A stretch of DNA of 64,000 nucleotides from an uncultured Dechloromonas sp. (GTDB taxonomy: Bacteria > Pseudomonadota > Gammaproteobacteria > Burkholderiales > Rhodocyclaceae). This document shows, piece by piece, positions 1-64,000 of the stretch. Location: contig NZ_CAMFKO010000011.1 in NCBI RefSeq assembly GCF_945957265.1, positions 1 through 64,000 on the forward strand. The letters run 5' to 3'. The notes beneath the pieces were generated by a model, which searched no databases, was not told where the DNA came from, and was given only the letters and a program-made list of their open reading frames with translations. Position numbers and translations under genes: made by a program. Each line of letters opens with the position of its first letter. Within the stretch, counting starts at the first letter, position 1.

Positions 1-60
1 ATTATATAGATTAAAAAACCGCCGTCAACAGCCTCACAAAAGTTTTTCAAAAGCCAGGCA

Positions 61-93
61 TATAAAAAGAAAAAGGCAGCCGAAGCTGCCTTT
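61..93 (-). terminator. Rho-independent terminator after erpA
   Basis: A 9-bp perfect stem (72-80 with 85-93) closes on a four-base loop that reads UUCG on the minus-strand transcript, and is followed by a T-rich stretch (+ strand 61-71). It lies 19 bp after the erpA stop codon. The C(UUCG)G loop is the extra-stable tetraloop also seen in the porin and trpE terminators of this window. Confidence 0.85.
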
Positions 94-111
94 GGGGAAG
101 AACTTAATTAC

Positions 112-462
112 TCAAGCAGAGAAGGACGACCCGCAGCCACAGGTGGAGGTAGCGTTCGGATTGCGAATCACGAATTGCGCCCCCTCAAGACCTTCGCTGT
201 AATCGATTTCAGCACCGACCAGATACTGGAAGCTCATCGGGTCAATCAACAGAGTTACGCCATTTTTCTCCATCGTCGTATCGTCTTCGTTCACTTCCTC
301 GTCAAAAGTGAAGCCGTACTGAAAGCCGGAGCAGCCACCGCCAGTGACAAACACCCGCAACTTGAGCGCCGGATTTCCCTCTTCCTCGATCAACTCCTTA
401 ACCTTGCCGGCAGCACTGTCGGTAAACACAAAAGGGGTGGCCATTTCGGCAACTGCATTCAT
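112..462 (-). CDS. erpA: Iron-sulfur cluster insertion protein ErpA (A-type carrier)
   Basis: ErpA is a cytoplasmic A-type carrier that delivers Fe-S clusters to apoproteins, for instance in isoprenoid synthesis and respiration. The 116-residue product has the family hallmark of three cysteines: one in [10 protein letters not shown] (Cys44 from the chosen start) and a C-terminal CGCGSSF pair (Cys108, Cys110). The ATG at 462 is chosen because a GGAG lies 9 bases upstream; a TTG two codons earlier has no such spacing. The length is typical. It is the last gene of a minus-strand run after the bactofilin gene (64-bp gap) and ends at a strong terminator. The assignment is firm; ErpA versus IscA rests on overall sequence and on the absence of isc genes nearby. 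Confidence 0.93.
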
Positions 463-526
463 GAGCAAAACTCCAGAAAAAATTCATGCACGATTATGCG
501 AGGCCGCACAATCCCGGTCAATCGTA

Positions 527-928
527 TTAGGCAGGGGTCGCGGCCTTAAGTTCCACGGACGCCCCAATCGCATTTACTAGGCGCCCCTCGATCACAGCCC
601 CCTGGTGCATCTCAATTGCCGCGTACTCGACATCCCCCACAATACGCGCCTTCGATTGCATCTCCAGCGACTCAGTCACCACTACCGGACCGACCACGGA
701 ACCATTGGTGACCAGGTGACCAACCCTAACACCTCCTTCGACACGCGCATGCTCGCTCAATATCAAAGTGGAGGATGAAGCGCCCTCCACGGCCTGGATA
801 CTGCCCTTCACCTCACCGTCGACGCGCAGCCCTCCCGTGAAATACACAGCCCCCTCGACCCTGGTCCCTGCACCAATCAGGCTATCGATACGCCCCAAGG
901 GCTTGTTGTGTTCCTTTTTGCCAAACAT
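527..928 (-). CDS. Bactofilin-family polymer-forming protein
   Basis: Bactofilins form nucleotide-independent filaments through a short right-handed beta-helix and often scaffold cell-wall enzymes or polar structures. This 133-residue protein has a short polar N-terminus, then the repetitive beta-helical core (about residues 15-115) with regularly spaced Gly/Val/hydrophobic turns such as GGLRVDGEVKG and ARVEGGVRVG, and no membrane segment. The start is supported by AGGAG seven bases upstream of ATG. It sits between a small coiled-coil membrane protein and erpA, all on the minus strand. The partner is unknown; in other bacteria bactofilins are frequently next to M23 peptidases, but none adjoins here. 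Confidence 0.88.
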   Translation of the reverse strand: MFGKKEHNKPLGRIDSLIGAGTRVEGAVYFTGGLRVDGEVKGSIQAVEGASSSTLILSEHARVEGGVRVGHLVTNGSVVGPVVVTESLEMQSKARIVGDVEYAAIEMHQGAVIEGRLVNAIGASVELKAATPA

Positions 929-1029
929 CGCAAACTCCTAAAGCTGCGTCAATCGCTTGGGTCTTATCGTACCATTTCGCAAAACACGAGACTCCCCCCC
1001 CCGCACGGAGCCATCCTTTTCACGCAGCG

Positions 1030-1467
1030 CTACCGCGACAGTTTTCTGTTTGCGCGAAACCCCGCCTCAGCCCCCGAAGGCACCAAACGCTCAAACACCT
1101 TCACCTCCTCTTTCAAGGCGGCATTTTCAGCCTCAAGCACGCCAATCTTGAGAATCAGTTGCTGATGAGAGGCACGCTCGATATTCAAGGCATTCTGGGC
1201 AGACCCCGCCGCCGAGCGCAAAACAGCCAGCTCATCTTGCTGCAACTGCAGTCGCTCACGCAGCCCCATCTCACCCTCTCCACCCTGCCCCACACCTCGG
1301 TAACTCGCAGCAAACCAGCCCAGCCCGAACACAACAACCGCAAACAATATGGCAGACAACCAGAACAAAGGGCGCGGCATATGTCGGCGAACAACCACTC
1401 GAGGTGACAACACCCCAAATCGTCGCCGATATCTTTTGAGCTTAAGAGAGAGAGCTGGCATTGGCAT
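1030..1467 (-). CDS. Small membrane protein with coiled coil (DUF6776-like, possibly short)
   Basis: A 145-residue protein of unknown function. It has a basic N-terminus, one transmembrane helix (about residues 34-54) and then a heptad-rich segment (about residues 66-125) that should form a coiled coil, so a single-pass inner-membrane protein with a periplasmic coil is expected. The ATG at 1467 is preceded by GAGGT at ideal spacing; an upstream in-frame TTG is less likely. It resembles the N-terminal half of DUF6776-type proteins found beside bactofilin genes in Betaproteobacteria. As I recall those are longer, so the C-terminal domain may be missing here; only about 100 bp separate its stop from the bactofilin start. 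Confidence 0.6.
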   Translation of the reverse strand: MPMPALSLKLKRYRRRFGVLSPRVVVRRHMPRPLFWLSAILFAVVVFGLGWFAASYRGVGQGGEGEMGLRERLQLQQDELAVLRSAAGSAQNALNIERASHQQLILKIGVLEAENAALKEEVKVFERLVPSGAEAGFRANRKLSR

Positions 1468-1625
1468 CCCGATACCTCGAACCAATCACGGAGATCGCCG
1501 CACGAAAGATGAGCCGTACCCCGATGCAACGCAGGAACACCCTACACAAGCGATTGCGAGGGGAGACTAGTGCCGAACACCCATAACACACCGCCTCAAA
1601 CGACGACCAAGCGACAAACGAGAGG

Positions 1626-1656
1626 CAAATAAAAACGGGAGCCGAAGCTCCCGTTT
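1626..1656 (-). terminator. Rho-independent terminator after the porin gene
   Basis: A 10-bp perfect stem (1633-1642 with 1647-1656) has a UUCG loop on the minus-strand transcript, followed by a T-rich run (TTTTTATTT including stem end). It lies 27 bp beyond the porin stop and separates the porin transcript from the erpA-bactofilin group. The rest of 1486-1682 shows no gene. Confidence 0.88.
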
Positions 1657-1682
1657 CTGTTTCAGACCTGGTTTAAGCCAGA

Positions 1683-2900
1683 TTAGAAGGAGTGACGCAG
1701 GCCAACGCTGAAGCCATTGACTTGGGCGCCGTCGCTCAGGCCACCAGAAACGGTAGCGGTGGAGTTCGGGTTCGAAACGCCGTACAGGTAGTCGTAGTTA
1801 GCGTTGTTCTTGTTGTTGATGCGGCTGTAAACAGCCTTCAACATGGTGCGCTTGGACAGGTTGTATTCGTAGCCAGCAACGTAGTGGTTAGCACCTTCCT
1901 TGTCGACGCTATTACCCTTCAGGTCGCCAGCGTGACCCCACTGAGCCAGGATCGCGCCCTTGCCCAGGTTGAACTTGCCGGACAGGTAGGTGGTGTTTTG
2001 CTTCAGATCGGAACCGGTGGTCGGGTCGAGGCGGGCACGGTCAAACAGGAAGCCGACTTGGCCGAAAGCAGCCTTGTACATGACGCCCAGACGGTGGTTG
2101 TCAACCTTGTTCCAGCCAGCAGCCAGGCCGTCACCAATAACGTTAACAGTAGAAACAGCACCGGTCGTGGTGTTAGCGGTCGTGGTGGAGGAAGCGCCAA
2201 CGGAACCGTTACCAGCAGCATTAACAGCGGTGTAGGCGTAGCCAGCGTAGATCGGGCCGGTTTCGAAGTTCAGGCCCATGGTCCAGGCGGTGTTACCTTG
2301 ACCGTTGTTGTCGGCACCCATGGACTCGTGACCAGCCAGACCCGTGGTGGTGAAGCCGGTGGAGTAAGCGGCAACACCGCTGAAGCCGCCGATGGTCGGG
2401 GAGACGTAGGCGATGGCGTTGGTGATGCGCTGGTCGAAGTGACCGGCACCCGAACCGCCGCCGAACTTGCCCAGCAGGGCGGTGTTGGCGCCAATGCCGG
2501 TAGCGCCGGCGTTGACGTCGAACTTGGCGCCCATGGCACGGGTCGGGCCAGTCAGGTTACCGGCAACGATGGTACCGAAACCACCAGCCAGACCAACGAA
2601 GGAGTCACGGTTGGCATTGCCACCGGTGGCGGCGTCAAAAGAAACGCTGCTTTCGAACTGGAAGACAGCCTTCAGGCCGTTGCCCAGATCTTCAACACCC
2701 TTGAAACCGATCAGGGAAGAGTTGGCGGTAACGCGGTTACGGCTGTTGAAATCCAGACGGTCGCTGTTGCCGGTAGAGCCGGTAGCCTTGACGCTGTCGA
2801 AGGTGGCGTCAGCAACACCGTAGATGGTGACGTTGGTTTGAGCGAAAGCGGCGGAAGAGGCCAGAGCAGCAACTGCCAGAGCGATAATCTTCTTTTGCAT
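1683..2900 (-). CDS. General trimeric porin (porin_4 / OmpC-like family)
   Basis: Outer-membrane diffusion channel. The 405-residue precursor begins with a classic signal peptide ending in SSAAFA before QTNVTIYG, a typical mature start for betaproteobacterial 16-strand porins, and ends in the phenylalanine motif VGLRHSF recognised by the BAM complex. Alternating hydrophobic beta strands and many Gly/Asn/Thr turns run throughout. A strong AAGGAG precedes the ATG. The gene is monocistronic, with its own terminator. Substrate preference cannot be told from sequence. It is compositionally distinct from the second porin of this window, which carries an N-terminal coiled coil. Confidence 0.93.
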   Translation of the reverse strand: MQKKIIALAVAALASSAAFAQTNVTIYGVADATFDSVKATGSTGNSDRLDFNSRNRVTANSSLIGFKGVEDLGNGLKAVFQFESSVSFDAATGGNANRDSFVGLAGGFGTIVAGNLTGPTRAMGAKFDVNAGATGIGANTALLGKFGGGSGAGHFDQRITNAIAYVSPTIGGFSGVAAYSTGFTTTGLAGHESMGADNNGQGNTAWTMGLNFETGPIYAGYAYTAVNAAGNGSVGASSTTTANTTTGAVSTVNVIGDGLAAGWNKVDNHRLGVMYKAAFGQVGFLFDRARLDPTTGSDLKQNTTYLSGKFNLGKGAILAQWGHAGDLKGNSVDKEGANHYVAGYEYNLSKRTMLKAVYSRINNKNNANYDYLYGVSNPNSTATVSGGLSDGAQVNGFSVGLRHSF

Positions 2901-3071
2901 CAGAAAATCTCCTTAGTGGTTAGTTTTTGGTTTGACCCGAAAGTCATTCCAAGCTTTACCTCTCGGATCGAGAAGTTGCGTCGATTGTCGCAAAGAGCGA
3001 AACGCCCTAGCAACCGGTGTTTGCGTTGCTGCGACGCTTTTGGCGGGCTTTGTTGTTTTGGCGCAACAGGC

Positions 3072-3860
3072 TCAAGCGAACACGCGGGCCAGCTCGACAC
3101 CCGGCTCCGGGGCGCGCATGAAGGCTTCGCCGACAAGGAAGGTTTCGACCTTGTTGGCGCGCATCAGGGCGACGTCTTCCGGCTTCAGGATGCCGCTTTC
3201 GGTGACGACGATACGGTCGGCCGGAATGCGGGAGAGCAAACCGAGGGTGGTATCGAGCGTGACTTCGAAGGTGCGCAGGTTGCGGTTGTTGATGCCGAGC
3301 AGCGGGGTCTTCAGTTGCAGTGCGGCATCCAGCTCTTCGCCGTTGTGCACTTCGACCAGCACGGCCATGCCATGGCCCATGGCCTGCGCCTCGAGGGCCT
3401 GCATGTCGGCAAGGCTCAAAGCGGCGGCGATGAGCAGGATGCAGTCCGCGCCCATGGCCCGGGCTTCGGCGACCTGGTAGGCATCGACCATGAAATCCTT
3501 GCGCAGCACCGGCAGGGAGCAGGCGGCGCGGGCGGCCTGGAGGTATTCCGGGCAGCCCTGGAAATATTGGCGATCGGTCAGCACCGACAGGCAGGCGGCG
3601 CCGTGCTGTTCGTAGCTGCGGGCGATTTCGGCCGGCTGAAAGTCGGGGCGGATGACGCCTTTCGACGGGCTGGCCTTCTTGATTTCGGCGATGACCGCCG
3701 GGCGGCCGGCCGCCATCTTGTTGCGGATGGCACCGACTAAATCGCGCGCAGCCGGCTGCGCGGCGGCTTCGGCCTCGACGGCCGCCAGCGATTTGCCGGC
3801 ACGTGCCGCGGCGACCTCTTCGAACTTGGTCGCGATGATTTTATTGAGAATGTCGCTCAT
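3072..3860 (-). CDS. trpC: Indole-3-glycerol phosphate synthase
   Basis: Converts 1-(2-carboxyphenylamino)-1-deoxyribulose 5-phosphate to indole-3-glycerol phosphate in tryptophan synthesis. It is a cytoplasmic TIM-barrel enzyme of 262 residues with the family motifs [15 protein letters not shown], the catalytic LRKDFM lysine loop, LVEVHN, GINNRNL and VTESGI in the expected order. The ATG at 3860 overlaps the trpD stop in an ATGA junction, which fixes the start. It is the last gene of trpGDC. No clear terminator was found in 2901-3071 before the porin gene. Confidence 0.97.
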
Positions 3861-4900
3861 GCCTGCGCCCCCAGTCGTTGCGTGCATTGGACGAAGCTGT
3901 CCAGCCGGGCGCGCGCGGCGCCGCTGGCGATCGCCTCCCTTGCCTTGGCGATGCCGTCACCGATGCTGTCGGCGACATTGGCGACGTAGAGCGCCGCGCC
4001 GGCATTCAGGCAAACGATCTCGCGGGCGGCGCCCGCCTTGTTTTCCAGCGCCCCCAACATGGTGGCGCGCGATTCGGCGGCACTGGCGACCTGCAGGTTG
4101 CGCAAGGACATCATCTGCAGCCCGAAATCCTCGGGGTGAACTTCGTATTCGCTCACCTCGCCATCCTTCAACTCGCCGACCAGCGTGGCGGCGCCGAGGG
4201 AAATCTCGTCCAGGCCATCCTTGCCATGCACGACCAGGACGCGCTCGGCGCCCAGGCGCTGCATGACGCGGACCTGGATGCCGACCAGGTCGGGATGGAA
4301 CACGCCCATCAGGGTATTCGGCGCGGCAGCCGGGTTGGTCAGCGGACCGAGGATATTGAACAGGGTGCGCACACCCATTTCGCGGCGCACCGGGGCGACA
4401 TGCTTCATGGCGCTGTGGTGGTTGGGCGCAAACATGAAACCGATGCCGGTTTCCTCGATGCAGGCCGAGACCTGCTCCGGCGACAGCATGATGTTGGCGC
4501 CGAGCGCTTCGAGCACGTCGGCACTGCCGGAGCTGGACGATACGCTGCGCCCACCATGCTTGGCCACCTTGGCGCCGGCGGCGGCGGCAACGAAGATCGA
4601 GGTGGTGGAAATATTGAAGCTGTGCGCCGAATCGCCCCCGGTGCCGACGATATCGACGAAGCGGTTGTCGTAGGGCACCTTGACCGGCGTCGCCAGTTCG
4701 CGCATCACCGATGCGGCGGCGGCGATCTCGCCGATGGTTTCCTTCTTGACGCGCAGGCCGCTGATGATGGCGGCGATCATGACCGGCGACACGTCGCCGC
4801 CCATGATCTGGCGCATCAGGGAGACCATTTCGTCATGGAAGATTTCGCGGTGTTCGATGACACGCTGGAGAGCGGCTTGCGGAGTCATTGCCGTAGTCAT
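3857..4900 (-). CDS. trpD: Anthranilate phosphoribosyltransferase
   Basis: Transfers phosphoribose from PRPP to anthranilate. The 347-residue protein carries the PRPP-binding GTGGD motif (residues 86-90), the [15 protein letters not shown] anthranilate/PRPP segment and the NILGPLTNP motif that are diagnostic of TrpD. It overlaps trpG upstream and trpC downstream by ATGA, so the three genes are translationally coupled and the stoichiometry is probably equal. There is no fusion to TrpG, unlike in enterobacteria. Confidence 0.97.
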
Positions 4901-5469
4901 TTCCTATGTTCGTCCAGGAAGTTCTTGAGCAGGTCGTGACCGCGCTCGGTCAGGATCGATTCGGGGTGGAACTGCACGCCTTCGACGGCCAGCGTCTTGT
5001 GGCGGACGCCCATGATCTCGCCGTCGTCCGTCCAGGCGGTGACCTCCAGGCAATCGGGCAGCGACTCGCGCTCGATGGCCAGGGAATGGTAGCGGGTGCA
5101 GGTTAGCGGATTGGGCAGCCCCTTGAAGACGCCGACATCCTTGTGATGCACCGGCGACACCTTGCCGTGCATCAACTGCTTGGCATGCACGATCTTGCCG
5201 CCGAAGGCTTCGCCGATGGACTGGTGGCCGAGGCAGACGCCGAGCAGCGGAATCTTGCCGGCGAATTCCTTGATCGCCGCCAGCGAAACGCCAGCCTGCG
5301 CCGGTGCGCAAGGGCCGGGGGAAATCACCAGGTATTCGGGCTTGAGGCGGGCGATCTCGGCGAGGGAAATCTCGTCGTTGCGAAAAACCTTCACATCCTG
5401 GCCCAACTCGCCGAGGTACTGGACGATGTTGTAGGTAAAGCTGTCGTAGTTGTCGATCATCAGCAGCAT
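4897..5469 (-). CDS. trpG: Anthranilate synthase component II (glutamine amidotransferase)
   Basis: Class I glutamine amidotransferase that supplies ammonia to TrpE and possibly to PabB (amphibolic TrpG/PabA). The 190-residue protein has the nucleophile Cys79 in LLGVCLGHQ and the His168-Pro-Glu170 pair in VQFHPES, completing the catalytic triad, plus the oxyanion PGPC loop. AAGGAA lies upstream of the ATG. Its usual neighbour trpE is not adjacent but about 11 kb away (16601-18076), separated by an acidic amino acid gene block, so trpGDC needs its own promoter. Confidence 0.96.
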
Positions 5470-5503
5470 GCTGTTGATTCCTTGCCTGTTTTGTAAGCGC
5501 CAG

Positions 5504-5509
5504 ATTCTA
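5504..5509 (-). promoter_or_regulatory. Candidate -10 element of the trpG promoter
   Basis: TAGAAT on the minus strand, 35 bp before the trpG ATG, is a good -10 hexamer; the -35 region at the expected distance is weak. This leaves about 25-30 bases of leader, too short for an attenuator, and no Trp-rich leader peptide is visible here, in contrast to the trpE side. Confidence 0.4.
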
Positions 5510-5615
5510 CCTTAAGCACCGCCGTTCGACGCCTTTCAGACGATCTCCGGCGGCGCCGATCATGGCCGGCGATCCCGTTCGGGTTAAAATGCGCGCTTTC
5601 CCGCCGGACCCCATC

Positions 5616-6626
5616 ATGACCGCCGCCCTTTCCATTCCTCCGCACAGCCTGTCCATCGTCGTCCCGTTCTACAACGAGGAAGACAATATCGCGCCGCTGG
5701 TGAAGCGGGTGCATGAGGCGCTGGCCGGCTACCAGCATCCATGGGAACTGGTGCTGGTCGATGACGGCAGCAGCGACGCGACGGTCGACCGCGGCCTGCA
5801 ATGCGCCCGTGAATACGGCCCGCACGTCCGCGTCGTCGAACTGACCCGCAATTTCAAGCAGACGGCGGCCATGCAGGCCGGTTTCGACGCCGCCCGCGGC
5901 GACGTGATCGTGACCATGGACGGCGACCTGCAGAACGACCCGGTCGACATCCCGCGCATGGTCGCCCGCCTGCTCAACGAGGACCTCGACCTGGTCGCCG
6001 GCTGGCGCCAGAACCGCCAGGACGGCCTGTTCCTGCGCAAGATTCCGTCGAAGATCGCCAACCGCCTGATCGCCCGCATGACCGGCGTCAAGCTGCGCGA
6101 CTACGGCTGCAGCCTGAAGGCCTACCGCGGCGACGTGATCAAGCGCGTCCGCCTGTACGGCGAAATGCACCGCTTCATCCCGGCCTGGATGGCGACCGTG
6201 ACCACGCCGCGCCGCATCGCCGAGGAGGCGACGACGCACCACCCGCGCACGGCCGGCGTGTCGAAGTACGGCATTTCGCGCACTTTCCGCGTCATCCTCG
6301 ACCTCATCGCCGTCTATTTCTTCATGCGCTTCCGCGCCCGCCCCGGCCACTTCTTCGGCAGCATCGGCCTGGCGCTGACCGCCATTTCCGGCCTGGTGCT
6401 GGCCTGGCTGGGCTGGGTCAAGTTCGGGCTGGGCGAGTCGATCGGCGGCCGCCCGCTGCTCATCGTCGGCATCGGCACCCTGATCGCCGGCGTGCATTTC
6501 ATCACCACCGGCGTGCTCTCCGAACTGCTCGCCCGCATCTATTTCGAATCGGGCACCGTGCGTTCCTACTCGGCCCGCCAGACGGCCGAACTGGCTGCCG
6601 ACGAGGCCTGGCACAAGGCGGATTGA
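5616..6626 (+). CDS. Family 2 glycosyltransferase, polyprenyl-phosphate type (GtrB/ArnC-like)
   Basis: Expected to transfer a sugar from a nucleotide sugar to a polyprenyl phosphate on the cytoplasmic face of the inner membrane. The 336-residue protein has a GT-A domain opening with LSIVVPFYNEEDNI, the VDDGSSD nucleotide-binding motif and the metal-binding MDGDLQNDP, followed by two C-terminal transmembrane helices (about residues 245-270 and 280-305). The ATG at 5616 is preferred because a TAAAAT -10-like element at 5585-5590 lies downstream of the more distal in-frame ATG. It is transcribed divergently from trpG. The sugar is unknown and no partner O-antigen or lipid A modification genes are present, so the function is left generic. 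Confidence 0.82.
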   Translation: MTAALSIPPHSLSIVVPFYNEEDNIAPLVKRVHEALAGYQHPWELVLVDDGSSDATVDRGLQCAREYGPHVRVVELTRNFKQTAAMQAGFDAARGDVIVTMDGDLQNDPVDIPRMVARLLNEDLDLVAGWRQNRQDGLFLRKIPSKIANRLIARMTGVKLRDYGCSLKAYRGDVIKRVRLYGEMHRFIPAWMATVTTPRRIAEEATTHHPRTAGVSKYGISRTFRVILDLIAVYFFMRFRARPGHFFGSIGLALTAISGLVLAWLGWVKFGLGESIGGRPLLIVGIGTLIAGVHFITTGVLSELLARIYFESGTVRSYSARQTAELAADEAWHKAD

Positions 6627-6635
6627 CGTAGCACA

Positions 6636-6660
6636 GGGCCGGCTCGACATTCGCCGGCCC
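6636..6660 (+). terminator. Hairpin after the glycosyltransferase gene
   Basis: An 8-bp perfect GC stem (6636-6643 with 6653-6660) and a nine-base loop lie 10 bp after the stop codon. There is no T-run, so it may stall or protect a 3' end rather than terminate by itself. Confidence 0.45.
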
Positions 6661-6669
6661 GGCCCGATG

Positions 6670-6681
6670 TCGGAAACCCGA
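6670..6681. promoter_or_regulatory. Candidate AauR-type enhancer site upstream of ansB
   Basis: A dyad TCGG-AAAC-CCGA, flanked by G on both sides, is centred 116 bp upstream of the GG of the ansB sigma-54 promoter. The same core with other N4 spacers occurs twice upstream of gltI. AauR of Pseudomonas is reported, as I recall, to bind TTCGG-N4-CCGAA inverted repeats, so this is a plausible upstream activator sequence. Binding is inferred. Confidence 0.6.
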
Positions 6682-6764
6682 GGCTCGAAAGTGCCGCGCC
6701 CACGGCCCACCGACAGCCGACGGCCTATTTGCGGCCACCCCGGGCAATCGAATCAACGACTTGA

Positions 6765-7925
<1,161 letters not shown>

Positions 7926-7965
7926 GTTCCCGCCCTCTCCCTCATCGTAAGCACTAGATCGCCCG

Positions 7966-8037
7966 GGCCGGCCGTGATGCCGGCCTGAGCGCAAACCACC
8001 TTGCCCAAGTACATGCTGCAGCGTTTCGCTGCGGGCA
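7966..8037 (+). promoter_or_regulatory. Two hairpins between ansB and the second porin
   Basis: The first hairpin is a 7-bp GC stem (7966-7972 with 7979-7985). The second has an inner GCAGCG/CGCTGC stem (8018-8023 with 8027-8032) and an outer TGCCC/GGGCA stem (8002-8006 with 8033-8037). No T-run follows either, and no separate sigma-54 promoter was found here, so the porin is probably read from the ansB transcript with these structures modulating or stabilising it. Confidence 0.4.
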
Positions 8038-8071
8038 GGGGGGCGTTCATTTCGAAAAAAGGATCAAGCAC

Positions 8072-9250
8072 ATGAAGAAAATCGTTATTGCCCTGGCCGG
8101 CGCCGGCCTGATTGCCGGCCTGTCTCCCGTTGCCGCCCAGGCCAGCGAGCTGGACGACATGAAACAAGCCCTGCAGAAATTGCAGGACCGGATTGCCCAA
8201 CTCGAGGCCAAAAAGGAAGAACCACGCCCAGCCGCGACCAGCGTTCCGCTGCTCTCCGGCACGGCCCTGGGCGGGAACCCAAGCGCCGCCTTGTACGGCA
8301 AACTCGACCTGTTCACCGAATACAACTCCGGCGGCAACAAGGGGGACCGTCTCGCCCTCGAATCCGGCGGCCTCAACGGCAGCCGACTGGGCGTCAAAGG
8401 CGGGGCCGACATCAAGGAAGGCCTGCGCGCCGTCTATCAGCTGGAAGCCGGCTTCTTCGCCAACAAGGGCACGCTGGCCCAAGGCGGCCGCTTCTTCGGT
8501 CGCCAGGCCTACGCCGGGGTCGAAAGCGACACCTGGGGACGCCTCACCGCCGGCCGCCAGTATTCGCCGATGTACAACAGCGTGATTGCCTACGATGCCT
8601 TCGAGCAGGGCTACGGCTCCCCGACCACCGACGGCAACGTCAGCACCGGCGGCACCCGCTTCGACAGCTCCATCATCTACGCCACGCCGAAGTTTGCCGG
8701 CTTGAGCGCCACCGCGATGCTGGCGCTGGGCGGGGAAACCGGCCGGAGCTCCGATGCCGCCGCGCTCGCCGTCAATTACGAAAATGGCCCGCTCGGCCTG
8801 ACCGCCGCCTACCAGCGCGACGACCACAACAGTTCGACGAGCGCCGTCATCAAGAACACGTTTGTCGGCGCCAGTTACCAGCTGCGCAACACCCGCCTGC
8901 TGGCCGGCTTTGGCCGCGCAGCGACCGACAACGACAGCGGAATCAACAAGGTCAGGCGCGAATGGATGATCGGCAGCCGGACGGCCGCCACCCTGACCGG
9001 ACAACTGCTGCTGGCGTATGCCGAAGGCCACACCGAGGATGCGAGCCCGAACGACAAGGGACGCGTCGCGACCATCGGCTGGGTCGAAAGCATCAGCGCC
9101 CAATCCCGCGTTTACGGCATCGTCTCGGCACACAAGAACGCCGCTGGCTCGGCATTGGTCCCGATGGGCACCAGTTCCGCCGGCAACTACGTGATCAACC
9201 CGGGCGACTCCGCCTATGGCGTGGCATTGGGCTATCAGTACGCTTTCTAA
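8072..9250 (+). CDS. Porin with N-terminal coiled coil
   Basis: An outer-membrane porin of 392 residues. A signal peptide (about residues 1-25, ending near AAQAS) is followed by a short heptad-rich segment with EL, MK, LQ, LQ and LE spacing (about residues 26-50) predicted to form a trimeric periplasmic coiled coil, a Pro-rich linker, and then a porin_4-type barrel ending in LGYQYAF with the terminal Phe. AAAGGA precedes the ATG. It lies 146 bp after ansB on the same strand, so a role in letting acidic amino acids or their amides reach the periplasm is inferred from context only. Confidence 0.87.
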   Translation: MKKIVIALAGAGLIAGLSPVAAQASELDDMKQALQKLQDRIAQLEAKKEEPRPAATSVPLLSGTALGGNPSAALYGKLDLFTEYNSGGNKGDRLALESGGLNGSRLGVKGGADIKEGLRAVYQLEAGFFANKGTLAQGGRFFGRQAYAGVESDTWGRLTAGRQYSPMYNSVIAYDAFEQGYGSPTTDGNVSTGGTRFDSSIIYATPKFAGLSATAMLALGGETGRSSDAAALAVNYENGPLGLTAAYQRDDHNSSTSAVIKNTFVGASYQLRNTRLLAGFGRAATDNDSGINKVRREWMIGSRTAATLTGQLLLAYAEGHTEDASPNDKGRVATIGWVESISAQSRVYGIVSAHKNAAGSALVPMGTSSAGNYVINPGDSAYGVALGYQYAF

Positions 9251-9270
9251 ACGGCGCCCCTGACGCAAGC

Positions 9271-9309
9271 GGGCGCTGCGATGCCGAGCGGATCGACATC
9301 GCAGCGCCC
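9271..9309. terminator. Bidirectional hairpin between convergent porin and response regulator genes
   Basis: A 13-bp perfect inverted repeat (9271-9283 with 9297-9309) with a 13-base loop sits between the convergent stop codons at 9250 and 9329. It lacks a U-tract on either strand, but its position suggests a shared transcript end. Confidence 0.6.
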
Positions 9310-9328
9310 CTCAAGGTGCAGGCCGGGT

Positions 9329-10638
<1,310 letters not shown>

Positions 10639-10642
<4 letters not shown>

Positions 10643-12534
10643 GTGGTTTGTTCCCGATGTTCGGCCAAAAGAGGCGGCAAGAGGACGACGAAGCGGGCGC
10701 CCCCTCCCGGCGCGGGGCCGGCCAGGAGATCGCCGCCGAAATCACGCAGGATATCGCGCGAGATGGTCAGACCCAGCCCCAGGCCTTCGCCCGGTTGCTT
10801 GGTTGTAAAGAAAGGCTCGAACAGGTGAGCGAGCGCTTCCTCCGTGAAACCGCAACCGCTGTCGGTGACGGCGAGGGCCAACTGCCCGGAGCTGGCCTTG
10901 TCGACCGAAAAAGCCAGACGCCGCACCACCTCGCCCTGCATGGCGTCAAGTGCGTTGCCGATCAGGTTGACCAGCACCTGCTGCAGGCGATTGCGGTCGC
11001 ACCAGGCAATCCAGGCTCCGTGTTCGACATTGCGCTCAACCGTGACGCTTTCCCGTTTCAGACGCACGTCGAAGAGGAAGAGCGCCCCCTCCACGGCCTG
11101 CGCGACATCGACTGCCGAATAGACGGCAGGCGACTTGCGGGCGAAGGTTTTCAACTGACCGATGATGCTCCCCATCTGCTCGATCAACTGCTCGACGATG
11201 GCCATGTTTTTCTCGGTGGTCGCCATGTCGCCACGCCGCATGAACTCCACGGCATTCGCTGCCAGCGCACGGATCGCCCCGAGCGGCTGACTCAGCTCGT
11301 GCGTGATGCCGGTGGCCATCTGTCCGAGAACCGCCAGCTTGGCGGCCTGCACGAGTTCATCCTGGGCGGCACGCAGCGTCTGCTCGGCACGCTGGCGCTC
11401 GACAACCTCGCGCTGCAAGCCGGAAACCGCCTCAGACAGATCGGCCGTACGTTCCTCGACCTTGCGTTCGAGCTCGTGGTTGGCCCGTTCGAGCAGCGCC
11501 CGCGCCTCTTCCCGGCCACGTGCCAGACGCCGGCGCTGCCGGGCATAGAGCACGCCGAGCAGCATGCAGCCGAAGGCCGCGATGCCGAGCGCCGCATGCG
11601 TGGCCGCCTGTACGCCGACCGGACGCAGATCGGAAAAGACAACGATCCGCCACGCTGTTCCCGGCAGGTGGCGAGACAAGGCCAGGTACTGGCGCTCCCC
11701 CTTCAAAGCCTGCAAATCGCCCCGCAAATGCTTGGGCAGGCGAACCAGCGTCCCCTCTCCCGCCCCCGAGAGATCGATATCGAGACTGAGTTCACCCAGG
11801 CGCTGGCCGGCAAACTGCTGACGTCCGATCTGATCCAGTGTCGTGCGCTCATTTGGCCTCAGCGTCGCATAGCGCCACTCGGGCGGCGATGCGAGGAGGA
11901 CAAGATCGTTGCCGTCAACGATCAATGCCGGGGCTTCCTGAGCCAGCCAACGCCTTTCCAGCTCGCGCAGGCCTGACTTGACGACGGCTACGCCAATCAC
12001 CCGCCAATCCTGCCTTTCGTCGCGAATCGGAAGCGCGAAGTAATAACCCGGTTCCTGACGGGCGGGGTCGATTGCATAGTGACGCGCCGGCGTTCCCTGC
12101 ACGGCATCGCGGAAAAACGGCATGTAGGAGAGATCGGAACCCAGCAGGTTGTCGGAAAATATCCAGTCGCTGGAAGCCAGCACCCGGCCGCCGGTATCGA
12201 GCACGAAGATGGCCGGGCCGCCCAGATGATCGTTCAGCTTCTGCAGGAAATGGTTGGCTGCACCCTGCCGGACATCCTGTTGCTCGGTCGACGCCCGCAA
12301 GAGGGCGAGTATGTCGGGATTCAGTTCGATGGCGTTGGGGATGGAGGCGTGACGCGTCACTTCGCTATCGATGGCCGCCGCCAGGATATCCAGCTGATGG
12401 CTGGTGGCATCGCGCATCCGTTCGATGCCAAAGTGCTCGGACAGACGGTAGGTGAGCAGGCCGAGGAGCGCCAGAACGGCCAGCAGCATGGCCAGGCCGA
12501 GCGCACGATGCGGATGCGGAAGGGTAGGGGGCAT
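10639..12534 (-). CDS. Membrane sensor histidine kinase (AauS/DctB type)
   Basis: A 631-residue partner of the downstream regulator. TM1 (about residues 13-33), a periplasmic double-Cache-like sensor of about 250 residues and TM2 (about 295-315) are followed by a coiled-coil linker and a kinase core with the phospho-acceptor His in GITHELSQPLGAIRA, an N-box (NLIGNALDAM), a DSGCGF G1 box and a GLGLGL G2 box. The ATG at 12534 is preferred to an earlier in-frame start that would run into marC. The domain plan matches DctB/AauS kinases, which bind small carboxylates or acidic amino acids in the Cache domain. The ligand is inferred from the neighbouring gltIJKL and ansB. Confidence 0.87.
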
Positions 12535-12565
12535 GGCCTTGAGGGTCGCGACGGCGAAGCGCCGC

Positions 12566-13216
12566 TCAGGCGCCCGCCATGAAGGTGCGCACACCCGAGC
12601 CGACAAACTGGACACCGATGCAGACGAGCAGGAAGCCGGTCAGCCGACTGACCACATTCACCCCTTCCCTGCCCAGCCAGCGCGACGCCCAGCGCGCGGA
12701 ACGCAGCACCAGCCAGATCGCCAGACAGGTCACGGCAATGCCGGCCACCGTCGCCCCGTAGGCAGTCGCCCGCAGCAGGCCACCCGACAGCTCGGCAATC
12801 TCGGTCGAGATGCCGATCACTGTCGCCAAGGCTCCGGGTCCCGCAATACCCGGCATGGCCAGTGGAAAAAAGGCGAAGCTGCCGCCGGAAGCTGACTGTG
12901 CCGCCGGTTCGACCGTATCGAACAGCATGCGGTAGCCAATCATGGCTACCGTGAGCCCGCCGGCAATGCGCAACGCCCCGTAGGAAATACCGAAGACTTC
13001 GAGGACGGCAACGCCCGCGAACAATCCAACCGTAAGCAACAGAAAGGCATACAGACAAGCCCTGAGCGCCTCCCGGTTGGCTGTCAGCGACGGCACGCCG
13101 ACCGACAGCGACAGGAAGACCGGTATCTTCGACAGCGGATTGGTCATGGTCAGCAGACTGACCATGCCGCCGAGGAAGAAACTGAGTGCCATACGCGCCA
13201 AGGCTTCGTTCGTCAT
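12566..13216 (-). CDS. MarC-family inner-membrane protein
   Basis: A 216-residue, six-helix integral membrane protein of the MarC/UPF0056 family (ALSFFLGGMVSLLTMTNPLSKIPVF at the start contains the family NP-x-x-K-IP-x-F signature). The family's molecular function is not established. It lies 11 bp after gltL and 31 bp before the sensor kinase, inside what looks like one minus-strand operon gltIJKL-marC-kinase-regulator. The placement suggests a role linked to amino acid transport or its side effects, but this is inference. Confidence 0.83.
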   Translation of the reverse strand: MTNEALARMALSFFLGGMVSLLTMTNPLSKIPVFLSLSVGVPSLTANREALRACLYAFLLLTVGLFAGVAVLEVFGISYGALRIAGGLTVAMIGYRMLFDTVEPAAQSASGGSFAFFPLAMPGIAGPGALATVIGISTEIAELSGGLLRATAYGATVAGIAVTCLAIWLVLRSARWASRWLGREGVNVVSRLTGFLLVCIGVQFVGSGVRTFMAGA

Positions 13217-13227
13217 CGAAGGTTTTC

Positions 13228-13956
13228 TCAGTGGTGCAGGATCTTCGCCAGGAAGCTCTGCGCACGCTGCGAGCGCGGGTTGGCGAAGAAGGTTTCCTTG
13301 TCGTCATCCTCGACGATGGCGCCCTGGTCCATGAAGATCACCCGGTCGGCAACGCGCCGGGCGAAGCCCATTTCGTGGGTCACGCACATCATGGTCATGC
13401 CTTCGTGGGCCAGTTCGGTCATGACGTCGAGCACCTCGTTGACCATTTCCGGGTCGAGCGCCGAGGTCGGCTCGTCGAAAAGCATGCAGATCGGGTCCAT
13501 GGCCAGCGCCCGGGCAATGGCCACACGTTGCTGCTGGCCGCCGGAGAGCTGCCCGGGAAACTTGGCTGCGTGCGCCTTGAGGCCGACCCGCTCGAGCAGC
13601 TTGAGCCCCTTGTCCATCGCCTCGTCCTGGCTGCGGCCGAGCACCTTGACCTGGGCAATGGCCAGGTTCTGGGTGATGCTCATGTGCGGGAACAATTCGA
13701 AGTTCTGGAAAACCATCCCGACCCGGGCGCGCAGCTTGGACAGGTTGGTCTTCGGATCGCCGACCGAGGTGCCGTCGACGATGATTTCGCCGGCCTGGAA
13801 GGGTTCCAGGCCATTGACGCACTTGATCAGGGTCGACTTGCCGGAGCCGGACGGACCGCAGACGACGATGACCTCGCCCTTGGCGACCGAGGTGGTGCAG
13901 TCCTTGAGCACCTGGAAACTGCCGTAATGCTTGCTCACGTTGGTGATGTTGATCAT
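13228..13956 (-). CDS. gltL: Glutamate/aspartate ABC transporter ATP-binding protein
   Basis: The ATPase subunit of the acidic amino acid importer, 242 residues. It shows Walker [11 protein letters not shown]-loop FQNFELFPH, the signature [15 protein letters not shown] and Walker [15 protein letters not shown] followed by the switch His in CVTHEMGFA. Length and motifs are those of the GlnQ/GltL polar amino acid group. It is the fourth gene of gltIJKL, 22 bp after gltK. Confidence 0.95.
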
Positions 13957-13978
13957 GGAGTGTCTCCTTGGGCGGCGC

Positions 13979-14662
13979 TCAGGCCGGGGTGTATTTTTTC
14001 TGGAGGCGCTTCACCAACTGCGAAGCGCTGAAGCAGATGACGAAATAGACGGCGCCGGCAAACAGCAGCAACTCGACCAGGCGGCCATCGCGGTCGCCGA
14101 CCTTGTAGGCGGCGCCAAAGAAGTCGGCCAGCGCGGAAACATAGACCAGAGAGGTGTCCTGGAAGAGGATGATGGCCTGGGTCAGGAGCAGCGGCACCAT
14201 GTTGCGGAAGGCCTGCGGCAGCACGACGAGGCGCATGGACTGGCCATAGGTCATACCGAGCGCCGAGGCGGCGGCAATCTGGCCCTTCGGCACGCTCTGG
14301 ATGCCGGCGCGGATGATCTCCGAGTAGTAGGCTGCTTCGAACAGGGCAAAACCGGCCATGGCCGACGACAAGCGCAGGTCAGTCCCCTTCGGAATGTTGA
14401 ACAGCTGCCCAACGAACTCCGGCACGATCAGGAAGAACCAGAGCAGCACCATGACCAGCGGCACGGCGCGGAACAGGTTGACGTAGCCGGCGGCGAACCA
14501 CGACAGCGGCTTGATCGACGACAGCCGCATCATGGCGAGGATGGTGCCCCAGACGATGCCGACGACGACCGCCTGGGCGGTGATGACCAGCGATATCTTC
14601 ATGCCGTCCCACAGGAAGGGCAAGGCGCCGGGAATGGAGGACCAGTCGAATTCGTAGATCAT
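13979..14662 (-). CDS. gltK: Glutamate/aspartate ABC transporter permease
   Basis: A 227-residue inner-membrane permease of the HisMQ/GltK type, with about five transmembrane helices and the EAA loop ([29 protein letters not shown]) that contacts the ATPase. It overlaps gltJ by four bases (ATGA) and pairs with GltJ to form the channel. Confidence 0.94.
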
Positions 14663-15399
14663 GATTTACCTCCGATGTAGCCGGGCACTGCAATCCGCTT
14701 CTCGAACCTGTGCATCAGGGTCATCACGGTAACGTTGATGATGATGTAGGACAGCGTCACGGCGATGAAGGACTCGTAGGGCTGGGCCGTGTAATCGACC
14801 AGCTGGCGGCCCTGGGCAGCCAGTTCGAGGAGGCCGATGGTCGAGCAGACGGCGGAGTTCTTGAAGATATTGAGGAATTCGGAGGTCAGCGGCGGCACGA
14901 CCAGCCTGAAAGCCATGGGCAACATCACGTGGCGGTAGGTCTGCGGCAGCGTGAAGCCGAGGGCCAGGCCGGCATTCTTCTGCCCCCTGGGCAAGGAATT
15001 GATGCCGGCACGCACCTGCTCCGCGACACGGGCGCTGGTGAACAGGCCGAGGCAGACCATCGAGGCGAGGAACTGCTGCAGTACCGGATTGGACTGCTTG
15101 TAGGCGTCGCCGATGCTGGCCGGCAACAGTTCCGGCAGCACGAAGTACCAGATGAACAACTGGACCAGCAGCGGCACGTTGCGGAAAAGCTCGACATAGG
15201 CTGTGGCGATGCCCGCCAGCGTCTTGTTCGGCACCGTGCGCAGGACGCCGACCAGCGCCCCGAGCATCAGCGCCAGCACCCAGGCTGTCAGCGACAGCGC
15301 GATGGTCATTTTGAAGCCGGAGAACATCCAGCCCAGATAGGTATCGTCCCCGGCAGCCGACGGCTGCAGGAAGACGCCCCAGTTCCATTGGTAGCTCAT
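14659..15399 (-). CDS. gltJ: Glutamate/aspartate ABC transporter permease
   Basis: A 246-residue permease, the first of the two channel subunits. It has the extra N-terminal stretch typical of GltJ (YQWNWGVF and a periplasmic segment) and an EAA-type loop ([24 protein letters not shown]). It lies between the binding-protein gene gltI (58-bp gap) and gltK (4-bp overlap). Confidence 0.94.
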
Positions 15400-15457
15400 G
15401 CTAAACCCCTTTCCCGAAACGCATCCCGGGGTGTCGCCCCCCCGGAATCCGCCAGAA

Positions 15458-16345
15458 TTACTCGAAAGCCTTGTCGTTCGGAGCCTTCATCAGGGCTTTC
15501 ATGTCGTCGGAGAGCGGCATGTTGAGATTCAGGCCCTTGGGCGGGATCGGATTCATGAACCACTTGGCGTAGATCTTCTCGGCGTCGCCGGAGGTCAGCG
15601 CCTTGGTCAGGGCGGCATCGACCAGCCTCTTGAACCCCGGATCCTCCTTGCGCAGCATGCAGCCGTAGGCTTCCTTGGATTGCGCCGTACCGACCACCAC
15701 CCAGTCGCTTGCCCGCTTGGCCTTGGCCATTTCGCCATAGAGCAGCGCGTCGTCCATCATGAAGGCCACGGCCCGGCCGGTTTCCAGCGTCAGGAAGGAT
15801 TCGCCATGATCCTTGGCCGAGATGACGTTCATCTTCAGCTGCTTTTCCTCGTTCATCTTGCGGATCAGGCGCTCGGACGTGGTACCCGCCGTCGTGACGA
15901 CGTTCTTCCCGGCGAGATCGGGGAAGTCCTTGACCCCGGACTCTTTCTTGGTCATCAGCTTGGTGCCGATGACGAAGATGCTGGTCGAGAAGGCCACCTG
16001 CTTCTGGCGCTCGGTGTTGTTGGTCGTCGAGCCACACTCGATGTCGACGGTGCCGTTCTGGACGAGGGTAATGCGGTTGGCGGAGGTGACCGGCATCAGC
16101 TTGGTATCGAGCTTGGCCAGCTTGAGTTCGCTCTTGATGGCGTCGACCACCCTGAGCATGAGCTCATGGGAATAACCGATCACCTGCTGCTTGTCGTCGT
16201 AATACGAGAAGGGAATCGAGGATTCGCGATGGCCGAGCGTGATACTGCCGGTCTCCTTGATCTTCTTGAGCGTGGGAGATTCCTGGGCGATGACGGACGA
16301 GGAGCAGGCGGCCAGGACCGCAGCGGCGAGAACGATACGTTTCAT
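15458..16345 (-). CDS. gltI: Glutamate/aspartate periplasmic binding protein
   Basis: A cluster 3 solute-binding protein for acidic amino acids. The 295-residue precursor begins with a signal peptide of about 21 residues ending SSVIAQ, then the family pattern KIKETGSITLGHRESSIPFSYYD and, further on, GSTTNN, a motif that contacts the amino acid in GltI proteins. The ATG at 16345 has GGAGA eight bases upstream. It is the first gene of a likely seven-gene unit, gltIJKL-marC-kinase-regulator, driven by the sigma-54 promoter at 16398-16414. Confidence 0.95.
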   Translation of the reverse strand: MKRIVLAAAVLAACSSSVIAQESPTLKKIKETGSITLGHRESSIPFSYYDDKQQVIGYSHELMLRVVDAIKSELKLAKLDTKLMPVTSANRITLVQNGTVDIECGSTTNNTERQKQVAFSTSIFVIGTKLMTKKESGVKDFPDLAGKNVVTTAGTTSERLIRKMNEEKQLKMNVISAKDHGESFLTLETGRAVAFMMDDALLYGEMAKAKRASDWVVVGTAQSKEAYGCMLRKEDPGFKRLVDAALTKALTSGDAEKIYAKWFMNPIPPKGLNLNMPLSDDMKALMKAPNDKAFE

Positions 16346-16397
16346 TATTTTGTCTCCGGAAAAGATGAAGCCGCCTCCGGCTTCCCGATTCATCATA

Positions 16398-16414
16398 CGC
16401 ACATGCCGTACCAA
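16398..16414 (-). promoter_or_regulatory. Sigma-54 (-24/-12) promoter of gltI
   Basis: On the minus strand TTGGTACGGCATGTGCG has the invariant GG and GC exactly 10 bases apart and differs from TGGCAC-N5-TTGC only by C to T after GG and one T to G before TGC. The predicted start is near 16387, leaving about 42 bases before the gltI ATG. Confidence 0.8.
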
Positions 16415-16488
16415 GGACAACGGAGCCAATAACAAACGACAACAAGCTGTTTTTAAAAGATTTTATGAAAAACAAGGGGATCAGTTCG

Positions 16489-16531
16489 TCGGAAAACCGA
16501 CGGAACAAAAAATTCGCCGTCGGTTTTCCGA
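16489..16531. promoter_or_regulatory. Paired AauR-type enhancer sites upstream of gltI
   Basis: Two dyads, GTCGG-AAAA-CCGAC (core 16489-16500) and GTCGG-TTTT-CCGAC (core 16520-16531), have centres 31 bp apart, close to three helical turns, and lie about 82 and 113 bp upstream of the promoter GG. They share the TCGG-N4-CCGA core with the site before ansB. In-phase paired sites at this distance are the usual layout for NtrC-family activators. Confidence 0.72.
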
Positions 16532-16553
16532 CAGCCGCCTGTCGAAACGCATG

Positions 16554-16577
16554 AAAAAAGCCGCCCGAAGGCGGCTT
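16554..16577 (-). terminator. Rho-independent terminator after trpE
   Basis: An 8-bp stem (16558-16565 with 16570-16577), a UUCG loop on the minus-strand transcript and a following TTTTT run. It lies 23 bp past the trpE stop and isolates trpE from the glt promoter region. Confidence 0.9.
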
Positions 16578-16600
16578 CTGCATCACAAATGGCGTTGAGT

Positions 16601-18076
16601 TCAGTTGATCCGCGTATCCAGCCCCTGCTCGGCCAGCTCGGCGGCGCGCAGCACGGCGCGGGCCTTGTTCTGGGTTTCCTGCCATTCCGATTCGGGGTTC
16701 GAGTCGGCGACGATGCCGGCGCCGGCCTGGACGTGGAGTTTCTTGTCCTTGATCACGCCGGTGCGGATGGCGATGGCGACGTCCATGTCGCCGTTGAAGC
16801 TGAGATAGCCCACCGAACCGGCGTAGATGCCGCGCTTGACCGGCTCCAGCTCGTCGATGATCTCCATGGCCCGCACTTTCGGTGCGCCGGACACGGTGCC
16901 GGCCGGGAAGGTGGCGCGCAGCACGTCGAGCGCGTCGAGGCCGGGTTGCAGCTTTCCTTCGACGTTGGAGACGATGTGCATCACGTGCGAATAGCGCTCG
17001 ACGATCATGTTCTCGGTCAGCTTGACCGTTCCGACCCGGGCGACGCGGCCGCAGTCGTTGCGGCCGAGATCGAGCAGCTGGGTGTGCTCGGCCCGTTCCT
17101 TCTCGTCAGCCAGCAGTTCGGCGGCCAGCGCGGCATCCTCTTCCGGCGAAGCGCCGCGCTTGCGGGTGCCGGCGATGGGCCGCACGGTGACGCGCTCGCC
17201 TTCGAGGCGCACCAGGATTTCCGGCGAGGCGCCGACGACGTGGTAGTCCTCGAAGTCGAAATAGAACATGTAGGGCGACGGGTTCAGGCTGCGCAGCGTG
17301 CGGTACAGCGCCAGCGGGCTGGCCAGGAACGGCTTGGTCATGCGCTGCGACAGCACGACCTGCATGATGTCGCCTTCGGTGATGTAGCTCTTGGCCTTGA
17401 GCACGGCCTGCTTGAAGGCGGCCTCGCCGAAGGTGGACACCGCCGCTTCGGAATGCACCGGCTGCTCGCTGGGCAGGGTGACCGGCATGCGCAGCTTGCC
17501 CAGCAGCTCCTTCAGGCGGCTGCGCGCCTTCTGGTAGGCGCCGGGGAAGCCAGGCTCGGCGTAAACGATCAGGGTCAGCTTGCCGGACAGGTTGTCGACG
17601 ACGGCCAGTTCCTCGGAAAGCAGCAGGCCGATATCCGGCGTACCGATTTCGTCGGGCTTGTGGGTGCGGGTCAGGCGGGTTTCGACATAGCGCACGGTAT
17701 CGTAGCCGAAACAGCCGACCAGGCCGCCGCAGAAGCGCGGCAGGCCGCTGGCCGGCGGCGCGCGGAAGCGCTGCATGTACTTGCCGATGAAGTCGAGCGG
17801 ATTGGTGTCGTCCTCGCGCTCGGCGATGCGGTTGCCGGTCAGCACCAGCACCTGGTGGCCATTGACCACGATGCGCGTCGAGGCGGCCAGGCCGATGATC
17901 GAGTAGCGGCCGAAGCGCTCGCCGCCCTGCACCGATTCGAGCAGGTAGGTGTAGGGGCCGTTGGCCAGCTTCATGTAGATCGACAGCGGCGTGTCGAGGT
18001 CGGCAAACGTTTCCAGCGAAACGGGGATGCGGTTGTAGCCTTGCGCGGCCAGCGCGTTGAATTCGGTTTCAGTCAT
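16601..18076 (-). CDS. trpE: Anthranilate synthase component I
   Basis: Forms anthranilate from chorismate with ammonia delivered by TrpG. The 491-residue protein has the tryptophan feedback motif LLES (residues 45-48) with a following GG, and the chorismate-enzyme core with [19 protein letters not shown], the [10 protein letters not shown] segment, [13 protein letters not shown] and [10 protein letters not shown]. The ATG at 18076 is supported by GAGGC at good spacing. It follows gph and a Trp-rich leader peptide and ends at its own terminator, so it is not co-transcribed with trpGDC, located about 11 kb away on the same strand. Confidence 0.97.
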
Positions 18077-18154
18077 GGGAAGCCTCAAAATGACGGGGTG
18101 TTGCAAAACTGGGGTGCGCCGGACGTGACACGCGGGCGCCAAACGGGCGAATGA

Positions 18155-18211
18155 TTACGGACGCCAGCGGCGCCAACGAAGCTCGATGTTCCAGTGATGC
18201 AAGGTGGTCAT
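18155..18211 (-). CDS. trpL: Candidate trp leader peptide (18 residues, three Trp)
   Basis: A short reading frame encoding MTTLHHWNIELRWRRWRP followed by TAA starts four bases after the gph stop and ends 78 bases before the trpE ATG. Three of its 18 codons are UGG, two of them near the end with only two Arg codons between. This is the expected layout of a ribosome-stalling leader for tryptophan control. GGCGC(C) segments occur within the Trp codon region, just after the stop, and once more downstream, so mutually exclusive pairings are possible; a strong terminator stem with U-run is not evident. There is no good Shine-Dalgarno, so translation is probably coupled to gph. Function is inferred. 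Confidence 0.65.
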   Translation of the reverse strand: MTTLHHWNIELRWRRWRP

Positions 18212-18215
18212 TTCG

Positions 18216-18887
18216 TCAGGAGGTCTTGAAAGTGAGCGCCTGCCGGTAGGCGGCAAGCAAATCGGATACTAGCGCATCGCAATCGGCACTGTCCACCGGC
18301 TTGCCTTCGTTGTAGCCGTAGGGCACGCAGAAGGTCGGGCAACCGGCGGCGCGGGCGGCCAGGATGTCGTTTTCCGAGTCGCCGACATGCAGGTTGCGGT
18401 CCGGGCGCACGCCGAACAGGCGGCAGGCGTGCAGGATGGGTTCGGGGTGCGGCTTCTTGTGCGCCGTGGTGTCGCCGGAGACGATCACTTCGAAGAAATC
18501 GGCCATGCCCATGCGCTCGAGCAGCGCCTCGGTGAACATCCCCGGCTTGTTGGTGACGACGCCCATTTTCAGGCCGCTCGCCTTCCAGGCCGCCAAGCCC
18601 TCCAGTACGCCCGGGTAGATCTGCGTGAAGCGGCCATTGACCTCGCTGTAGTGGCGCTTGAACGACTCGATGGCGGCGTGCAGCGCCTCGGCGGTCGGCG
18701 CCTGCCCATGCGTCAGGCAACGCTCGACCAGCACGGCCATGCCCTTGCCGACGAAGCTGTGCACCTCGGCCTGGCTGCGCGGCGGCGCACCGACGTCGGC
18801 GAGCATCAGGCGGCAACCTTCGGCCAGGTCGGCGATGGTGTCGAGCAGGGTACCGTCGAGGTCGAAGGTGACTGAGTGGAAATGCAT
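18216..18887 (-). CDS. gph: Phosphoglycolate phosphatase (HAD family)
   Basis: Dephosphorylates 2-phosphoglycolate, a DNA-repair and photorespiratory by-product. The 223-residue HAD hydrolase has motif I DLDGTLLDT (nucleophile Asp in VTFDLDGTL), motif II around VTNKPG, the motif III Lys in TTAHKKPHPEP and motif IV VGDSENDI. In many Betaproteobacteria gph sits in an rpe-gph-trpE order; here pbpC and the macroglobulin gene separate it from rpe, while the trp leader and trpE follow directly. Confidence 0.94.
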   Translation of the reverse strand: MHFHSVTFDLDGTLLDTIADLAEGCRLMLADVGAPPRSQAEVHSFVGKGMAVLVERCLTHGQAPTAEALHAAIESFKRHYSEVNGRFTQIYPGVLEGLAAWKASGLKMGVVTNKPGMFTEALLERMGMADFFEVIVSGDTTAHKKPHPEPILHACRLFGVRPDRNLHVGDSENDILAARAAGCPTFCVPYGYNEGKPVDSADCDALVSDLLAAYRQALTFKTS

Positions 18888-18947
18888 GATGGGCGGACCG
18901 GCAGACGATGAAGACAGCGAGTATATAGCGCCGCCGGCCTGCCCGCC

Positions 18948-21290
18948 CTAGCGCACGCTGATGCTGGCCCGGTCGAAGCGCCCGTGCTCGTCCATCACCG
19001 TGATGTCGACACGGCCCGTTTCGCTCAGCCGATGGATGAACGGCAGGCTGGCCGGGCGGTGCGCAAGCAGCCTGCCGTTGAGCAGCCAGTACACCTGTCC
19101 GCGCTGGCCGCGCACCTCCAGGCGGATGACCGGCTCCTGGTCGGCGCGCAGGCGCCTGATGACTTCGCCGTCGGTGACGCCCGAAATACGCAGCCCGGCC
19201 TCCGGCTCCGCCTGCTGGCGGCATCCCGCATCCCAGGCCGGCGGCAGCGCCTTGCGGCGCAGGTCCGCCCCCAGCCAGGGCTCGAGCGCCGCCGGCCAGC
19301 GCGCTGCATCGACCTCGCGGCGCGGCCGGTCGCTGCACGCCGGGGTCACGCGCAAGCCGCTCGCCGCATCGACCTGGTAGCGGTAACGCATCTCGCCGCT
19401 GCGCAGGCGATCCGGGAAGGTCGGCGGCGCCGTGTCGTTGAGCAGCCAGGCCAGCGCCTGCCGGTGGCACAGCCCTTCCTCCGCCGAATCGTAGCGCCCG
19501 CCCAGCGGCCAGCACACTTTCCGCTGGCCGACCGACGGCGGCGGCGTGCGGGTGACCGCCGGCTGCTGGTCGAGGGCGCTGAAGATATCGACCAGCAGCG
19601 GCGCCGCGATGTTGGCGCCGAAGAAACCGGGATTCGGCGTGCCATCCGGCCGGCCGACCCAGACGCCGACCGTCAGCCGGTCGGAAACGCCGACCGCCCA
19701 GGCATCGCGAAAGCCGAAGCTGGTGCCGGTCTTCCACGCGATGCCGCGCCGGATGCCGCTGCCGGCCTCGACCGCCCGGCCGACCGGGCCGCCGGATTCG
19801 AGAATGTCGCGAATGATGAAGGCGGCGCCGGCGGAGAGCATGCGCTGCTCGACCCGGGGCGCCTCCGGCGTATAGCGCGGCTTGCCGGCCATGCCCTGGC
19901 GGGCGAAGGCGGTGTAGGCGCCGACCAGCTGTTCCAGCGAGGTGCCGGCGCCGCCGAGGATGACCGACAGGTTGGGCGACTCGCCCTTCGGGAAATCGAG
20001 CTTCAGCCCGCCGCGGCGCAGCGCCGCGACGAAACGGTTGGGATCGAGGCGTTCGAGCACCTCGACGGCCGGCACGTTGAGCGACTTGACCAGCGCCTCG
20101 GAAACGCTGACCGGGCCGTGGAAGCTTTGCTGGAAGTTGCCCGGCTGGTAGCCGCCGAAGGACTGCGGCACGTCGCCGAGCAGCGATTCGGAATGGATCA
20201 GGCCTTCATCCAGCGCCAGGCCGTAGAGGAAGGGCTTGAGCGTCGAACCCGGCGACCGCGAGGCACGCACCATGTCGACGTGGGCGAAGCGGTCGGCATC
20301 GGCGAAATCGGCCGAACCGGCGTAGGCGCGGACCTCCAGCGTCTCGTTGTCGACCACCAGCGCCGCCATCGAGACGCGCGGCGGCAAGGCGCCGAGGCGA
20401 TGCGCCAGCAACAGCTCGACCCTCTGCTGCGCCTGGGCGTCGATGGTCGTGTCGAGTCGCTGGCAGCCGGCCGCCTCCTTGCGCAAACGCTCGGCGAGCA
20501 GGGGCGCCAGCAGCGGATCGCGTACCGTCTGGGCGACCACCGGCTCCTGCAGCGCATCCCGGATATCGGCCTCGGACCATGTGCCGGCCATGCGTTGCAG
20601 CACCTTGTCCCGGGCCAAACGGGCGCGCTCGGACTGGCGGTCTGGGCGCAAGCGTGACGGCGCCTGCGGCAGCACGGTGAGCAGCGCGGCATCGGCATGG
20701 CTCAGCAGCCGGGCCGGCTTGCCGAGATAGGCGCGGCTGGCGGCTTCGACGCCCTCGAGGACGCCGCCCATCGGCGCGTAATTGACGTAGATGCCGAGGA
20801 TTTCGTCCTTGCTGTAATGGGCTTCCAGCTGCAGGGCGCGCAGGATCTGCCCGAGCTTGCCCGGCACGGTCTTGGGCATGGGTTCGAGGATGCGCGCCAC
20901 CTGCATGGTCAGCGTCGAGCCGCCGGAAACGACATGGCCGTGGCGCGCCCATTGCCATGCCGCGCGGGCCAGGGCCAGCGGATTGACGCCGGGATGCCAG
21001 TGGAACCAGCGGTCCTCATAGCCTTCCAGCGCCTCGAGATAGCGCGGCGACACCTCGGCCAGCGTCACCGGATGCCGCCAGACGTGGTCGCGGTCGGGAA
21101 AGGCGCGCAGCGGCGTGCCGTCGCGGGCGACGATGAGCAGCGCATTCGGCGCATCGCGGCCGGGCACCCGGGGCGGGAAGGCGCGGTCGAGCACCAGCAG
21201 CAAGACCAGCACGGCAAGGACGAGCCACACCCGGCGCGGCAGGCGTTGCAGCCTGCCGCGCCAGAATGCGAAGCCCCCCTCGCCCGTCAC
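18948..21290 (-). CDS. pbpC: Penicillin-binding protein 1C
   Basis: A bifunctional class A PBP of 780 residues. One N-terminal membrane anchor (about residues 18-36) is followed by a GT51 glycosyltransferase domain with EDRWFHWHPG and GGSTLTMQVAR, and a transpeptidase with SPGSTLKP (SxxK), KSLNVPA (SxN) and WKTGTSFGFRDAW (KTG). A C-terminal BiPBP_C domain follows. It starts 7 bp after the alpha-2-macroglobulin stop. PbpC and bacterial alpha-2-macroglobulins are a well-known pair, thought to defend and repair the envelope after protease attack. Confidence 0.95.
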   Translation of the reverse strand: MTGEGGFAFWRGRLQRLPRRVWLVLAVLVLLLVLDRAFPPRVPGRDAPNALLIVARDGTPLRAFPDRDHVWRHPVTLAEVSPRYLEALEGYEDRWFHWHPGVNPLALARAAWQWARHGHVVSGGSTLTMQVARILEPMPKTVPGKLGQILRALQLEAHYSKDEILGIYVNYAPMGGVLEGVEAASRAYLGKPARLLSHADAALLTVLPQAPSRLRPDRQSERARLARDKVLQRMAGTWSEADIRDALQEPVVAQTVRDPLLAPLLAERLRKEAAGCQRLDTTIDAQAQQRVELLLAHRLGALPPRVSMAALVVDNETLEVRAYAGSADFADADRFAHVDMVRASRSPGSTLKPFLYGLALDEGLIHSESLLGDVPQSFGGYQPGNFQQSFHGPVSVSEALVKSLNVPAVEVLERLDPNRFVAALRRGGLKLDFPKGESPNLSVILGGAGTSLEQLVGAYTAFARQGMAGKPRYTPEAPRVEQRMLSAGAAFIIRDILESGGPVGRAVEAGSGIRRGIAWKTGTSFGFRDAWAVGVSDRLTVGVWVGRPDGTPNPGFFGANIAAPLLVDIFSALDQQPAVTRTPPPSVGQRKVCWPLGGRYDSAEEGLCHRQALAWLLNDTAPPTFPDRLRSGEMRYRYQVDAASGLRVTPACSDRPRREVDAARWPAALEPWLGADLRRKALPPAWDAGCRQQAEPEAGLRISGVTDGEVIRRLRADQEPVIRLEVRGQRGQVYWLLNGRLLAHRPASLPFIHRLSETGRVDITVMDEHGRFDRASISVR

Positions 21291-21297
21291 GCCACGC

Positions 21298-24200
21298 TCA
21301 GGGCTTGGCGGCCGGCGTGCCCGAGGCCGCCTTCTCCCGGCCGTCGGTGACGGTCAGCGTCGCCTCGCCGGTGGCCAGGCCATAGACGTCCGGACGGTAC
21401 ATATCCTCGGCGTAGACCGGCGGAAAGACGAACCTGCCCGGCGTCACCACGCGCGCCCGGTAGAACAGGCTCAGCTTGCCCTGCAGGCGGGCGGCGACGA
21501 CGAAACGGTCGTCGCGGAACTCGACATGCTGAATGCGCGGGTCCTGCATCGCCTCGGCCGGATTGACCCGGTCGATGGTCGTGCTGGCGATGCCCTCGCC
21601 CTGCGCGATGTTGAGGTTCTCGATTTCCAGCCCGGCCGGGATCTTGTCGACGACCATGCCGGTATTCACCCAGCTCCGCGGATTGACGTTGATGCGCACG
21701 ATCACCGATTCGCCGACGCGCAGCGCCCGCGGCCGCAGCGGTTTGCCGTCGGCCTCGAACAGGTCGCGCGACAGGGCGATGGCGTCGTCGCGGTTGGCCG
21801 GCATCTTCGCCGGGTGGCCGCTCAGGCTGAGCTGCAGGTAGAGCTTGTCCTTGTGCGTGTTCTTGAGGCGCACGCCGCCCTGCAGTGCTGACGCCGTCAG
21901 CGGGTAGACCAGGTTGCCCGAGGCGGTGACGCTTTCCGGCTTGTCCTTGCCGGCGAACTCGGCGCTCCAAGTTGTTTCACCCCCCGTCTTGCCAGCGAAA
22001 TTGCGGCCGAGCAGGAACAGCGCAAGTTTTTCCTGCGTGCTGGTGTAGCGATTCTTGCCCAGCTCCGCGGCGGCGATGGCGACCAGATTGTCCTTGCCCT
22101 CGACCTTGAGCTTGTGGCGTTCGAGCAGCGCATACGACAGCGCCGCATCGCGCAGCGGGCTGCCGTAGTCGCCCCACCAGTAGCCGGCGTCGCGGCTCTT
22201 CTTGACGCCTTCGGCCAGCGCCGTCTGGGCGCGGGTTTCGTCGCCCATCAGCTTGAGTGCCAGGCCGAGATGGACCAGGGCCAGCCCCGAATGCGCCTGC
22301 TCGCGCAGCTCGAACATCTGGCGCAGCGTGGACAGCGGCGCCTTCGATTCGCGGGCCAGCACGTAGCCGCCGTAGGCCAGCACGCCGAAGCGGCCGGAAC
22401 CGGCGTAGCGGTAGTCCTGCCAGCCGTTGTCGCGATAGACCACCTTGCCGCTCGGCAGTCCGGCGGCGCCTTCCTGCAGGTTCTTGAGCAGGAATTCCAT
22501 GGCGTTCCTGTGCATCGCCTCCGGCACGTCGAAGCCCTGTTCGCGGGCATCGAGCAGGAAGTTGCCGACATAGGCCGACAGCCAGTACTGGTACTCGGAG
22601 ACGTTGCCCCACAGGCTGAAGCCGCCGTTCGGCGCCTGCATCGCGCCGAGGCGGGCAATCGCCTTGCCCAGCATGTCGGCCCGCTGCTCGCGGCTGTAGG
22701 CCTTGAGGCCGAACAGCCTGGCGCCCTCCTCGTCGACCAGCACGTGCGGGTAGGCCGTCGACGTGGTCTGCTCGGCGCAGCCGTAGGGGTAGGTCAGCAA
22801 GCCCTGGATGGCGCCGCGCACGTCGATCGGCGCCTTGTCGGAAATCACCAGGTGCGACTGCACGGTGCTCCTGATGAAACCGCCCAGCTCGGCTTCCTTG
22901 ATGTCGACGCTTTCGCCCGGCCCGACCGCCAGCAGTTTCATGACCTGCTGTTGGGGCGTCGCCGCCTGGACCTGCAGGCCGAAGCTGCGCTCCAGCTTGA
23001 GGCCGCCGGTGCCGCTCACCGCCACGCGCACATCGGTCAGACCGAAGGCGCTGCCCGCCTCGACGGCGAAGCGCAGGGTCTGCTTCTGCTGGTCCTTGAG
23101 TTCCAGTTCGCGTTCGGCGTTCGCCACCTTCAGTCCGTCGCCGTTGATGACGCGGACCTTGAGCTTCTGCGCTTCGCCCGACAGGTTGTGCAGGTCGAGC
23201 GCGACGGTGGCGTTGTCGCCGACGGTCAGGAAGCGCGGCGTCATCAGCTCGGCGACCAGCGGCGCGGCGACCACGGTTTCCGCCTCGGCATTGCCGAACC
23301 TGTCGGGCGCGGCAACCACAGCCATCAGGCGCAGCGTGCCGTTGAAGTCGGGCACGTCGAGCGCCACCTCTGCCTCGCCCTGGGCGTTGAGTTCGACCGG
23401 GCCGGAGAACAGGTCGACCAGCCGGACCTTCTTGGGCAGGCTCTTGGTCGCCTTGGGCGCGGCGTCGCCGCCGAACTTCAGCTTGCCCTTCTGGCCGGCC
23501 ATCTTCTCGATCAGTCGGCCATAGACGTCGTACTGGTCGGCGCCGTAGCGTTGCTTGCCGAAGAAATGGCCATGCGCATCGGGCGTTGCGTAGCGGGTGA
23601 TGTTGAGGATGCCGACATCGACCGCCGACAGCGTCACCATCGCCTTCTGGCCTGCCGCCGCCGGCACCTTGACCTTCACCTTCAGCTTGCTTTCCGGCAG
23701 CATTTTCTTCGGTGCCTCCAGCGTGACCGCCAACTTGCGGTCGCCGCGCTCGAGCGGCAGATGGGCCAGGCCCAGGGCACGGGCCGGGGTAACCTTTTCG
23801 CCGCTGTTGCCGGGGCGCAGCACGGCCACCGACACGTAGAGATCGTGGCGCTTCCAGTCCTTGTCCACCGGAATGTCGAGCGTCGTGCCATCGGCCGGCA
23901 CCGCGACGCGCTTCAGCCACAGGGTCCTGTCGCCCTCGACGGTGACCAGCGCCTCGCCGGCATGCGGCGGGGTGATGGTCAGCTTCGCGGTCTCGCCGTC
24001 CTTGTAGGCCGGCTTGTCGAACTTCAGCGCGACACGGTCCGGACGCACGCCCTGGGTTTCGTCGCCGCGCGCGCTCCAGCCGGCGTAGAAGCGGTATTTG
24101 GTGAGCTGCCGGGTTTCCGGATCGGTGATTTCCAGCCGGTAGCGGCCGTACTTGACCGGCAGGCCGAGCTTGCCGCGTCCGCCGTCGGCGATGCTGACGC

Positions 24201-26436
24201 TGCCGGTATCGACCAGTTCGTCGGTCTCGGTGAAGCCGCTGTGCCAGCCGCGCTGGTCGTCGAAACGCCAGTAGTAGTCGCGGTTCTCGCGGAACAGGCG
24301 GACCGGCAGCGCCTTGCCGGCGAACAGCTTGCCGTCGGCGTTGGCACGGATGACCTCGAACTGCGCGACGCTGCCTTCGCGGGCATAGTCGCCGGCGAAC
24401 AGCGGACGGACGCCGACCAGCACCGGCGCCGGCCAGATGACGCGTTCGAAATTGCGCACCACCGGGCGACCGCCGGTTTCCAGCAGGCTCAGCGTGGCAC
24501 GAACGGTATAGGGCGAGCGCTTGCCGTTGGCCGGCGACAGGTCGACGTCGAGACTCAGGTCGCCGTTCTCGTCGAGGACGTTCTGTTCCAGCTCGACGCG
24601 CTCGCGCTGGCTGTCCTCGTTGGTGTCGCCGAACTCGAAGCCCGGCAGTTTCTGGGCGAGCGGATTCTTCTGCCGTTCGAACACGGCAACGCCGAGCAAT
24701 TGGTTGCCGGCGGCCGGCGCGCCGTAGAGATAGGCGCCCTTGACCGCGACGCTCAGGCTGTCGTCGGGCGACACCGTGGCCTGCTTGCTCGTCAGGTCGA
24801 GCTTCATGCGCTCGGGCATGAACTCCTCGACGCCGAAGCGGTAGCTGGTCGTCGCCAGCTTGTCGGCCGGGTCGGCGCGCAGTTCCAGCGTCCAGAAGCC
24901 GGTCGGCGCATCGACCGGCAGCTCGATGCGGCTCTGGTAGTAGCCGCCCAGTCTGGCGTCGGGCTGCCAGGTGGCGGTGAACTGGCTCTTGCCGTCGGGG
25001 CGGCGCAGGATGGCCTGGATCGGCTGCGGCGCGACCGGCCGGCCGTCGGCGTCGCGGGCCAGCACCGAGAGATCGAACTGCTCGCCCGGCCGATAGAGGT
25101 TGCGGCCGGAGTAGGCGAACAGGCGCACCGGACGGCCCGGCAGGCCGGCGACATCGTATTCGGAGAGGTCGAGCGCCGGCTCCTTGAGGGTGATCATCGA
25201 GATCTGCTGCCCCTGGCGGGCGACGACGACCCTGGCGCCGGCCGGGCGTTCGGCAAAGGCGGCACGGCCGTTGCCGTCGGTTTCGGCGCGGGCGACGACC
25301 TTGGCGTTTTCGTCCATCCACGCCACTTCGATGCCGGATACCGCCTTACCCGTGGTCAGCGAGCTGACGTAGGCATCCGCCCCCTTGGCGAACAGCCGGG
25401 TGGCGAGGCCGAGGTCGCTGACGTAGAAATAGGTGACCTGGTAGTCATGGCGGAAGCGGTTGGGCAGGCTCATCACCGCGATGTAGATGCCGGGCTCGCG
25501 CAGCTCCTTGATTTCCTCGACCGGAATGAAGGTCACGTTGCGCTTGTTGGGCTTCTGCTCGGTCAGGAAGCGCCCGACGAAAACGCTGTCGGTGAGCTTG
25601 TGCATGGCGTCGAGCGACCAGTTGCTGATCGCCCCCTTGAGGTCGGTGGCACGCCAGTCGGTGTCCTCGTCGTAGGCAAAACCATCCTCGTCGTTCTGGC
25701 GGCGGTTGGGCGCCTTGCGCGGGCCGCTGATCACCTTGTCGAGGAAGCGCGGCAGCTGGTCCGGCTTGACGCGCAGGAACTGGATGTCGACTTCCGGCAC
25801 GTTGACCGTCATCACCGGCAGCCCGCCGTTCTGTTTGGCCGGCAGGACCATGCCGCGGCTCGGGAAATAGTAGGCCGGCGAAACCGTGGCGGTGAGGATC
25901 GAATAGCGCCCCTCGGCCGCCAGTTTCTCGCCCGAAGCGGCCGGCAGGCCGGCCGCGACGCGGATCACGTAGCGCGTCTGCGGCTTGATGTGCGGAAAGT
26001 AGAGGAGGCGCGGGTTGTCGCCGACGACCCAGGCGCCCTTGACCAGCTTGCCGCCGTCGGTCCTGACGTCCTCGTCCTTGGTGCTGACCTGCGGATTGGC
26101 GATGCCCGGCGCCTGCTCGTCGTCGAACCCGCCCTCCTCGTCGTCATTGCGAGCCGCCCTGACGCCATCGGCTGCACGCGGCGGCATTTCGAAGACCTGG
26201 ATCGTGTCGTCGTAGCTGCCCCGGGCGCTCATCGGATGGGTAAAACTCAAGGCCAGCGCCGGTGCGCCTTCGAAGTCGCGATTGGCGACGTCGGCGATCT
26301 CGAAGGGACCGGCATCGCCGCCTGCGCCACCGTCGGTCGCCGGAACGTAATAATGGAGAAGCCCCGCAATGGCCGCGCCAACGGCGATCAGCAGGGCCAG
26401 GACCCGAATATTCAGCCGCCCGGAAAACAAGGACAT
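21298..26436 (-). CDS. Bacterial alpha-2-macroglobulin with thioester motif (YfhM-like)
   Basis: A giant periplasmic protease trap of 1712 residues. An uncleaved-looking N-terminal hydrophobic segment (about residues 9-27, no lipobox Cys) probably anchors it in the inner membrane, unlike the lipoprotein form in E. coli. MG and bait-region domains fill the first two thirds. The thioester signature GCAEQTT lies near residue 1215 and is followed by the alpha/alpha-toroid thioester domain and a receptor-like C-terminus. Intact Cys and Gln argue for covalent trapping. It is in an operon with pbpC, its usual partner. The interval 26437-26554 before it holds no gene. Confidence 0.93.
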   Translation of the reverse strand: MSLFSGRLNIRVLALLIAVGAAIAGLLHYYVPATDGGAGGDAGPFEIADVANRDFEGAPALALSFTHPMSARGSYDDTIQVFEMPPRAADGVRAARNDDEEGGFDDEQAPGIANPQVSTKDEDVRTDGGKLVKGAWVVGDNPRLLYFPHIKPQTRYVIRVAAGLPAASGEKLAAEGRYSILTATVSPAYYFPSRGMVLPAKQNGGLPVMTVNVPEVDIQFLRVKPDQLPRFLDKVISGPRKAPNRRQNDEDGFAYDEDTDWRATDLKGAISNWSLDAMHKLTDSVFVGRFLTEQKPNKRNVTFIPVEEIKELREPGIYIAVMSLPNRFRHDYQVTYFYVSDLGLATRLFAKGADAYVSSLTTGKAVSGIEVAWMDENAKVVARAETDGNGRAAFAERPAGARVVVARQGQQISMITLKEPALDLSEYDVAGLPGRPVRLFAYSGRNLYRPGEQFDLSVLARDADGRPVAPQPIQAILRRPDGKSQFTATWQPDARLGGYYQSRIELPVDAPTGFWTLELRADPADKLATTSYRFGVEEFMPERMKLDLTSKQATVSPDDSLSVAVKGAYLYGAPAAGNQLLGVAVFERQKNPLAQKLPGFEFGDTNEDSQRERVELEQNVLDENGDLSLDVDLSPANGKRSPYTVRATLSLLETGGRPVVRNFERVIWPAPVLVGVRPLFAGDYAREGSVAQFEVIRANADGKLFAGKALPVRLFRENRDYYWRFDDQRGWHSGFTETDELVDTGSVSIADGGRGKLGLPVKYGRYRLEITDPETRQLTKYRFYAGWSARGDETQGVRPDRVALKFDKPAYKDGETAKLTITPPHAGEALVTVEGDRTLWLKRVAVPADGTTLDIPVDKDWKRHDLYVSVAVLRPGNSGEKVTPARALGLAHLPLERGDRKLAVTLEAPKKMLPESKLKVKVKVPAAAGQKAMVTLSAVDVGILNITRYATPDAHGHFFGKQRYGADQYDVYGRLIEKMAGQKGKLKFGGDAAPKATKSLPKKVRLVDLFSGPVELNAQGEAEVALDVPDFNGTLRLMAVVAAPDRFGNAEAETVVAAPLVAELMTPRFLTVGDNATVALDLHNLSGEAQKLKVRVINGDGLKVANAERELELKDQQKQTLRFAVEAGSAFGLTDVRVAVSGTGGLKLERSFGLQVQAATPQQQVMKLLAVGPGESVDIKEAELGGFIRSTVQSHLVISDKAPIDVRGAIQGLLTYPYGCAEQTTSTAYPHVLVDEEGARLFGLKAYSREQRADMLGKAIARLGAMQAPNGGFSLWGNVSEYQYWLSAYVGNFLLDAREQGFDVPEAMHRNAMEFLLKNLQEGAAGLPSGKVVYRDNGWQDYRYAGSGRFGVLAYGGYVLARESKAPLSTLRQMFELREQAHSGLALVHLGLALKLMGDETRAQTALAEGVKKSRDAGYWWGDYGSPLRDAALSYALLERHKLKVEGKDNLVAIAAAELGKNRYTSTQEKLALFLLGRNFAGKTGGETTWSAEFAGKDKPESVTASGNLVYPLTASALQGGVRLKNTHKDKLYLQLSLSGHPAKMPANRDDAIALSRDLFEADGKPLRPRALRVGESVIVRINVNPRSWVNTGMVVDKIPAGLEIENLNIAQGEGIASTTIDRVNPAEAMQDPRIQHVEFRDDRFVVAARLQGKLSLFYRARVVTPGRFVFPPVYAEDMYRPDVYGLATGEATLTVTDGREKAASGTPAAKP

Positions 26437-26554
26437 CGACGCCCCCTCAGAATGTTTGACAATGAACCGCCGGGCGCGAACCCGGGCGGCGAATTATGAC
26501 ATTTATCTGGAGTAGGCAGCGACCGCGGCGGATCGCCGGACGGCGACGAAAGGA

Positions 26555-27256
26555 CTAAACCTTGGCCAGTTCGCCGCGCAGGGCGCCGATGATCGAGTCG
26601 TAGCGGTGCGCGTCGCTGTCCTTGCCGGCACCATAGACGGCCGAGCCGGCGACGAAGGCATCGACCCCGGCGCGGGCGATCTCGGCGATGTTGCCGACAT
26701 TCACGCCGCCGTCGATCTCCAGCCGGATGCGCCGGCCGCTTTCGCGTTCGTAGGCATCGAGCTTGGCACGGGCCTGCCTCGCCTTGGCCAGCGTGCCGGG
26801 AATGAACTTCTGGCCGCCGAAGCCGGGGTTCACGCTCATCAGCAGGATGACGTCGAGCTTGTCCATGACGTAGTCCATGTGGTCGAGCGGCGTCGCCGGG
26901 TTGAAGACCAGGCCGGCCTGGCAGCCGCCTTCGCGGATCAGCGACAGGCTGCGGTCGATGTGGTGCGAGGCTTCCGGGTGGAAGGTGATGATGTTGGCCC
27001 CGCCTTTCACGAAATCGGGGATGATGCGGTCCACCGGCTTGACCATCAGGTGCACGTCGATCGGCGCCGTGGTGCACGGCCGGATCGCTTCGCAAACCAG
27101 CGGCCCGATGGTCAGGTTGGGAACATAATGGTTGTCCATCACGTCAAAGTGTATCCAGTCGGCCCCCGAGGCGATGACGTTGGCCACTTCTTCGCCCAGC
27201 TTGGCGAAATTGGCGGACAGAATGCTCGGTGCAATGACGTAATCTTTGGCTGACAT
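26555..27256 (-). CDS. rpe: Ribulose-phosphate 3-epimerase
   Basis: Interconverts ribulose 5-phosphate and xylulose 5-phosphate. It is a 233-residue TIM barrel with the diagnostic [12 protein letters not shown] start, [12 protein letters not shown] metal site, [15 protein letters not shown] and LEIDGGVN motifs. The ATG at 27256 has AGGGA seven bases upstream. It is divergent from apaG with only 36 bp between start codons. The closeness of rpe, gph and trpE on the same strand reflects a common betaproteobacterial order that is interrupted here. Confidence 0.96.
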
Positions 27257-27292
27257 GATGTTTCCCTGAACAATAACGAACGAAATTATCCC

Positions 27293-27673
27293 ATGCCCGA
27301 CAACAAGTACCGAATCGAAGTCAGCCCCCTGCCGCAGTTCATTCCGGATCAGTCCGATCCGGACAATGACCGTTACATCTTTGCCTATACGATCACCATC
27401 AGAAACACCGGAGAAATGCCGGCCCAGCTGGTTTCCCGGCACTGGATCATCACCGATGCCCACAACGAGGTGCAGGAAGTGCGCGGCCTGGGCGTCGTCG
27501 GCAAGCAGCCGCTGCTGCAGCCCGGCGAGAGCTTTCAATACACCAGCGGCTCGTCCCTGACGACGCCGATCGGCACCATGAAGGGCAGCTACCAGATGGT
27601 GGCCGAGGACGGCACCCACTTCGAGGCGGAGATTCCCGAATTCGTGCTGGCCAGCCCGCGCGCCCTGCATTGA
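27293..27673 (+). CDS. apaG: ApaG protein
   Basis: A 126-residue single-domain fibronectin-III-like protein of the ApaG (DUF525) family, linked genetically to Co2+/Mg2+ efflux and Ap4A metabolism; the biochemical role is not settled. The conserved core [32 protein letters not shown] and [11 protein letters not shown] is complete. It is divergent from rpe and overlaps the following methyltransferase gene by four bases. Confidence 0.94.
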
Positions 27674-28263
27674 GCCTCAAGCACAGCTATACCCTGATCG
27701 CCCCGTTCTACGACGCGGCGATCGACCGGGTGACCCGCAGCGCCCGCCAGCGCAGCCTTTGCGCGCTGCCGGCCGAGGCGGGGCGCGTGCTGCTGGCCGG
27801 CATCGGCACCGGGCTCGACCTGCCCTACCTGCCCGGCGGTCACCGCTACGTCGGCCTCGACCTGACCGACGCCATGCTGCGCCGCGCCCTGCCGCGCGCC
27901 GTGGACGTCGACTTCGCAGCGGTGCAGGGCGACGCCCAGCGCCTGCCCTTCGCCGACGCCGCATTCGACAGCGCCGTACTGCACCTGATCCTGGCCGTCG
28001 TCCCGCAACCGGCCGACTGCCTGGCCGAGATTGCCCGCGTCGTGCGCCCCGGCGGCAGCATCCTGGTATTCGACAAGTTCCTGCGCCGCGGCCAGCCGGC
28101 GCTCATGCGGCGCCTGGTCAATCCGCTGATGCGCCGCGTCGCGACGCGGCTCGATGTCGTGTTCGAGGATTTGCTCGTCGCGGCGCCCGCGCTGGCGCTG
28201 GAGGACGACCAGGCCGCCCTAGCCGGCGGCTGGTTCCGGACGATCCGCCTGCGCCGACTCTGA
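27670..28263 (+). CDS. Class I SAM-dependent methyltransferase
   Basis: A 197-residue protein with the Rossmann SAM-binding motif [14 protein letters not shown] (about residues 41-54), an acidic strand end VGLDLT and a post-II segment [14 protein letters not shown], as in UbiE/Methyltransf_11 enzymes. Its start is a TTG within a TTGA overlap with the apaG stop, so it is coupled to apaG; no ATG is closer. Its last 45 bp overlap the tail of the convergent permease gene. The substrate is unknown. Confidence 0.8.
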
Positions 28264-29358
28264 GGCGGGCGTTTCCGGCCCGGCCGCGACGGCCGGCGGC
28301 TGGTCCTTGCCGAGGGCATCCTCGATCCAGGCCAGCATCAGCGTATAGGTCACGGCCAGCACCACCGGGCCGACGAAAATGCCGATCAGGCCGAAACCCA
28401 GCATGCCGCCGATGACCCCGGCAAAGATCAGCAGCAGCGGCAGGTCGGCGCCGCGCTTGATCAGCATCGGGCGCAGGAAGTTGTCGAGGGTGCCGACGAC
28501 CAGGCTCCACACCAGCAGGAAGGTCGCCCAGCCGGTATCGCCCGTCCAAAACATCCAGCCGACGGCGGGCAGCAGCACCAGCATCGGGCCGATCTGGGCG
28601 ATGCACAGCATCAGCATCAGCGCCGACAGCAGCGAAGCGAAAGGCACGCCGGCGACGGCCAGCCCGATCCCGCCGAGTACGGTCTGCACGATGGCCGTCA
28701 CGCCGACGCCGAGGGCCACGCCGCGAATCGCCTGGCCGGCCAGGACGATCGAATTCTCGCCCCGCTCGCCGGCCAGCCGGCGACCGAAACGGCGCGCCAT
28801 GCGCGCCCCCGTTTCGCCGCCGGAATAGAAGATGGCCGAGATGGTGACGACGAGCAGGAACTGGATCAGCATGCCGCCCAAACCACCCACTTGAGTGAGC
28901 ACCCACTTGCCGGCATCGGCGGCATGGGGCGTTGCCTTGGCCACGACACCCGCCGCCCCGCCGGCCGCCAGCTGGCTCCACCCGGAGGCCAGGCGCTCGC
29001 CGACCAGCGGCAGGGCACCAACCCAGGCAGGCGGCGGCGGCAGGCCATTGGCCGCGACCGACTTGCCGGCCGCCGACAGCGCTGCGGAATGATCGAGAAT
29101 GGTATCCAGGGCCAGCCACAAGGGCAGCACGAGCAGGAGCAGCATGCCCAGGCTCATGATCAGCACGGCGATGCCGCGCCGCTTGCCCAGACGATCCTCC
29201 AGGCCGACAAACAAAGGCCAGGTGGCGACGACCAGCATCGCCGCCCACACCGCGGCGGCCAGGAATGGGCGCAATACCCACAGGCTGAGGCCGATCAGCC
29301 CGAGAATGCAGAGGATGGCCAGGGTATTCCTGGCCAGATCGCGGCGAATGTCGGTCAT
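28219..29358 (-). CDS. AI-2E family transporter (YdiK/PerM-like permease)
   Basis: A 379-residue inner-membrane protein with about seven to eight helices and the family segments FLRPMLIKRGADLPLLLIFAGVIGG and GLIGIFVGPVVLAV near the C-terminus. Members export diverse small molecules or ions; the substrate here is unknown. The ATG at 29358 has GGAG eight bases upstream. The hydrophilic, Ala/Pro/Glu-rich C-terminal tail overlaps the 3' end of the convergent methyltransferase gene by 45 bp. It lies 50 bp after argJ on the same strand. Confidence 0.86.
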   Translation of the reverse strand: MTDIRRDLARNTLAILCILGLIGLSLWVLRPFLAAAVWAAMLVVATWPLFVGLEDRLGKRRGIAVLIMSLGMLLLLVLPLWLALDTILDHSAALSAAGKSVAANGLPPPPAWVGALPLVGERLASGWSQLAAGGAAGVVAKATPHAADAGKWVLTQVGGLGGMLIQFLLVVTISAIFYSGGETGARMARRFGRRLAGERGENSIVLAGQAIRGVALGVGVTAIVQTVLGGIGLAVAGVPFASLLSALMLMLCIAQIGPMLVLLPAVGWMFWTGDTGWATFLLVWSLVVGTLDNFLRPMLIKRGADLPLLLIFAGVIGGMLGFGLIGIFVGPVVLAVTYTLMLAWIEDALGKDQPPAVAAGPETPASESAQADRPEPAAG

Positions 29359-29408
29359 CGGTTTAACTCCAGTCAGGCCGCCAGCCGGATCGCTCCGCGA
29401 CAGGCGGA

Positions 29409-30635
29409 TCAGCTGCGGTAGTCGGCGTTGATCTTGACGTAGTCGTACGAGAAGTCGCAGGTATAGACGCTGGCCCGGGCTTCGCCCCGGCCGAGATCGA
29501 CACGCACCGTGATTTCGGCCTGCGCCATGACGCGCGCCCCGTCGGCTTCCTGGTAGGCGGCGGCACGGCCGCCGTTCTCGGCCACCAGCACGTCGTCGAG
29601 CCACACCTTGACGGCATCGACATCGAGATCGGCAATGCCGGCATAGCCGACGGCGGCCAGGATGCGGCCGAGGTTGGGGTCGGAGGCGAAGAAGGCCGTC
29701 TTGACCAGCGGCGAGTGGCCGATGGCATAGCCGACCTGGCGGCATTCCTCGACGTTCCTGCCGCCCTGCACGGCAACGGTGATGAACTTGGTGGCGCCCT
29801 CGCCGTCGCGGACGATGGCCTGCGCCAGCTCGACCGACACGGCAACGATGGCGGCCTTGACCTCGGCCCAGCCGGCGTCGCTTTCGGCGGCGAAGCGGGC
29901 GCCCGACTGGCCGGTGGCGACCATCACGTAGGAGTCGTTGGTCGAGGTGTCGCCATCGACGGTGATGCAGTTGAACGAGGAGTCGGCAGCCTCCTTGACC
30001 AGGCTGTCGAGCAGCGGCTGGGCAATGCCGGCGTCGGTGGCGAGGAAGCCGAGCATGGTCGCCATGTTCGGCTTGATCATGCCGGCGCCCTTGGAGATGC
30101 CGGAAACGGTGATCGTCTTGCCACCGACCGTGACCCGGCGCGACGCTGCCTTGGCGACGGTATCGGTGGTCATGATGGCGTGGGCGGCGGCATGCCAGTT
30201 GTCGGCCTTCAGATCGGCCTGGGCGGCCGGCAGGCCGGCCTTCAGGCGGTCGACCGGCAGCGGCTCGAGGATGACGCCGGTCGAGAACGGCAAAACCTGG
30301 TCGGCGGCGATGCCCAGCAGTTCGCCGACGGCATTGCAGCTGGCCTGCGCCGTCTGGCGACCCGGTTCGCCGGTGCCGGCGTTGGCGATGCCGGTATTGA
30401 CGACCAGCGCGCGGATTTCCTGGCCGCCGGCGAGATGCTTGCGGCACAGCTGCACCGGTGCGGCGCAGAAGCGGTTCAGCGTGAATACGCCAGCCACGGT
30501 GCAACCGGCGTCGAGCGCGACCAGGGTCAGGTCGCGACGATTTTTCTTGCGGATTTCGGCTTCGGCAACGCCGAGGCGGACACCGGCCACCGGAAAGAGT
30601 TGATCGGCAGCGGGGGTGGCGTAATTCACAGGCAT
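29409..30635 (-). CDS. argJ: Bifunctional glutamate N-acetyltransferase / amino-acid acetyltransferase
   Basis: Ornithine acetyltransferase of arginine synthesis, which recycles the acetyl group from N-acetylornithine to glutamate. The 408-residue precursor contains the self-cleavage site in [16 protein letters not shown], where the Thr becomes the N-terminal nucleophile of the beta chain, and the conserved [13 protein letters not shown]. The length is typical. Whether it also uses acetyl-CoA (bifunctional) cannot be read from these motifs. It lies downstream of secA, as in many Betaproteobacteria. Confidence 0.94.
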
Positions 30636-30665
30636 TTTAGGATCCAGGATCGCGTTGATAGGATC

Positions 30666-30688
30666 GAGGCCAGCACTTGGCTGGCCTC
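30666..30688. terminator. Hairpin between secA and argJ
   Basis: A 9-bp perfect stem (30666-30674 with 30680-30688) lies 37 bp past the secA stop. No T-run follows on the minus strand. Beside it, the repeated CTAACG/CTAAC units (30698-30715) form a short imperfect direct repeat. Partial termination or processing is possible. Confidence 0.45.
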
Positions 30689-30725
30689 CAGATTTTGCTA
30701 ACGGCTAACGACTAATGACCAACAA

Positions 30726-33437
<2,712 letters not shown>

Positions 33438-33537
33438 CGCGAGATAAGGTGGTTGCGCGGGTGGCGGCAAAGCGCGGATTCTAGCACGCCCCTCCCCCCC
33501 GATGATGACGACCTAAATCAAGAGCGCGGCGATCAGG

Positions 33538-34458
33538 CTAGCGACGCTTGAGATGCGCGTATTCGTCGCCCTGCTTGAGGAAATGCGCCGGATTCTGGGC
33601 GACGCCCTGCATGCGAACCTCGAAATGCAGGTGCGCCCCCGTCGAGCGCCCGGTGTTGCCGACGGCGCCGATCAACTGCCCGCGCTTCACCAGCGACGCC
33701 GGCTTGATATCGATGCGCGACAGGTGAGCATAGCGGGAAACCAGGCCTTCGCCGTGGTCGATGTCGATCACGTTGCCGAAATCGGGATGGTAGGCCGCCG
33801 CCAGGACAACTCCGTCGGCGGTCGCGACGACCGGCGTCCCCGTTTCGGCGTTGAAATCGATCCCTTCGTGCATGGCGCGGGCGCCGGCTATCGGATCGGC
33901 GCGATGACCGAAAGGCGAGCCGAGATAGGCGTCCTTGACCGGCAGGACGGTCGGCAGCAGACGCTCCCTGACCCGCTTTTCCAGCAGCTTGTATTCGACA
34001 TGCGCCAGATCGTCGCTGCGCTGGTCGACCAGCACGGCGAGACGTTCGATTTCCTTCTGCAATTCGCCCGCGTTCATCGGCGCCGGCACATACGGGCCGC
34101 CCTGCGCCGCCTTGAGCGTATCGACCTGGCGCTCGCGCCTGACGCCGGCAATGCCGGAAAGGCGGTCGCCCAGCGCATCGAGCTGCAACACCTGCGCCTG
34201 CAGTTCACCCAGCCGGGTCGCCATCAGCTGCAGGTTGCTGTCGACATGATCGCGGGTCTTGCGATCCTCCTGCAAATGCAGGGTCACCAGCAGGTCCTCG
34301 ACCAGCGGCAAGCGCAGCGCCACCGACAGCCACGAAAACAGGGCCGACGTGGAAAACACCAGCAGCAGCAACGCGAATATCGTCGCGAGCACATGCCGGG
34401 GCATAATGGTGATCGTGCGCGCCGCCTTCAGATGGCGCGAAACGAGAATGATCTGCAC
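33538..34458 (-). CDS. M23 family peptidase (LytM/NlpD-like)
   Basis: A 306-residue periplasmic murein hydrolase or activator anchored by one N-terminal helix (about residues 24-45), with a coiled coil in the middle and a C-terminal LytM domain. The zinc ligands are present: HEGIDF (H-x3-D) and HLHFEV (HxH), plus RYAHL, so it is probably catalytically active. The start is a GTG at 34458 because a perfect AGGAGGT lies just upstream; longer versions would lose this. It is divergent from dciA with only 10 bp between start codons. Confidence 0.88.
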   Translation of the reverse strand: MQIILVSRHLKAARTITIMPRHVLATIFALLLLVFSTSALFSWLSVALRLPLVEDLLVTLHLQEDRKTRDHVDSNLQLMATRLGELQAQVLQLDALGDRLSGIAGVRRERQVDTLKAAQGGPYVPAPMNAGELQKEIERLAVLVDQRSDDLAHVEYKLLEKRVRERLLPTVLPVKDAYLGSPFGHRADPIAGARAMHEGIDFNAETGTPVVATADGVVLAAAYHPDFGNVIDIDHGEGLVSRYAHLSRIDIKPASLVKRGQLIGAVGNTGRSTGAHLHFEVRMQGVAQNPAHFLKQGDEYAHLKRR

Positions 34459-34468
34459 GGAACCTCCT

Positions 34469-34903
34469 ATGTACAAAGGGCCAGAGCAATACCTCAACAG
34501 CGATGCGACAACGAGCCGCATCATGGCCCACGCACGTCTGCTGCAGAAGCTCTCGCGCCGCTTCGAAGCGATAGCCCCAGCCGGGCTGCGCCACGCCGCG
34601 CGCGTTGCCAATTACAAGTCGGGGACTATCGTTATCCACACCGACAACGGTGCGGTCGCCGCCAAGATTCGCCAGATGAGCCAGCGCCTGTGCGACGAGT
34701 TATCCAGGGGAGGGGCGGAGTGTAGCGCCCTGGAGGTCAAAGTGCAACCCCGCCAAATCCCTTTCCAATCAACGAGTTCAACCTTGAAACCGCTGTCCGG
34801 CAAGGCTTTTGGCATGCTCGAATCGACCGCCAAAAAACTGCCCGAGGGGCCGTTGCGGAAGGCCTTGCAAACCCTGCTGGAGCGCGCCGCTAGAGCGGAA
34901 TGA
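34469..34903 (+). CDS. dciA: DciA-family protein (DUF721), predicted replicative helicase loader
   Basis: A 144-residue protein whose C-terminal two thirds fit the DciA/DUF721 KH-like fold (LRHAARVANYKSGTIVIHTDNGAVAAKIRQM). DciA is the ancestral bacterial loader of DnaB helicase where DnaC is absent. The ATG at 34469 is tentative; a second in-frame ATG at 34523 also fits and neither has a strong Shine-Dalgarno. Start codons of this gene and the M23 peptidase are 10 bp apart, so each promoter should lie inside the other gene. Its 3' end overlaps a small convergent gene by 14 bp. Confidence 0.78.
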   Translation: MYKGPEQYLNSDATTSRIMAHARLLQKLSRRFEAIAPAGLRHAARVANYKSGTIVIHTDNGAVAAKIRQMSQRLCDELSRGGAECSALEVKVQPRQIPFQSTSSTLKPLSGKAFGMLESTAKKLPEGPLRKALQTLLERAARAE

Positions 34904-35078
34904 TCGCCAGGCGCTCGACGAACATCAGCGCAAAGATCAGCAGCGCGAAAACCACGGCATAGCGGAACAGGCGCCAACTGAAGGCGAGGTATTGGCGATT
35001 GCCGGTAAAGGCATAGACGACCAACCCGACGCCGATGGCGATGACGACGAGGACTGCCAGCAGACGCAGCAGCCACAT
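34890..35078 (-). CDS. Small two-helix membrane protein
   Basis: A 62-residue protein with two predicted transmembrane helices (about residues 2-24 and 36-57) separated by a short loop (GNRQYLAFSWR). The function is unknown. It lies 6 bp downstream of lpxC on the same strand and is probably co-transcribed with it. Its last codons overlap the 3' end of the convergent dciA gene. Confidence 0.72.
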   Translation of the reverse strand: MWLLRLLAVLVVIAIGVGLVVYAFTGNRQYLAFSWRLFRYAVVFALLIFALMFVERLAIIPL

Positions 35079-35084
35079 GGCGTA

Positions 35085-35999
35085 TCAGGCGGCCTGGGCC
35101 AGCCAGCGGGTGACGCCGCTCGGGGCGTGCGCCGCTTCGTCGAAGGTGGTCAGCTCCCAGGCATCCTGCTGCTCGAGCAGGGCGCGGGCCAGCTGGTTGT
35201 TCAGGGCGTGGCCGCCCTTGTGCGACGAATAGGCGGCGAGCAGCGGATGGCCGAGCAGGTAGAGGTCGCCGACGGCGTCGAGGATCTTGTGCTTCACGAA
35301 CTCGTCGCCGTAGCGCAGACCGTCCTGGTTCAGCACGCGGAATTCGTCGAGGACGATGGCGTTTTCCAGCCCGCCGCCCAGCGCCAGGCCGTTTTCGCGC
35401 AGGTATTCGACTTCCTGCATGAAGCCGAAGGTCCGGGCGCGCGACACTTCGCGGACGTAGGACTGCTCGGCGAAGTCGATTTCGGCCTTCTGCGCCGACT
35501 TGTCGATGGCCGGATGGTTGAAGACGATGGAAAAGGCCAGCTTGTAGCCGTCGTAGGGCACGAAGCGCGCCCACTTGTCGCCATCCCTGACCTCGATGGG
35601 CCGGGTGACGCGGATGAATTTCTTGGCGGCTTCCTGCTCCTCGATGCCAGCGGACTGGATCAGGAACACGAAGGGCGCGGCGGAACCGTCGAGAATGGGC
35701 ACTTCCGGCGCATCCAGGTCGATCCAGCAATTGTCGATGCCCAGCCCGCAGAGGGCAGACATCAGGTGTTCGATGGTCCCCACCTTGACCCCGTCCACTT
35801 CGAGACAGGAGCACATGCGGGTGTCGCCAATCAGGACTGCCTTGGCAGGAATGTCCTTGGGTTCGGGCAGATCGACGCGACGGAAGACGATGCCGGTATC
35901 CGGGGCTGCCGGGCGCAGGGTCATGTTGACCTTGACGCCGCCATGCAGGCCGACACCTGAGGCGCGAATGATCGTCTTGAGCGTGCGTTGCTTGAGCAT
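35085..35999 (-). CDS. lpxC: UDP-3-O-acyl-N-acetylglucosamine deacetylase
   Basis: The committed step of lipid A synthesis, a cytosolic zinc amidase. The 304-residue protein has the zinc ligands in EHLMSAL (His) and [10 protein letters not shown] (His and Asp), and the conserved SGVGLHGG near the start. The ATG at 35999 gives the conserved MLKQRTLK start. It closes the dcw cluster after ftsZ (85-bp gap), a common proteobacterial order. Confidence 0.96.
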
Positions 36000-36084
36000 G
36001 CTAAGTGCTTGAATGATTGGGGAAGGCGGCGGATTGTAACACAAGCCGCCGCCACCCTTTTTCAGAGAAAGCTTTTGTTACGCT

Positions 36085-37272
36085 TTAATCCGCCTGTTTA
36101 CGCAGGAAAGCCGGGATGTCGTAACGGTCGACGCCACTGTTGGCAAGGGCTTCGACGGTAACGTTGCGTTTACGCACCACGGCCGGGACGTCGGCGATCT
36201 GGTTGTAGTCGATGGATGGACCGGCACCGAAGGCGACGGCATCGTGCGTGCCGGTGGCCTGGGCCTGGACCAGCACCGGCTGGGTGAACACTTCCGGCTT
36301 GCTGCGCACGGCGGCGGCAACCTGGCCGAGGCCGGTGGCGACCACGGTGACGCGCAGGGCGTCGCCCATCAGCTCGTCGTACACGGCGCCGAAGATGATG
36401 TGCGCGTCTTCGGCGGCGAAGGCCTTGACGGTGTTCATCACTTCGTTGACTTCCTTCATCTTCAGGTTGCCCTTGGCGGCGGTGATGTTCACCAGCACGC
36501 CCTTGGCGCCGGACAGATTGACGCCTTCGAGCAGCGGCGAGGCGACGGCCTGCTCGGCGGCGATGCGGGCGCGGTCGACGCCGGCAGCGGCGGCGGAGCC
36601 CATCATGGCGCGGCCCATTTCACCCATGACCGTGCGCACGTCTTCGAAGTCGACGTTGACCAGGCCCGGGTAGGTAATGATTTCGGCAATACCGCCGACG
36701 GCGTTCTTCAGCACGTCGTCGGCCGCCTTGAAGCAGTCGTCGACATCGGCGTCGTCGCCCATGACTTCCATCAGCTTGTCGTTGAGGATGACGATCAGCG
36801 AATCGACGTGCTTGGAGAATTCGGCGATGCCGGCTTCGGCCGCCTTCATGCGCTTGCCGCCTTCGAAGCTGAACGGCTTGGTGACCACGCCGACGGTCAG
36901 GATGCCCATTTCGCGGGCGATCTCGGCGACCACCGGGGCGGCCCCGGTGCCCGTGCCACCGCCCATGCCGGCGGTGATGAAGGCCATGTGGGCGCCTTGC
37001 AGCGAAGCGCGGATTTCGTCGCGGTGCGCCTGGGCGGCTTCCTGGCCCTTTTCCGGCTTGGCACCGGCGCCGAGGCCGCTCTGGCCCAGCGACAGCTTGC
37101 TCGATGCGGCATTGCGGCCCAGGGCCTGCGCATCGGTGTTGGCGGCGATGAACTCGACGCCGTTCACGCCTTCGTTGATCATGTGCTCGATGGCATTGCC
37201 GCCGGCACCGCCGACGCCGAACACCTTGATGATCGTGCCGCTTTCCTCGTCCTTCTCGATGATCTCAAACAT
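36085..37272 (-). CDS. ftsZ: Cell division GTPase FtsZ
   Basis: The tubulin homologue that forms the Z-ring, 395 residues. The GTP signature GGGTGTG is at residues 104-110, the T7 loop carries the catalytic Asp in NVDFEDVRTVM, and the linker is followed by the conserved C-terminal peptide YDIPAFLRKQAD, which binds FtsA and ZipA. A strong AGAGGAGG precedes the ATG, consistent with high expression. Confidence 0.98.
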   Translation of the reverse strand: MFEIIEKDEESGTIIKVFGVGGAGGNAIEHMINEGVNGVEFIAANTDAQALGRNAASSKLSLGQSGLGAGAKPEKGQEAAQAHRDEIRASLQGAHMAFITAGMGGGTGTGAAPVVAEIAREMGILTVGVVTKPFSFEGGKRMKAAEAGIAEFSKHVDSLIVILNDKLMEVMGDDADVDDCFKAADDVLKNAVGGIAEIITYPGLVNVDFEDVRTVMGEMGRAMMGSAAAAGVDRARIAAEQAVASPLLEGVNLSGAKGVLVNITAAKGNLKMKEVNEVMNTVKAFAAEDAHIIFGAVYDELMGDALRVTVVATGLGQVAAAVRSKPEVFTQPVLVQAQATGTHDAVAFGAGPSIDYNQIADVPAVVRKRNVTVEALANSGVDRYDIPAFLRKQAD

Positions 37273-37308
37273 GACTACCTCCTCTGAAAAAACCGTTTAA
37301 ATTCAAAA

Positions 37309-38538
37309 TTAGAAGTTCTTGACGAACCAATCCTTCATGCTGGAAAAGACATCCTTGATGCCCTGCTTTTCCTGAATCTTTTGCCCCCGCTTGCGCTGGG
37401 CCTGCGCTTCGAGCAGCAGGCCGAAAGCCGTCGAGAAGCGCGGGCTTTGCACGACGTCGGCCAGGCTGCCGTGGTATTTCGGGTTGCCGAGACGAACCGG
37501 CATGTGGAAGATTTCCTCGCCCAGCTCGACCATGCCCGGCATCACGCTGGCGCCGCCGGTGAGCACGATGCCGGACGACAGCACTTCCTCGAAGCCGGCG
37601 CGGCGCAGCTCGTTCTGGATCAGCTCGTAGAGCTCCTCGACGCGCGGCTGGATGACGTCGGCCAGCGCCCGGCGGCTCAGGCTGCGGCTGGGGCGGTCGT
37701 CGACGCCGGCGACATCGAGGTTTTCGTTGATGTCGGCCAGTTGCGACAGGGCGCAGCCGTACTTGCACTTGATGTCCTCGGCCTCGCGGGTCGGCGTGCG
37801 CAGCGCCATGGCGATGTCGTTGGTCACCTGGTCGCCGGCGATGGGGATGACCGAGGTGTGGCGGATGGCGCCCTGGGTCCACACGGCGATGTCGGTGGTG
37901 CCGCCGCCGATGTCGATCAGGCAGACGCCGAGGTCCTTCTCGTCCTCGGACAGCACGGCGTAGCTGGAGGCCAGCGGCTGCAGCACCAGGTCATTGACCT
38001 CCAGGCCGCAGCGGCGCACGCACTTGACGATGTTCTGGGCGGCCGACACGGCGCCGGTGACGATGTGCGTCTTCACCTCCAAGCGCATGCCGCTCATGCC
38101 GATCGGCTCGCGGATGCCGTCCTGGCCATCGATGACGAATTCCTGGGTGAGGATGTGCAGGATCTCCTGGTCGGCCGGGATCGGCATGGCGCGCGCCGTT
38201 TCGATGACCCGCTCGACGTCGCTCTGGGTCACTTCCTTATCCTTGATCGCCACCATGCCGTTGGAGTTGAAGCTCTTGATGTGGCTGCCGGCGATGCCCG
38301 TATAGACGTTGCTCACCTTGCAGTCGGCCATCAGCTCGACCTCCTGGATGACGCGGCTGATGGTGTGCACCGTTTCCTCGATGTTCACCACGACGCCCTT
38401 CTTCAGGCCCTTGGAGTCCTGCGAGCCCATGCCGATGACGTTCAGCTGCCCCTCGTTGTTGATCTCGGCGACCAGCGCGACGATCTTCGAGGTGCCGATA
38501 TCCAGGCCGACGACCAAATCCTTGTTATCCCTGCTCAT
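37309..38538 (-). CDS. ftsA: Cell division protein FtsA
   Basis: The actin-like membrane tether of the Z-ring, 409 residues. It has the phosphate-1 motif VGLDIGTSKI, the adenosine segment VLTGGASVMPG and a C-terminal amphipathic helix (DVFSSMKDWFVKNF) for membrane binding. It sits between ftsQ (4-bp gap) and ftsZ (36-bp gap). Confidence 0.97.
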   Translation of the reverse strand: MSRDNKDLVVGLDIGTSKIVALVAEINNEGQLNVIGMGSQDSKGLKKGVVVNIEETVHTISRVIQEVELMADCKVSNVYTGIAGSHIKSFNSNGMVAIKDKEVTQSDVERVIETARAMPIPADQEILHILTQEFVIDGQDGIREPIGMSGMRLEVKTHIVTGAVSAAQNIVKCVRRCGLEVNDLVLQPLASSYAVLSEDEKDLGVCLIDIGGGTTDIAVWTQGAIRHTSVIPIAGDQVTNDIAMALRTPTREAEDIKCKYGCALSQLADINENLDVAGVDDRPSRSLSRRALADVIQPRVEELYELIQNELRRAGFEEVLSSGIVLTGGASVMPGMVELGEEIFHMPVRLGNPKYHGSLADVVQSPRFSTAFGLLLEAQAQRKRGQKIQEKQGIKDVFSSMKDWFVKNF

Positions 38539-38542
38539 GTCC

Positions 38543-39283
38543 TTACTTTCCCTTCCCCTCGGCCGCGACCCTCATCGCGAAGCCATTCGGATACCGCAAA
38601 TCCACCACGGCCGGTCTGACCGCCCGCTTGGCGACCATTTCCGGATACACCTCGATAAAGCGCGCCAGCCGCACGCCGACCGGCGACTTCGGCTGTTCGC
38701 GGCCGATATCGACCAACATCCCGTTCTGCAACTTCAAGGCCCAGGCCAGGCGCGGCGACAAGGTCACCTGCACCGGCACCTCGCCGACCGCCTTGAAGGC
38801 GCCGACCAGCTCGCCGTATTCCTTCAGCACCTCCGGCGCCGTGCCGAGCGGCCCGAAAAGCAGCGGCATGGCGCTCGCCTCGCTGTCCGGCAGGCTGGCG
38901 GCGAACACCTCGCCATAGCTGTTCACCAGCTCGCCCCGCCCCTCGCCCCAACGGGCGACCGGTTTGTGCTCCTCGATGCTGACCTCGAGCCGATCCGGCC
39001 ACTGGCGACGGATATCCACCTTGCGCACCCAGGGCAGCTTCTCCAGCGCGCCGCGCACCGACTCCAGGTTGATGCTGAAGAAATTGCCCTTCAGCGACGC
39101 CGGCAGCACCTGCTCCACCTCGCCGCGCCGGGTATGCGCCAGCGTGTCGGCGAACACCACGTGACGCACCGGCAAGGACGGCACCCGCACCAGCCAGACT
39201 GCGGCGGCAGCCAGCAACGCCGCCGACGCGACCAGCATCAGCAGGTCGGCGATGGCGTTGAGCAGGTGCGGTTTGTTCCACAT
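38543..39283 (-). CDS. ftsQ: Cell division protein FtsQ
   Basis: A bitopic divisome protein linking early and late components. The 246-residue sequence has a short cytoplasmic tail, one helix (about residues 12-31), a POTRA domain (VPSLPVRHVVF to about residue 110) and the FtsQ beta domain ending at a variable tail. It lies 9 bp after ddlB. Confidence 0.93.
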   Translation of the reverse strand: MWNKPHLLNAIADLLMLVASAALLAAAAVWLVRVPSLPVRHVVFADTLAHTRRGEVEQVLPASLKGNFFSINLESVRGALEKLPWVRKVDIRRQWPDRLEVSIEEHKPVARWGEGRGELVNSYGEVFAASLPDSEASAMPLLFGPLGTAPEVLKEYGELVGAFKAVGEVPVQVTLSPRLAWALKLQNGMLVDIGREQPKSPVGVRLARFIEVYPEMVAKRAVRPAVVDLRYPNGFAMRVAAEGKGK

Positions 39284-39292
39284 GCATCGTTC

Positions 39293-40201
39293 TCAGTCGT
39301 TCGCAGCCAGTTCGAGGACGCGGCGGACCAGCACCGGGTATTCCATGCCGGCGACGCGGGCGCCCATCGGCACCAGCGAGTGGTCGGTCATCCCCGGGGC
39401 GGTATTCACTTCCAGGTAATAGTGATTGCCGGCCTCGTCCATCAGGAAATCGACACGGCCCCAGCCGCGGCCGCCGAGGATGCGGAAGGCTTCCAGCGCA
39501 CCCTTGCGGATTTCCATTTCCTTGGCTTCCGGCAGGCCGCAGGGACACAGGTACTTGGTGTCGTCGCGGTTGTACTTGGCCTCGTAGTCGTACCACTCGG
39601 TCGCCGGCTCGATCTTGATGATCGGCAGCACTTCGTCGCCGACGATACCGACCGTGTATTCGCCACCCATCACGCCCTTCTCGGCGATGACCAGCGGATC
39701 GTGCCTGGCGGCCTCCTCGTAGGCGGCCTTGAGTTCGCCGCGCGCCTTGACCTTGGTGACGCCGATCGACGAGCCTTCGCGCGCCGGCTTGACGAACAGC
39801 GGCAGGCCGAGCTGTTCCTCGACCTCGGCGAAATCGGAATCGGCGTTCAACAGCGCGTATTCCGGCACCGGCAGGCCGGCCGCCTGCCACATCAGCTTGG
39901 TGCGGAACTTGTCCATGGCCAGCGCCGAGGCGAGCACGCCTGAACCGGTGTAGGGAATGTGCATGACCTCGAGGGCGCCCTGGATCGTGCCGTCCTCGCC
40001 ATGGCGGCCGTGCAGCGCAATGAAGGCGCGGTCGTAGCCCTTCAGGTCGTCCAGCGTCTGGGTGGCCGGATCGAAGGCATGGACGTCGATGCCCTGCCCC
40101 TGCAGCGCGGCCAGGACGCGCGAACCACTGTTCAGGGAAACCTCGCGCTCGGCGGACGTACCGCCGAAGAGGACTGCGACTTTGCCGAAACTGCTGCTCA
40201 T
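39293..40201 (-). CDS. ddlB: D-alanine--D-alanine ligase
   Basis: An ATP-grasp enzyme joining two D-Ala for the UDP-MurNAc-pentapeptide. The 302-residue protein has [41 protein letters not shown] and [14 protein letters not shown] in order. The ATG at 40201 overlaps the murC stop by ATGA. Confidence 0.96.
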
Positions 40202-41604
40202 TTGCCTTCCACCAGCTTGCCGGGCACCGCGCCGATCGAGCCGGCACCCATGGTCAATACCACGTCGCCATCGCGGACGACATCCATGATCGTTTGCGGC
40301 ATGGCCGCGATATCCTCGACGAACACCGGCTCCACCTTGCCGGTCACGCGCAGGGCGCGGGCCAGCGAACGGCCGTCGGCGGCGACGATGGGCGCTTCGC
40401 CGGCGGCGTAGATCTCGGCCAGGCAGAGCGCATCGACGGTGCTCAGCACCTTGACGAAATCCTCGAAGCAGTCGCGCGTCCGCGTATAGCGGTGCGGCTG
40501 GAAAGCCAGCACCAGCCGGCGCCCCGGGAAGGCGCCGCGGGCGGCGGCCACGGTGGCGGCCATTTCGACCGGGTGGTGGCCGTAATCGTCGACCAGGGTG
40601 AAGCTGCCGCCCGAAGTACCGTCCTCGTTGCGCAGGGCCACTTCGCCGTAACGCTGGAAGCGGCGGCCGACGCCCTTGAACTCGGCCAGCGCCTTGACGA
40701 TGGCCTCGTCGGCGACCTGCACCTCGGTCGCCACGGCAATGGCGGCCAGCGCGTTGAGCACGTTGTGCATGCCCGGCGTGTTGAGCACGATGGGCAGGCG
40801 GGTCGTCGTGCCATTGACGCGCACGCAGGTAAAACGCATGCGGCCGTCCTCGGCGACTACATCCTCGGCGTAGAAGTTGTTCTCCTTCGACAGGCCGTAG
40901 GTGATGATCTGCTTCGGCACGCGCGGCAGGATGTCGCGGACGTTGGCGTCGTCGCCGCAGACCACGGCCACGCCGTAGAAGGGCAGGCGGTTGAGGAAAT
41001 CGACGAAGGCCGTCTTCAGGCGCTCGAAGTCGTGGCCGTAGGTTTCCATGTGGTCGGCGTCGATATTGGTGACCACCGAGATGACCGGCGACAGGAACAG
41101 GAAGGAAGCATCCGACTCGTCGGCCTCGGCCACCAGGAAGTCGCCGCTGCCCAGGCGGGCGTTGGCGCCGGCGGCGTTCAGGCGGCCGCCGATGACGAAG
41201 GTCGGGTCGATGCCGCCTTCGGCCAGGATGCTGGTGACCAGGCTGGTCGTCGTCGTCTTGCCGTGCGTGCCAGCGATGGCGATGCCGCTCTTCAGGCGCA
41301 TCAGCTCGGCCAGCATCTGGGCGCGCGGCACGACCGGGATTTTCCGCTCGCGGGCGGCGACCACTTCCGGGTTGTCGGCCTTGACCGCGGTCGATACCAC
41401 CAGCGCATCGGCCCCGGCGATGTTTTCGGCGGCATGGCCGACCATCACCTTGACGCCCTCGCCCTCCAGGCGGCGGGTCGTCGCGCTGGCCGCGATATCC
41501 GAACCGCTGACCATGAAGTCGAGGTGGGCCAGCACTTCGGCGATACCGCTCATGCCCGAGCCGCCGACGCCGACGAAATGGATGTTCTTGACCTTGTGTT
41601 TCAT
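40198..41604 (-). CDS. murC: UDP-N-acetylmuramate--L-alanine ligase
   Basis: Adds the first residue of the peptide stem. The 468-residue Mur ligase shows the N-terminal [17 protein letters not shown] Rossmann motif, the ATP loop [11 protein letters not shown] and the central [10 protein letters not shown] motif, followed by the C-terminal DDYGHHPVE. It overlaps both murG (ATGA) and ddlB (ATGA). Confidence 0.97.
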
Positions 41605-42659
41605 TTGGCGATATCCGTGCAAAGTTGGGCGACAGCCTCGGTCGCATCGGGCTTGGCCATGCTGCGCGCCTTGTCGGCCATTTCCAGCAACTGGCCCCGG
41701 GAATAGTTGCGGATCAGCGCGATCGACTCCGGCGTCAGGTCGGTCTGCGGCAACAGGAAGGCGCCGCCGACGCCGACCAGGAACCTGGCGTTGCCGGTCT
41801 GGTGGTCGTCGACCGCATGCGGGAAAGGCACCAGGATGCTGGCCACGCCGGCAGCGGCCAGTTCGGCGATGGTCAGCGCGCCGGCCCGGCAGATCACCAG
41901 GTCGGCCCACTCGTAGGCGCCGGCCATGTCCTCGATGAAGGACACGCAGTGCGCCTGGACGCCGACCGCGGCGTAATTGGCCTGCAGGGCTTCGATATGT
42001 TTCTCGCCGGCCTGATGGACGATCTGCGGCTGTTCGGCCTCACCGAGCAGGGCCATGCCCTTGGGCACCATCTCGTTCAGCGCCTGGGCACCCAGGCTGC
42101 CGCCGATGACCAGGATGCGCAGGGCGCCGCTGCGCTCGGCGAAACGCTCGGCCGGCGGGGCGATCTTCGCAATGTCCGGGCGCACCGGATTGCCGACCCA
42201 TTCGCCTTTTTTCAGCACATCGGGGAACCCGGTCACGATGCGGTCGGCAACCCCGGCCAGCACCCGGTTGGCCAGGCCGGCGACCGAATTCTGCTCGTGC
42301 AGCACCAGCGGCACGCCGGTCAGCGCGGCCATCATGCCCCCCGGGAAGGTGATGTAGCCGCCCATGCCGAGCACGACATTCGGCTTGACCTGGCGAATGG
42401 CCCGCAGCCCCTGCCAGAAGCCGCGCAACAGGTTGAGCGGCAGCAGCAGCTTGCGCAGGATGCCCTTGCCGCGCAGCGCCGAGAACTTGACCCACACCAT
42501 CTCGAAGCCGTGCTGCGGCACCAGGCGTGCTTCCATGCCCTCCGGGTTGCCAAGCCAGACGACCCGCCAGCCGGCATCGCGCAACTGATGCGCGACAGCC
42601 AGGGCCGGGAAGATATGGCCGCCGGTACCGCCGGCCATGACCAGGATGGTCTTGCTCAT
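41601..42659 (-). CDS. murG: UDP-GlcNAc--lipid I N-acetylglucosaminyltransferase
   Basis: Makes lipid II at the inner membrane. The 352-residue GT-B enzyme has the first Gly-rich loop [16 protein letters not shown], the second [11 protein letters not shown], the third [12 protein letters not shown] and the UDP-GlcNAc signature [15 protein letters not shown]. Its ATG overlaps the stop codon of the displaced second copy of the ftsW 3' end (42656-42688), the relic of the original ATGA junction. Confidence 0.97.
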
Positions 42660-42688
42660 AATTTGCCTCCGCGCATCAATTGGCGATT
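42656..42688 (-). pseudogene. Relic second copy of the ftsW 3' end
   Basis: Reading AAT to TGA, this stretch encodes [10 protein letters not shown] then stop, exactly the last ten residues of ftsW, and its TGA overlaps the murG ATG as in the other dcw junctions. The active ftsW ends 107 bp earlier with the same ten residues. Of the ten sense codons, eight differ between copies, all synonymously. The relic uses CGC for both Arg, whereas the active copy uses AGG and AGA, rare in this GC-rich sequence. This looks like the original ftsW end displaced by an insertion that carried its own version. The remaining spacer (42689-42762) has a perfect 8-bp stem at 42713-42720/42724-42731. Confidence 0.8.
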
Positions 42689-42762
42689 TTGGCTACGGCC
42701 GGGCACAGCCCTTAACTTGCTGCGCAAGTTAGCCTTCACCGAAACAGGCAGCACAAAAGTGG

Positions 42763-43926
42763 TCATAACTTCCCACCTCTCATCAGCTGCCTGTTTTCCC
42801 AATCAACGCGAAGCAGGATGGCCAGCGCGATACAGTTGGCCACGACGCCGGAACCGCCGAAGCTCATCAGCGGCAGGGTCAGCCCCTTGGTCGGCAGCAG
42901 GCCCATGTTCACGCCCATGTTGATGAAGGACTGCACGCCGAACCAGACGCCCATGCCCATGGCGACCAGCGCCGGGTAGAGGCGGTCGAGCTGCACGCAC
43001 TGGCGGCCGATGGCGAAGGCGCGCTGGACGAGCACGGCGAACAGGGCGATCACCGCCAGCACGCCGAAGAAGCCCAGTTCCTCGGCGATGACGGCAAGCA
43101 GGAAGTCGGTATGCGCCTCCGGCAGGTAGAACAGCTTCTCGACGCTGGCGCCGAGGCCGACGCCGAACAGTTCGCCGCGGCCGAAGGCGATCAGCGAGTG
43201 CGACAGCTGGTAGCCGCGGCCAAAAGCATCGGCCCACGGGTCCATGAAGCCGAACACCCGGTCGCGCCGGTAGGGCGAGACGATGATCATGATCGTGAAG
43301 GCGATGAGCAGGCCGACGATGAGCAGCGCGAACAGGCGGGCCTTGAGGCCGCCGAGGAAGAGGATGCCCATGGCGATGGAGATGATCACCACGAAGGCGC
43401 CGAAATCCGGCTCCTTGAGGAGCAGCATGCCGACCACGGCCATGGCGCCGAACATCGGCAGGAAGGCCTGCTTCAGGTCATGCATGACGTTGATCTTGCG
43501 CACCGTGTAGTCGGCGGCATAGAGCACGGCGAACAGCTTCATCAGCTCGGACGGTTGCAGGTTGGCGAAGCCGAGCGAGATCCAGCGGCGGGCGCCGTTC
43601 ACGTCGCGGCCGATGCCGGGGATCAGCACCAGGGCGAGCAGCACGACGCCGGCCATGAACAGGTAGGGCGCGTAGCGCTGCCACAGCTTGAGCGGAATCT
43701 GGAAGGTCACCGCGGCGGCGACCAGGCCGATGCACAGGAAGATGCCCTGGCGGATCAGGTAGTAGGCCGGCTGGTGCCCGGTCGAGCGCCCGCCCTCGGC
43801 AATGGCGATGGAGGCCGAATAGACGAAGACCAGGCCGGTGAACAGCAGCAGCAACACGCTCCACAGCAGGGCGTAATCGAGTTCTGCCACCTGGCGGCGC
43901 GGTGCGTCGAGGGCGCCGATCATCAT
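42763..43926 (-). CDS. ftsW: Lipid II polymerase FtsW (SEDS family)
   Basis: The septal peptidoglycan glycosyltransferase working with FtsI. It is a 387-residue SEDS protein with about ten helices, the FtsW/RodA signature around [22 protein letters not shown], the catalytic-region Asp within KEPDFGA and the [14 protein letters not shown] motif. The ATG at 43926 overlaps the murD stop. Its last 11 codons appear exchanged: they use AGG and AGA, sit in an 11-bp inverted repeat arm (42786-42796 with 42742-42752), and the same peptide is re-encoded 107 bp downstream. Confidence 0.96.
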
Positions 43927-45275
43927 GGCTGCAGCCCCTGCACGGCGTCGATGAAGGCCTGCGCCCGATGGGCGTAGTTGCGGTACATGTCGAGGCTGGC
44001 GCAGGCCGGCGACAACAGCACGCAATCGCCGGCCTGGGCGTGACCGGCCAGCCAGCGCACGGCGGCCTCCATGTCGCCCAGGATGCGGGTCGGCACGCCG
44101 CTGCCTTCGAGGGCCATGCCGATGGCGGCGGCATCGCGGCCGATCAGCGCCACGGCGCGGCCGTGCTTTTCCAGCGCCGGCTTGAGCGGCGAGAAGTCCT
44201 GCCCCTTGCCGTCGCCGCCGAGCACGATGGCGACCTTGCGCCCCATGCCTTCGATGGCGGCCAGCGTGGCGCCGACATTGGTGCCCTTGGAATCGTCGAC
44301 ATAGAGCACGCCGCCGATCTCGGCCACCGTTTCGACGCGGTGCGGCAGGCCCTTGAAGGTCTTGAGCGGGGCGACCAGGCGCTGCGGCGCGACGCCGATC
44401 GCCTCGCACAGCGCCAGGGCGGCCATGGCGTTGGCGGCGTTATGCAGGCCGGACAGCTGCAGGTCGGCGAGTTCGACCAGCCTCTCCTTGCCGCGCCAGA
44501 TGGCGCCGTCGGCAAAGCCGTAATCGACGCCGCGCGGCGCCGGGTTCAGGCCGAAGGTGATCATCTTGCGGCCGCAGCGACCGTTGCCCATCGACCAGTC
44601 GTCGTCGCGATTGAGGATCATCGCGCCCTTGCCCTGGAAGACGCGCGACTTGGCGGCGGCGTAGTTGGCCAGGCTGCCGTCGTAGCGGTCGAGGTGATCC
44701 TCGGACAGGTTGAGCACGGTGGCGGCGGCGGCCTTCAGGTGATGCGTCGTCTCCAACTGGAAGCTGGACAGCTCGACTACCCACACTTCCGGCAACATCC
44801 CGGCGTCCTGCGCATCCATCAGCGCATCGAGCGCCGACGGCGAGATATTGCCGCAGGCGATGGCCGGCACGCCGGCACCGTTGAGCAGGTGGGCGGTCAG
44901 CGCCGTGGTCGTCGTCTTGCCGTTGCTGCCGGTGATGGCGACGATCTGCGAACCCGGCACCTGCTCGCGCACGCCGGCGGCGAACAGTTCGATTTCGGAC
45001 ACCAGTTTGTCGGCGACGGTGGCGATTTCCGGCGTCGCCTTGGGCACGCCCGGTGACAGGGCGACCAGGTCGGCGTCGGCGAACGGCTGGCTGGCGAACG
45101 GCCCGGCCAGCAGCTCGGCGCCCGGCGCCACCCGCTGCAGGGCCTCGACATTGGGCGGATTGACGCGCGAATCGGCAACGCGGACGAACGCGCCCTGGCG
45201 ATGCAGCCACTTGGCCATCGCCAGTCCGGACTCGCCGAGCCCGATCACCAGTACGCGTTTGCCCTTCAGTTCCAT
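43923..45275 (-). CDS. murD: UDP-N-acetylmuramoyl-L-alanine--D-glutamate ligase
   Basis: Adds D-Glu to the peptide stem. The 450-residue enzyme has N-terminal [16 protein letters not shown], the P-loop [25 protein letters not shown] and a C-terminal [11 protein letters not shown] motif. It ends in an ATGA overlap with ftsW and lies 4 bp after mraY. Confidence 0.97.
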
Positions 45276-45279
45276 GTTC

Positions 45280-46383
45280 TCAGCGCAGCTTCAAGGTGGA
45301 CAGCCCGATCAGCACGAGCATGATGGTGATGATCCAGAAGCGGACGACGACCTGCGTCTCCTTCCAGCCGGTCTGTTCGAAGTGGTGGTGCAGCGGCGCC
45401 ATGCGCAGGATGCGCCGGCCCTCGCCGTACTTCTTCTTGGTGTATTTGAAGTAGCCGACCTGCAGCATCACCGACAGCGTTTCGATGACGAAGACGCCGC
45501 CCATGATGAGCAGCACGATTTCCTGGCGGACGATCACGGCGACGGTGCCGAGCGCCGCGCCGAGGGCCAGCGCGCCGACGTCGCCCATGAACACTTCGGC
45601 CGGGTAGGCGTTGAACCACAGGAAGCCGAGCCCGGCCCCGGCGATGGCGCCGAGCAGGATGCACAGCTCGCCGGCTCCCGGCACGTAGGGGATCAGCAGG
45701 TACTTGGCGTACACCGCGTGGCCGGTGACGTAGGCGATCAGCGCGAAGGCCGAGGCGATCATCACGGTCGGCATGATGGCCAGTCCGTCGAGGCCGTCGG
45801 TCAGGTTCACCGCGTTGCTGGTGCCGACGATGACGAAGTAGGTCAGCGTGATGAAGCCGATGACGCCGAGCGGGTAGCTGACCGTCTTGATGAAGGGAAT
45901 GATCAGCTCGGTTTGCGCCGGCGTCTTCGCCGAGAAGGCGATGAACAGCGCGGCGCCGATGCCGAGCACCGACTGCCAGAAGTACTTCCACTTGGCCGAC
46001 AGGCCTTTCGGATCGCGATAGACCACCTTCTTCCAGTCGTCGTACCAGCCGACGATGCCGTAGCCGAGCGTGACGACCAGCACGGTCCATACGTACTTGT
46101 TGGTCAGGTCGCCCCACAACAGGGTGGTGATGGCGATGGCGATGAGGATCAGCACGCCGCCCATGGTCGGCGTGCCCGACTTGACGAGGTGCGTCTGCGG
46201 CCCATCTGTGCGCACCGCCTGGCCGATCTTCTTGGCGGCCAGCCAGCGGATGACGCGCGGCCCGGCGGCCAGCGAAATGAGCAGCGCGGTCATCGCCGCC
46301 AACACGGCGCGCAGCGTGATGTAGTTGAAGACGTTGAAAAAGCGGACGTCCTGGGCGAGCCACTGAGCCAAGGCAAGCAGCAT
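45280..46383 (-). CDS. mraY: Phospho-N-acetylmuramoyl-pentapeptide transferase
   Basis: Transfers the MurNAc-pentapeptide to undecaprenyl phosphate to give lipid I. It is a ten-helix membrane enzyme of 367 residues with GTPTMGGV, the aspartate-rich [29 protein letters not shown] and the C-terminal [13 protein letters not shown] motif. The start overlaps the murF stop by one base (TAATG). Confidence 0.97.
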
Positions 46384-47741
46384 TACGGTTTCTCCTCGGC
46401 GGCCAGTGCGTCGGCCACTCTTTCCATTTTCATGAAGCGCGAGCCCTTGACCAGCACGGTGGTATCCGGACCCAACTCCTTGTCGACGGCGGCGATCAGC
46501 TTCTCGATATTGCAGAAGTGCCGGGCGCCTTCGCCAAAATTGCGTACCGCCAGTTGCGATGCGTCGCCCAGCGCGAACAGGCGGTCGACGCCCTGGCTCT
46601 TGGCGTAGCCGCCGATCTCGTCGTGGTACTGGCCGCTGGCTTCGCCGATCTCGCCCATGTCGCCGAGGACCAGCAGCTTGCGACCGACGGTCGAGGCGAG
46701 CACGTCGATGCCGGCGCGCACCGAATCCGGGTTGGCGTTGTAGGTGTCGTCGAGAATTTCGGCCCCCTGCTTGCCGGCACGACGCTGCAGGCGCCCCTTG
46801 ACGCCGGCAAAGGACGCCAGCCCCTCGCCGACCGCGGCGAGCGGGATGCCGGCGGCCAGGCAAGCGGCCGCGGCGGCCACTGCATTGCGTGCGTTGTGGC
46901 GCCCGGGAATGCACAACTTGACCGTCGCCTCGCCTTCCGGCGCATGCAGTTCCAGCTCGGTTTCCAGCCCATGCTGGCGGAGGCTGGCGACCACATCGGC
47001 GGCGCCGTCGATGGCGAAGGTGCGCACCGGATGGCCGCTGGCCATGCCGCGCCAGGCCGACGCATAGGCGTCGTCGGCGTTGATCACCGCGACGCCGCCG
47101 GCCGGCAGCCCGCCGAAGATGGCGCCTTTTTCGCGGGCCACCTCGTCGAGGTCGCCCATGCCTTCCAGGTGAGCGCGCTGGGCATTGGTGACCATGGCCA
47201 CCGTCGGCGCACCGATGCGCGCCAGGTAGGCGATCTCGCCGGGATGGTTCATGCCCATCTCGATCACCGCGGCGCGATGCGACGGGCTCAGGCCGAGCAG
47301 CGTCAGCGGCAGGCCGATGTCGTTGTTCAGGTTGCCGCGCGTCGACAGCACGGCGGCGCCGAAAGCGGCCTTGAGAATGGCGGCGATCATTTCCTTGGTC
47401 GTCGTCTTGCCGTTCGAGCCGGTGACGGCGATGACCGGCAGCGTGAACCGGGCGCGCCAGGCGGCCGCCAGATGCCCCAGCGCCAGGCGCGTATCGTCGA
47501 CGACGACGGCCGGCACGCCGGCCGGCAGCTTGCTCTCGTCGGAAACCAGCAGGGCGGCGGCGCCGCCGGCGACGGCCTGGGCCAGGAATTCGTGGGCATC
47601 GAAGCGCTCGCCGGCCAGCGCGACGAACAGCCCGCCCCGGGCAATGGCGCGGGTATCGGTCGATACGCCGTCGACAGCGACATCGGCGCCAACCAGGCGG
47701 CCGTGGACTGCAGTTGTGACTTGCGAGAGCAGCCAGTTCAT
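46383..47741 (-). CDS. murF: UDP-N-acetylmuramoyl-tripeptide--D-alanyl-D-alanine ligase
   Basis: Adds the D-Ala-D-Ala made by DdlB. The 452-residue ligase has [17 protein letters not shown], the P-loop [24 protein letters not shown] and [11 protein letters not shown]. The ATG at 47741 overlaps the murE stop (ATGA). Confidence 0.97.
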
Positions 47742-49216
47742 GCCGCATCCTCCTGTTTGCTGCGCCGCTGGGCCAACGCCGCCTCGGCCTGTTCGACATC
47801 GGAGAAAGGCAGGCGGACGCCGCCCATGTCCTGGTAAGGTTCGTGGCCCTTGCCGGCGAGGAGGACCACGTCGCGGGCATCGGCTTCGAGAATCGCCCGG
47901 CGGATGGCCGCGGCGCGGTCGACTTCCATGTCGGCGTGCGCCATGCCGGCCGCGATGTCGTCGAGGATGGCCTGCGGCACCTCGCTGCGCGGATTGTCGC
48001 TGGTGACCAGCACGCGGTCGGCGAGACGCTCGGCAACCGCGCCCATCTGCGGACGCTTGCCCTTGTCGCGATCGCCGCCGCAGCCGAAGACCACGCACAG
48101 GCGGCCGCCGCGCGCAGCGGCCACGTCGCGCAGCGCGCTCAGCGCGTTGTCCAGCGCATCCGGCGTATGTGCGTAATCGACGGCGACCAGCGGCTCGCCG
48201 TTGCCGCCAACCCGTTCCATCCGCCCCGGCGGCGCCGTGATCTCGGACAGGCGCAAGGCCACGTCGTCGGCCGCCAGGCCGGCGTCGAACAGCACCCCGG
48301 CTATCGCCAGCAGGTTCGAGACGTTGTAACGGCCGACCAGCGCGGTATCGACCATGGCCCGGCCATTCGGCAGCACGAGGTTGAAACGCTGGCCGAAAGG
48401 CGTATCGACCAGGTCCTCGGCACGCACCACGGCGTGGAAATCGCGACGCGGCTCGCCGATGCAGTAACCCAGAACGCGCATGGCCGACGTTTCGCGCATC
48501 AGCTGCAGGCCGAATTCGTCGTCCAGGTTGACGATGGCCGTGCGCAGGCGCGGCCAATGGAACAGCCTGGCCTTGGCCGCCGCGTAGGCATCCATCGTCC
48601 CGTGATAGTCGAGGTGATCGCGGGTGATGTTGGTGAATACCGCGACATCGACGCGCGCACCGTTCATGCGCCCTTCCTCGATGCCGATCGAGCTGGCCTC
48701 CAGCGCGCAGGCCGCCGCCTGCTGCTCGCGGAAGCCGGCCAGATAGCGCATCAGGGTCGTCGCTTCCGGCGTCGTGAAGCCGGTTTCGGTCATGGCATCG
48801 GGGAAGCCGGCGCCCAGCGTGCCGATGATCGCGCAGGGCTTGGGATAGACCCGAGCCAGGCACTGGCTGATCGTCGTCTTGCCGTTGGTGCCGGTAATGG
48901 CGATCAGCGACAAGGCTTCGCTGGGATGGCCGTAAACCGTATGGGCCAGGGGGCCGGCCAGGGGACGCAAGGCGTCATGGGTCAGATGCGGAACGCGCCA
49001 TGCCGCATCCCAGGCGAAATCGCCGCCCGGCTGCCAGAGCACGGCGACGGCGCCCTTGGCCAGCGCATCGGCGATGTAGCGACGCCCATCGGCGAGATCG
49101 CCGGGGTAGGCCAGGAACAGGTCGCCCGGGCGCACCTGCCGGCTGTCGTCGGCGACACCGCTCGGGAATACGCCCAAGGCTTCGAAGCGGTCGAGAATTT
49201 CGCGCGGCGTGCTCAC
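47738..49216 (-). CDS. murE: UDP-MurNAc-L-alanyl-D-glutamate--meso-diaminopimelate ligase
   Basis: Adds the third stem residue. The 492-residue enzyme has [14 protein letters not shown], the P-loop [22 protein letters not shown] and, for substrate choice, the DNPR motif ([10 protein letters not shown]) that marks meso-diaminopimelate rather than lysine. It overlaps ftsI and murF by ATGA on either side. Confidence 0.97.
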
Positions 49217-50961
49217 AGCTTTCCCTTTCCCTGCTCGGCGGTCGCCACCTGGATCGGCGCATCCGGAGCAACACCCATGGTGCGCAGCGCGCCACCCATG
49301 ATCTGGGAAAACGCCGGGCCGGCCACATCGCCGCCGTAGTGGCCGCCGGCGCTCGGCTCGTCGATCATCACGGCGACGACCAGGCGCGGATCGCTGATCG
49401 GCGCGATGCCGACAAAGGACGCCACGTATTTCCGGGCATAGGCCCCACCCTCGACCTTGTAGGCGGTACCCGTCTTGCCGCCGACGCGATAGCCCGGCAC
49501 CCGCGCCTTGGGCGCCGTGCCTTCGGGGCCGGCGGCCATTTCGAGCATGGCGCGCAATTCCTTGACCGTCTGCGGCGAAAAGACACGCACACCCCGGGGC
49601 GGCGCATCATCGACCTTGAGCAGCGACAAGGGCATCAGTTCGCCGTCGCGGGCGAAGACCGTATAGGCCCGTGCCATCTGGATCAGGCTGACGGCGATGC
49701 CATGCCCGTAGGACATGGTCGCCTGCTCGATCGGACGCCAGTTCTTCCAGGGACGCAGGCGGCCGTTCACTTCGCCCGGGAAGCCGAGATTCGGCGCCTG
49801 GCCGAAGCCGACGCTGTCGAACATGTCCCACATTTCCTTGGGCGAGAAGCCCAGCGCGATCTTGGCGGTGCCCACGTTGGAGGATTTCTGGATGACCTGG
49901 GCGACGGTCAGCGCGCCGTGCGGGTGCGCGTCGGAAATGGTCGCCGGGCCGATGGTCATCTTGCCTGGCGCACAGTTGATCACCGTATCGAAGCGAACCT
50001 TGCCGCGTTCCAGCGCCAGCGCGGCCGTAAACGGCTTCATCACCGACCCCGGTTCGTAGGTATCGGTGATGGCGCGGTTGCGCAACTGCGCACCGGACAG
50101 CCGCTCCCGATTGTTCGGGTTGTAGGTCGGCCAATTGACCAGCGCCAGCACTTCGCCGTTGCGCGCATCGATGACCACGGCGCCGCCGGCCTTGGCGCTG
50201 TGCTTCTCGACCGCTTCCTTCAGCTGGCTGTAGGCCAGGTACTGGATTTTCGAATCGAGGGCCAGGCGGACATCCTTGCCATCCTGCGGCGGCTTGGTGG
50301 CGCCGACGTCCTCGACGATATTGCCGCGCCGGTCGCGGATCACCGTGCGGCTGCCGGAACGCCCGAGCAGGCTGTTCTGGAAGGCTAGCTCGACGCCTTC
50401 CAGGCCCTTGTCGTCGACGCCGGTGAAGCCGACGATATGCGCCGTCATGTCGCCGGTCGGGTAGAAACGGCGGTATTCACGCTCCTGGTGGATGCCCGGG
50501 AATTTCAACGCGGCGATGCGCTCGGCCGTTTCCGGGGAAACCTGGCGCTTGATGAAGGTAAAGGTCTTCTCGCTGGCGATCTTGCCATCCAGCTCGCGGA
50601 CGCCCATGTCGAGCAAGCCGGCCAGCTGGCGCTTCTGCTCGCCGTTCATCGTCCGCGCATCGCCGGGGATGGCCCAGATGGTCTTCATCGGGGTGGACAC
50701 CGCCAGCATGTCGCCGTTGCGATCGACGATCTTGCCGCGCGAAGCGGAAATCTCGATGTCGCGCAGATAGCGCGAATCGCCCTTCTGCTGCAGGAAGTCG
50801 TTGTGGATCACCTGCAGATAGAAGCCGCGCATCACCAGGGCCAGGAAGGCGCCCATCAGGAGCAGGCCGACCATGCGCGAGCGCCAGCCCTGCAGGGCCA
50901 GCTGCAGCACCGGGCTTTCGGTAAAGCGGTGACCGCGTTGCGGACGACGGCGGACGACCAT
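49213..50961 (-). CDS. ftsI: Septal penicillin-binding protein 3 (FtsI)
   Basis: The transpeptidase of the divisome. The 582-residue protein has one N-terminal helix (about residues 27-47), a pedestal domain and a transpeptidase with EPGSVMKP (SxxK), QKSSNVG (SxN) and GKTGTAYK (KTG). It overlaps ftsL by one base and murE by four. Confidence 0.97.
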   Translation of the reverse strand: MVVRRRPQRGHRFTESPVLQLALQGWRSRMVGLLLMGAFLALVMRGFYLQVIHNDFLQQKGDSRYLRDIEISASRGKIVDRNGDMLAVSTPMKTIWAIPGDARTMNGEQKRQLAGLLDMGVRELDGKIASEKTFTFIKRQVSPETAERIAALKFPGIHQEREYRRFYPTGDMTAHIVGFTGVDDKGLEGVELAFQNSLLGRSGSRTVIRDRRGNIVEDVGATKPPQDGKDVRLALDSKIQYLAYSQLKEAVEKHSAKAGGAVVIDARNGEVLALVNWPTYNPNNRERLSGAQLRNRAITDTYEPGSVMKPFTAALALERGKVRFDTVINCAPGKMTIGPATISDAHPHGALTVAQVIQKSSNVGTAKIALGFSPKEMWDMFDSVGFGQAPNLGFPGEVNGRLRPWKNWRPIEQATMSYGHGIAVSLIQMARAYTVFARDGELMPLSLLKVDDAPPRGVRVFSPQTVKELRAMLEMAAGPEGTAPKARVPGYRVGGKTGTAYKVEGGAYARKYVASFVGIAPISDPRLVVAVMIDEPSAGGHYGGDVAGPAFSQIMGGALRTMGVAPDAPIQVATAEQGKGKL

Positions 50962-51242
50962 CAGCGACCGCCCTTTCTGGCCGCCAGCGGCTGCACGACA
51001 CGCCCCAGCGCGTCCGGCGCGACCATGAGCAGGCGCTCGCGCGCGATCTTTTCAATACGCGGATGATTCGCCCAGGTCGACATTTCCAGTTGCAGCTGGC
51101 CGTATTCGATATCCAGCTGGCGCGCCCGCTCCTGCTCCGCCTCCAGCCCCTGGAAGAGCTTGCGCGCGCGATGCTGGGAGGTCACCGCACCCAGCGCGCA
51201 AACGACGACGATCAGGAGAAGGATCATATTGAAACGCAGCAT
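50961..51242 (-). CDS. ftsL: Cell division protein FtsL
   Basis: A 93-residue bitopic protein that forms a coiled coil with FtsB within the FtsQLB complex. It has a single helix (about residues 4-22) followed by heptads (LFQGLEAEQERARQLDIEYGQLQLEM) and a conserved NHPRIEKIARERL end. The ATG at 51242 (TGATG with the rsmH stop) is preferred; a GTG one codon earlier would overlap by GTGA but is too close to the GAGAAG ribosome site. Confidence 0.93.
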   Translation of the reverse strand: MLRFNMILLLIVVVCALGAVTSQHRARKLFQGLEAEQERARQLDIEYGQLQLEMSTWANHPRIEKIARERLLMVAPDALGRVVQPLAARKGGR

Positions 51243-52162
51243 CACAGCTTCTCGGCCACACGCATCACGGCGCTGCGCGCCCGCGGATTGGCCCCGACCT
51301 CGGCCGCAGTCGGCTTGATCGCCTTGCCGACCAGGTGCAGCTTCGGCTTGGGCAACTGATCGACGCGCAGCGGCAGGTTCTTGGGCAAGGTATCCGGGGT
51401 CGATTGGGCGCGCATGAAGTTCTTGACGATGCGGTCTTCGAGCGAATGGAAGGAAATCACGGCCAGACGGCCACCCGGCTTCAGCAAGGCAAGCGCCTGC
51501 GGCAGGGCTACTTCCAGCTGGCGGAGCTCCTGGTTGATATGAATCCGTAGAGCTTGAAAGCTGCGCGTCGCCGGGTCCTGCCCTGGTTCACGGGTGCGCA
51601 CGGCCTCGCGTACGAGGGCCGCGAACTGACCTGTTGTGACAATAGGTTGTTCGACCCGAGCAGCCACAACCTTCTTTGCAATCTGGAAAGCAAACCGTTC
51701 TTCGCCATAGTTTCTAATGACCTCCGTTATGTCTCTCACCTCGGCCCGCGCCAGCCACTCGGCCGCCGTCTCGCCCTGCGTCGTATCCATACGCATGTCG
51801 AGCGGCGCGTCGTAGCGGAAGCTGAAGCCGCGTTCCCCGTCGTCAATTTGCGGCGACGACACCCCCACATCAAACAAAATCCCATCGACACCGGAAATCC
51901 CGGCCTCCTGCGCGGCCTCGGCCAATTCGCCGAAAGCGCGATGCACCAGCCGAAACCGGGAATCGCCAATCGCCTCGCCCGCGGCAATCGCCTGCGGGTC
52001 GCGGTCGAGCGCCACCAGGCGCCCCTGCTCGTTCAAACAGGAAAGAATGCGACGGCTATGACCGCCGCGGCCGAACGTGGCGTCGACGTAAACGCCGTCA
52101 GCCTTGATCGCCAGGGACTCTACCGCCTCATCGAGCAGCACCGTGACGTGGGCGCTGCTCAT
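51242..52162 (-). CDS. rsmH: 16S rRNA (cytosine-1402-N4)-methyltransferase
   Basis: Methylates C1402 of 16S rRNA in the ribosomal P-site. The 306-residue protein has VTVLLDEAV, the SAM motif [24 protein letters not shown] and the C-terminal [11 protein letters not shown]-like [14 protein letters not shown]. Its GAGG ribosome-binding sequence lies inside the right arm of a 19-bp perfect inverted repeat that directly abuts the ATG (see 52163-52431), which is unusual for a dcw gene; mraZ and rsmH are normally close together. Confidence 0.96.
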
Positions 52163-52431
52163 GGGGTCTGCCCTCGCCCGGATCGCGGTTCGCGTTGTGC
52201 CGGCAGGCAGATGGGCGCGAGGCGCAGGGCGCCGGCCCGGGCCACTCCCAGGCCCACGCGTGCAACGACGCGAACGCGGCCAGCCGGGACAACCCGGAGG
52301 GCAGGGGTCTGGCGGGGCTCACCGCTGCGTTGCCGGCCGTTTGTGCAGATGACTGCACGGCACGACCGGCGCCTGGCGTTGCATCCCCGCCAGACCCCTG
52401 CGCAACCGTGAGCCGGGCGAGGGCAGACCCC
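52163..52431. repeat. Nested inverted-repeat element between mraZ and rsmH
   Basis: The 271-bp mraZ-rsmH gap is filled almost exactly by a structured element. Outer arms: a 19-bp perfect inverted repeat (52163-52181 with 52413-52431), with imperfect pairing continuing about 12 bp inward. Inner arms: a 17-bp perfect inverted repeat (52301-52317 with 52385-52401) that shares the GGGGTCTG core with the outer arms. Inside the inner loop is GTGCAG-ATGA-CTGCAC (52343-52358), and CCGGG-ACAA-CCCGG (52284-52297) and GGGCC/GGCCC hairpins lie in the other half. There is no coding potential. Either a MITE/REP-like insertion or a folded leader; the rsmH ribosome site is inside an outer arm. Confidence 0.85.
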
Positions 52432-52433
52432 TA

Positions 52434-52880
52434 TCACAGCACCAGGTCTCCGAAGCCGGGCGGCATGTCGCCCGAAAGGGCCTCCGCCGCCAGGTCGTTC
52501 TGCCGCTTCCAGCCGGCCTCGCTCCAGATTTCGAAGTGCGAACCCATGCCGACCAGGTAGACGGTTTTTTCCAGCTGGGCGTAATCGCGCAGCTCGGGGG
52601 CAACCAGGATGCGGCCGGCCGAATCCGGCTCCTCGGTGCGGGCGTTACCGACCAGCACGCGCTTGATCGACGCGGCACGCGGATCGAGGCTGGAGGCCTT
52701 CAGGATCTGGTCGCGGATCGGCTGCCAGGCAGGCGACGGGTAAAGCAGCAGGCAGCGATGCGGGTGCGCCGTCAGGACGAGCGAGCCTTCGCTGGCGGCG
52801 AGCAGGGCTTCGCGATGCCTTGCCGGAATGGCAAGCCGCCCTTTCGCATCCAGACTGAGTGCTGCAGCCCCCTCGAACAT
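52434..52880 (-). CDS. mraZ: Transcriptional regulator MraZ
   Basis: The first dcw gene, a ring-forming AbrB-like DNA-binding protein that represses its own operon. The 148-residue protein has two MraZ repeats with the DxKGR signature (LDAKGRLAIPARHR, and DSAGRILVAPELRDYA in the second). The ATG at 52880 gives the conserved MFEGA start. Its target repeats lie just upstream (52888-52927). Confidence 0.95.
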   Translation of the reverse strand: MFEGAAALSLDAKGRLAIPARHREALLAASEGSLVLTAHPHRCLLLYPSPAWQPIRDQILKASSLDPRAASIKRVLVGNARTEEPDSAGRILVAPELRDYAQLEKTVYLVGMGSHFEIWSEAGWKRQNDLAAEALSGDMPPGFGDLVL

Positions 52881-52887
52881 CCTTCGT

Positions 52888-52954
52888 CTCGCTCCCCGTT
52901 TACCCACTTTTCAACACGTTTACCCACTTTAAAACAACAAGCCACCTCCGTCAA
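52888..52954 (-). promoter_or_regulatory. mraZ promoter with four tandem 10-bp MraZ boxes
   Basis: On the minus strand, TTGACG (52949-52954), a 17-bp spacer and TAAAGT (52926-52931) form a sigma-70-type promoter. Directly at and after the -10 come four head-to-tail decamers: GTGGGTAAAC, GTGTTGAAAA, GTGGGTAAAC, GGGGAGCGAG (52927 down to 52888). Ten-base periodic GTGGG repeats are the known MraZ operator, so repression by blocking the promoter is expected. The remainder of 52881-53183 holds only the upstream gene's terminator. Confidence 0.82.
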
Positions 52955-53092
52955 TAGAAAAATCTCGGATTTTTTCTTATGCAACAAGGACTTACGGAGG
53001 GTTTTGATGGTCATTATTTGAAAATTTTTCCCTTAAAAATCAACACGAGAAAATGGACACTTAAAGTGACTTATCAGGAGTTGATCGAAGTC

Positions 53093-53125
53093 AAAAAGCC
53101 ACCGCCACCCGGCATGCCGGCGTGG
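53093..53125 (-). terminator. Terminator after the diguanylate cyclase gene
   Basis: A GC stem built on CCGG-CATG-CCGG with flanking CCAC/GTGG pairs (53105-53125, one bulge) is followed, seven bases on, by TTTTT on the minus strand. It separates the GGDEF gene from the mraZ promoter. Confidence 0.65.
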
Positions 53126-53183
53126 TAAATAGTGGAGCGCCAGGAATCCCCGGGCGCAGCGCGCCGAGGCAGCCGGTCACCGC

Positions 53184-55154
53184 TCAGAGACCGTGGATGG
53201 AGACCCGGTTGCGGCCGTCGTGCTTGGCCTGGTAAAGCGCCTGGTCGGCGCAGCGGGTCAGTTCGTCGGGGGTCTTGCCATGATCCGGATAGGCGGAGAC
53301 GCCGAGCGAAATGGTGAAGGTCAGCTGGAAATTCCCGTGCGCGATGGACAGTTTCTCGACGGCCGCCCGCCAGGCCTCGGCACGCATCATCGCCGTCTCG
53401 AGCGGCATGTTGGGAAGGAGGATGAGGAACTCCTCGCCGCCGTAGCGACACGGCACGTCCTCGGCCCGGATGTCGGCCGACAGCGTGGCGGCAAGCGTGC
53501 GCAGGACTTCGTCGCCCACCTGATGCCCGTAGGTGTCGTTGACCCGCTTGAAGTAGTCGATATCGAGCATGACCAGCGACAGCGGATTGCCTTCGCGCCG
53601 GGCCCGCGACACTTCGCGATCGAGGGTCTCGTCGAGATAGCGGCGGTTATAGAGCCCGGTGAGACTGTCGCGGACAGCCAATTCCTGCAGAGCGACCTGC
53701 AGGCGGCCGATTTCCTCGATACGGGCGTGCAGCTGCCGATTGCTTTCCTTCAGCGCATGCTCGGCCGCCTTGCGCTCGCTGATATTTCGGGTGATCCCCA
53801 GAATCGTCCTCGCCACGCCGTCGGCATCCAGCAGGTAGCTCGACACCACTTCGGTGGATATCTGCGTGCCGTCCTTGCAGACCAGCTCGAATTCGCTCAC
53901 CACCACGCTGGCCGCCCGGTCGCCCGAAGCGATGCGGCGCAAGCGGAGATCGATCTCGCGCGCCAGGCGCAGCGCCGAGTCCGGCGTCAGGCGCACATCG
54001 AAAGGCTGGCCGACCAGTTCGTCCGGCGTAAAGCCGGTCATGCCGCCAACCGAGGGGCTGACATAGGTGTAGCTGCGCGAAGGAATATCGACCGTCCAGA
54101 TCACATCGTGACTGTTTTCGGCCAGCATGCGATAGCGCGCCTCGCTTTCGCGCAACTGTCCGGCGGTCTGCGCCTCCCGCCCGCCGGCCTTGAGAACGCG
54201 CGTCAGGAGCAGGACCAGCGCCAGGAACAGCGCCAGGCCGGCCAGCCAGCCGAATAGCCGGGTACGACGCCACTCGACCAGGTAATCCTCGGTCGCCAGC
54301 CCCGCCGCCACATACAAGGGATAATCGGCCAGCCGGCGATAGCTGAAAACCCGCTCGACTCCATCCATCGTTCCATGGAAATGCATGAGGCCCGAGCGCC
54401 CGCCGGCCTCCACCTGTTTCTGCAACGGATTGTCCAGCAAGGGTTTGTTGGCCTGCTCGGGCACGAATGGCCGCCGCAACAGCACGCCCCCATTCTCGAC
54501 CCGGCGCAGCGAAACGACGCCCCGCTCCCCGACGGCAACGCTTTCAAACCACGACGAGAGATGGGACAGGTCGAGGAGCGCGATGATCACGCCCGTCAGC
54601 CCGCCGCCTTCGCGACGAACGGCTACCGACACCCCGAGCACCCAATGCCCGAGCAAGGGATCGGTATGCGCCTCGGAAAAAAAGAGGCCGTTGCCGCCCC
54701 CCCGCTCGAAATTCTTGAAATAAGCCCGCTGGGCGAAGCTATCCCCCGGCGCAGCCCCACGGGAGTCGTAAATCAGGACACCGTTCGCATCCAGCACGCG
54801 AAACCCGGCCACCTCGGAAAACTGCCGGGAGTGCAAGCGCAGGGTGCGGACGACATCGCCCCGGAAAACGGGGGCTGCGCCTGGCGCATAAACCTCCGCC
54901 GGCAAGCTTGCTGCCAGTTGTTCGAGGTCGGACTGGACACGCTGGAGAACGCCGGACAAGCGGGCCTCTAGAACCGCAGAAACGCCCTGCGCCTCGATCT
55001 CGGCCTTGCGCTCGACCTGCTGCCGCCCCTCCTGGAGCAGGAAAAACACCAGGGAAGCCACGCCCAGCCAGGTGAGGATGCAAAACAGCACCAGCCGGAA
55101 ACTGGAGGAGCGATAAGCCCGCAGCAACAGCTGGCCGAACGCCTCCCTTTCCAT
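53184..55154 (-). CDS. Membrane diguanylate cyclase with dCache and PAS domains
   Basis: A 656-residue c-di-GMP synthase. TM1 (about residues 19-40), a periplasmic double-Cache sensor with a DSRG loop, TM2 (about 300-320), a PAS domain (AENSHDVIWTVD, about 345-465), a short coiled coil and a GGDEF domain with the active motif GGEEF follow in order. An RAED inhibitory I-site lies five residues before GGEEF, so product feedback is expected. The ATG at 55154 is preferred over an in-frame start 14 codons earlier. The ligand and output pathway are unknown. It is upstream of the dcw cluster but ends at its own terminator. Confidence 0.93.
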   Translation of the reverse strand: MEREAFGQLLLRAYRSSSFRLVLFCILTWLGVASLVFFLLQEGRQQVERKAEIEAQGVSAVLEARLSGVLQRVQSDLEQLAASLPAEVYAPGAAPVFRGDVVRTLRLHSRQFSEVAGFRVLDANGVLIYDSRGAAPGDSFAQRAYFKNFERGGGNGLFFSEAHTDPLLGHWVLGVSVAVRREGGGLTGVIIALLDLSHLSSWFESVAVGERGVVSLRRVENGGVLLRRPFVPEQANKPLLDNPLQKQVEAGGRSGLMHFHGTMDGVERVFSYRRLADYPLYVAAGLATEDYLVEWRRTRLFGWLAGLALFLALVLLLTRVLKAGGREAQTAGQLRESEARYRMLAENSHDVIWTVDIPSRSYTYVSPSVGGMTGFTPDELVGQPFDVRLTPDSALRLAREIDLRLRRIASGDRAASVVVSEFELVCKDGTQISTEVVSSYLLDADGVARTILGITRNISERKAAEHALKESNRQLHARIEEIGRLQVALQELAVRDSLTGLYNRRYLDETLDREVSRARREGNPLSLVMLDIDYFKRVNDTYGHQVGDEVLRTLAATLSADIRAEDVPCRYGGEEFLILLPNMPLETAMMRAEAWRAAVEKLSIAHGNFQLTFTISLGVSAYPDHGKTPDELTRCADQALYQAKHDGRNRVSIHGL

Positions 55155-55227
55155 CAGGCACGATCCCCGGACCGGCCCGGCAAGCCCTTGCCACACGTCA
55201 CCTTGAATGTGTGGCCGAGCCGCATGC

Positions 55228-55932
55228 TTACTTGACCTGATTCAGCTTCTGCTCGATTCGCGCCAGGGGGACAGCCCCCGGAATGCGCTCCCCGTCGCCA
55301 AAGAACAAGGTTGGTGTGCCGGAGATGTTCAGCTTGCGACCGAAATCCTGATTCTTGGTAATCGCCGAGGTATCGCAATCCTCGCGCCCGGCCGGCACCT
55401 TGCCGTCGATCATCCAGTCGTTCCAGGCCTTGGCGCGATCGGAGGAACACCAGATCTGCCGCGACTTGCGCACCGAATCCTCGGAGAGTATGGGCAGCAG
55501 GAAGGTGTACACCGTGACGTTGTCGAGCTTCTGCATCTCCTTGGCCAGGCGCTTGCAATAGCCGCAATTGGGATCCTCGAACGAAGCGAGAACCCGCTTT
55601 CCGTCGCCGCGCACCTGCTTGATGGCACGCTCCAGCGGCAAGTCGCCGAAACGGATGGCCGTCAGCTTCCGCATGCGCTCGTCGGTCACGTTCTTCATGC
55701 TCTTGGCGTCGACCAGCTGACCGCCGACCACGATGGCGGACACCTTGTCGTCGGTGTAGAAGATCGTGCCGTCCGCATACACCTCGTAAAGCCCGAGATA
55801 GCCCGACTTCGCCACGCTATCCACCTTCGTGCCGAGCTTGGCTTCCATGAGTTTGCGAATATCCGCCTCATCGGCCATGGCAAACGAAGCGCAGGCCATG
55901 GCCAACGTCAGGGATAAAACCGACTTCAACAT
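55228..55932 (-). CDS. dsbC: Thiol:disulfide interchange protein DsbC
   Basis: A periplasmic disulfide isomerase. The 234-residue precursor has a signal peptide ending ASFAMA, an N-terminal dimerisation domain, and a thioredoxin domain with the active site FEDPNCGYCKRL (CGYC, as in E. coli DsbC) and the cis-Pro in SGTPTLFF. A second Cys pair is present in the C-terminal part. AGGAG at ideal spacing fixes the ATG. It lies 8 bp after the ubiquinone hydroxylase gene. Confidence 0.95.
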   Translation of the reverse strand: MLKSVLSLTLAMACASFAMADEADIRKLMEAKLGTKVDSVAKSGYLGLYEVYADGTIFYTDDKVSAIVVGGQLVDAKSMKNVTDERMRKLTAIRFGDLPLERAIKQVRGDGKRVLASFEDPNCGYCKRLAKEMQKLDNVTVYTFLLPILSEDSVRKSRQIWCSSDRAKAWNDWMIDGKVPAGREDCDTSAITKNQDFGRKLNISGTPTLFFGDGERIPGAVPLARIEQKLNQVK

Positions 55933-55940
55933 GAAAGCTC

Positions 55941-57104
55941 CTAAATCCCGCCCAGCGCGTAGCGCGCCAGCGTGTTCTTGATAAACGGAAGGCCATCCGT
56001 CAACGTCAGGCCCAGATTGCGCAAAGGCCTCATGCCGGGCGAAGAGCCGCGGAACAAGCGGCGCAGTCCGTCCGTGGCGGACTGCATGAGCACCGTTTCC
56101 TCGCGCCGGGCCCGCTGATAGCGCTGCAGGAATCTCATTTCGCCGACATCCTGCCAGGGCTGCGCGGCGGACAGCAGGGAAGCCAGCACGCTCGCATCCT
56201 GAAAACCGAGGTTGATGCCGTGGCCGGAAAGCGGATGAATGCCGTGCGCCGCATCGCCAACCAGCGCCAGGCGCGGCGCCACCGTCTGCGGAACCCGCAT
56301 CAGGCGCAACGGGAAGGCGGCCGGCGGCGTCAACAACTGCAAGGCCCCGAGAGTCTCCCCACCCGCCTCGGCGACGCGCTCGCAGAAACGATTTGGCTCG
56401 AGCGCACACAACTCGTCGGCATGGGCATCCGGCGTAGACCAGACGATCGACATGCGATTGCCCGGCAGGGGCAGATACGCCAACACGCCGTCGTCCCTGA
56501 ACCATTGGTAGGCGCAGTTCCGATGCGGCTTCTCGACGAGGAAATTGGCGACCACGCCCTTTTCGCCGTAGGGCGTATTGACAGCTTCCAGGCCGGCCGA
56601 CTGCCGCACCCAGGAGTCGCGCCCGTCGGCACCGACCAGCAGGGGCGCCGCAAGCAGCGTCCCATCGCTCAGTCGCAGCACGGCGGCATCATGGCGAAAC
56701 TCGATCGACGCGGAACGCGCCGGGCAGAACAGCGCCAGATTGCTCTGCCGCTTGGCGCTCTCCCAGAACTCGCAAGCCATCAGCGACGACTCCAGGATGC
56801 AGCCCAGTTCCGGGACACCGGTTTCGTAGGCAGAAAACCCGAGCCTGCCGCCGCCGTCGCCGAAAACCTCCATCGCGCGGATAGGCGCAATGCGCGCGGC
56901 ATCGAGATGGCGCCAGGCGCCGATGCGGCTCAAAAATTCGATATTCGCCGGACTGATCGCGTAGATGCGGGCATCCCAGCCATCGGGACGAGTCGGCTGC
57001 TGGCTTTCGACCAGCGCGATACGCAATCGGGTATCGCGCAGGGCAAGCGCCAGACTCGCACCGGCAAGGCCGCCGCCAACAATGATCAGATCAAACTGCT
57101 GCAT
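55941..57104 (-). CDS. UbiH/UbiF/VisC-family FAD-dependent hydroxylase
   Basis: A flavin monooxygenase of ubiquinone synthesis, 387 residues. It has the N-terminal dinucleotide fold IIVGGGLAGASLAL, the DG-type motif VGADGRDSWVR and the FAD-ribityl motif LVGDAAHGIHPLSGHGINLGF characteristic of the family. Which ring position it hydroxylates (UbiH, UbiF, UbiI or UbiM type) cannot be told from these motifs. It is in tandem with dsbC on the minus strand. Confidence 0.88.
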   Translation of the reverse strand: MQQFDLIIVGGGLAGASLALALRDTRLRIALVESQQPTRPDGWDARIYAISPANIEFLSRIGAWRHLDAARIAPIRAMEVFGDGGGRLGFSAYETGVPELGCILESSLMACEFWESAKRQSNLALFCPARSASIEFRHDAAVLRLSDGTLLAAPLLVGADGRDSWVRQSAGLEAVNTPYGEKGVVANFLVEKPHRNCAYQWFRDDGVLAYLPLPGNRMSIVWSTPDAHADELCALEPNRFCERVAEAGGETLGALQLLTPPAAFPLRLMRVPQTVAPRLALVGDAAHGIHPLSGHGINLGFQDASVLASLLSAAQPWQDVGEMRFLQRYQRARREETVLMQSATDGLRRLFRGSSPGMRPLRNLGLTLTDGLPFIKNTLARYALGGI

Positions 57105-57144
57105 GTCGGCAATTATGCCGGTTCAGAAGAATGAAACAAGCGCG

Positions 57145-57516
57145 TCAGGCTGGGTTGCCGCCGCCACCAGACTGTGGCTTGTTTTGACGCGGACGACGAT
57201 TGTTGTTGGTGCGCGGCCGATGCTTTTTCTGCTGCTGACCGCCAGCGCCGCCTCCGCCGCCCCCCTGCTTGCCGTGCTGCGCGTTGCCGCGGCCCTGCTG
57301 CGCGCCGCCACCATGCTGTTCGTTGCCGGAGACGCGGTTACCCGGAGCAAGCTGGATTTCCAGCTCGATGATTTCGTCCCATTGTTCGTCGGTGCGATCA
57401 CGCTCGGGAACCGACAGCAATTCGCGGAGGCGACGCCGCGAATCAATCTGCGGCGTTACGGCAGGCTGAGTCTCGGGAGGGTTTTCAGGAAGGTTTTCTG
57501 GATTGGAATCGTTCAT
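57145..57516 (-). CDS. Disordered Gly/Gln/Asn/Arg-rich protein of unknown function
   Basis: A 123-residue protein. The first half is acidic with a predicted helix (RRLRELLSVPERDRTDEQWDEIIELEIQLA, about residues 27-57); the second half is low-complexity, with GGGAQQGRGN, HGKQGGGGGG and a basic tail RPRTNNNRRPRQNK, suggestive of RNA or polyanion binding. No Cys, no signal peptide. The reading frame is open with codon usage like its neighbours and it sits between the hydroxylase and HU genes. No function is assigned. Confidence 0.65.
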   Translation of the reverse strand: MNDSNPENLPENPPETQPAVTPQIDSRRRLRELLSVPERDRTDEQWDEIIELEIQLAPGNRVSGNEQHGGGAQQGRGNAQHGKQGGGGGGAGGQQQKKHRPRTNNNRRPRQNKPQSGGGGNPA

Positions 57517-57574
57517 TGGAAACTAAAAAGCGGAGCCCACCGATGGCGAACCCCGCATTCGAAAAACGCCGAAA

Positions 57575-57874
57575 TTACTTTTTCTTGGCAGCGGTTTTTT
57601 TGGCGGCAACGGAAGCCTTGAAAGCCGTACCAGCCGTGAACTTCGGCACGGTGGTAGCGGGAATCTTGAGCGTGGCGCCGGTCTTGGGATTCTTGCCGGT
57701 GCGCGCTGCGCGCTTTGCGGACTTGAAGGTTCCGAAACCCACGAGCGTAACGGACTCGCCCTTGGTTACGGTCTTGACCACTGCGCCGATGATGGCGGAC
57801 AACGCCTTGTCAGCAGCAGCCTTGGTGATACCAGCTTCTTTTGCAGCAACTTCGACCAGCTCGGATTTATTCAT
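57575..57874 (-). CDS. HU-family DNA-binding protein
   Basis: A nucleoid protein of 99 residues. The sequence MNKSELVEVAAKEAGITKAA, the conserved LVGFGTF and the arm region with GKNPKTGATLKIPA and the Pro that intercalates DNA are those of HU/IHF. A C-terminal tail (AAKKTAAKKK) adds lysines, as in some betaproteobacterial HU paralogues. It appears monocistronic; 57875-58090 upstream holds no gene. Confidence 0.92.
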   Translation of the reverse strand: MNKSELVEVAAKEAGITKAAADKALSAIIGAVVKTVTKGESVTLVGFGTFKSAKRAARTGKNPKTGATLKIPATTVPKFTAGTAFKASVAAKKTAAKKK

Positions 57875-58035
57875 CTAAGTGCCTCCTGTTACCTACTAAC
57901 GTTTAAGAAAACTGGCCGTCTCGACGGCAGCACGGTAAAAGTAGCACACCTTTTTGAATAAGTGTTGTCCCAGTGCGGGTTTATGGCGGTTCCGGCGTGA
58001 ATTTTTGTAATTTGGACACGTCATATCGGGCTGTC

Positions 58036-58068
58036 GAAAACAAGAACCCCGGCATGAGACCGGGGTTC
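58036..58068 (-). terminator. Rho-independent terminator after napC
   Basis: A 9-bp perfect stem (58044-58052 with 58060-58068), a seven-base loop and a following TTGTTTTC stretch on the minus strand lie 23 bp past the napC stop, ending napDABC. Confidence 0.85.
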
Positions 58069-58090
58069 CTTTATGCCCTTGCACTGAAGC

Positions 58091-58732
58091 TTACTTTTTC
58101 TCGGCAGCTTCCTCGGCGGCCTTCGGCTTGTCACCGTGCGAAATCTCCAGCGCGCCTTCGTTCTGCTTGCCGATATGCTGGTCGATCTGCGGCAACTGGT
58201 GAGCAATACCCTTGTGGCAGTCGATGCAGGTCTTGCCTTCGTCAAAAGCCTTCGGGTGCATGCGGGCCGGACGGTCGCCCTGCTCGGTGTAGTCCATGTA
58301 CGAGTAGTTGTGGCAGTTGCGGCATTCGCGGGAGTCGCTGGCCTTCATGCGGTCCCATTCATGCTGCGCCAGCTCGTGACGCTTCTTGTTGAACTTCTCC
58401 GGGGTGTCGATGGTGCCGAGGATCTTGTGCAGGACTTCGTTGGAAGCCTGAATCTTGCGGATCATCTTCGGGCCCCACTCCTTCGGCACGTGGCAATCCG
58501 GGCAGGTGGCACGGACGCCGGTCCGGTTGGTGTAGTGCACCGTGTTCTGATACTCGCGGAACACGTTCTCTTCCATTTCATGGCAGGAGATGCAGAAGGA
58601 TTCCTTGTTGGTCGCTTCCAGAGCCCAGTTGAAGCCCCCCCAGAAGACAATACCGGCAACGAAGATCAGCAGGACCGTGACCAGGCCGATGCGCTTGACC
58701 CAGGCGGGCATGTATTTTTCGAGACTCATCAT
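58091..58732 (-). CDS. napC: Membrane tetraheme quinol dehydrogenase NapC (NapC/NirT)
   Basis: Passes electrons from quinol to NapAB. The 213-residue protein has one N-terminal helix (about residues 14-34) and four CxxCH heme sites (CISCH, CPDCH, CRNCH, CIDCH), the NapC/NirT pattern. The first of two adjacent ATGs overlaps the napB stop (ATGATGA). A Lys/Ala/Glu-rich C-terminal tail is present. Confidence 0.95.
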
Positions 58733-59169
58733 TCCCCCTTCTTGGCGGCTGGTTTGTAGGTATTCTCGACCAGCGGCTTGGCGTCGTACTGCGGCACGTG
58801 GCACTGCATGCAGAAATAGCGGCGCGGCGAGATGTTCTTCAACTTGTTGTCCTCACGGTCGAGGTAGTGCGACTTGGCAACCTTGGTGGCGCCGGTTTCC
58901 TCGGCACGCTCCTTGGAGTGGCAATCCATGCACTTGTTGAAGTTCTGGGTGATGTTGTAGCCCTTGACGCTATGCGGGATCAGCGGCGGCTGCTTCTGGA
59001 AGTTGCGCTGAATGCTCTGCTGATCCTTTTCCGGCTTGAACATGTTGACCTTGGAGTTTCCCTCGATCGTCACGCCGCCAATTTCGTTGACCAGTTCCTG
59101 CGCACTGGCCATGCCGATGCCGCCCAAGGCGATGCCGGCAGCCAGCGCCAGAGTGGTAATCAATTTCAT
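58729..59169 (-). CDS. napB: Periplasmic nitrate reductase diheme subunit NapB
   Basis: The electron-transfer partner of NapA, 146 residues. A signal peptide ending MASA is followed by two CxxCH sites (CMDCH, CMQCH) spaced as in NapB. It lies 66 bp after napA and overlaps napC. Confidence 0.95.
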
Positions 59170-59235
59170 CTTTTCACCTCCGAGTGGCGACCGGCAGATG
59201 CCGCCGGCCGCTGTTCGTTATTGTCGTTGCGGATA

Positions 59236-61749
59236 TCAGGCCTTGGTCACCTTGACCGCGCACTTCTTGTAGTCCGTTTCCTTGGAAATCGGGCAGGTCG
59301 CATCCAGGGTCAGCTTGTTGACCAGGCGACCGGCATCGAAGAACGGGATGAAGACCAGGCCGCGCGGCGGCTTGTTGCGACCGCGCGTTTCGACGCGCAT
59401 GGTGACCTCGCCGCGACGGGAGGCGATCTTGACCTCCATGCCGCGCTGCAGGCCGCGATCCCGCGCATCGTCCGGGTGCATGAAGACGACGGCGTCGGGG
59501 AAGGACTTGTACAGTTCCGGCACGCGGCGGGTCATCGAACCGGTATGCCAGTGTTCCAGCACGCGGCCGGTGCACAGCCACAGGTTGTACTCCTTGTCCG
59601 GCATTTCCGGGGGATCCTGGTACGGCAGGGCGAAGATGATCGCCTTGCCATCCTTGTGGCCATAGAACCTGACGCCTTCGCCCTTTTTGACGTACGGGTC
59701 GTAGCCTTCGCGGAAGCGCCACAGGGTTTCCTTGCCCTCGACCACCGGCCAGCGCAGGCCGCGGGCCTTGTGGTAGGTGTCGAACGGCGCCAGGTCGTGG
59801 CCGTGGCCGCGACCGAAAGCGGCGTATTCCTCGAACAAGCCCTTCTGGACATAGAAGCCGAAGTGCTTGGATTCGTCATTGTCGAAGCCGGCCTGCGTTT
59901 CCTTGACAGGGAACTTGTTGACCGTCCCGTTGGCATACAGGGCGTCGAACAGGGTCTTGCCCTTGAGCTTGGGTGCCTTGGCGAGCAGTTCGGCCGGCCA
60001 GACTTCTTCCATCTTGAAGCGCTTGGCGAACTCCATGACCTGCCACAGGTCGGAGCGGGCTTCGCCCGGTGCCTTGACCTGCTGGCGCCACATCTGGGTG
60101 CGGCGCTCGGCGTTGCCGTAGGCGCCTTCCTTCTCGACCCACATGGCGGTCGGCAGGATAAGGTCGGCGGCCATGGCGGAAACGGTCGGGTACGGGTCGG
60201 AGACGACGATGAAGTTGTCCGGATGGCGCCATCCCGGGTACAGCTCCTGGTTGATGTTCGGGCCGGCCTGCATGTTGTTGTTGCACTGCTGCCAGTAGAA
60301 ATTGACCTTGCCGTCCTTCAGGGCGCGCGCCATGGCCACGGCGTGCAGGCCGATCTTGTCGGGAATGGTGCCTTCCGGCAGTTGCCAGAGTTCCTCGGTG
60401 TGCTTGCGGTGCTCCGGATTGGTGACGACCATGTCGGCCGGCAGACGGTGGGCGAAGGTGCCCACTTCGCGCGCCGTGCCGCAGGCGGACGGCTGACCGG
60501 TCAGCGAGAACGGGCTGTTGCCCGGCTCGGAAATCTTGCCGACCAGCAGGTGCACGTTGTAGATCATGTTATTGACCCAGGTGCCGCGCGTGTGCTGGTT
60601 GAAGCCCATGGTCCAGAAGGAGACGCACTTGACCTTGGGATCGGCATACAGCTCGGCCATGGCGATCAGGTCCTTGGCCGGCACGCCGGAGATCTTGGCG
60701 ACCTTGTCGGCCGGGTAGTCGGCGACATACTTCTTGAAGTCGTCGAAGCTCATGTCGTCGGCCTTGCCCGGATTGCCCTTCGGCTTGCCATCTTCACCCG
60801 GATAACCGTTGTTGGTCGCCTTCTTTTCCAACTCGTGGTTCGGACGCAGGCCGAAACCGATATCGGCTTCGCCCTTCTTGAACTTGACGTGCTTGCTGAC
60901 GAAGTCCTGGTTCACCTTGCCGGTCGAGATGATGTGATGGCAGATGAAGTTGAGGATCGCCAGGTCGGTATTCGGCTTGAACACCATCGGGATGTCGGCC
61001 AGTTCGAACGAACGATGCTCGAAGGTGGACAGGACGCCCACCTTGACGTTCTTGTTCGACAGCTTGCGGTCGGTGATGCGCGTCCACAGGATCGGGTGCA
61101 TCTCGGCCATGTTCGAGCCCCACAGGAAGAAGGCGTCGGCATGCTCGATGTCGTCATAGCAGCCCATCGGCTCGTCGATGCCGAAGGTGCGCATGAAGCC
61201 GGCCACGGCAGAAGCCATGCAGTGACGGGCATTGGGGTCGAGGTTGTTGGAACGGAAACCGGCCTTCCACAGCTTGGAGGCGGCGTAGCCTTCCCAGACC
61301 GTCCACTGGCCGGAACCGAACATGGCGATGCCGTTCGGGCCCTTGGCCTTGAGCGTCGCCTTGCACTTCTCTTCCATGATGTCGAAGGCCTGCTTCCAGG
61401 AGATCGGCTTGAAGTCGCCGTTCTTGTCGAACTTGCCGTCCTTCATCCGCAGCATCGGCGTCTTGACGCGGTCCGAACCGTACATGATCTTGGACAGGAA
61501 ATAGCCCTTGATGCAGTTCAGACCCCGGTTGACCGGTGCGTCCGGGTCGCCCTGGGTGGCCACCACGCGGCCCTCCTGGGTGCCGACCAGCACGCCGCAG
61601 CCGGTGCCGCAGAAGCGGCATGCGGCCTTGTCCCAGCGGATGTCGTCCTTGCCCTGCGCCAGCGCCGTTCCCGGAGCTGCCATCCCGGCTGCCGACATGG
61701 CCGCCGCGGCCGCATTGGCCTTGATGAAATCGCGTCGATTGAGTTTCAC
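59236..61749 (-). CDS. napA: Periplasmic nitrate reductase catalytic subunit NapA
   Basis: A molybdopterin enzyme reducing nitrate to nitrite in the periplasm. The 837-residue precursor starts with a Tat signal (NRRDFIK, cleavage near TALA), then the [4Fe-4S] ligands [12 protein letters not shown] plus the Cys in [10 protein letters not shown], and the molybdenum Cys region near [22 protein letters not shown]. The length is usual. NapD, encoded just upstream with an ATGA overlap, would proofread its Tat signal. No napE, napF, napG or napH is adjacent. Confidence 0.97.
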
Positions 61750-62006
61750 GCCTGTACCTCCTCGGTTTCTACTGATTCGTCGTCGCTGTACTGATAAACC
61801 ATGGCCACCGTTGCGACGCCGGGAACACCATGCAGGGCTACATATTTATTGGCAGCCGATTCCAGATCGTCGTCTTCGAGCACGACGACCATTTTTCCCT
61901 CTGGAGATTCGGCATGAATTTCCAGCCCCGAAAGCGCCAGCAGTGCTTCGCGCGCCTCCGCCAAACGGGCTGGTGCAATGTGCAGAATGGCACTGGAAAT
62001 ATTCAT
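61746..62006 (-). CDS. napD: NapA chaperone NapD
   Basis: A cytoplasmic ferredoxin-fold chaperone that binds the NapA Tat signal. The 86-residue protein has the core [15 protein letters not shown] and [14 protein letters not shown] strands typical of the family. The ATG at 62006 is 10 bases after AGGAG; an in-frame TTG three codons earlier sits too close to it. It is the first gene of napDABC. Confidence 0.92.
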
Positions 62007-62085
62007 GTTGGACAAGCTCCTGAAATGCTGACGGCAGCGCCGGCTGCCACGGGGCGTAATCTCTCCGAATAGTAGGGTTATTCAC

Positions 62086-62099
62086 TTGATTTGAGTCAA
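62086..62099. promoter_or_regulatory. FNR/ANR-type box upstream of napD
   Basis: TTGAT-TTGA-GTCAA differs from the FNR consensus TTGAT-N4-ATCAA at one base. It lies 80-93 bp upstream of the napD ATG; TACTAT at 62069-62074 on the minus strand is a possible -10. Oxygen control of nap fits this. The rest of the 306-bp napD-ahpC divergent region (62007-62312) holds no gene; no clear OxyR site was recognised. Confidence 0.6.
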
Positions 62100-62312
62100 T
62101 TCCACCCGGACGAAAGATTCGCACTAATACCAACGACCAAGAAAAACTAGTGCTTTCGTACTATGCCCGCAAAAGAGCATCTCTCCTTGCCCCATTCCCG
62201 GACACTATCGCCAACATTGAAGCAATCAATTGGATCAATGCGCAAGGCTTACCTAAGATTCGTTCTGTCCTAACCGTAGCAACGCATCCAAACCCAAGCA
62301 AGGAGAAAAGCA

Positions 62313-62876
62313 ATGTCTCTCATCAACACCCAGGTTCAACCGTTCAAGGCCCAGGCTTTCCACAACGGCAAGTTCATCGAAGTCAGCGACGCCAGCCTCA
62401 AGGGCAAGTGGTCCGTCCTGATCTTCATGCCGGCCGCCTTCACCTTCAACTGCCCGACCGAAATCGAGGATGCCGCCAACAACTACGCCGAATTCCAGAA
62501 GGCCGGCGCCGAGGTGTACATCGTCACCACCGACACCCACTTCTCGCACAAGGTCTGGCACGAAACCTCGCCGGCCGTCGGCAAGGCCCAGTTCCCGCTG
62601 GTCGGCGACCCGACGCACGCCCTGACCCGCGCCTTCGGCGTGCATATCGACGAAGAAGGCCTGGCCCTGCGCGGCACCTTCGTGATCAACCCGGACGGCG
62701 TGATCAAGACCGTTGAAATCCACTCCAACGAAATCGCCCGCGATGTCTCCGAGACCCTGCGCAAGCTGAAGGCCGCCCAATACACCGCCAGCCACCCGAA
62801 CGAAGTCTGCCCGGCCAAGTGGAAGGAAGGCGAAAAGACCCTGGCGCCGTCGCTGGACCTGGTCGGCAAGATCTAA
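62313..62876 (+). CDS. ahpC: Alkyl hydroperoxide reductase peroxiredoxin subunit
   Basis: A typical 2-Cys peroxiredoxin of 187 residues. The peroxidatic Cys47 is in [13 protein letters not shown] and the resolving Cys166 in NEVCPAKW, followed by the YF-less but AhpC-type tail. An AAGGAG precedes the ATG. It is followed by ahpF after a terminator-like hairpin, so the two may be expressed at different levels from one promoter. Confidence 0.96.
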
Positions 62877-62914
62877 GCCCCCAACCGCCAACAGAGAACC
62901 ATAAAAAAGAGAAA

Positions 62915-62936
62915 CCCGCCGCTGCCCGGCGGCGGG
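62915..62936 (+). terminator. Hairpin between ahpC and ahpF
   Basis: An 8-bp perfect stem (62915-62922 with 62929-62936), a six-base loop and a short ATTT tail, preceded by an A-rich run. It lies 38 bp after the ahpC stop and could act as a partial terminator limiting ahpF. Confidence 0.6.
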
Positions 62937-62998
62937 ATTTCAGCGCAATGCCCCGACCAGCGGTTCATTGCAGTGAAATCCAGAACGGGAGAGAAACC

Positions 62999-64000
62999 AT
63001 GCTCGACGCCAACATCAAGGCCCAGTTGTCGGCCTACCTCGAAAAACTGCAACGTCCGATCGAACTCGTCGCCTCCTTCGACGACAGTGCCAAGGCCCGC
63101 GAAATGCGCGACCTGCTGGTCGACATCGCCGGCCTCTCCGCCAAGGTCAGCCTGCGCGAGAACGGCAATGCCGCCCGCCGCCCCTCCTTCGCCATCGGCC
63201 TGCCGGGCGAAACGCCGCGCATCCACTTTGCCGGCATCCCGATGGGCCATGAATTCACCTCGCTCGTCCTCGCCCTGCTGCAGACCGGCGGCCACCCGCC
63301 CAAGGTCGAACAGTCGGTCATCGACCAGATCAAGGCCCTGCCCGGCAACTTCGACTTCGACACCTACATCTCGCTGTCCTGCCACAACTGCCCGGACGTC
63401 GTGCAGGCGCTCAACCTGATGGCCGTGCTCAACCCCGGCGTGACGAGCACGATGATCGACGGCGCGATGTTCCAGGACGAAGTGAACGCCCGCCAGATCA
63501 TGGCCGTGCCGACCACCTACCTGAACGGTGCCGAGTTCGGCGCCGGCCGCATGCTGATCGAGGAAATCCTCGCCAAGGTCGATACCGGTGCCGCCGCGCG
63601 CGCCGCCGAAGAACTCGGCAAGAAGGACGCCTTCGACGTGCTCGTCGTCGGCGGCGGCCCGGCCGGCGCGGCTGCGGCCATCTACGCCGCCCGCAAGGGG
63701 ATCCGCACCGGCATCGTCGCCGAGCGCTTCGGCGGCCAGGTCATGGATACGCTGGGCATCGAGAATTTCATCTCGGTCAGCCACACCGAAGGCCCGAAGC
63801 TGGTCGCCGCGCTGGAACAGCACGTCAAGGACTACGAGGTCGACGTGATGAACCTGCAGCGTGCCGCCAGGTTGACCCCCGGCGAACTGATCGAAGTGGA
63901 ACTCGACAATGGCGCCACGCTGAAGAGCAAGTCGGTCATCCTCGCCACCGGCGCCCGCTGGCGCGAGATGAACGTGCCCGGCGAAAAGGAATACAAGGCC
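62999..64000 (+). CDS. ahpF: Alkyl hydroperoxide reductase flavoprotein subunit (5' part)
   Basis: The NADH:AhpC reductase. The 334 codons present cover the N-terminal tandem thioredoxin-like domain with the CHNC disulfide ([11 protein letters not shown]) and the start of the FAD domain with [19 protein letters not shown] and [14 protein letters not shown] precedes the ATG at 62999. The gene runs off the window, so the NADH domain and second redox Cys pair are not seen. Confidence 0.95.

Follow-up and report, generated by a model that had tools for sequence, protein, structure and literature searches.

A two-hairpin palindromic element with MITE-like features at the mraZ-rsmH junction of an uncultured Dechloromonas, and its family in the order

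The mraZ and rsmH genes of the uncultured Dechloromonas analysed here are separated by a 269-bp palindrome which, as judged from its sequence, is a member of a dispersed betaproteobacterial family of two-hairpin palindromes of about 268 bp. The element is almost certainly an insertion, because it is absent from all 35 same-genus relatives read, whose rsmH frame directly follows the mraZ TGA. It is likely a mobile insertion with IS5-type ends. The window, i.e. the whole stretch of DNA that was analysed, covers 64,000 nucleotides (positions 1 to 64,000 of the forward strand of contig NZ_CAMFKO010000011.1). The features found at the junction are the following:

52434..52880, minus strand: mraZ (148 amino acids plus stop), intact, 97-98% identical in the three nearest genomes
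52163..52431, minus strand: two-hairpin palindromic element, almost certainly inserted, 269 bp, 75% GC (inverted repeats, fold z-score, absence in relatives, match to model R1)
52404..52431, minus strand: outer 5' arm in the mRNA (terminal inverted repeat), 28 nt, starting 2 nt past the mraZ stop
52301..52401, minus strand: hairpin 1, base stem of 17 bp, perfect; part of model R1
52291..52300, minus strand: central linker, CCTCCGGGTT in the mRNA sense, at a position conserved in family alignments
52191..52290, minus strand: hairpin 2 region, roughly equivalent, in the family, to the reverse complement of hairpin 1 (alignment with locus L002, paired plus/minus R1 matches)
52163..52190, minus strand: outer 3' arm in the mRNA, containing the rsmH ribosome-site sequence GAGGG (52175-52171)
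51242..52162, minus strand: rsmH (306 amino acids), intact, with a new ATG start adjoining the element (junction comparison)
52159..52437, minus strand: 92-codon frame that spans the element, starting at the putative ancestral rsmH GTG and ending in a TGA which overlaps the current rsmH ATG

The outer arms (52163-52190 and 52404-52431) are 28 nt long and 93% complementary, with perfect pairing at positions 1-19 and mismatches at positions 20 and 23. Their coordinates confirm the 19-bp perfect inverted repeat of the preliminary description, which runs from two bases (TA) after the mraZ stop to the base before the rsmH ATG. Repeat search also recovered the second perfect inverted repeat, of 17 bp and with a common core, that had been reported inside it together with smaller ones: the inner arms (52301-52317 and 52385-52401) are perfectly complementary over 17 nt, GGGGTCTG is present in outer and inner arms alike, and further smaller inverted repeats lie within the element. 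The predicted minimum free energy of its fold is -206.7 kcal/mol versus a shuffle mean of -156.0 (z -8.3), and because none of 100 shuffles is equally stable the modelled fold is not due to chance. A search of the window and of a second copy (locus L002, see below) against Rfam gave no match at gathering scores. No terminator-like site was found in 52100-53050, where the sole promoter-like site (52954-52926) is upstream of mraZ. The sequence GGGGTCTGNCC has 7 matches in the genome of the window, two of them the element's own arms, a count that is uninformative since the backwards control also gives 7.

On the minus strand the mraZ TGA occupies 52436-52434 and the rsmH ATG 52162-52160. The junction reads GTGA, as in the relatives, followed by the element and then by ATGAGC. 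MraZ was detected in all 60 genomes searched, sampled at one genome per species. The 35 same-genus relatives read (29 loci plus 6 more) lack the element between mraZ and rsmH, and in each the rsmH frame runs on directly from the mraZ TGA, which bears out the earlier statement that the gap between the two genes is normally short. The rsmH start of these relatives appears to be a GTG overlapping the mraZ TGA (GTGA). Note that at locus L282 an ATG situated 17 nt further on is an alternative candidate start, and that only the junction is visible at L018, where 28 nt of contig remain beyond mraZ codon 148. In three genomes from other families of the order (L285-L287) the distances between matched protein ends are 38, 21 and 62 nt, rsmH start included. 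The putative old rsmH start (GGAG plus GTG) is still present in the mraZ end of the window, and the rsmH start differs from that of the relatives by about 6 nt. At a further locus (L284, G020:C1:56700-57800) the match to mraZ is broken up over different frames, through either a frameshift or misassembly.

At E up to 0.01 a DNA search gave matches, some of them short, in 12 of 41 genomes, one of which is the own genome. Model R1, a covariance model of hairpin 1 with 112 positions and 32 pairs, was built from 14 sequences including that of the window. It matches in 44 of the 101 genomes of the taxonomic family (E up to 0.01) and in 102 of the 300 genomes of the order, distributed over 53 of 134 genera (E up to 0.001); the two genome sets overlap and both include the own genome. 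The remaining 198 order genomes gave no R1 match at E up to 0.001 with strict filters. Five high-copy genomes, chosen for that property, have 43, 52, 97, 22 and 79 R1 matches, while the 4 matches of the own genome correspond to two elements. A pattern scan of named genomes returned at least 120 matching stretches, of which 80 were listed; among the matches listed are Thiobacillus, Sulfuritalea, Gallionellaceae, Nitrosomonas and Rhodocyclaceae, as well as records labelled Gammaproteobacteria, Guyparkeria, Halothiobacillaceae and Thiotrichales. A single Streptomyces record with the hairpin 2 pattern (L184:1011-1034), possibly a chance match, is also among those listed. A plasmid search that used the 270-bp element of another genome (L152) as query gave no match.

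Outer arms were obtained at 48 of 59 family loci, the other 11 being dropped for inadequate outer arms. The family plan consists of two hairpins of ~100 nt that flank a CCCTTCGGG-type linker and are closed by arms of ~26-30 bp, with a total span of 253-278 bp, mostly 266-275. Since R1 matches often come, in many copies, as plus/minus pairs about 98 bp apart, hairpin 2 appears to resemble the reverse complement of hairpin 1. The alignment of 48 rows, window included (A2), has changes on both sides in 83 of 91 consensus pairs, counts which depend on a MAFFT alignment with divergent stems. Junction motifs, internal-loop motifs and the linker are conserved across the family while stems change. Compared between copies, the arms reach a median pairwise identity of 31%, and in 12 of the 48 copies the two arms pair without mismatch over 26 pairs. 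Two variant forms were observed. The inner hairpin 2 of L131:1468-1742 and L156:1471-1739 is, by eye, inverted relative to other members, as recombining or template-switching palindromes might show, and L047:1477-1631 is a short form of 155 bp that retains the arms and hairpin 1 alone.

The organization of the copies is MITE-like. They have terminal inverted repeats (28-nt arms, 93% complementary in the window; arms at 48 of 59 family loci), no transposase gene inside (the 92-amino-acid frame is without Pfam match), a dispersed distribution (two copies in the own genome and 22-97 R1 matches in five others) and an empty site in relatives (35 of 35 read). The family is best read as MITEs because, in addition, one arm subtype equals one end of an IS5-family insertion sequence: the TAGGGCGTGTTCACAGTA-subtype arms (L043-type) agree base for base for 18 bp with one end of an 822-bp element (L096), whose other end differs from this arm by one base. 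The 822-bp element occurs twice in the genus (L096:1501-2322 and L099:1501-2322), has the ends TAGGGC.TGTTCACAG and carries two reading frames, with a frameshift probable. Its L099 copy matches the IS5-family model NF033580 in pieces of 131.7 and 114.1 bits (cut-off 110) and its frames carry DUF4096 and DDE_Tnp_1, a domain content that identifies it as an IS5-family insertion sequence. Mobilisation of the palindromes by an IS5-type transposase is likely on these similarities. No partner for the arm of the window copy (GGGGTCTGCCCTCG) was found among the insertion sequences identified here, and the own genome, which is 91% complete, gave no match to NF033580 as a resident IS5_3 transposase. Identical TTA or TAA flanks are present in 9 of 48 family copies, whereas 500 partner shufflings average 3.0 and never exceed 8. 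The flanks of the GGGG...CCCC palindrome of the window copy, ATA on the left and ATG on the right, are not identical. TGA/TGA, AT/AT and TA readings of a target duplication were weighed for this copy and none is clean.

Gene context could be assigned at 45 of the 48 loci with a crude GC-frame ORF caller: 27 copies lie between tandem genes, 10 between divergent and 8 between convergent ones. The genes next to family copies are unrelated; three of the flanking pairs we take, by recognition of their termini, to be parA-parB (L111), pyrB-pyrC (L145) and sdhB-sdhE (L131). The upstream stop lies at most 4 nt from the element edge in 14 of 19 tandem loci (8.5 expected, P 0.0005), a test that covers 19 of the 26 tandem loci with the window excluded, in which gaps were entered by hand and the null was devised after seeing the data. 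When the dropped misses L140 and L146 are added, the figures become 14 of 21 versus about 10 expected (P 0.014-0.017). Five tandem loci were excluded with one gap unresolved in each (L123, L132, L139, L143 and L144); L123 and L143 would count as stop-side hits. At the 11 loci with spacers of at least 15 nt the stop adjoins the element in 6 cases versus 1.6 expected (P 0.002), a result unchanged by the additions. The next start is within 5 nt of the element in 7 of the 19 tandem loci. Because TAA and TAG fit a TNA-type target, the placement at stop codons may be explained by insertion at stops and survival of harmless insertions, with no need for special targeting.

The second copy of the own genome is the following:

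L002:1373-1636 (G000:C5:108033-108296): element with 28-bp perfect arms between rsmE-like and ppk2-like genes, presumptive names given by recognition

The rsmE stop is inside its 5' arm and a ppk2 ribosome-site match inside its 3' arm. The two genes are 257 nt apart in the own genome, whereas in the relatives read they are spaced by 2-5 nt in 12 of 16 cases and overlap in 4 of 16. By this comparison the L002 copy splits a tight rsmE-ppk2 junction, like the window copy at mraZ-rsmH.

The best ribosome site of rsmH is GAGGG (52175-52171), 8 nt before the ATG, within the outer 3' arm. In a model of the full leader its probability of being unpaired is 0.0 and that of the rsmH ATG is 0.51, in agreement with the earlier proposal that the outer duplex buries the ribosome site and reaches the AUG. 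A modelled ribosome at the mraZ stop opens the site weakly (0.0 to 0.19), while one on the upstream stop of L002 raises accessibility from 0.0 to 0.58. Ten junctions of the author's selection were modelled: the best ribosome-site match is inside the 3' arm in nine and weak (-2.2 to -3.0 kcal/mol) in five, and a ribosome at the upstream stop raises site accessibility in all ten, and geometry by itself would account for some increase. With a ribosome placed on the old GTG of the window, the model gives 0.22 for the site, but the ATG falls from 0.51 to 0.10; a ribosome in the middle of the element leaves the site closed (0.0); and one at the end of the 92-codon frame (12 nt from its stop) gives 1.0 by construction, its footprint covering the site.

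The proposed course of events is the following. The element would have been moved in trans by an IS5-type transposase, and its insertion was probably tolerated because translational coupling survives, since ribosomes arriving from mraZ could unwind the outer stem and free the rsmH ribosome site in its 3' arm. When stopped at the mraZ TGA, such a ribosome would cover the start of the 5' arm, with which that 3' arm pairs, and the closed outer stem would bring the mraZ stop and the rsmH start together. The old rsmH start (GGAG plus GTG), intact in the mraZ end, would open the 92-codon frame, which runs through the element as far as the TGA overlapping the new rsmH ATG, where ribosomes could be handed on. 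This frame is a possible ribosome path. A gene inside the element was considered and rejected: 60% of shuffled sequences also keep the frame open, and a Pfam search of its 92 amino acids gave no match. Either the closed stem or the chance frame would pass ribosomes across the 270-nt insertion. Preserved coupling as the main consequence of the insertion is put forward tentatively, as a reading with somewhat less than an even chance, lowered to that level because the site value of 1.0 holds by construction; it is neither a demonstrated nor a selected function. A more general reading, more doubtful, is that these palindromes are coupling-neutral wedges, with a stop placed by one arm and a ribosome site by the other. 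If so, a mobile element could colonise tightly coupled junctions of essential operons across the order without uncoupling them, the junctions concerned being mraZ-rsmH, rsmE-ppk2, parA-parB-like and pyrB-pyrC-like.

The preliminary description had also proposed a folded leader that gates translation of RsmH, and by coupling that of FtsL-FtsI, apart from MraZ. As a selected RNA gate, the fold would keep this translation low or conditional. The mechanical part of this proposal is possible, the modelled ribosome site being fully paired and the ATG half paired in a very stable fold with strong covariation in the family. Note, however, that a spectacular RNA fold with strong covariation can belong to a mobile element maintained at the DNA level, and that the GU:AC ratio helps to separate the two. 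The arms vary between copies yet remain complementary, and 1248 outer-arm pairs include 25 GT and 31 AC. Read in the mRNA sense at the 27 tandem loci (window included), whose transcription orientation was taken from the crude ORF caller, 702 pairs include 15 GU and 14 AC. Were the pairing selected in RNA, GU would be expected to prevail over AC; it does not, and the arm pairing fits inverted repeats kept as DNA, not RNA. A cis-regulatory leader would be expected to tolerate GU above AC (here 15 versus 14 of 702) and to accompany the same gene in relatives (here 0 of 35), and these observations give no sign of selection for the fold. The family copies beside unrelated genes and the lack of an Rfam match at gathering scores also argue against it. 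A selected RNA gate is thus improbable and an evolved regulatory function is not supported; coupling that may have outlasted an insertion is a better reading of the apparent gate than an evolved switch. The preliminary description had held a regulatory role unlikely if relatives had a short unstructured spacer and the element occurred in many scattered copies, which is largely the situation across relatives, although R1 detects no more than two copies in the own genome.

An element that hinders rsmH expression and is merely tolerated, i.e. a recent, mildly harmful insertion after which rsmH would depend on residual, uncoupled initiation, is rather unlikely. Its presence in one genome among those read and the buried ribosome site, opened weakly (0.19) by a ribosome at the mraZ stop, agree with this reading, as does the absence of a terminator-like site in the element, for which reason transcription probably continues through it. 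That 7 of the 19 resolved tandem loci have the following gene's start no more than 5 nt away, and that the second own copy repeats the arrangement at rsmE-ppk2, suggests instead that such wedges are often harmless. A host function exerted by the DNA, e.g. as cruciform or for protein binding at operon junctions, with IS5-like ends serving for spread alone, would account for unpaired and junction motifs conserved across the order while stems change and for the nearly constant length (253-278 bp, mostly 266-275). It has a low probability: copy number is patchy and highly variable, 198 of 300 genomes are without R1 match (E up to 0.001, strict filters), and a signal for mobilisation would explain the conserved core just as well. 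The takeover of the rsmH start by a MITE/REP-like insertion, as envisaged previously, is upheld for MITE-like by the empty site in 35 of 35 relatives, the dispersed family and the IS5-type ends in one subtype, and fails for REP, since neither size nor anatomy (269 bp, 28-nt arms) is REP-like. REP/BIME systems have palindrome units of about 20-40 nt and a RAYT gene in the genome. Palindromes of this type moved by a RAYT (Y1) transposase share with the present element that they are palindromic and dispersed, and are a most improbable explanation here: REP units are far shorter than the copies of about 268 bp, which moreover end in arms that in one subtype recur in a DDE insertion sequence.

If the element is a mobile insertion, as preferred here, it represents a MITE-like betaproteobacterial family, also matched in records labelled gammaproteobacterial, in which the two-hairpin core is fixed and the arms are exchangeable. 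The case of mraZ and rsmH shows that elements of this kind can come to separate genes that otherwise overlap within an essential operon, and the split is a natural experiment on how far translational coupling is a matter of distance or of structure. A literature search over titles and abstract openings found no paper describing the present family, which is apparently unnamed. The comparisons that follow draw on excerpts of the cited sources. RUP and BOX of Streptococcus pneumoniae are short non-autonomous repeats, tightly folded and with paired terminal repeats, and the ends of RUP resemble a resident insertion sequence (IS630-Spn1); they are thought to affect co-transcribed genes (PMC3049150). 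The present family is likewise folded with paired ends. It differs in size and composition, RUP being 107 bp and AT-rich and BOX modular (PMC3049150), versus about 268 bp and, at the window copy, 75% GC, and also in its two-hairpin plan, its IS5-type ends in one subtype and its order-wide occurrence. ERIC and RU-1, RU-2 and RU-3 are small mobile repeats likened to MITEs, sometimes forming in-frame fusions with host ORFs; they measure 103-168 bp, occur in Enterobacteria, and the excerpt describes no order-wide two-hairpin core with exchangeable arms (PMC2759123). The MITEs of Thiomargarita are described as either Correia-like or bearing 10-bp direct repeats (PMC4853749). An RNA feature tied to the dcw operon is also known in Rhodobacter sphaeroides, namely the long leader with the UpsM sRNA, which by the title of its account precedes the dcw cluster and is not a mraZ-rsmH insertion (PMC5089854). 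MITEAba12 resembles the present family in that its terminal repeats match a resident insertion sequence, its probable mover, and differs by its length of about 113 bp, its 9-bp duplications and its Moraxellaceae hosts (PMC6382973).
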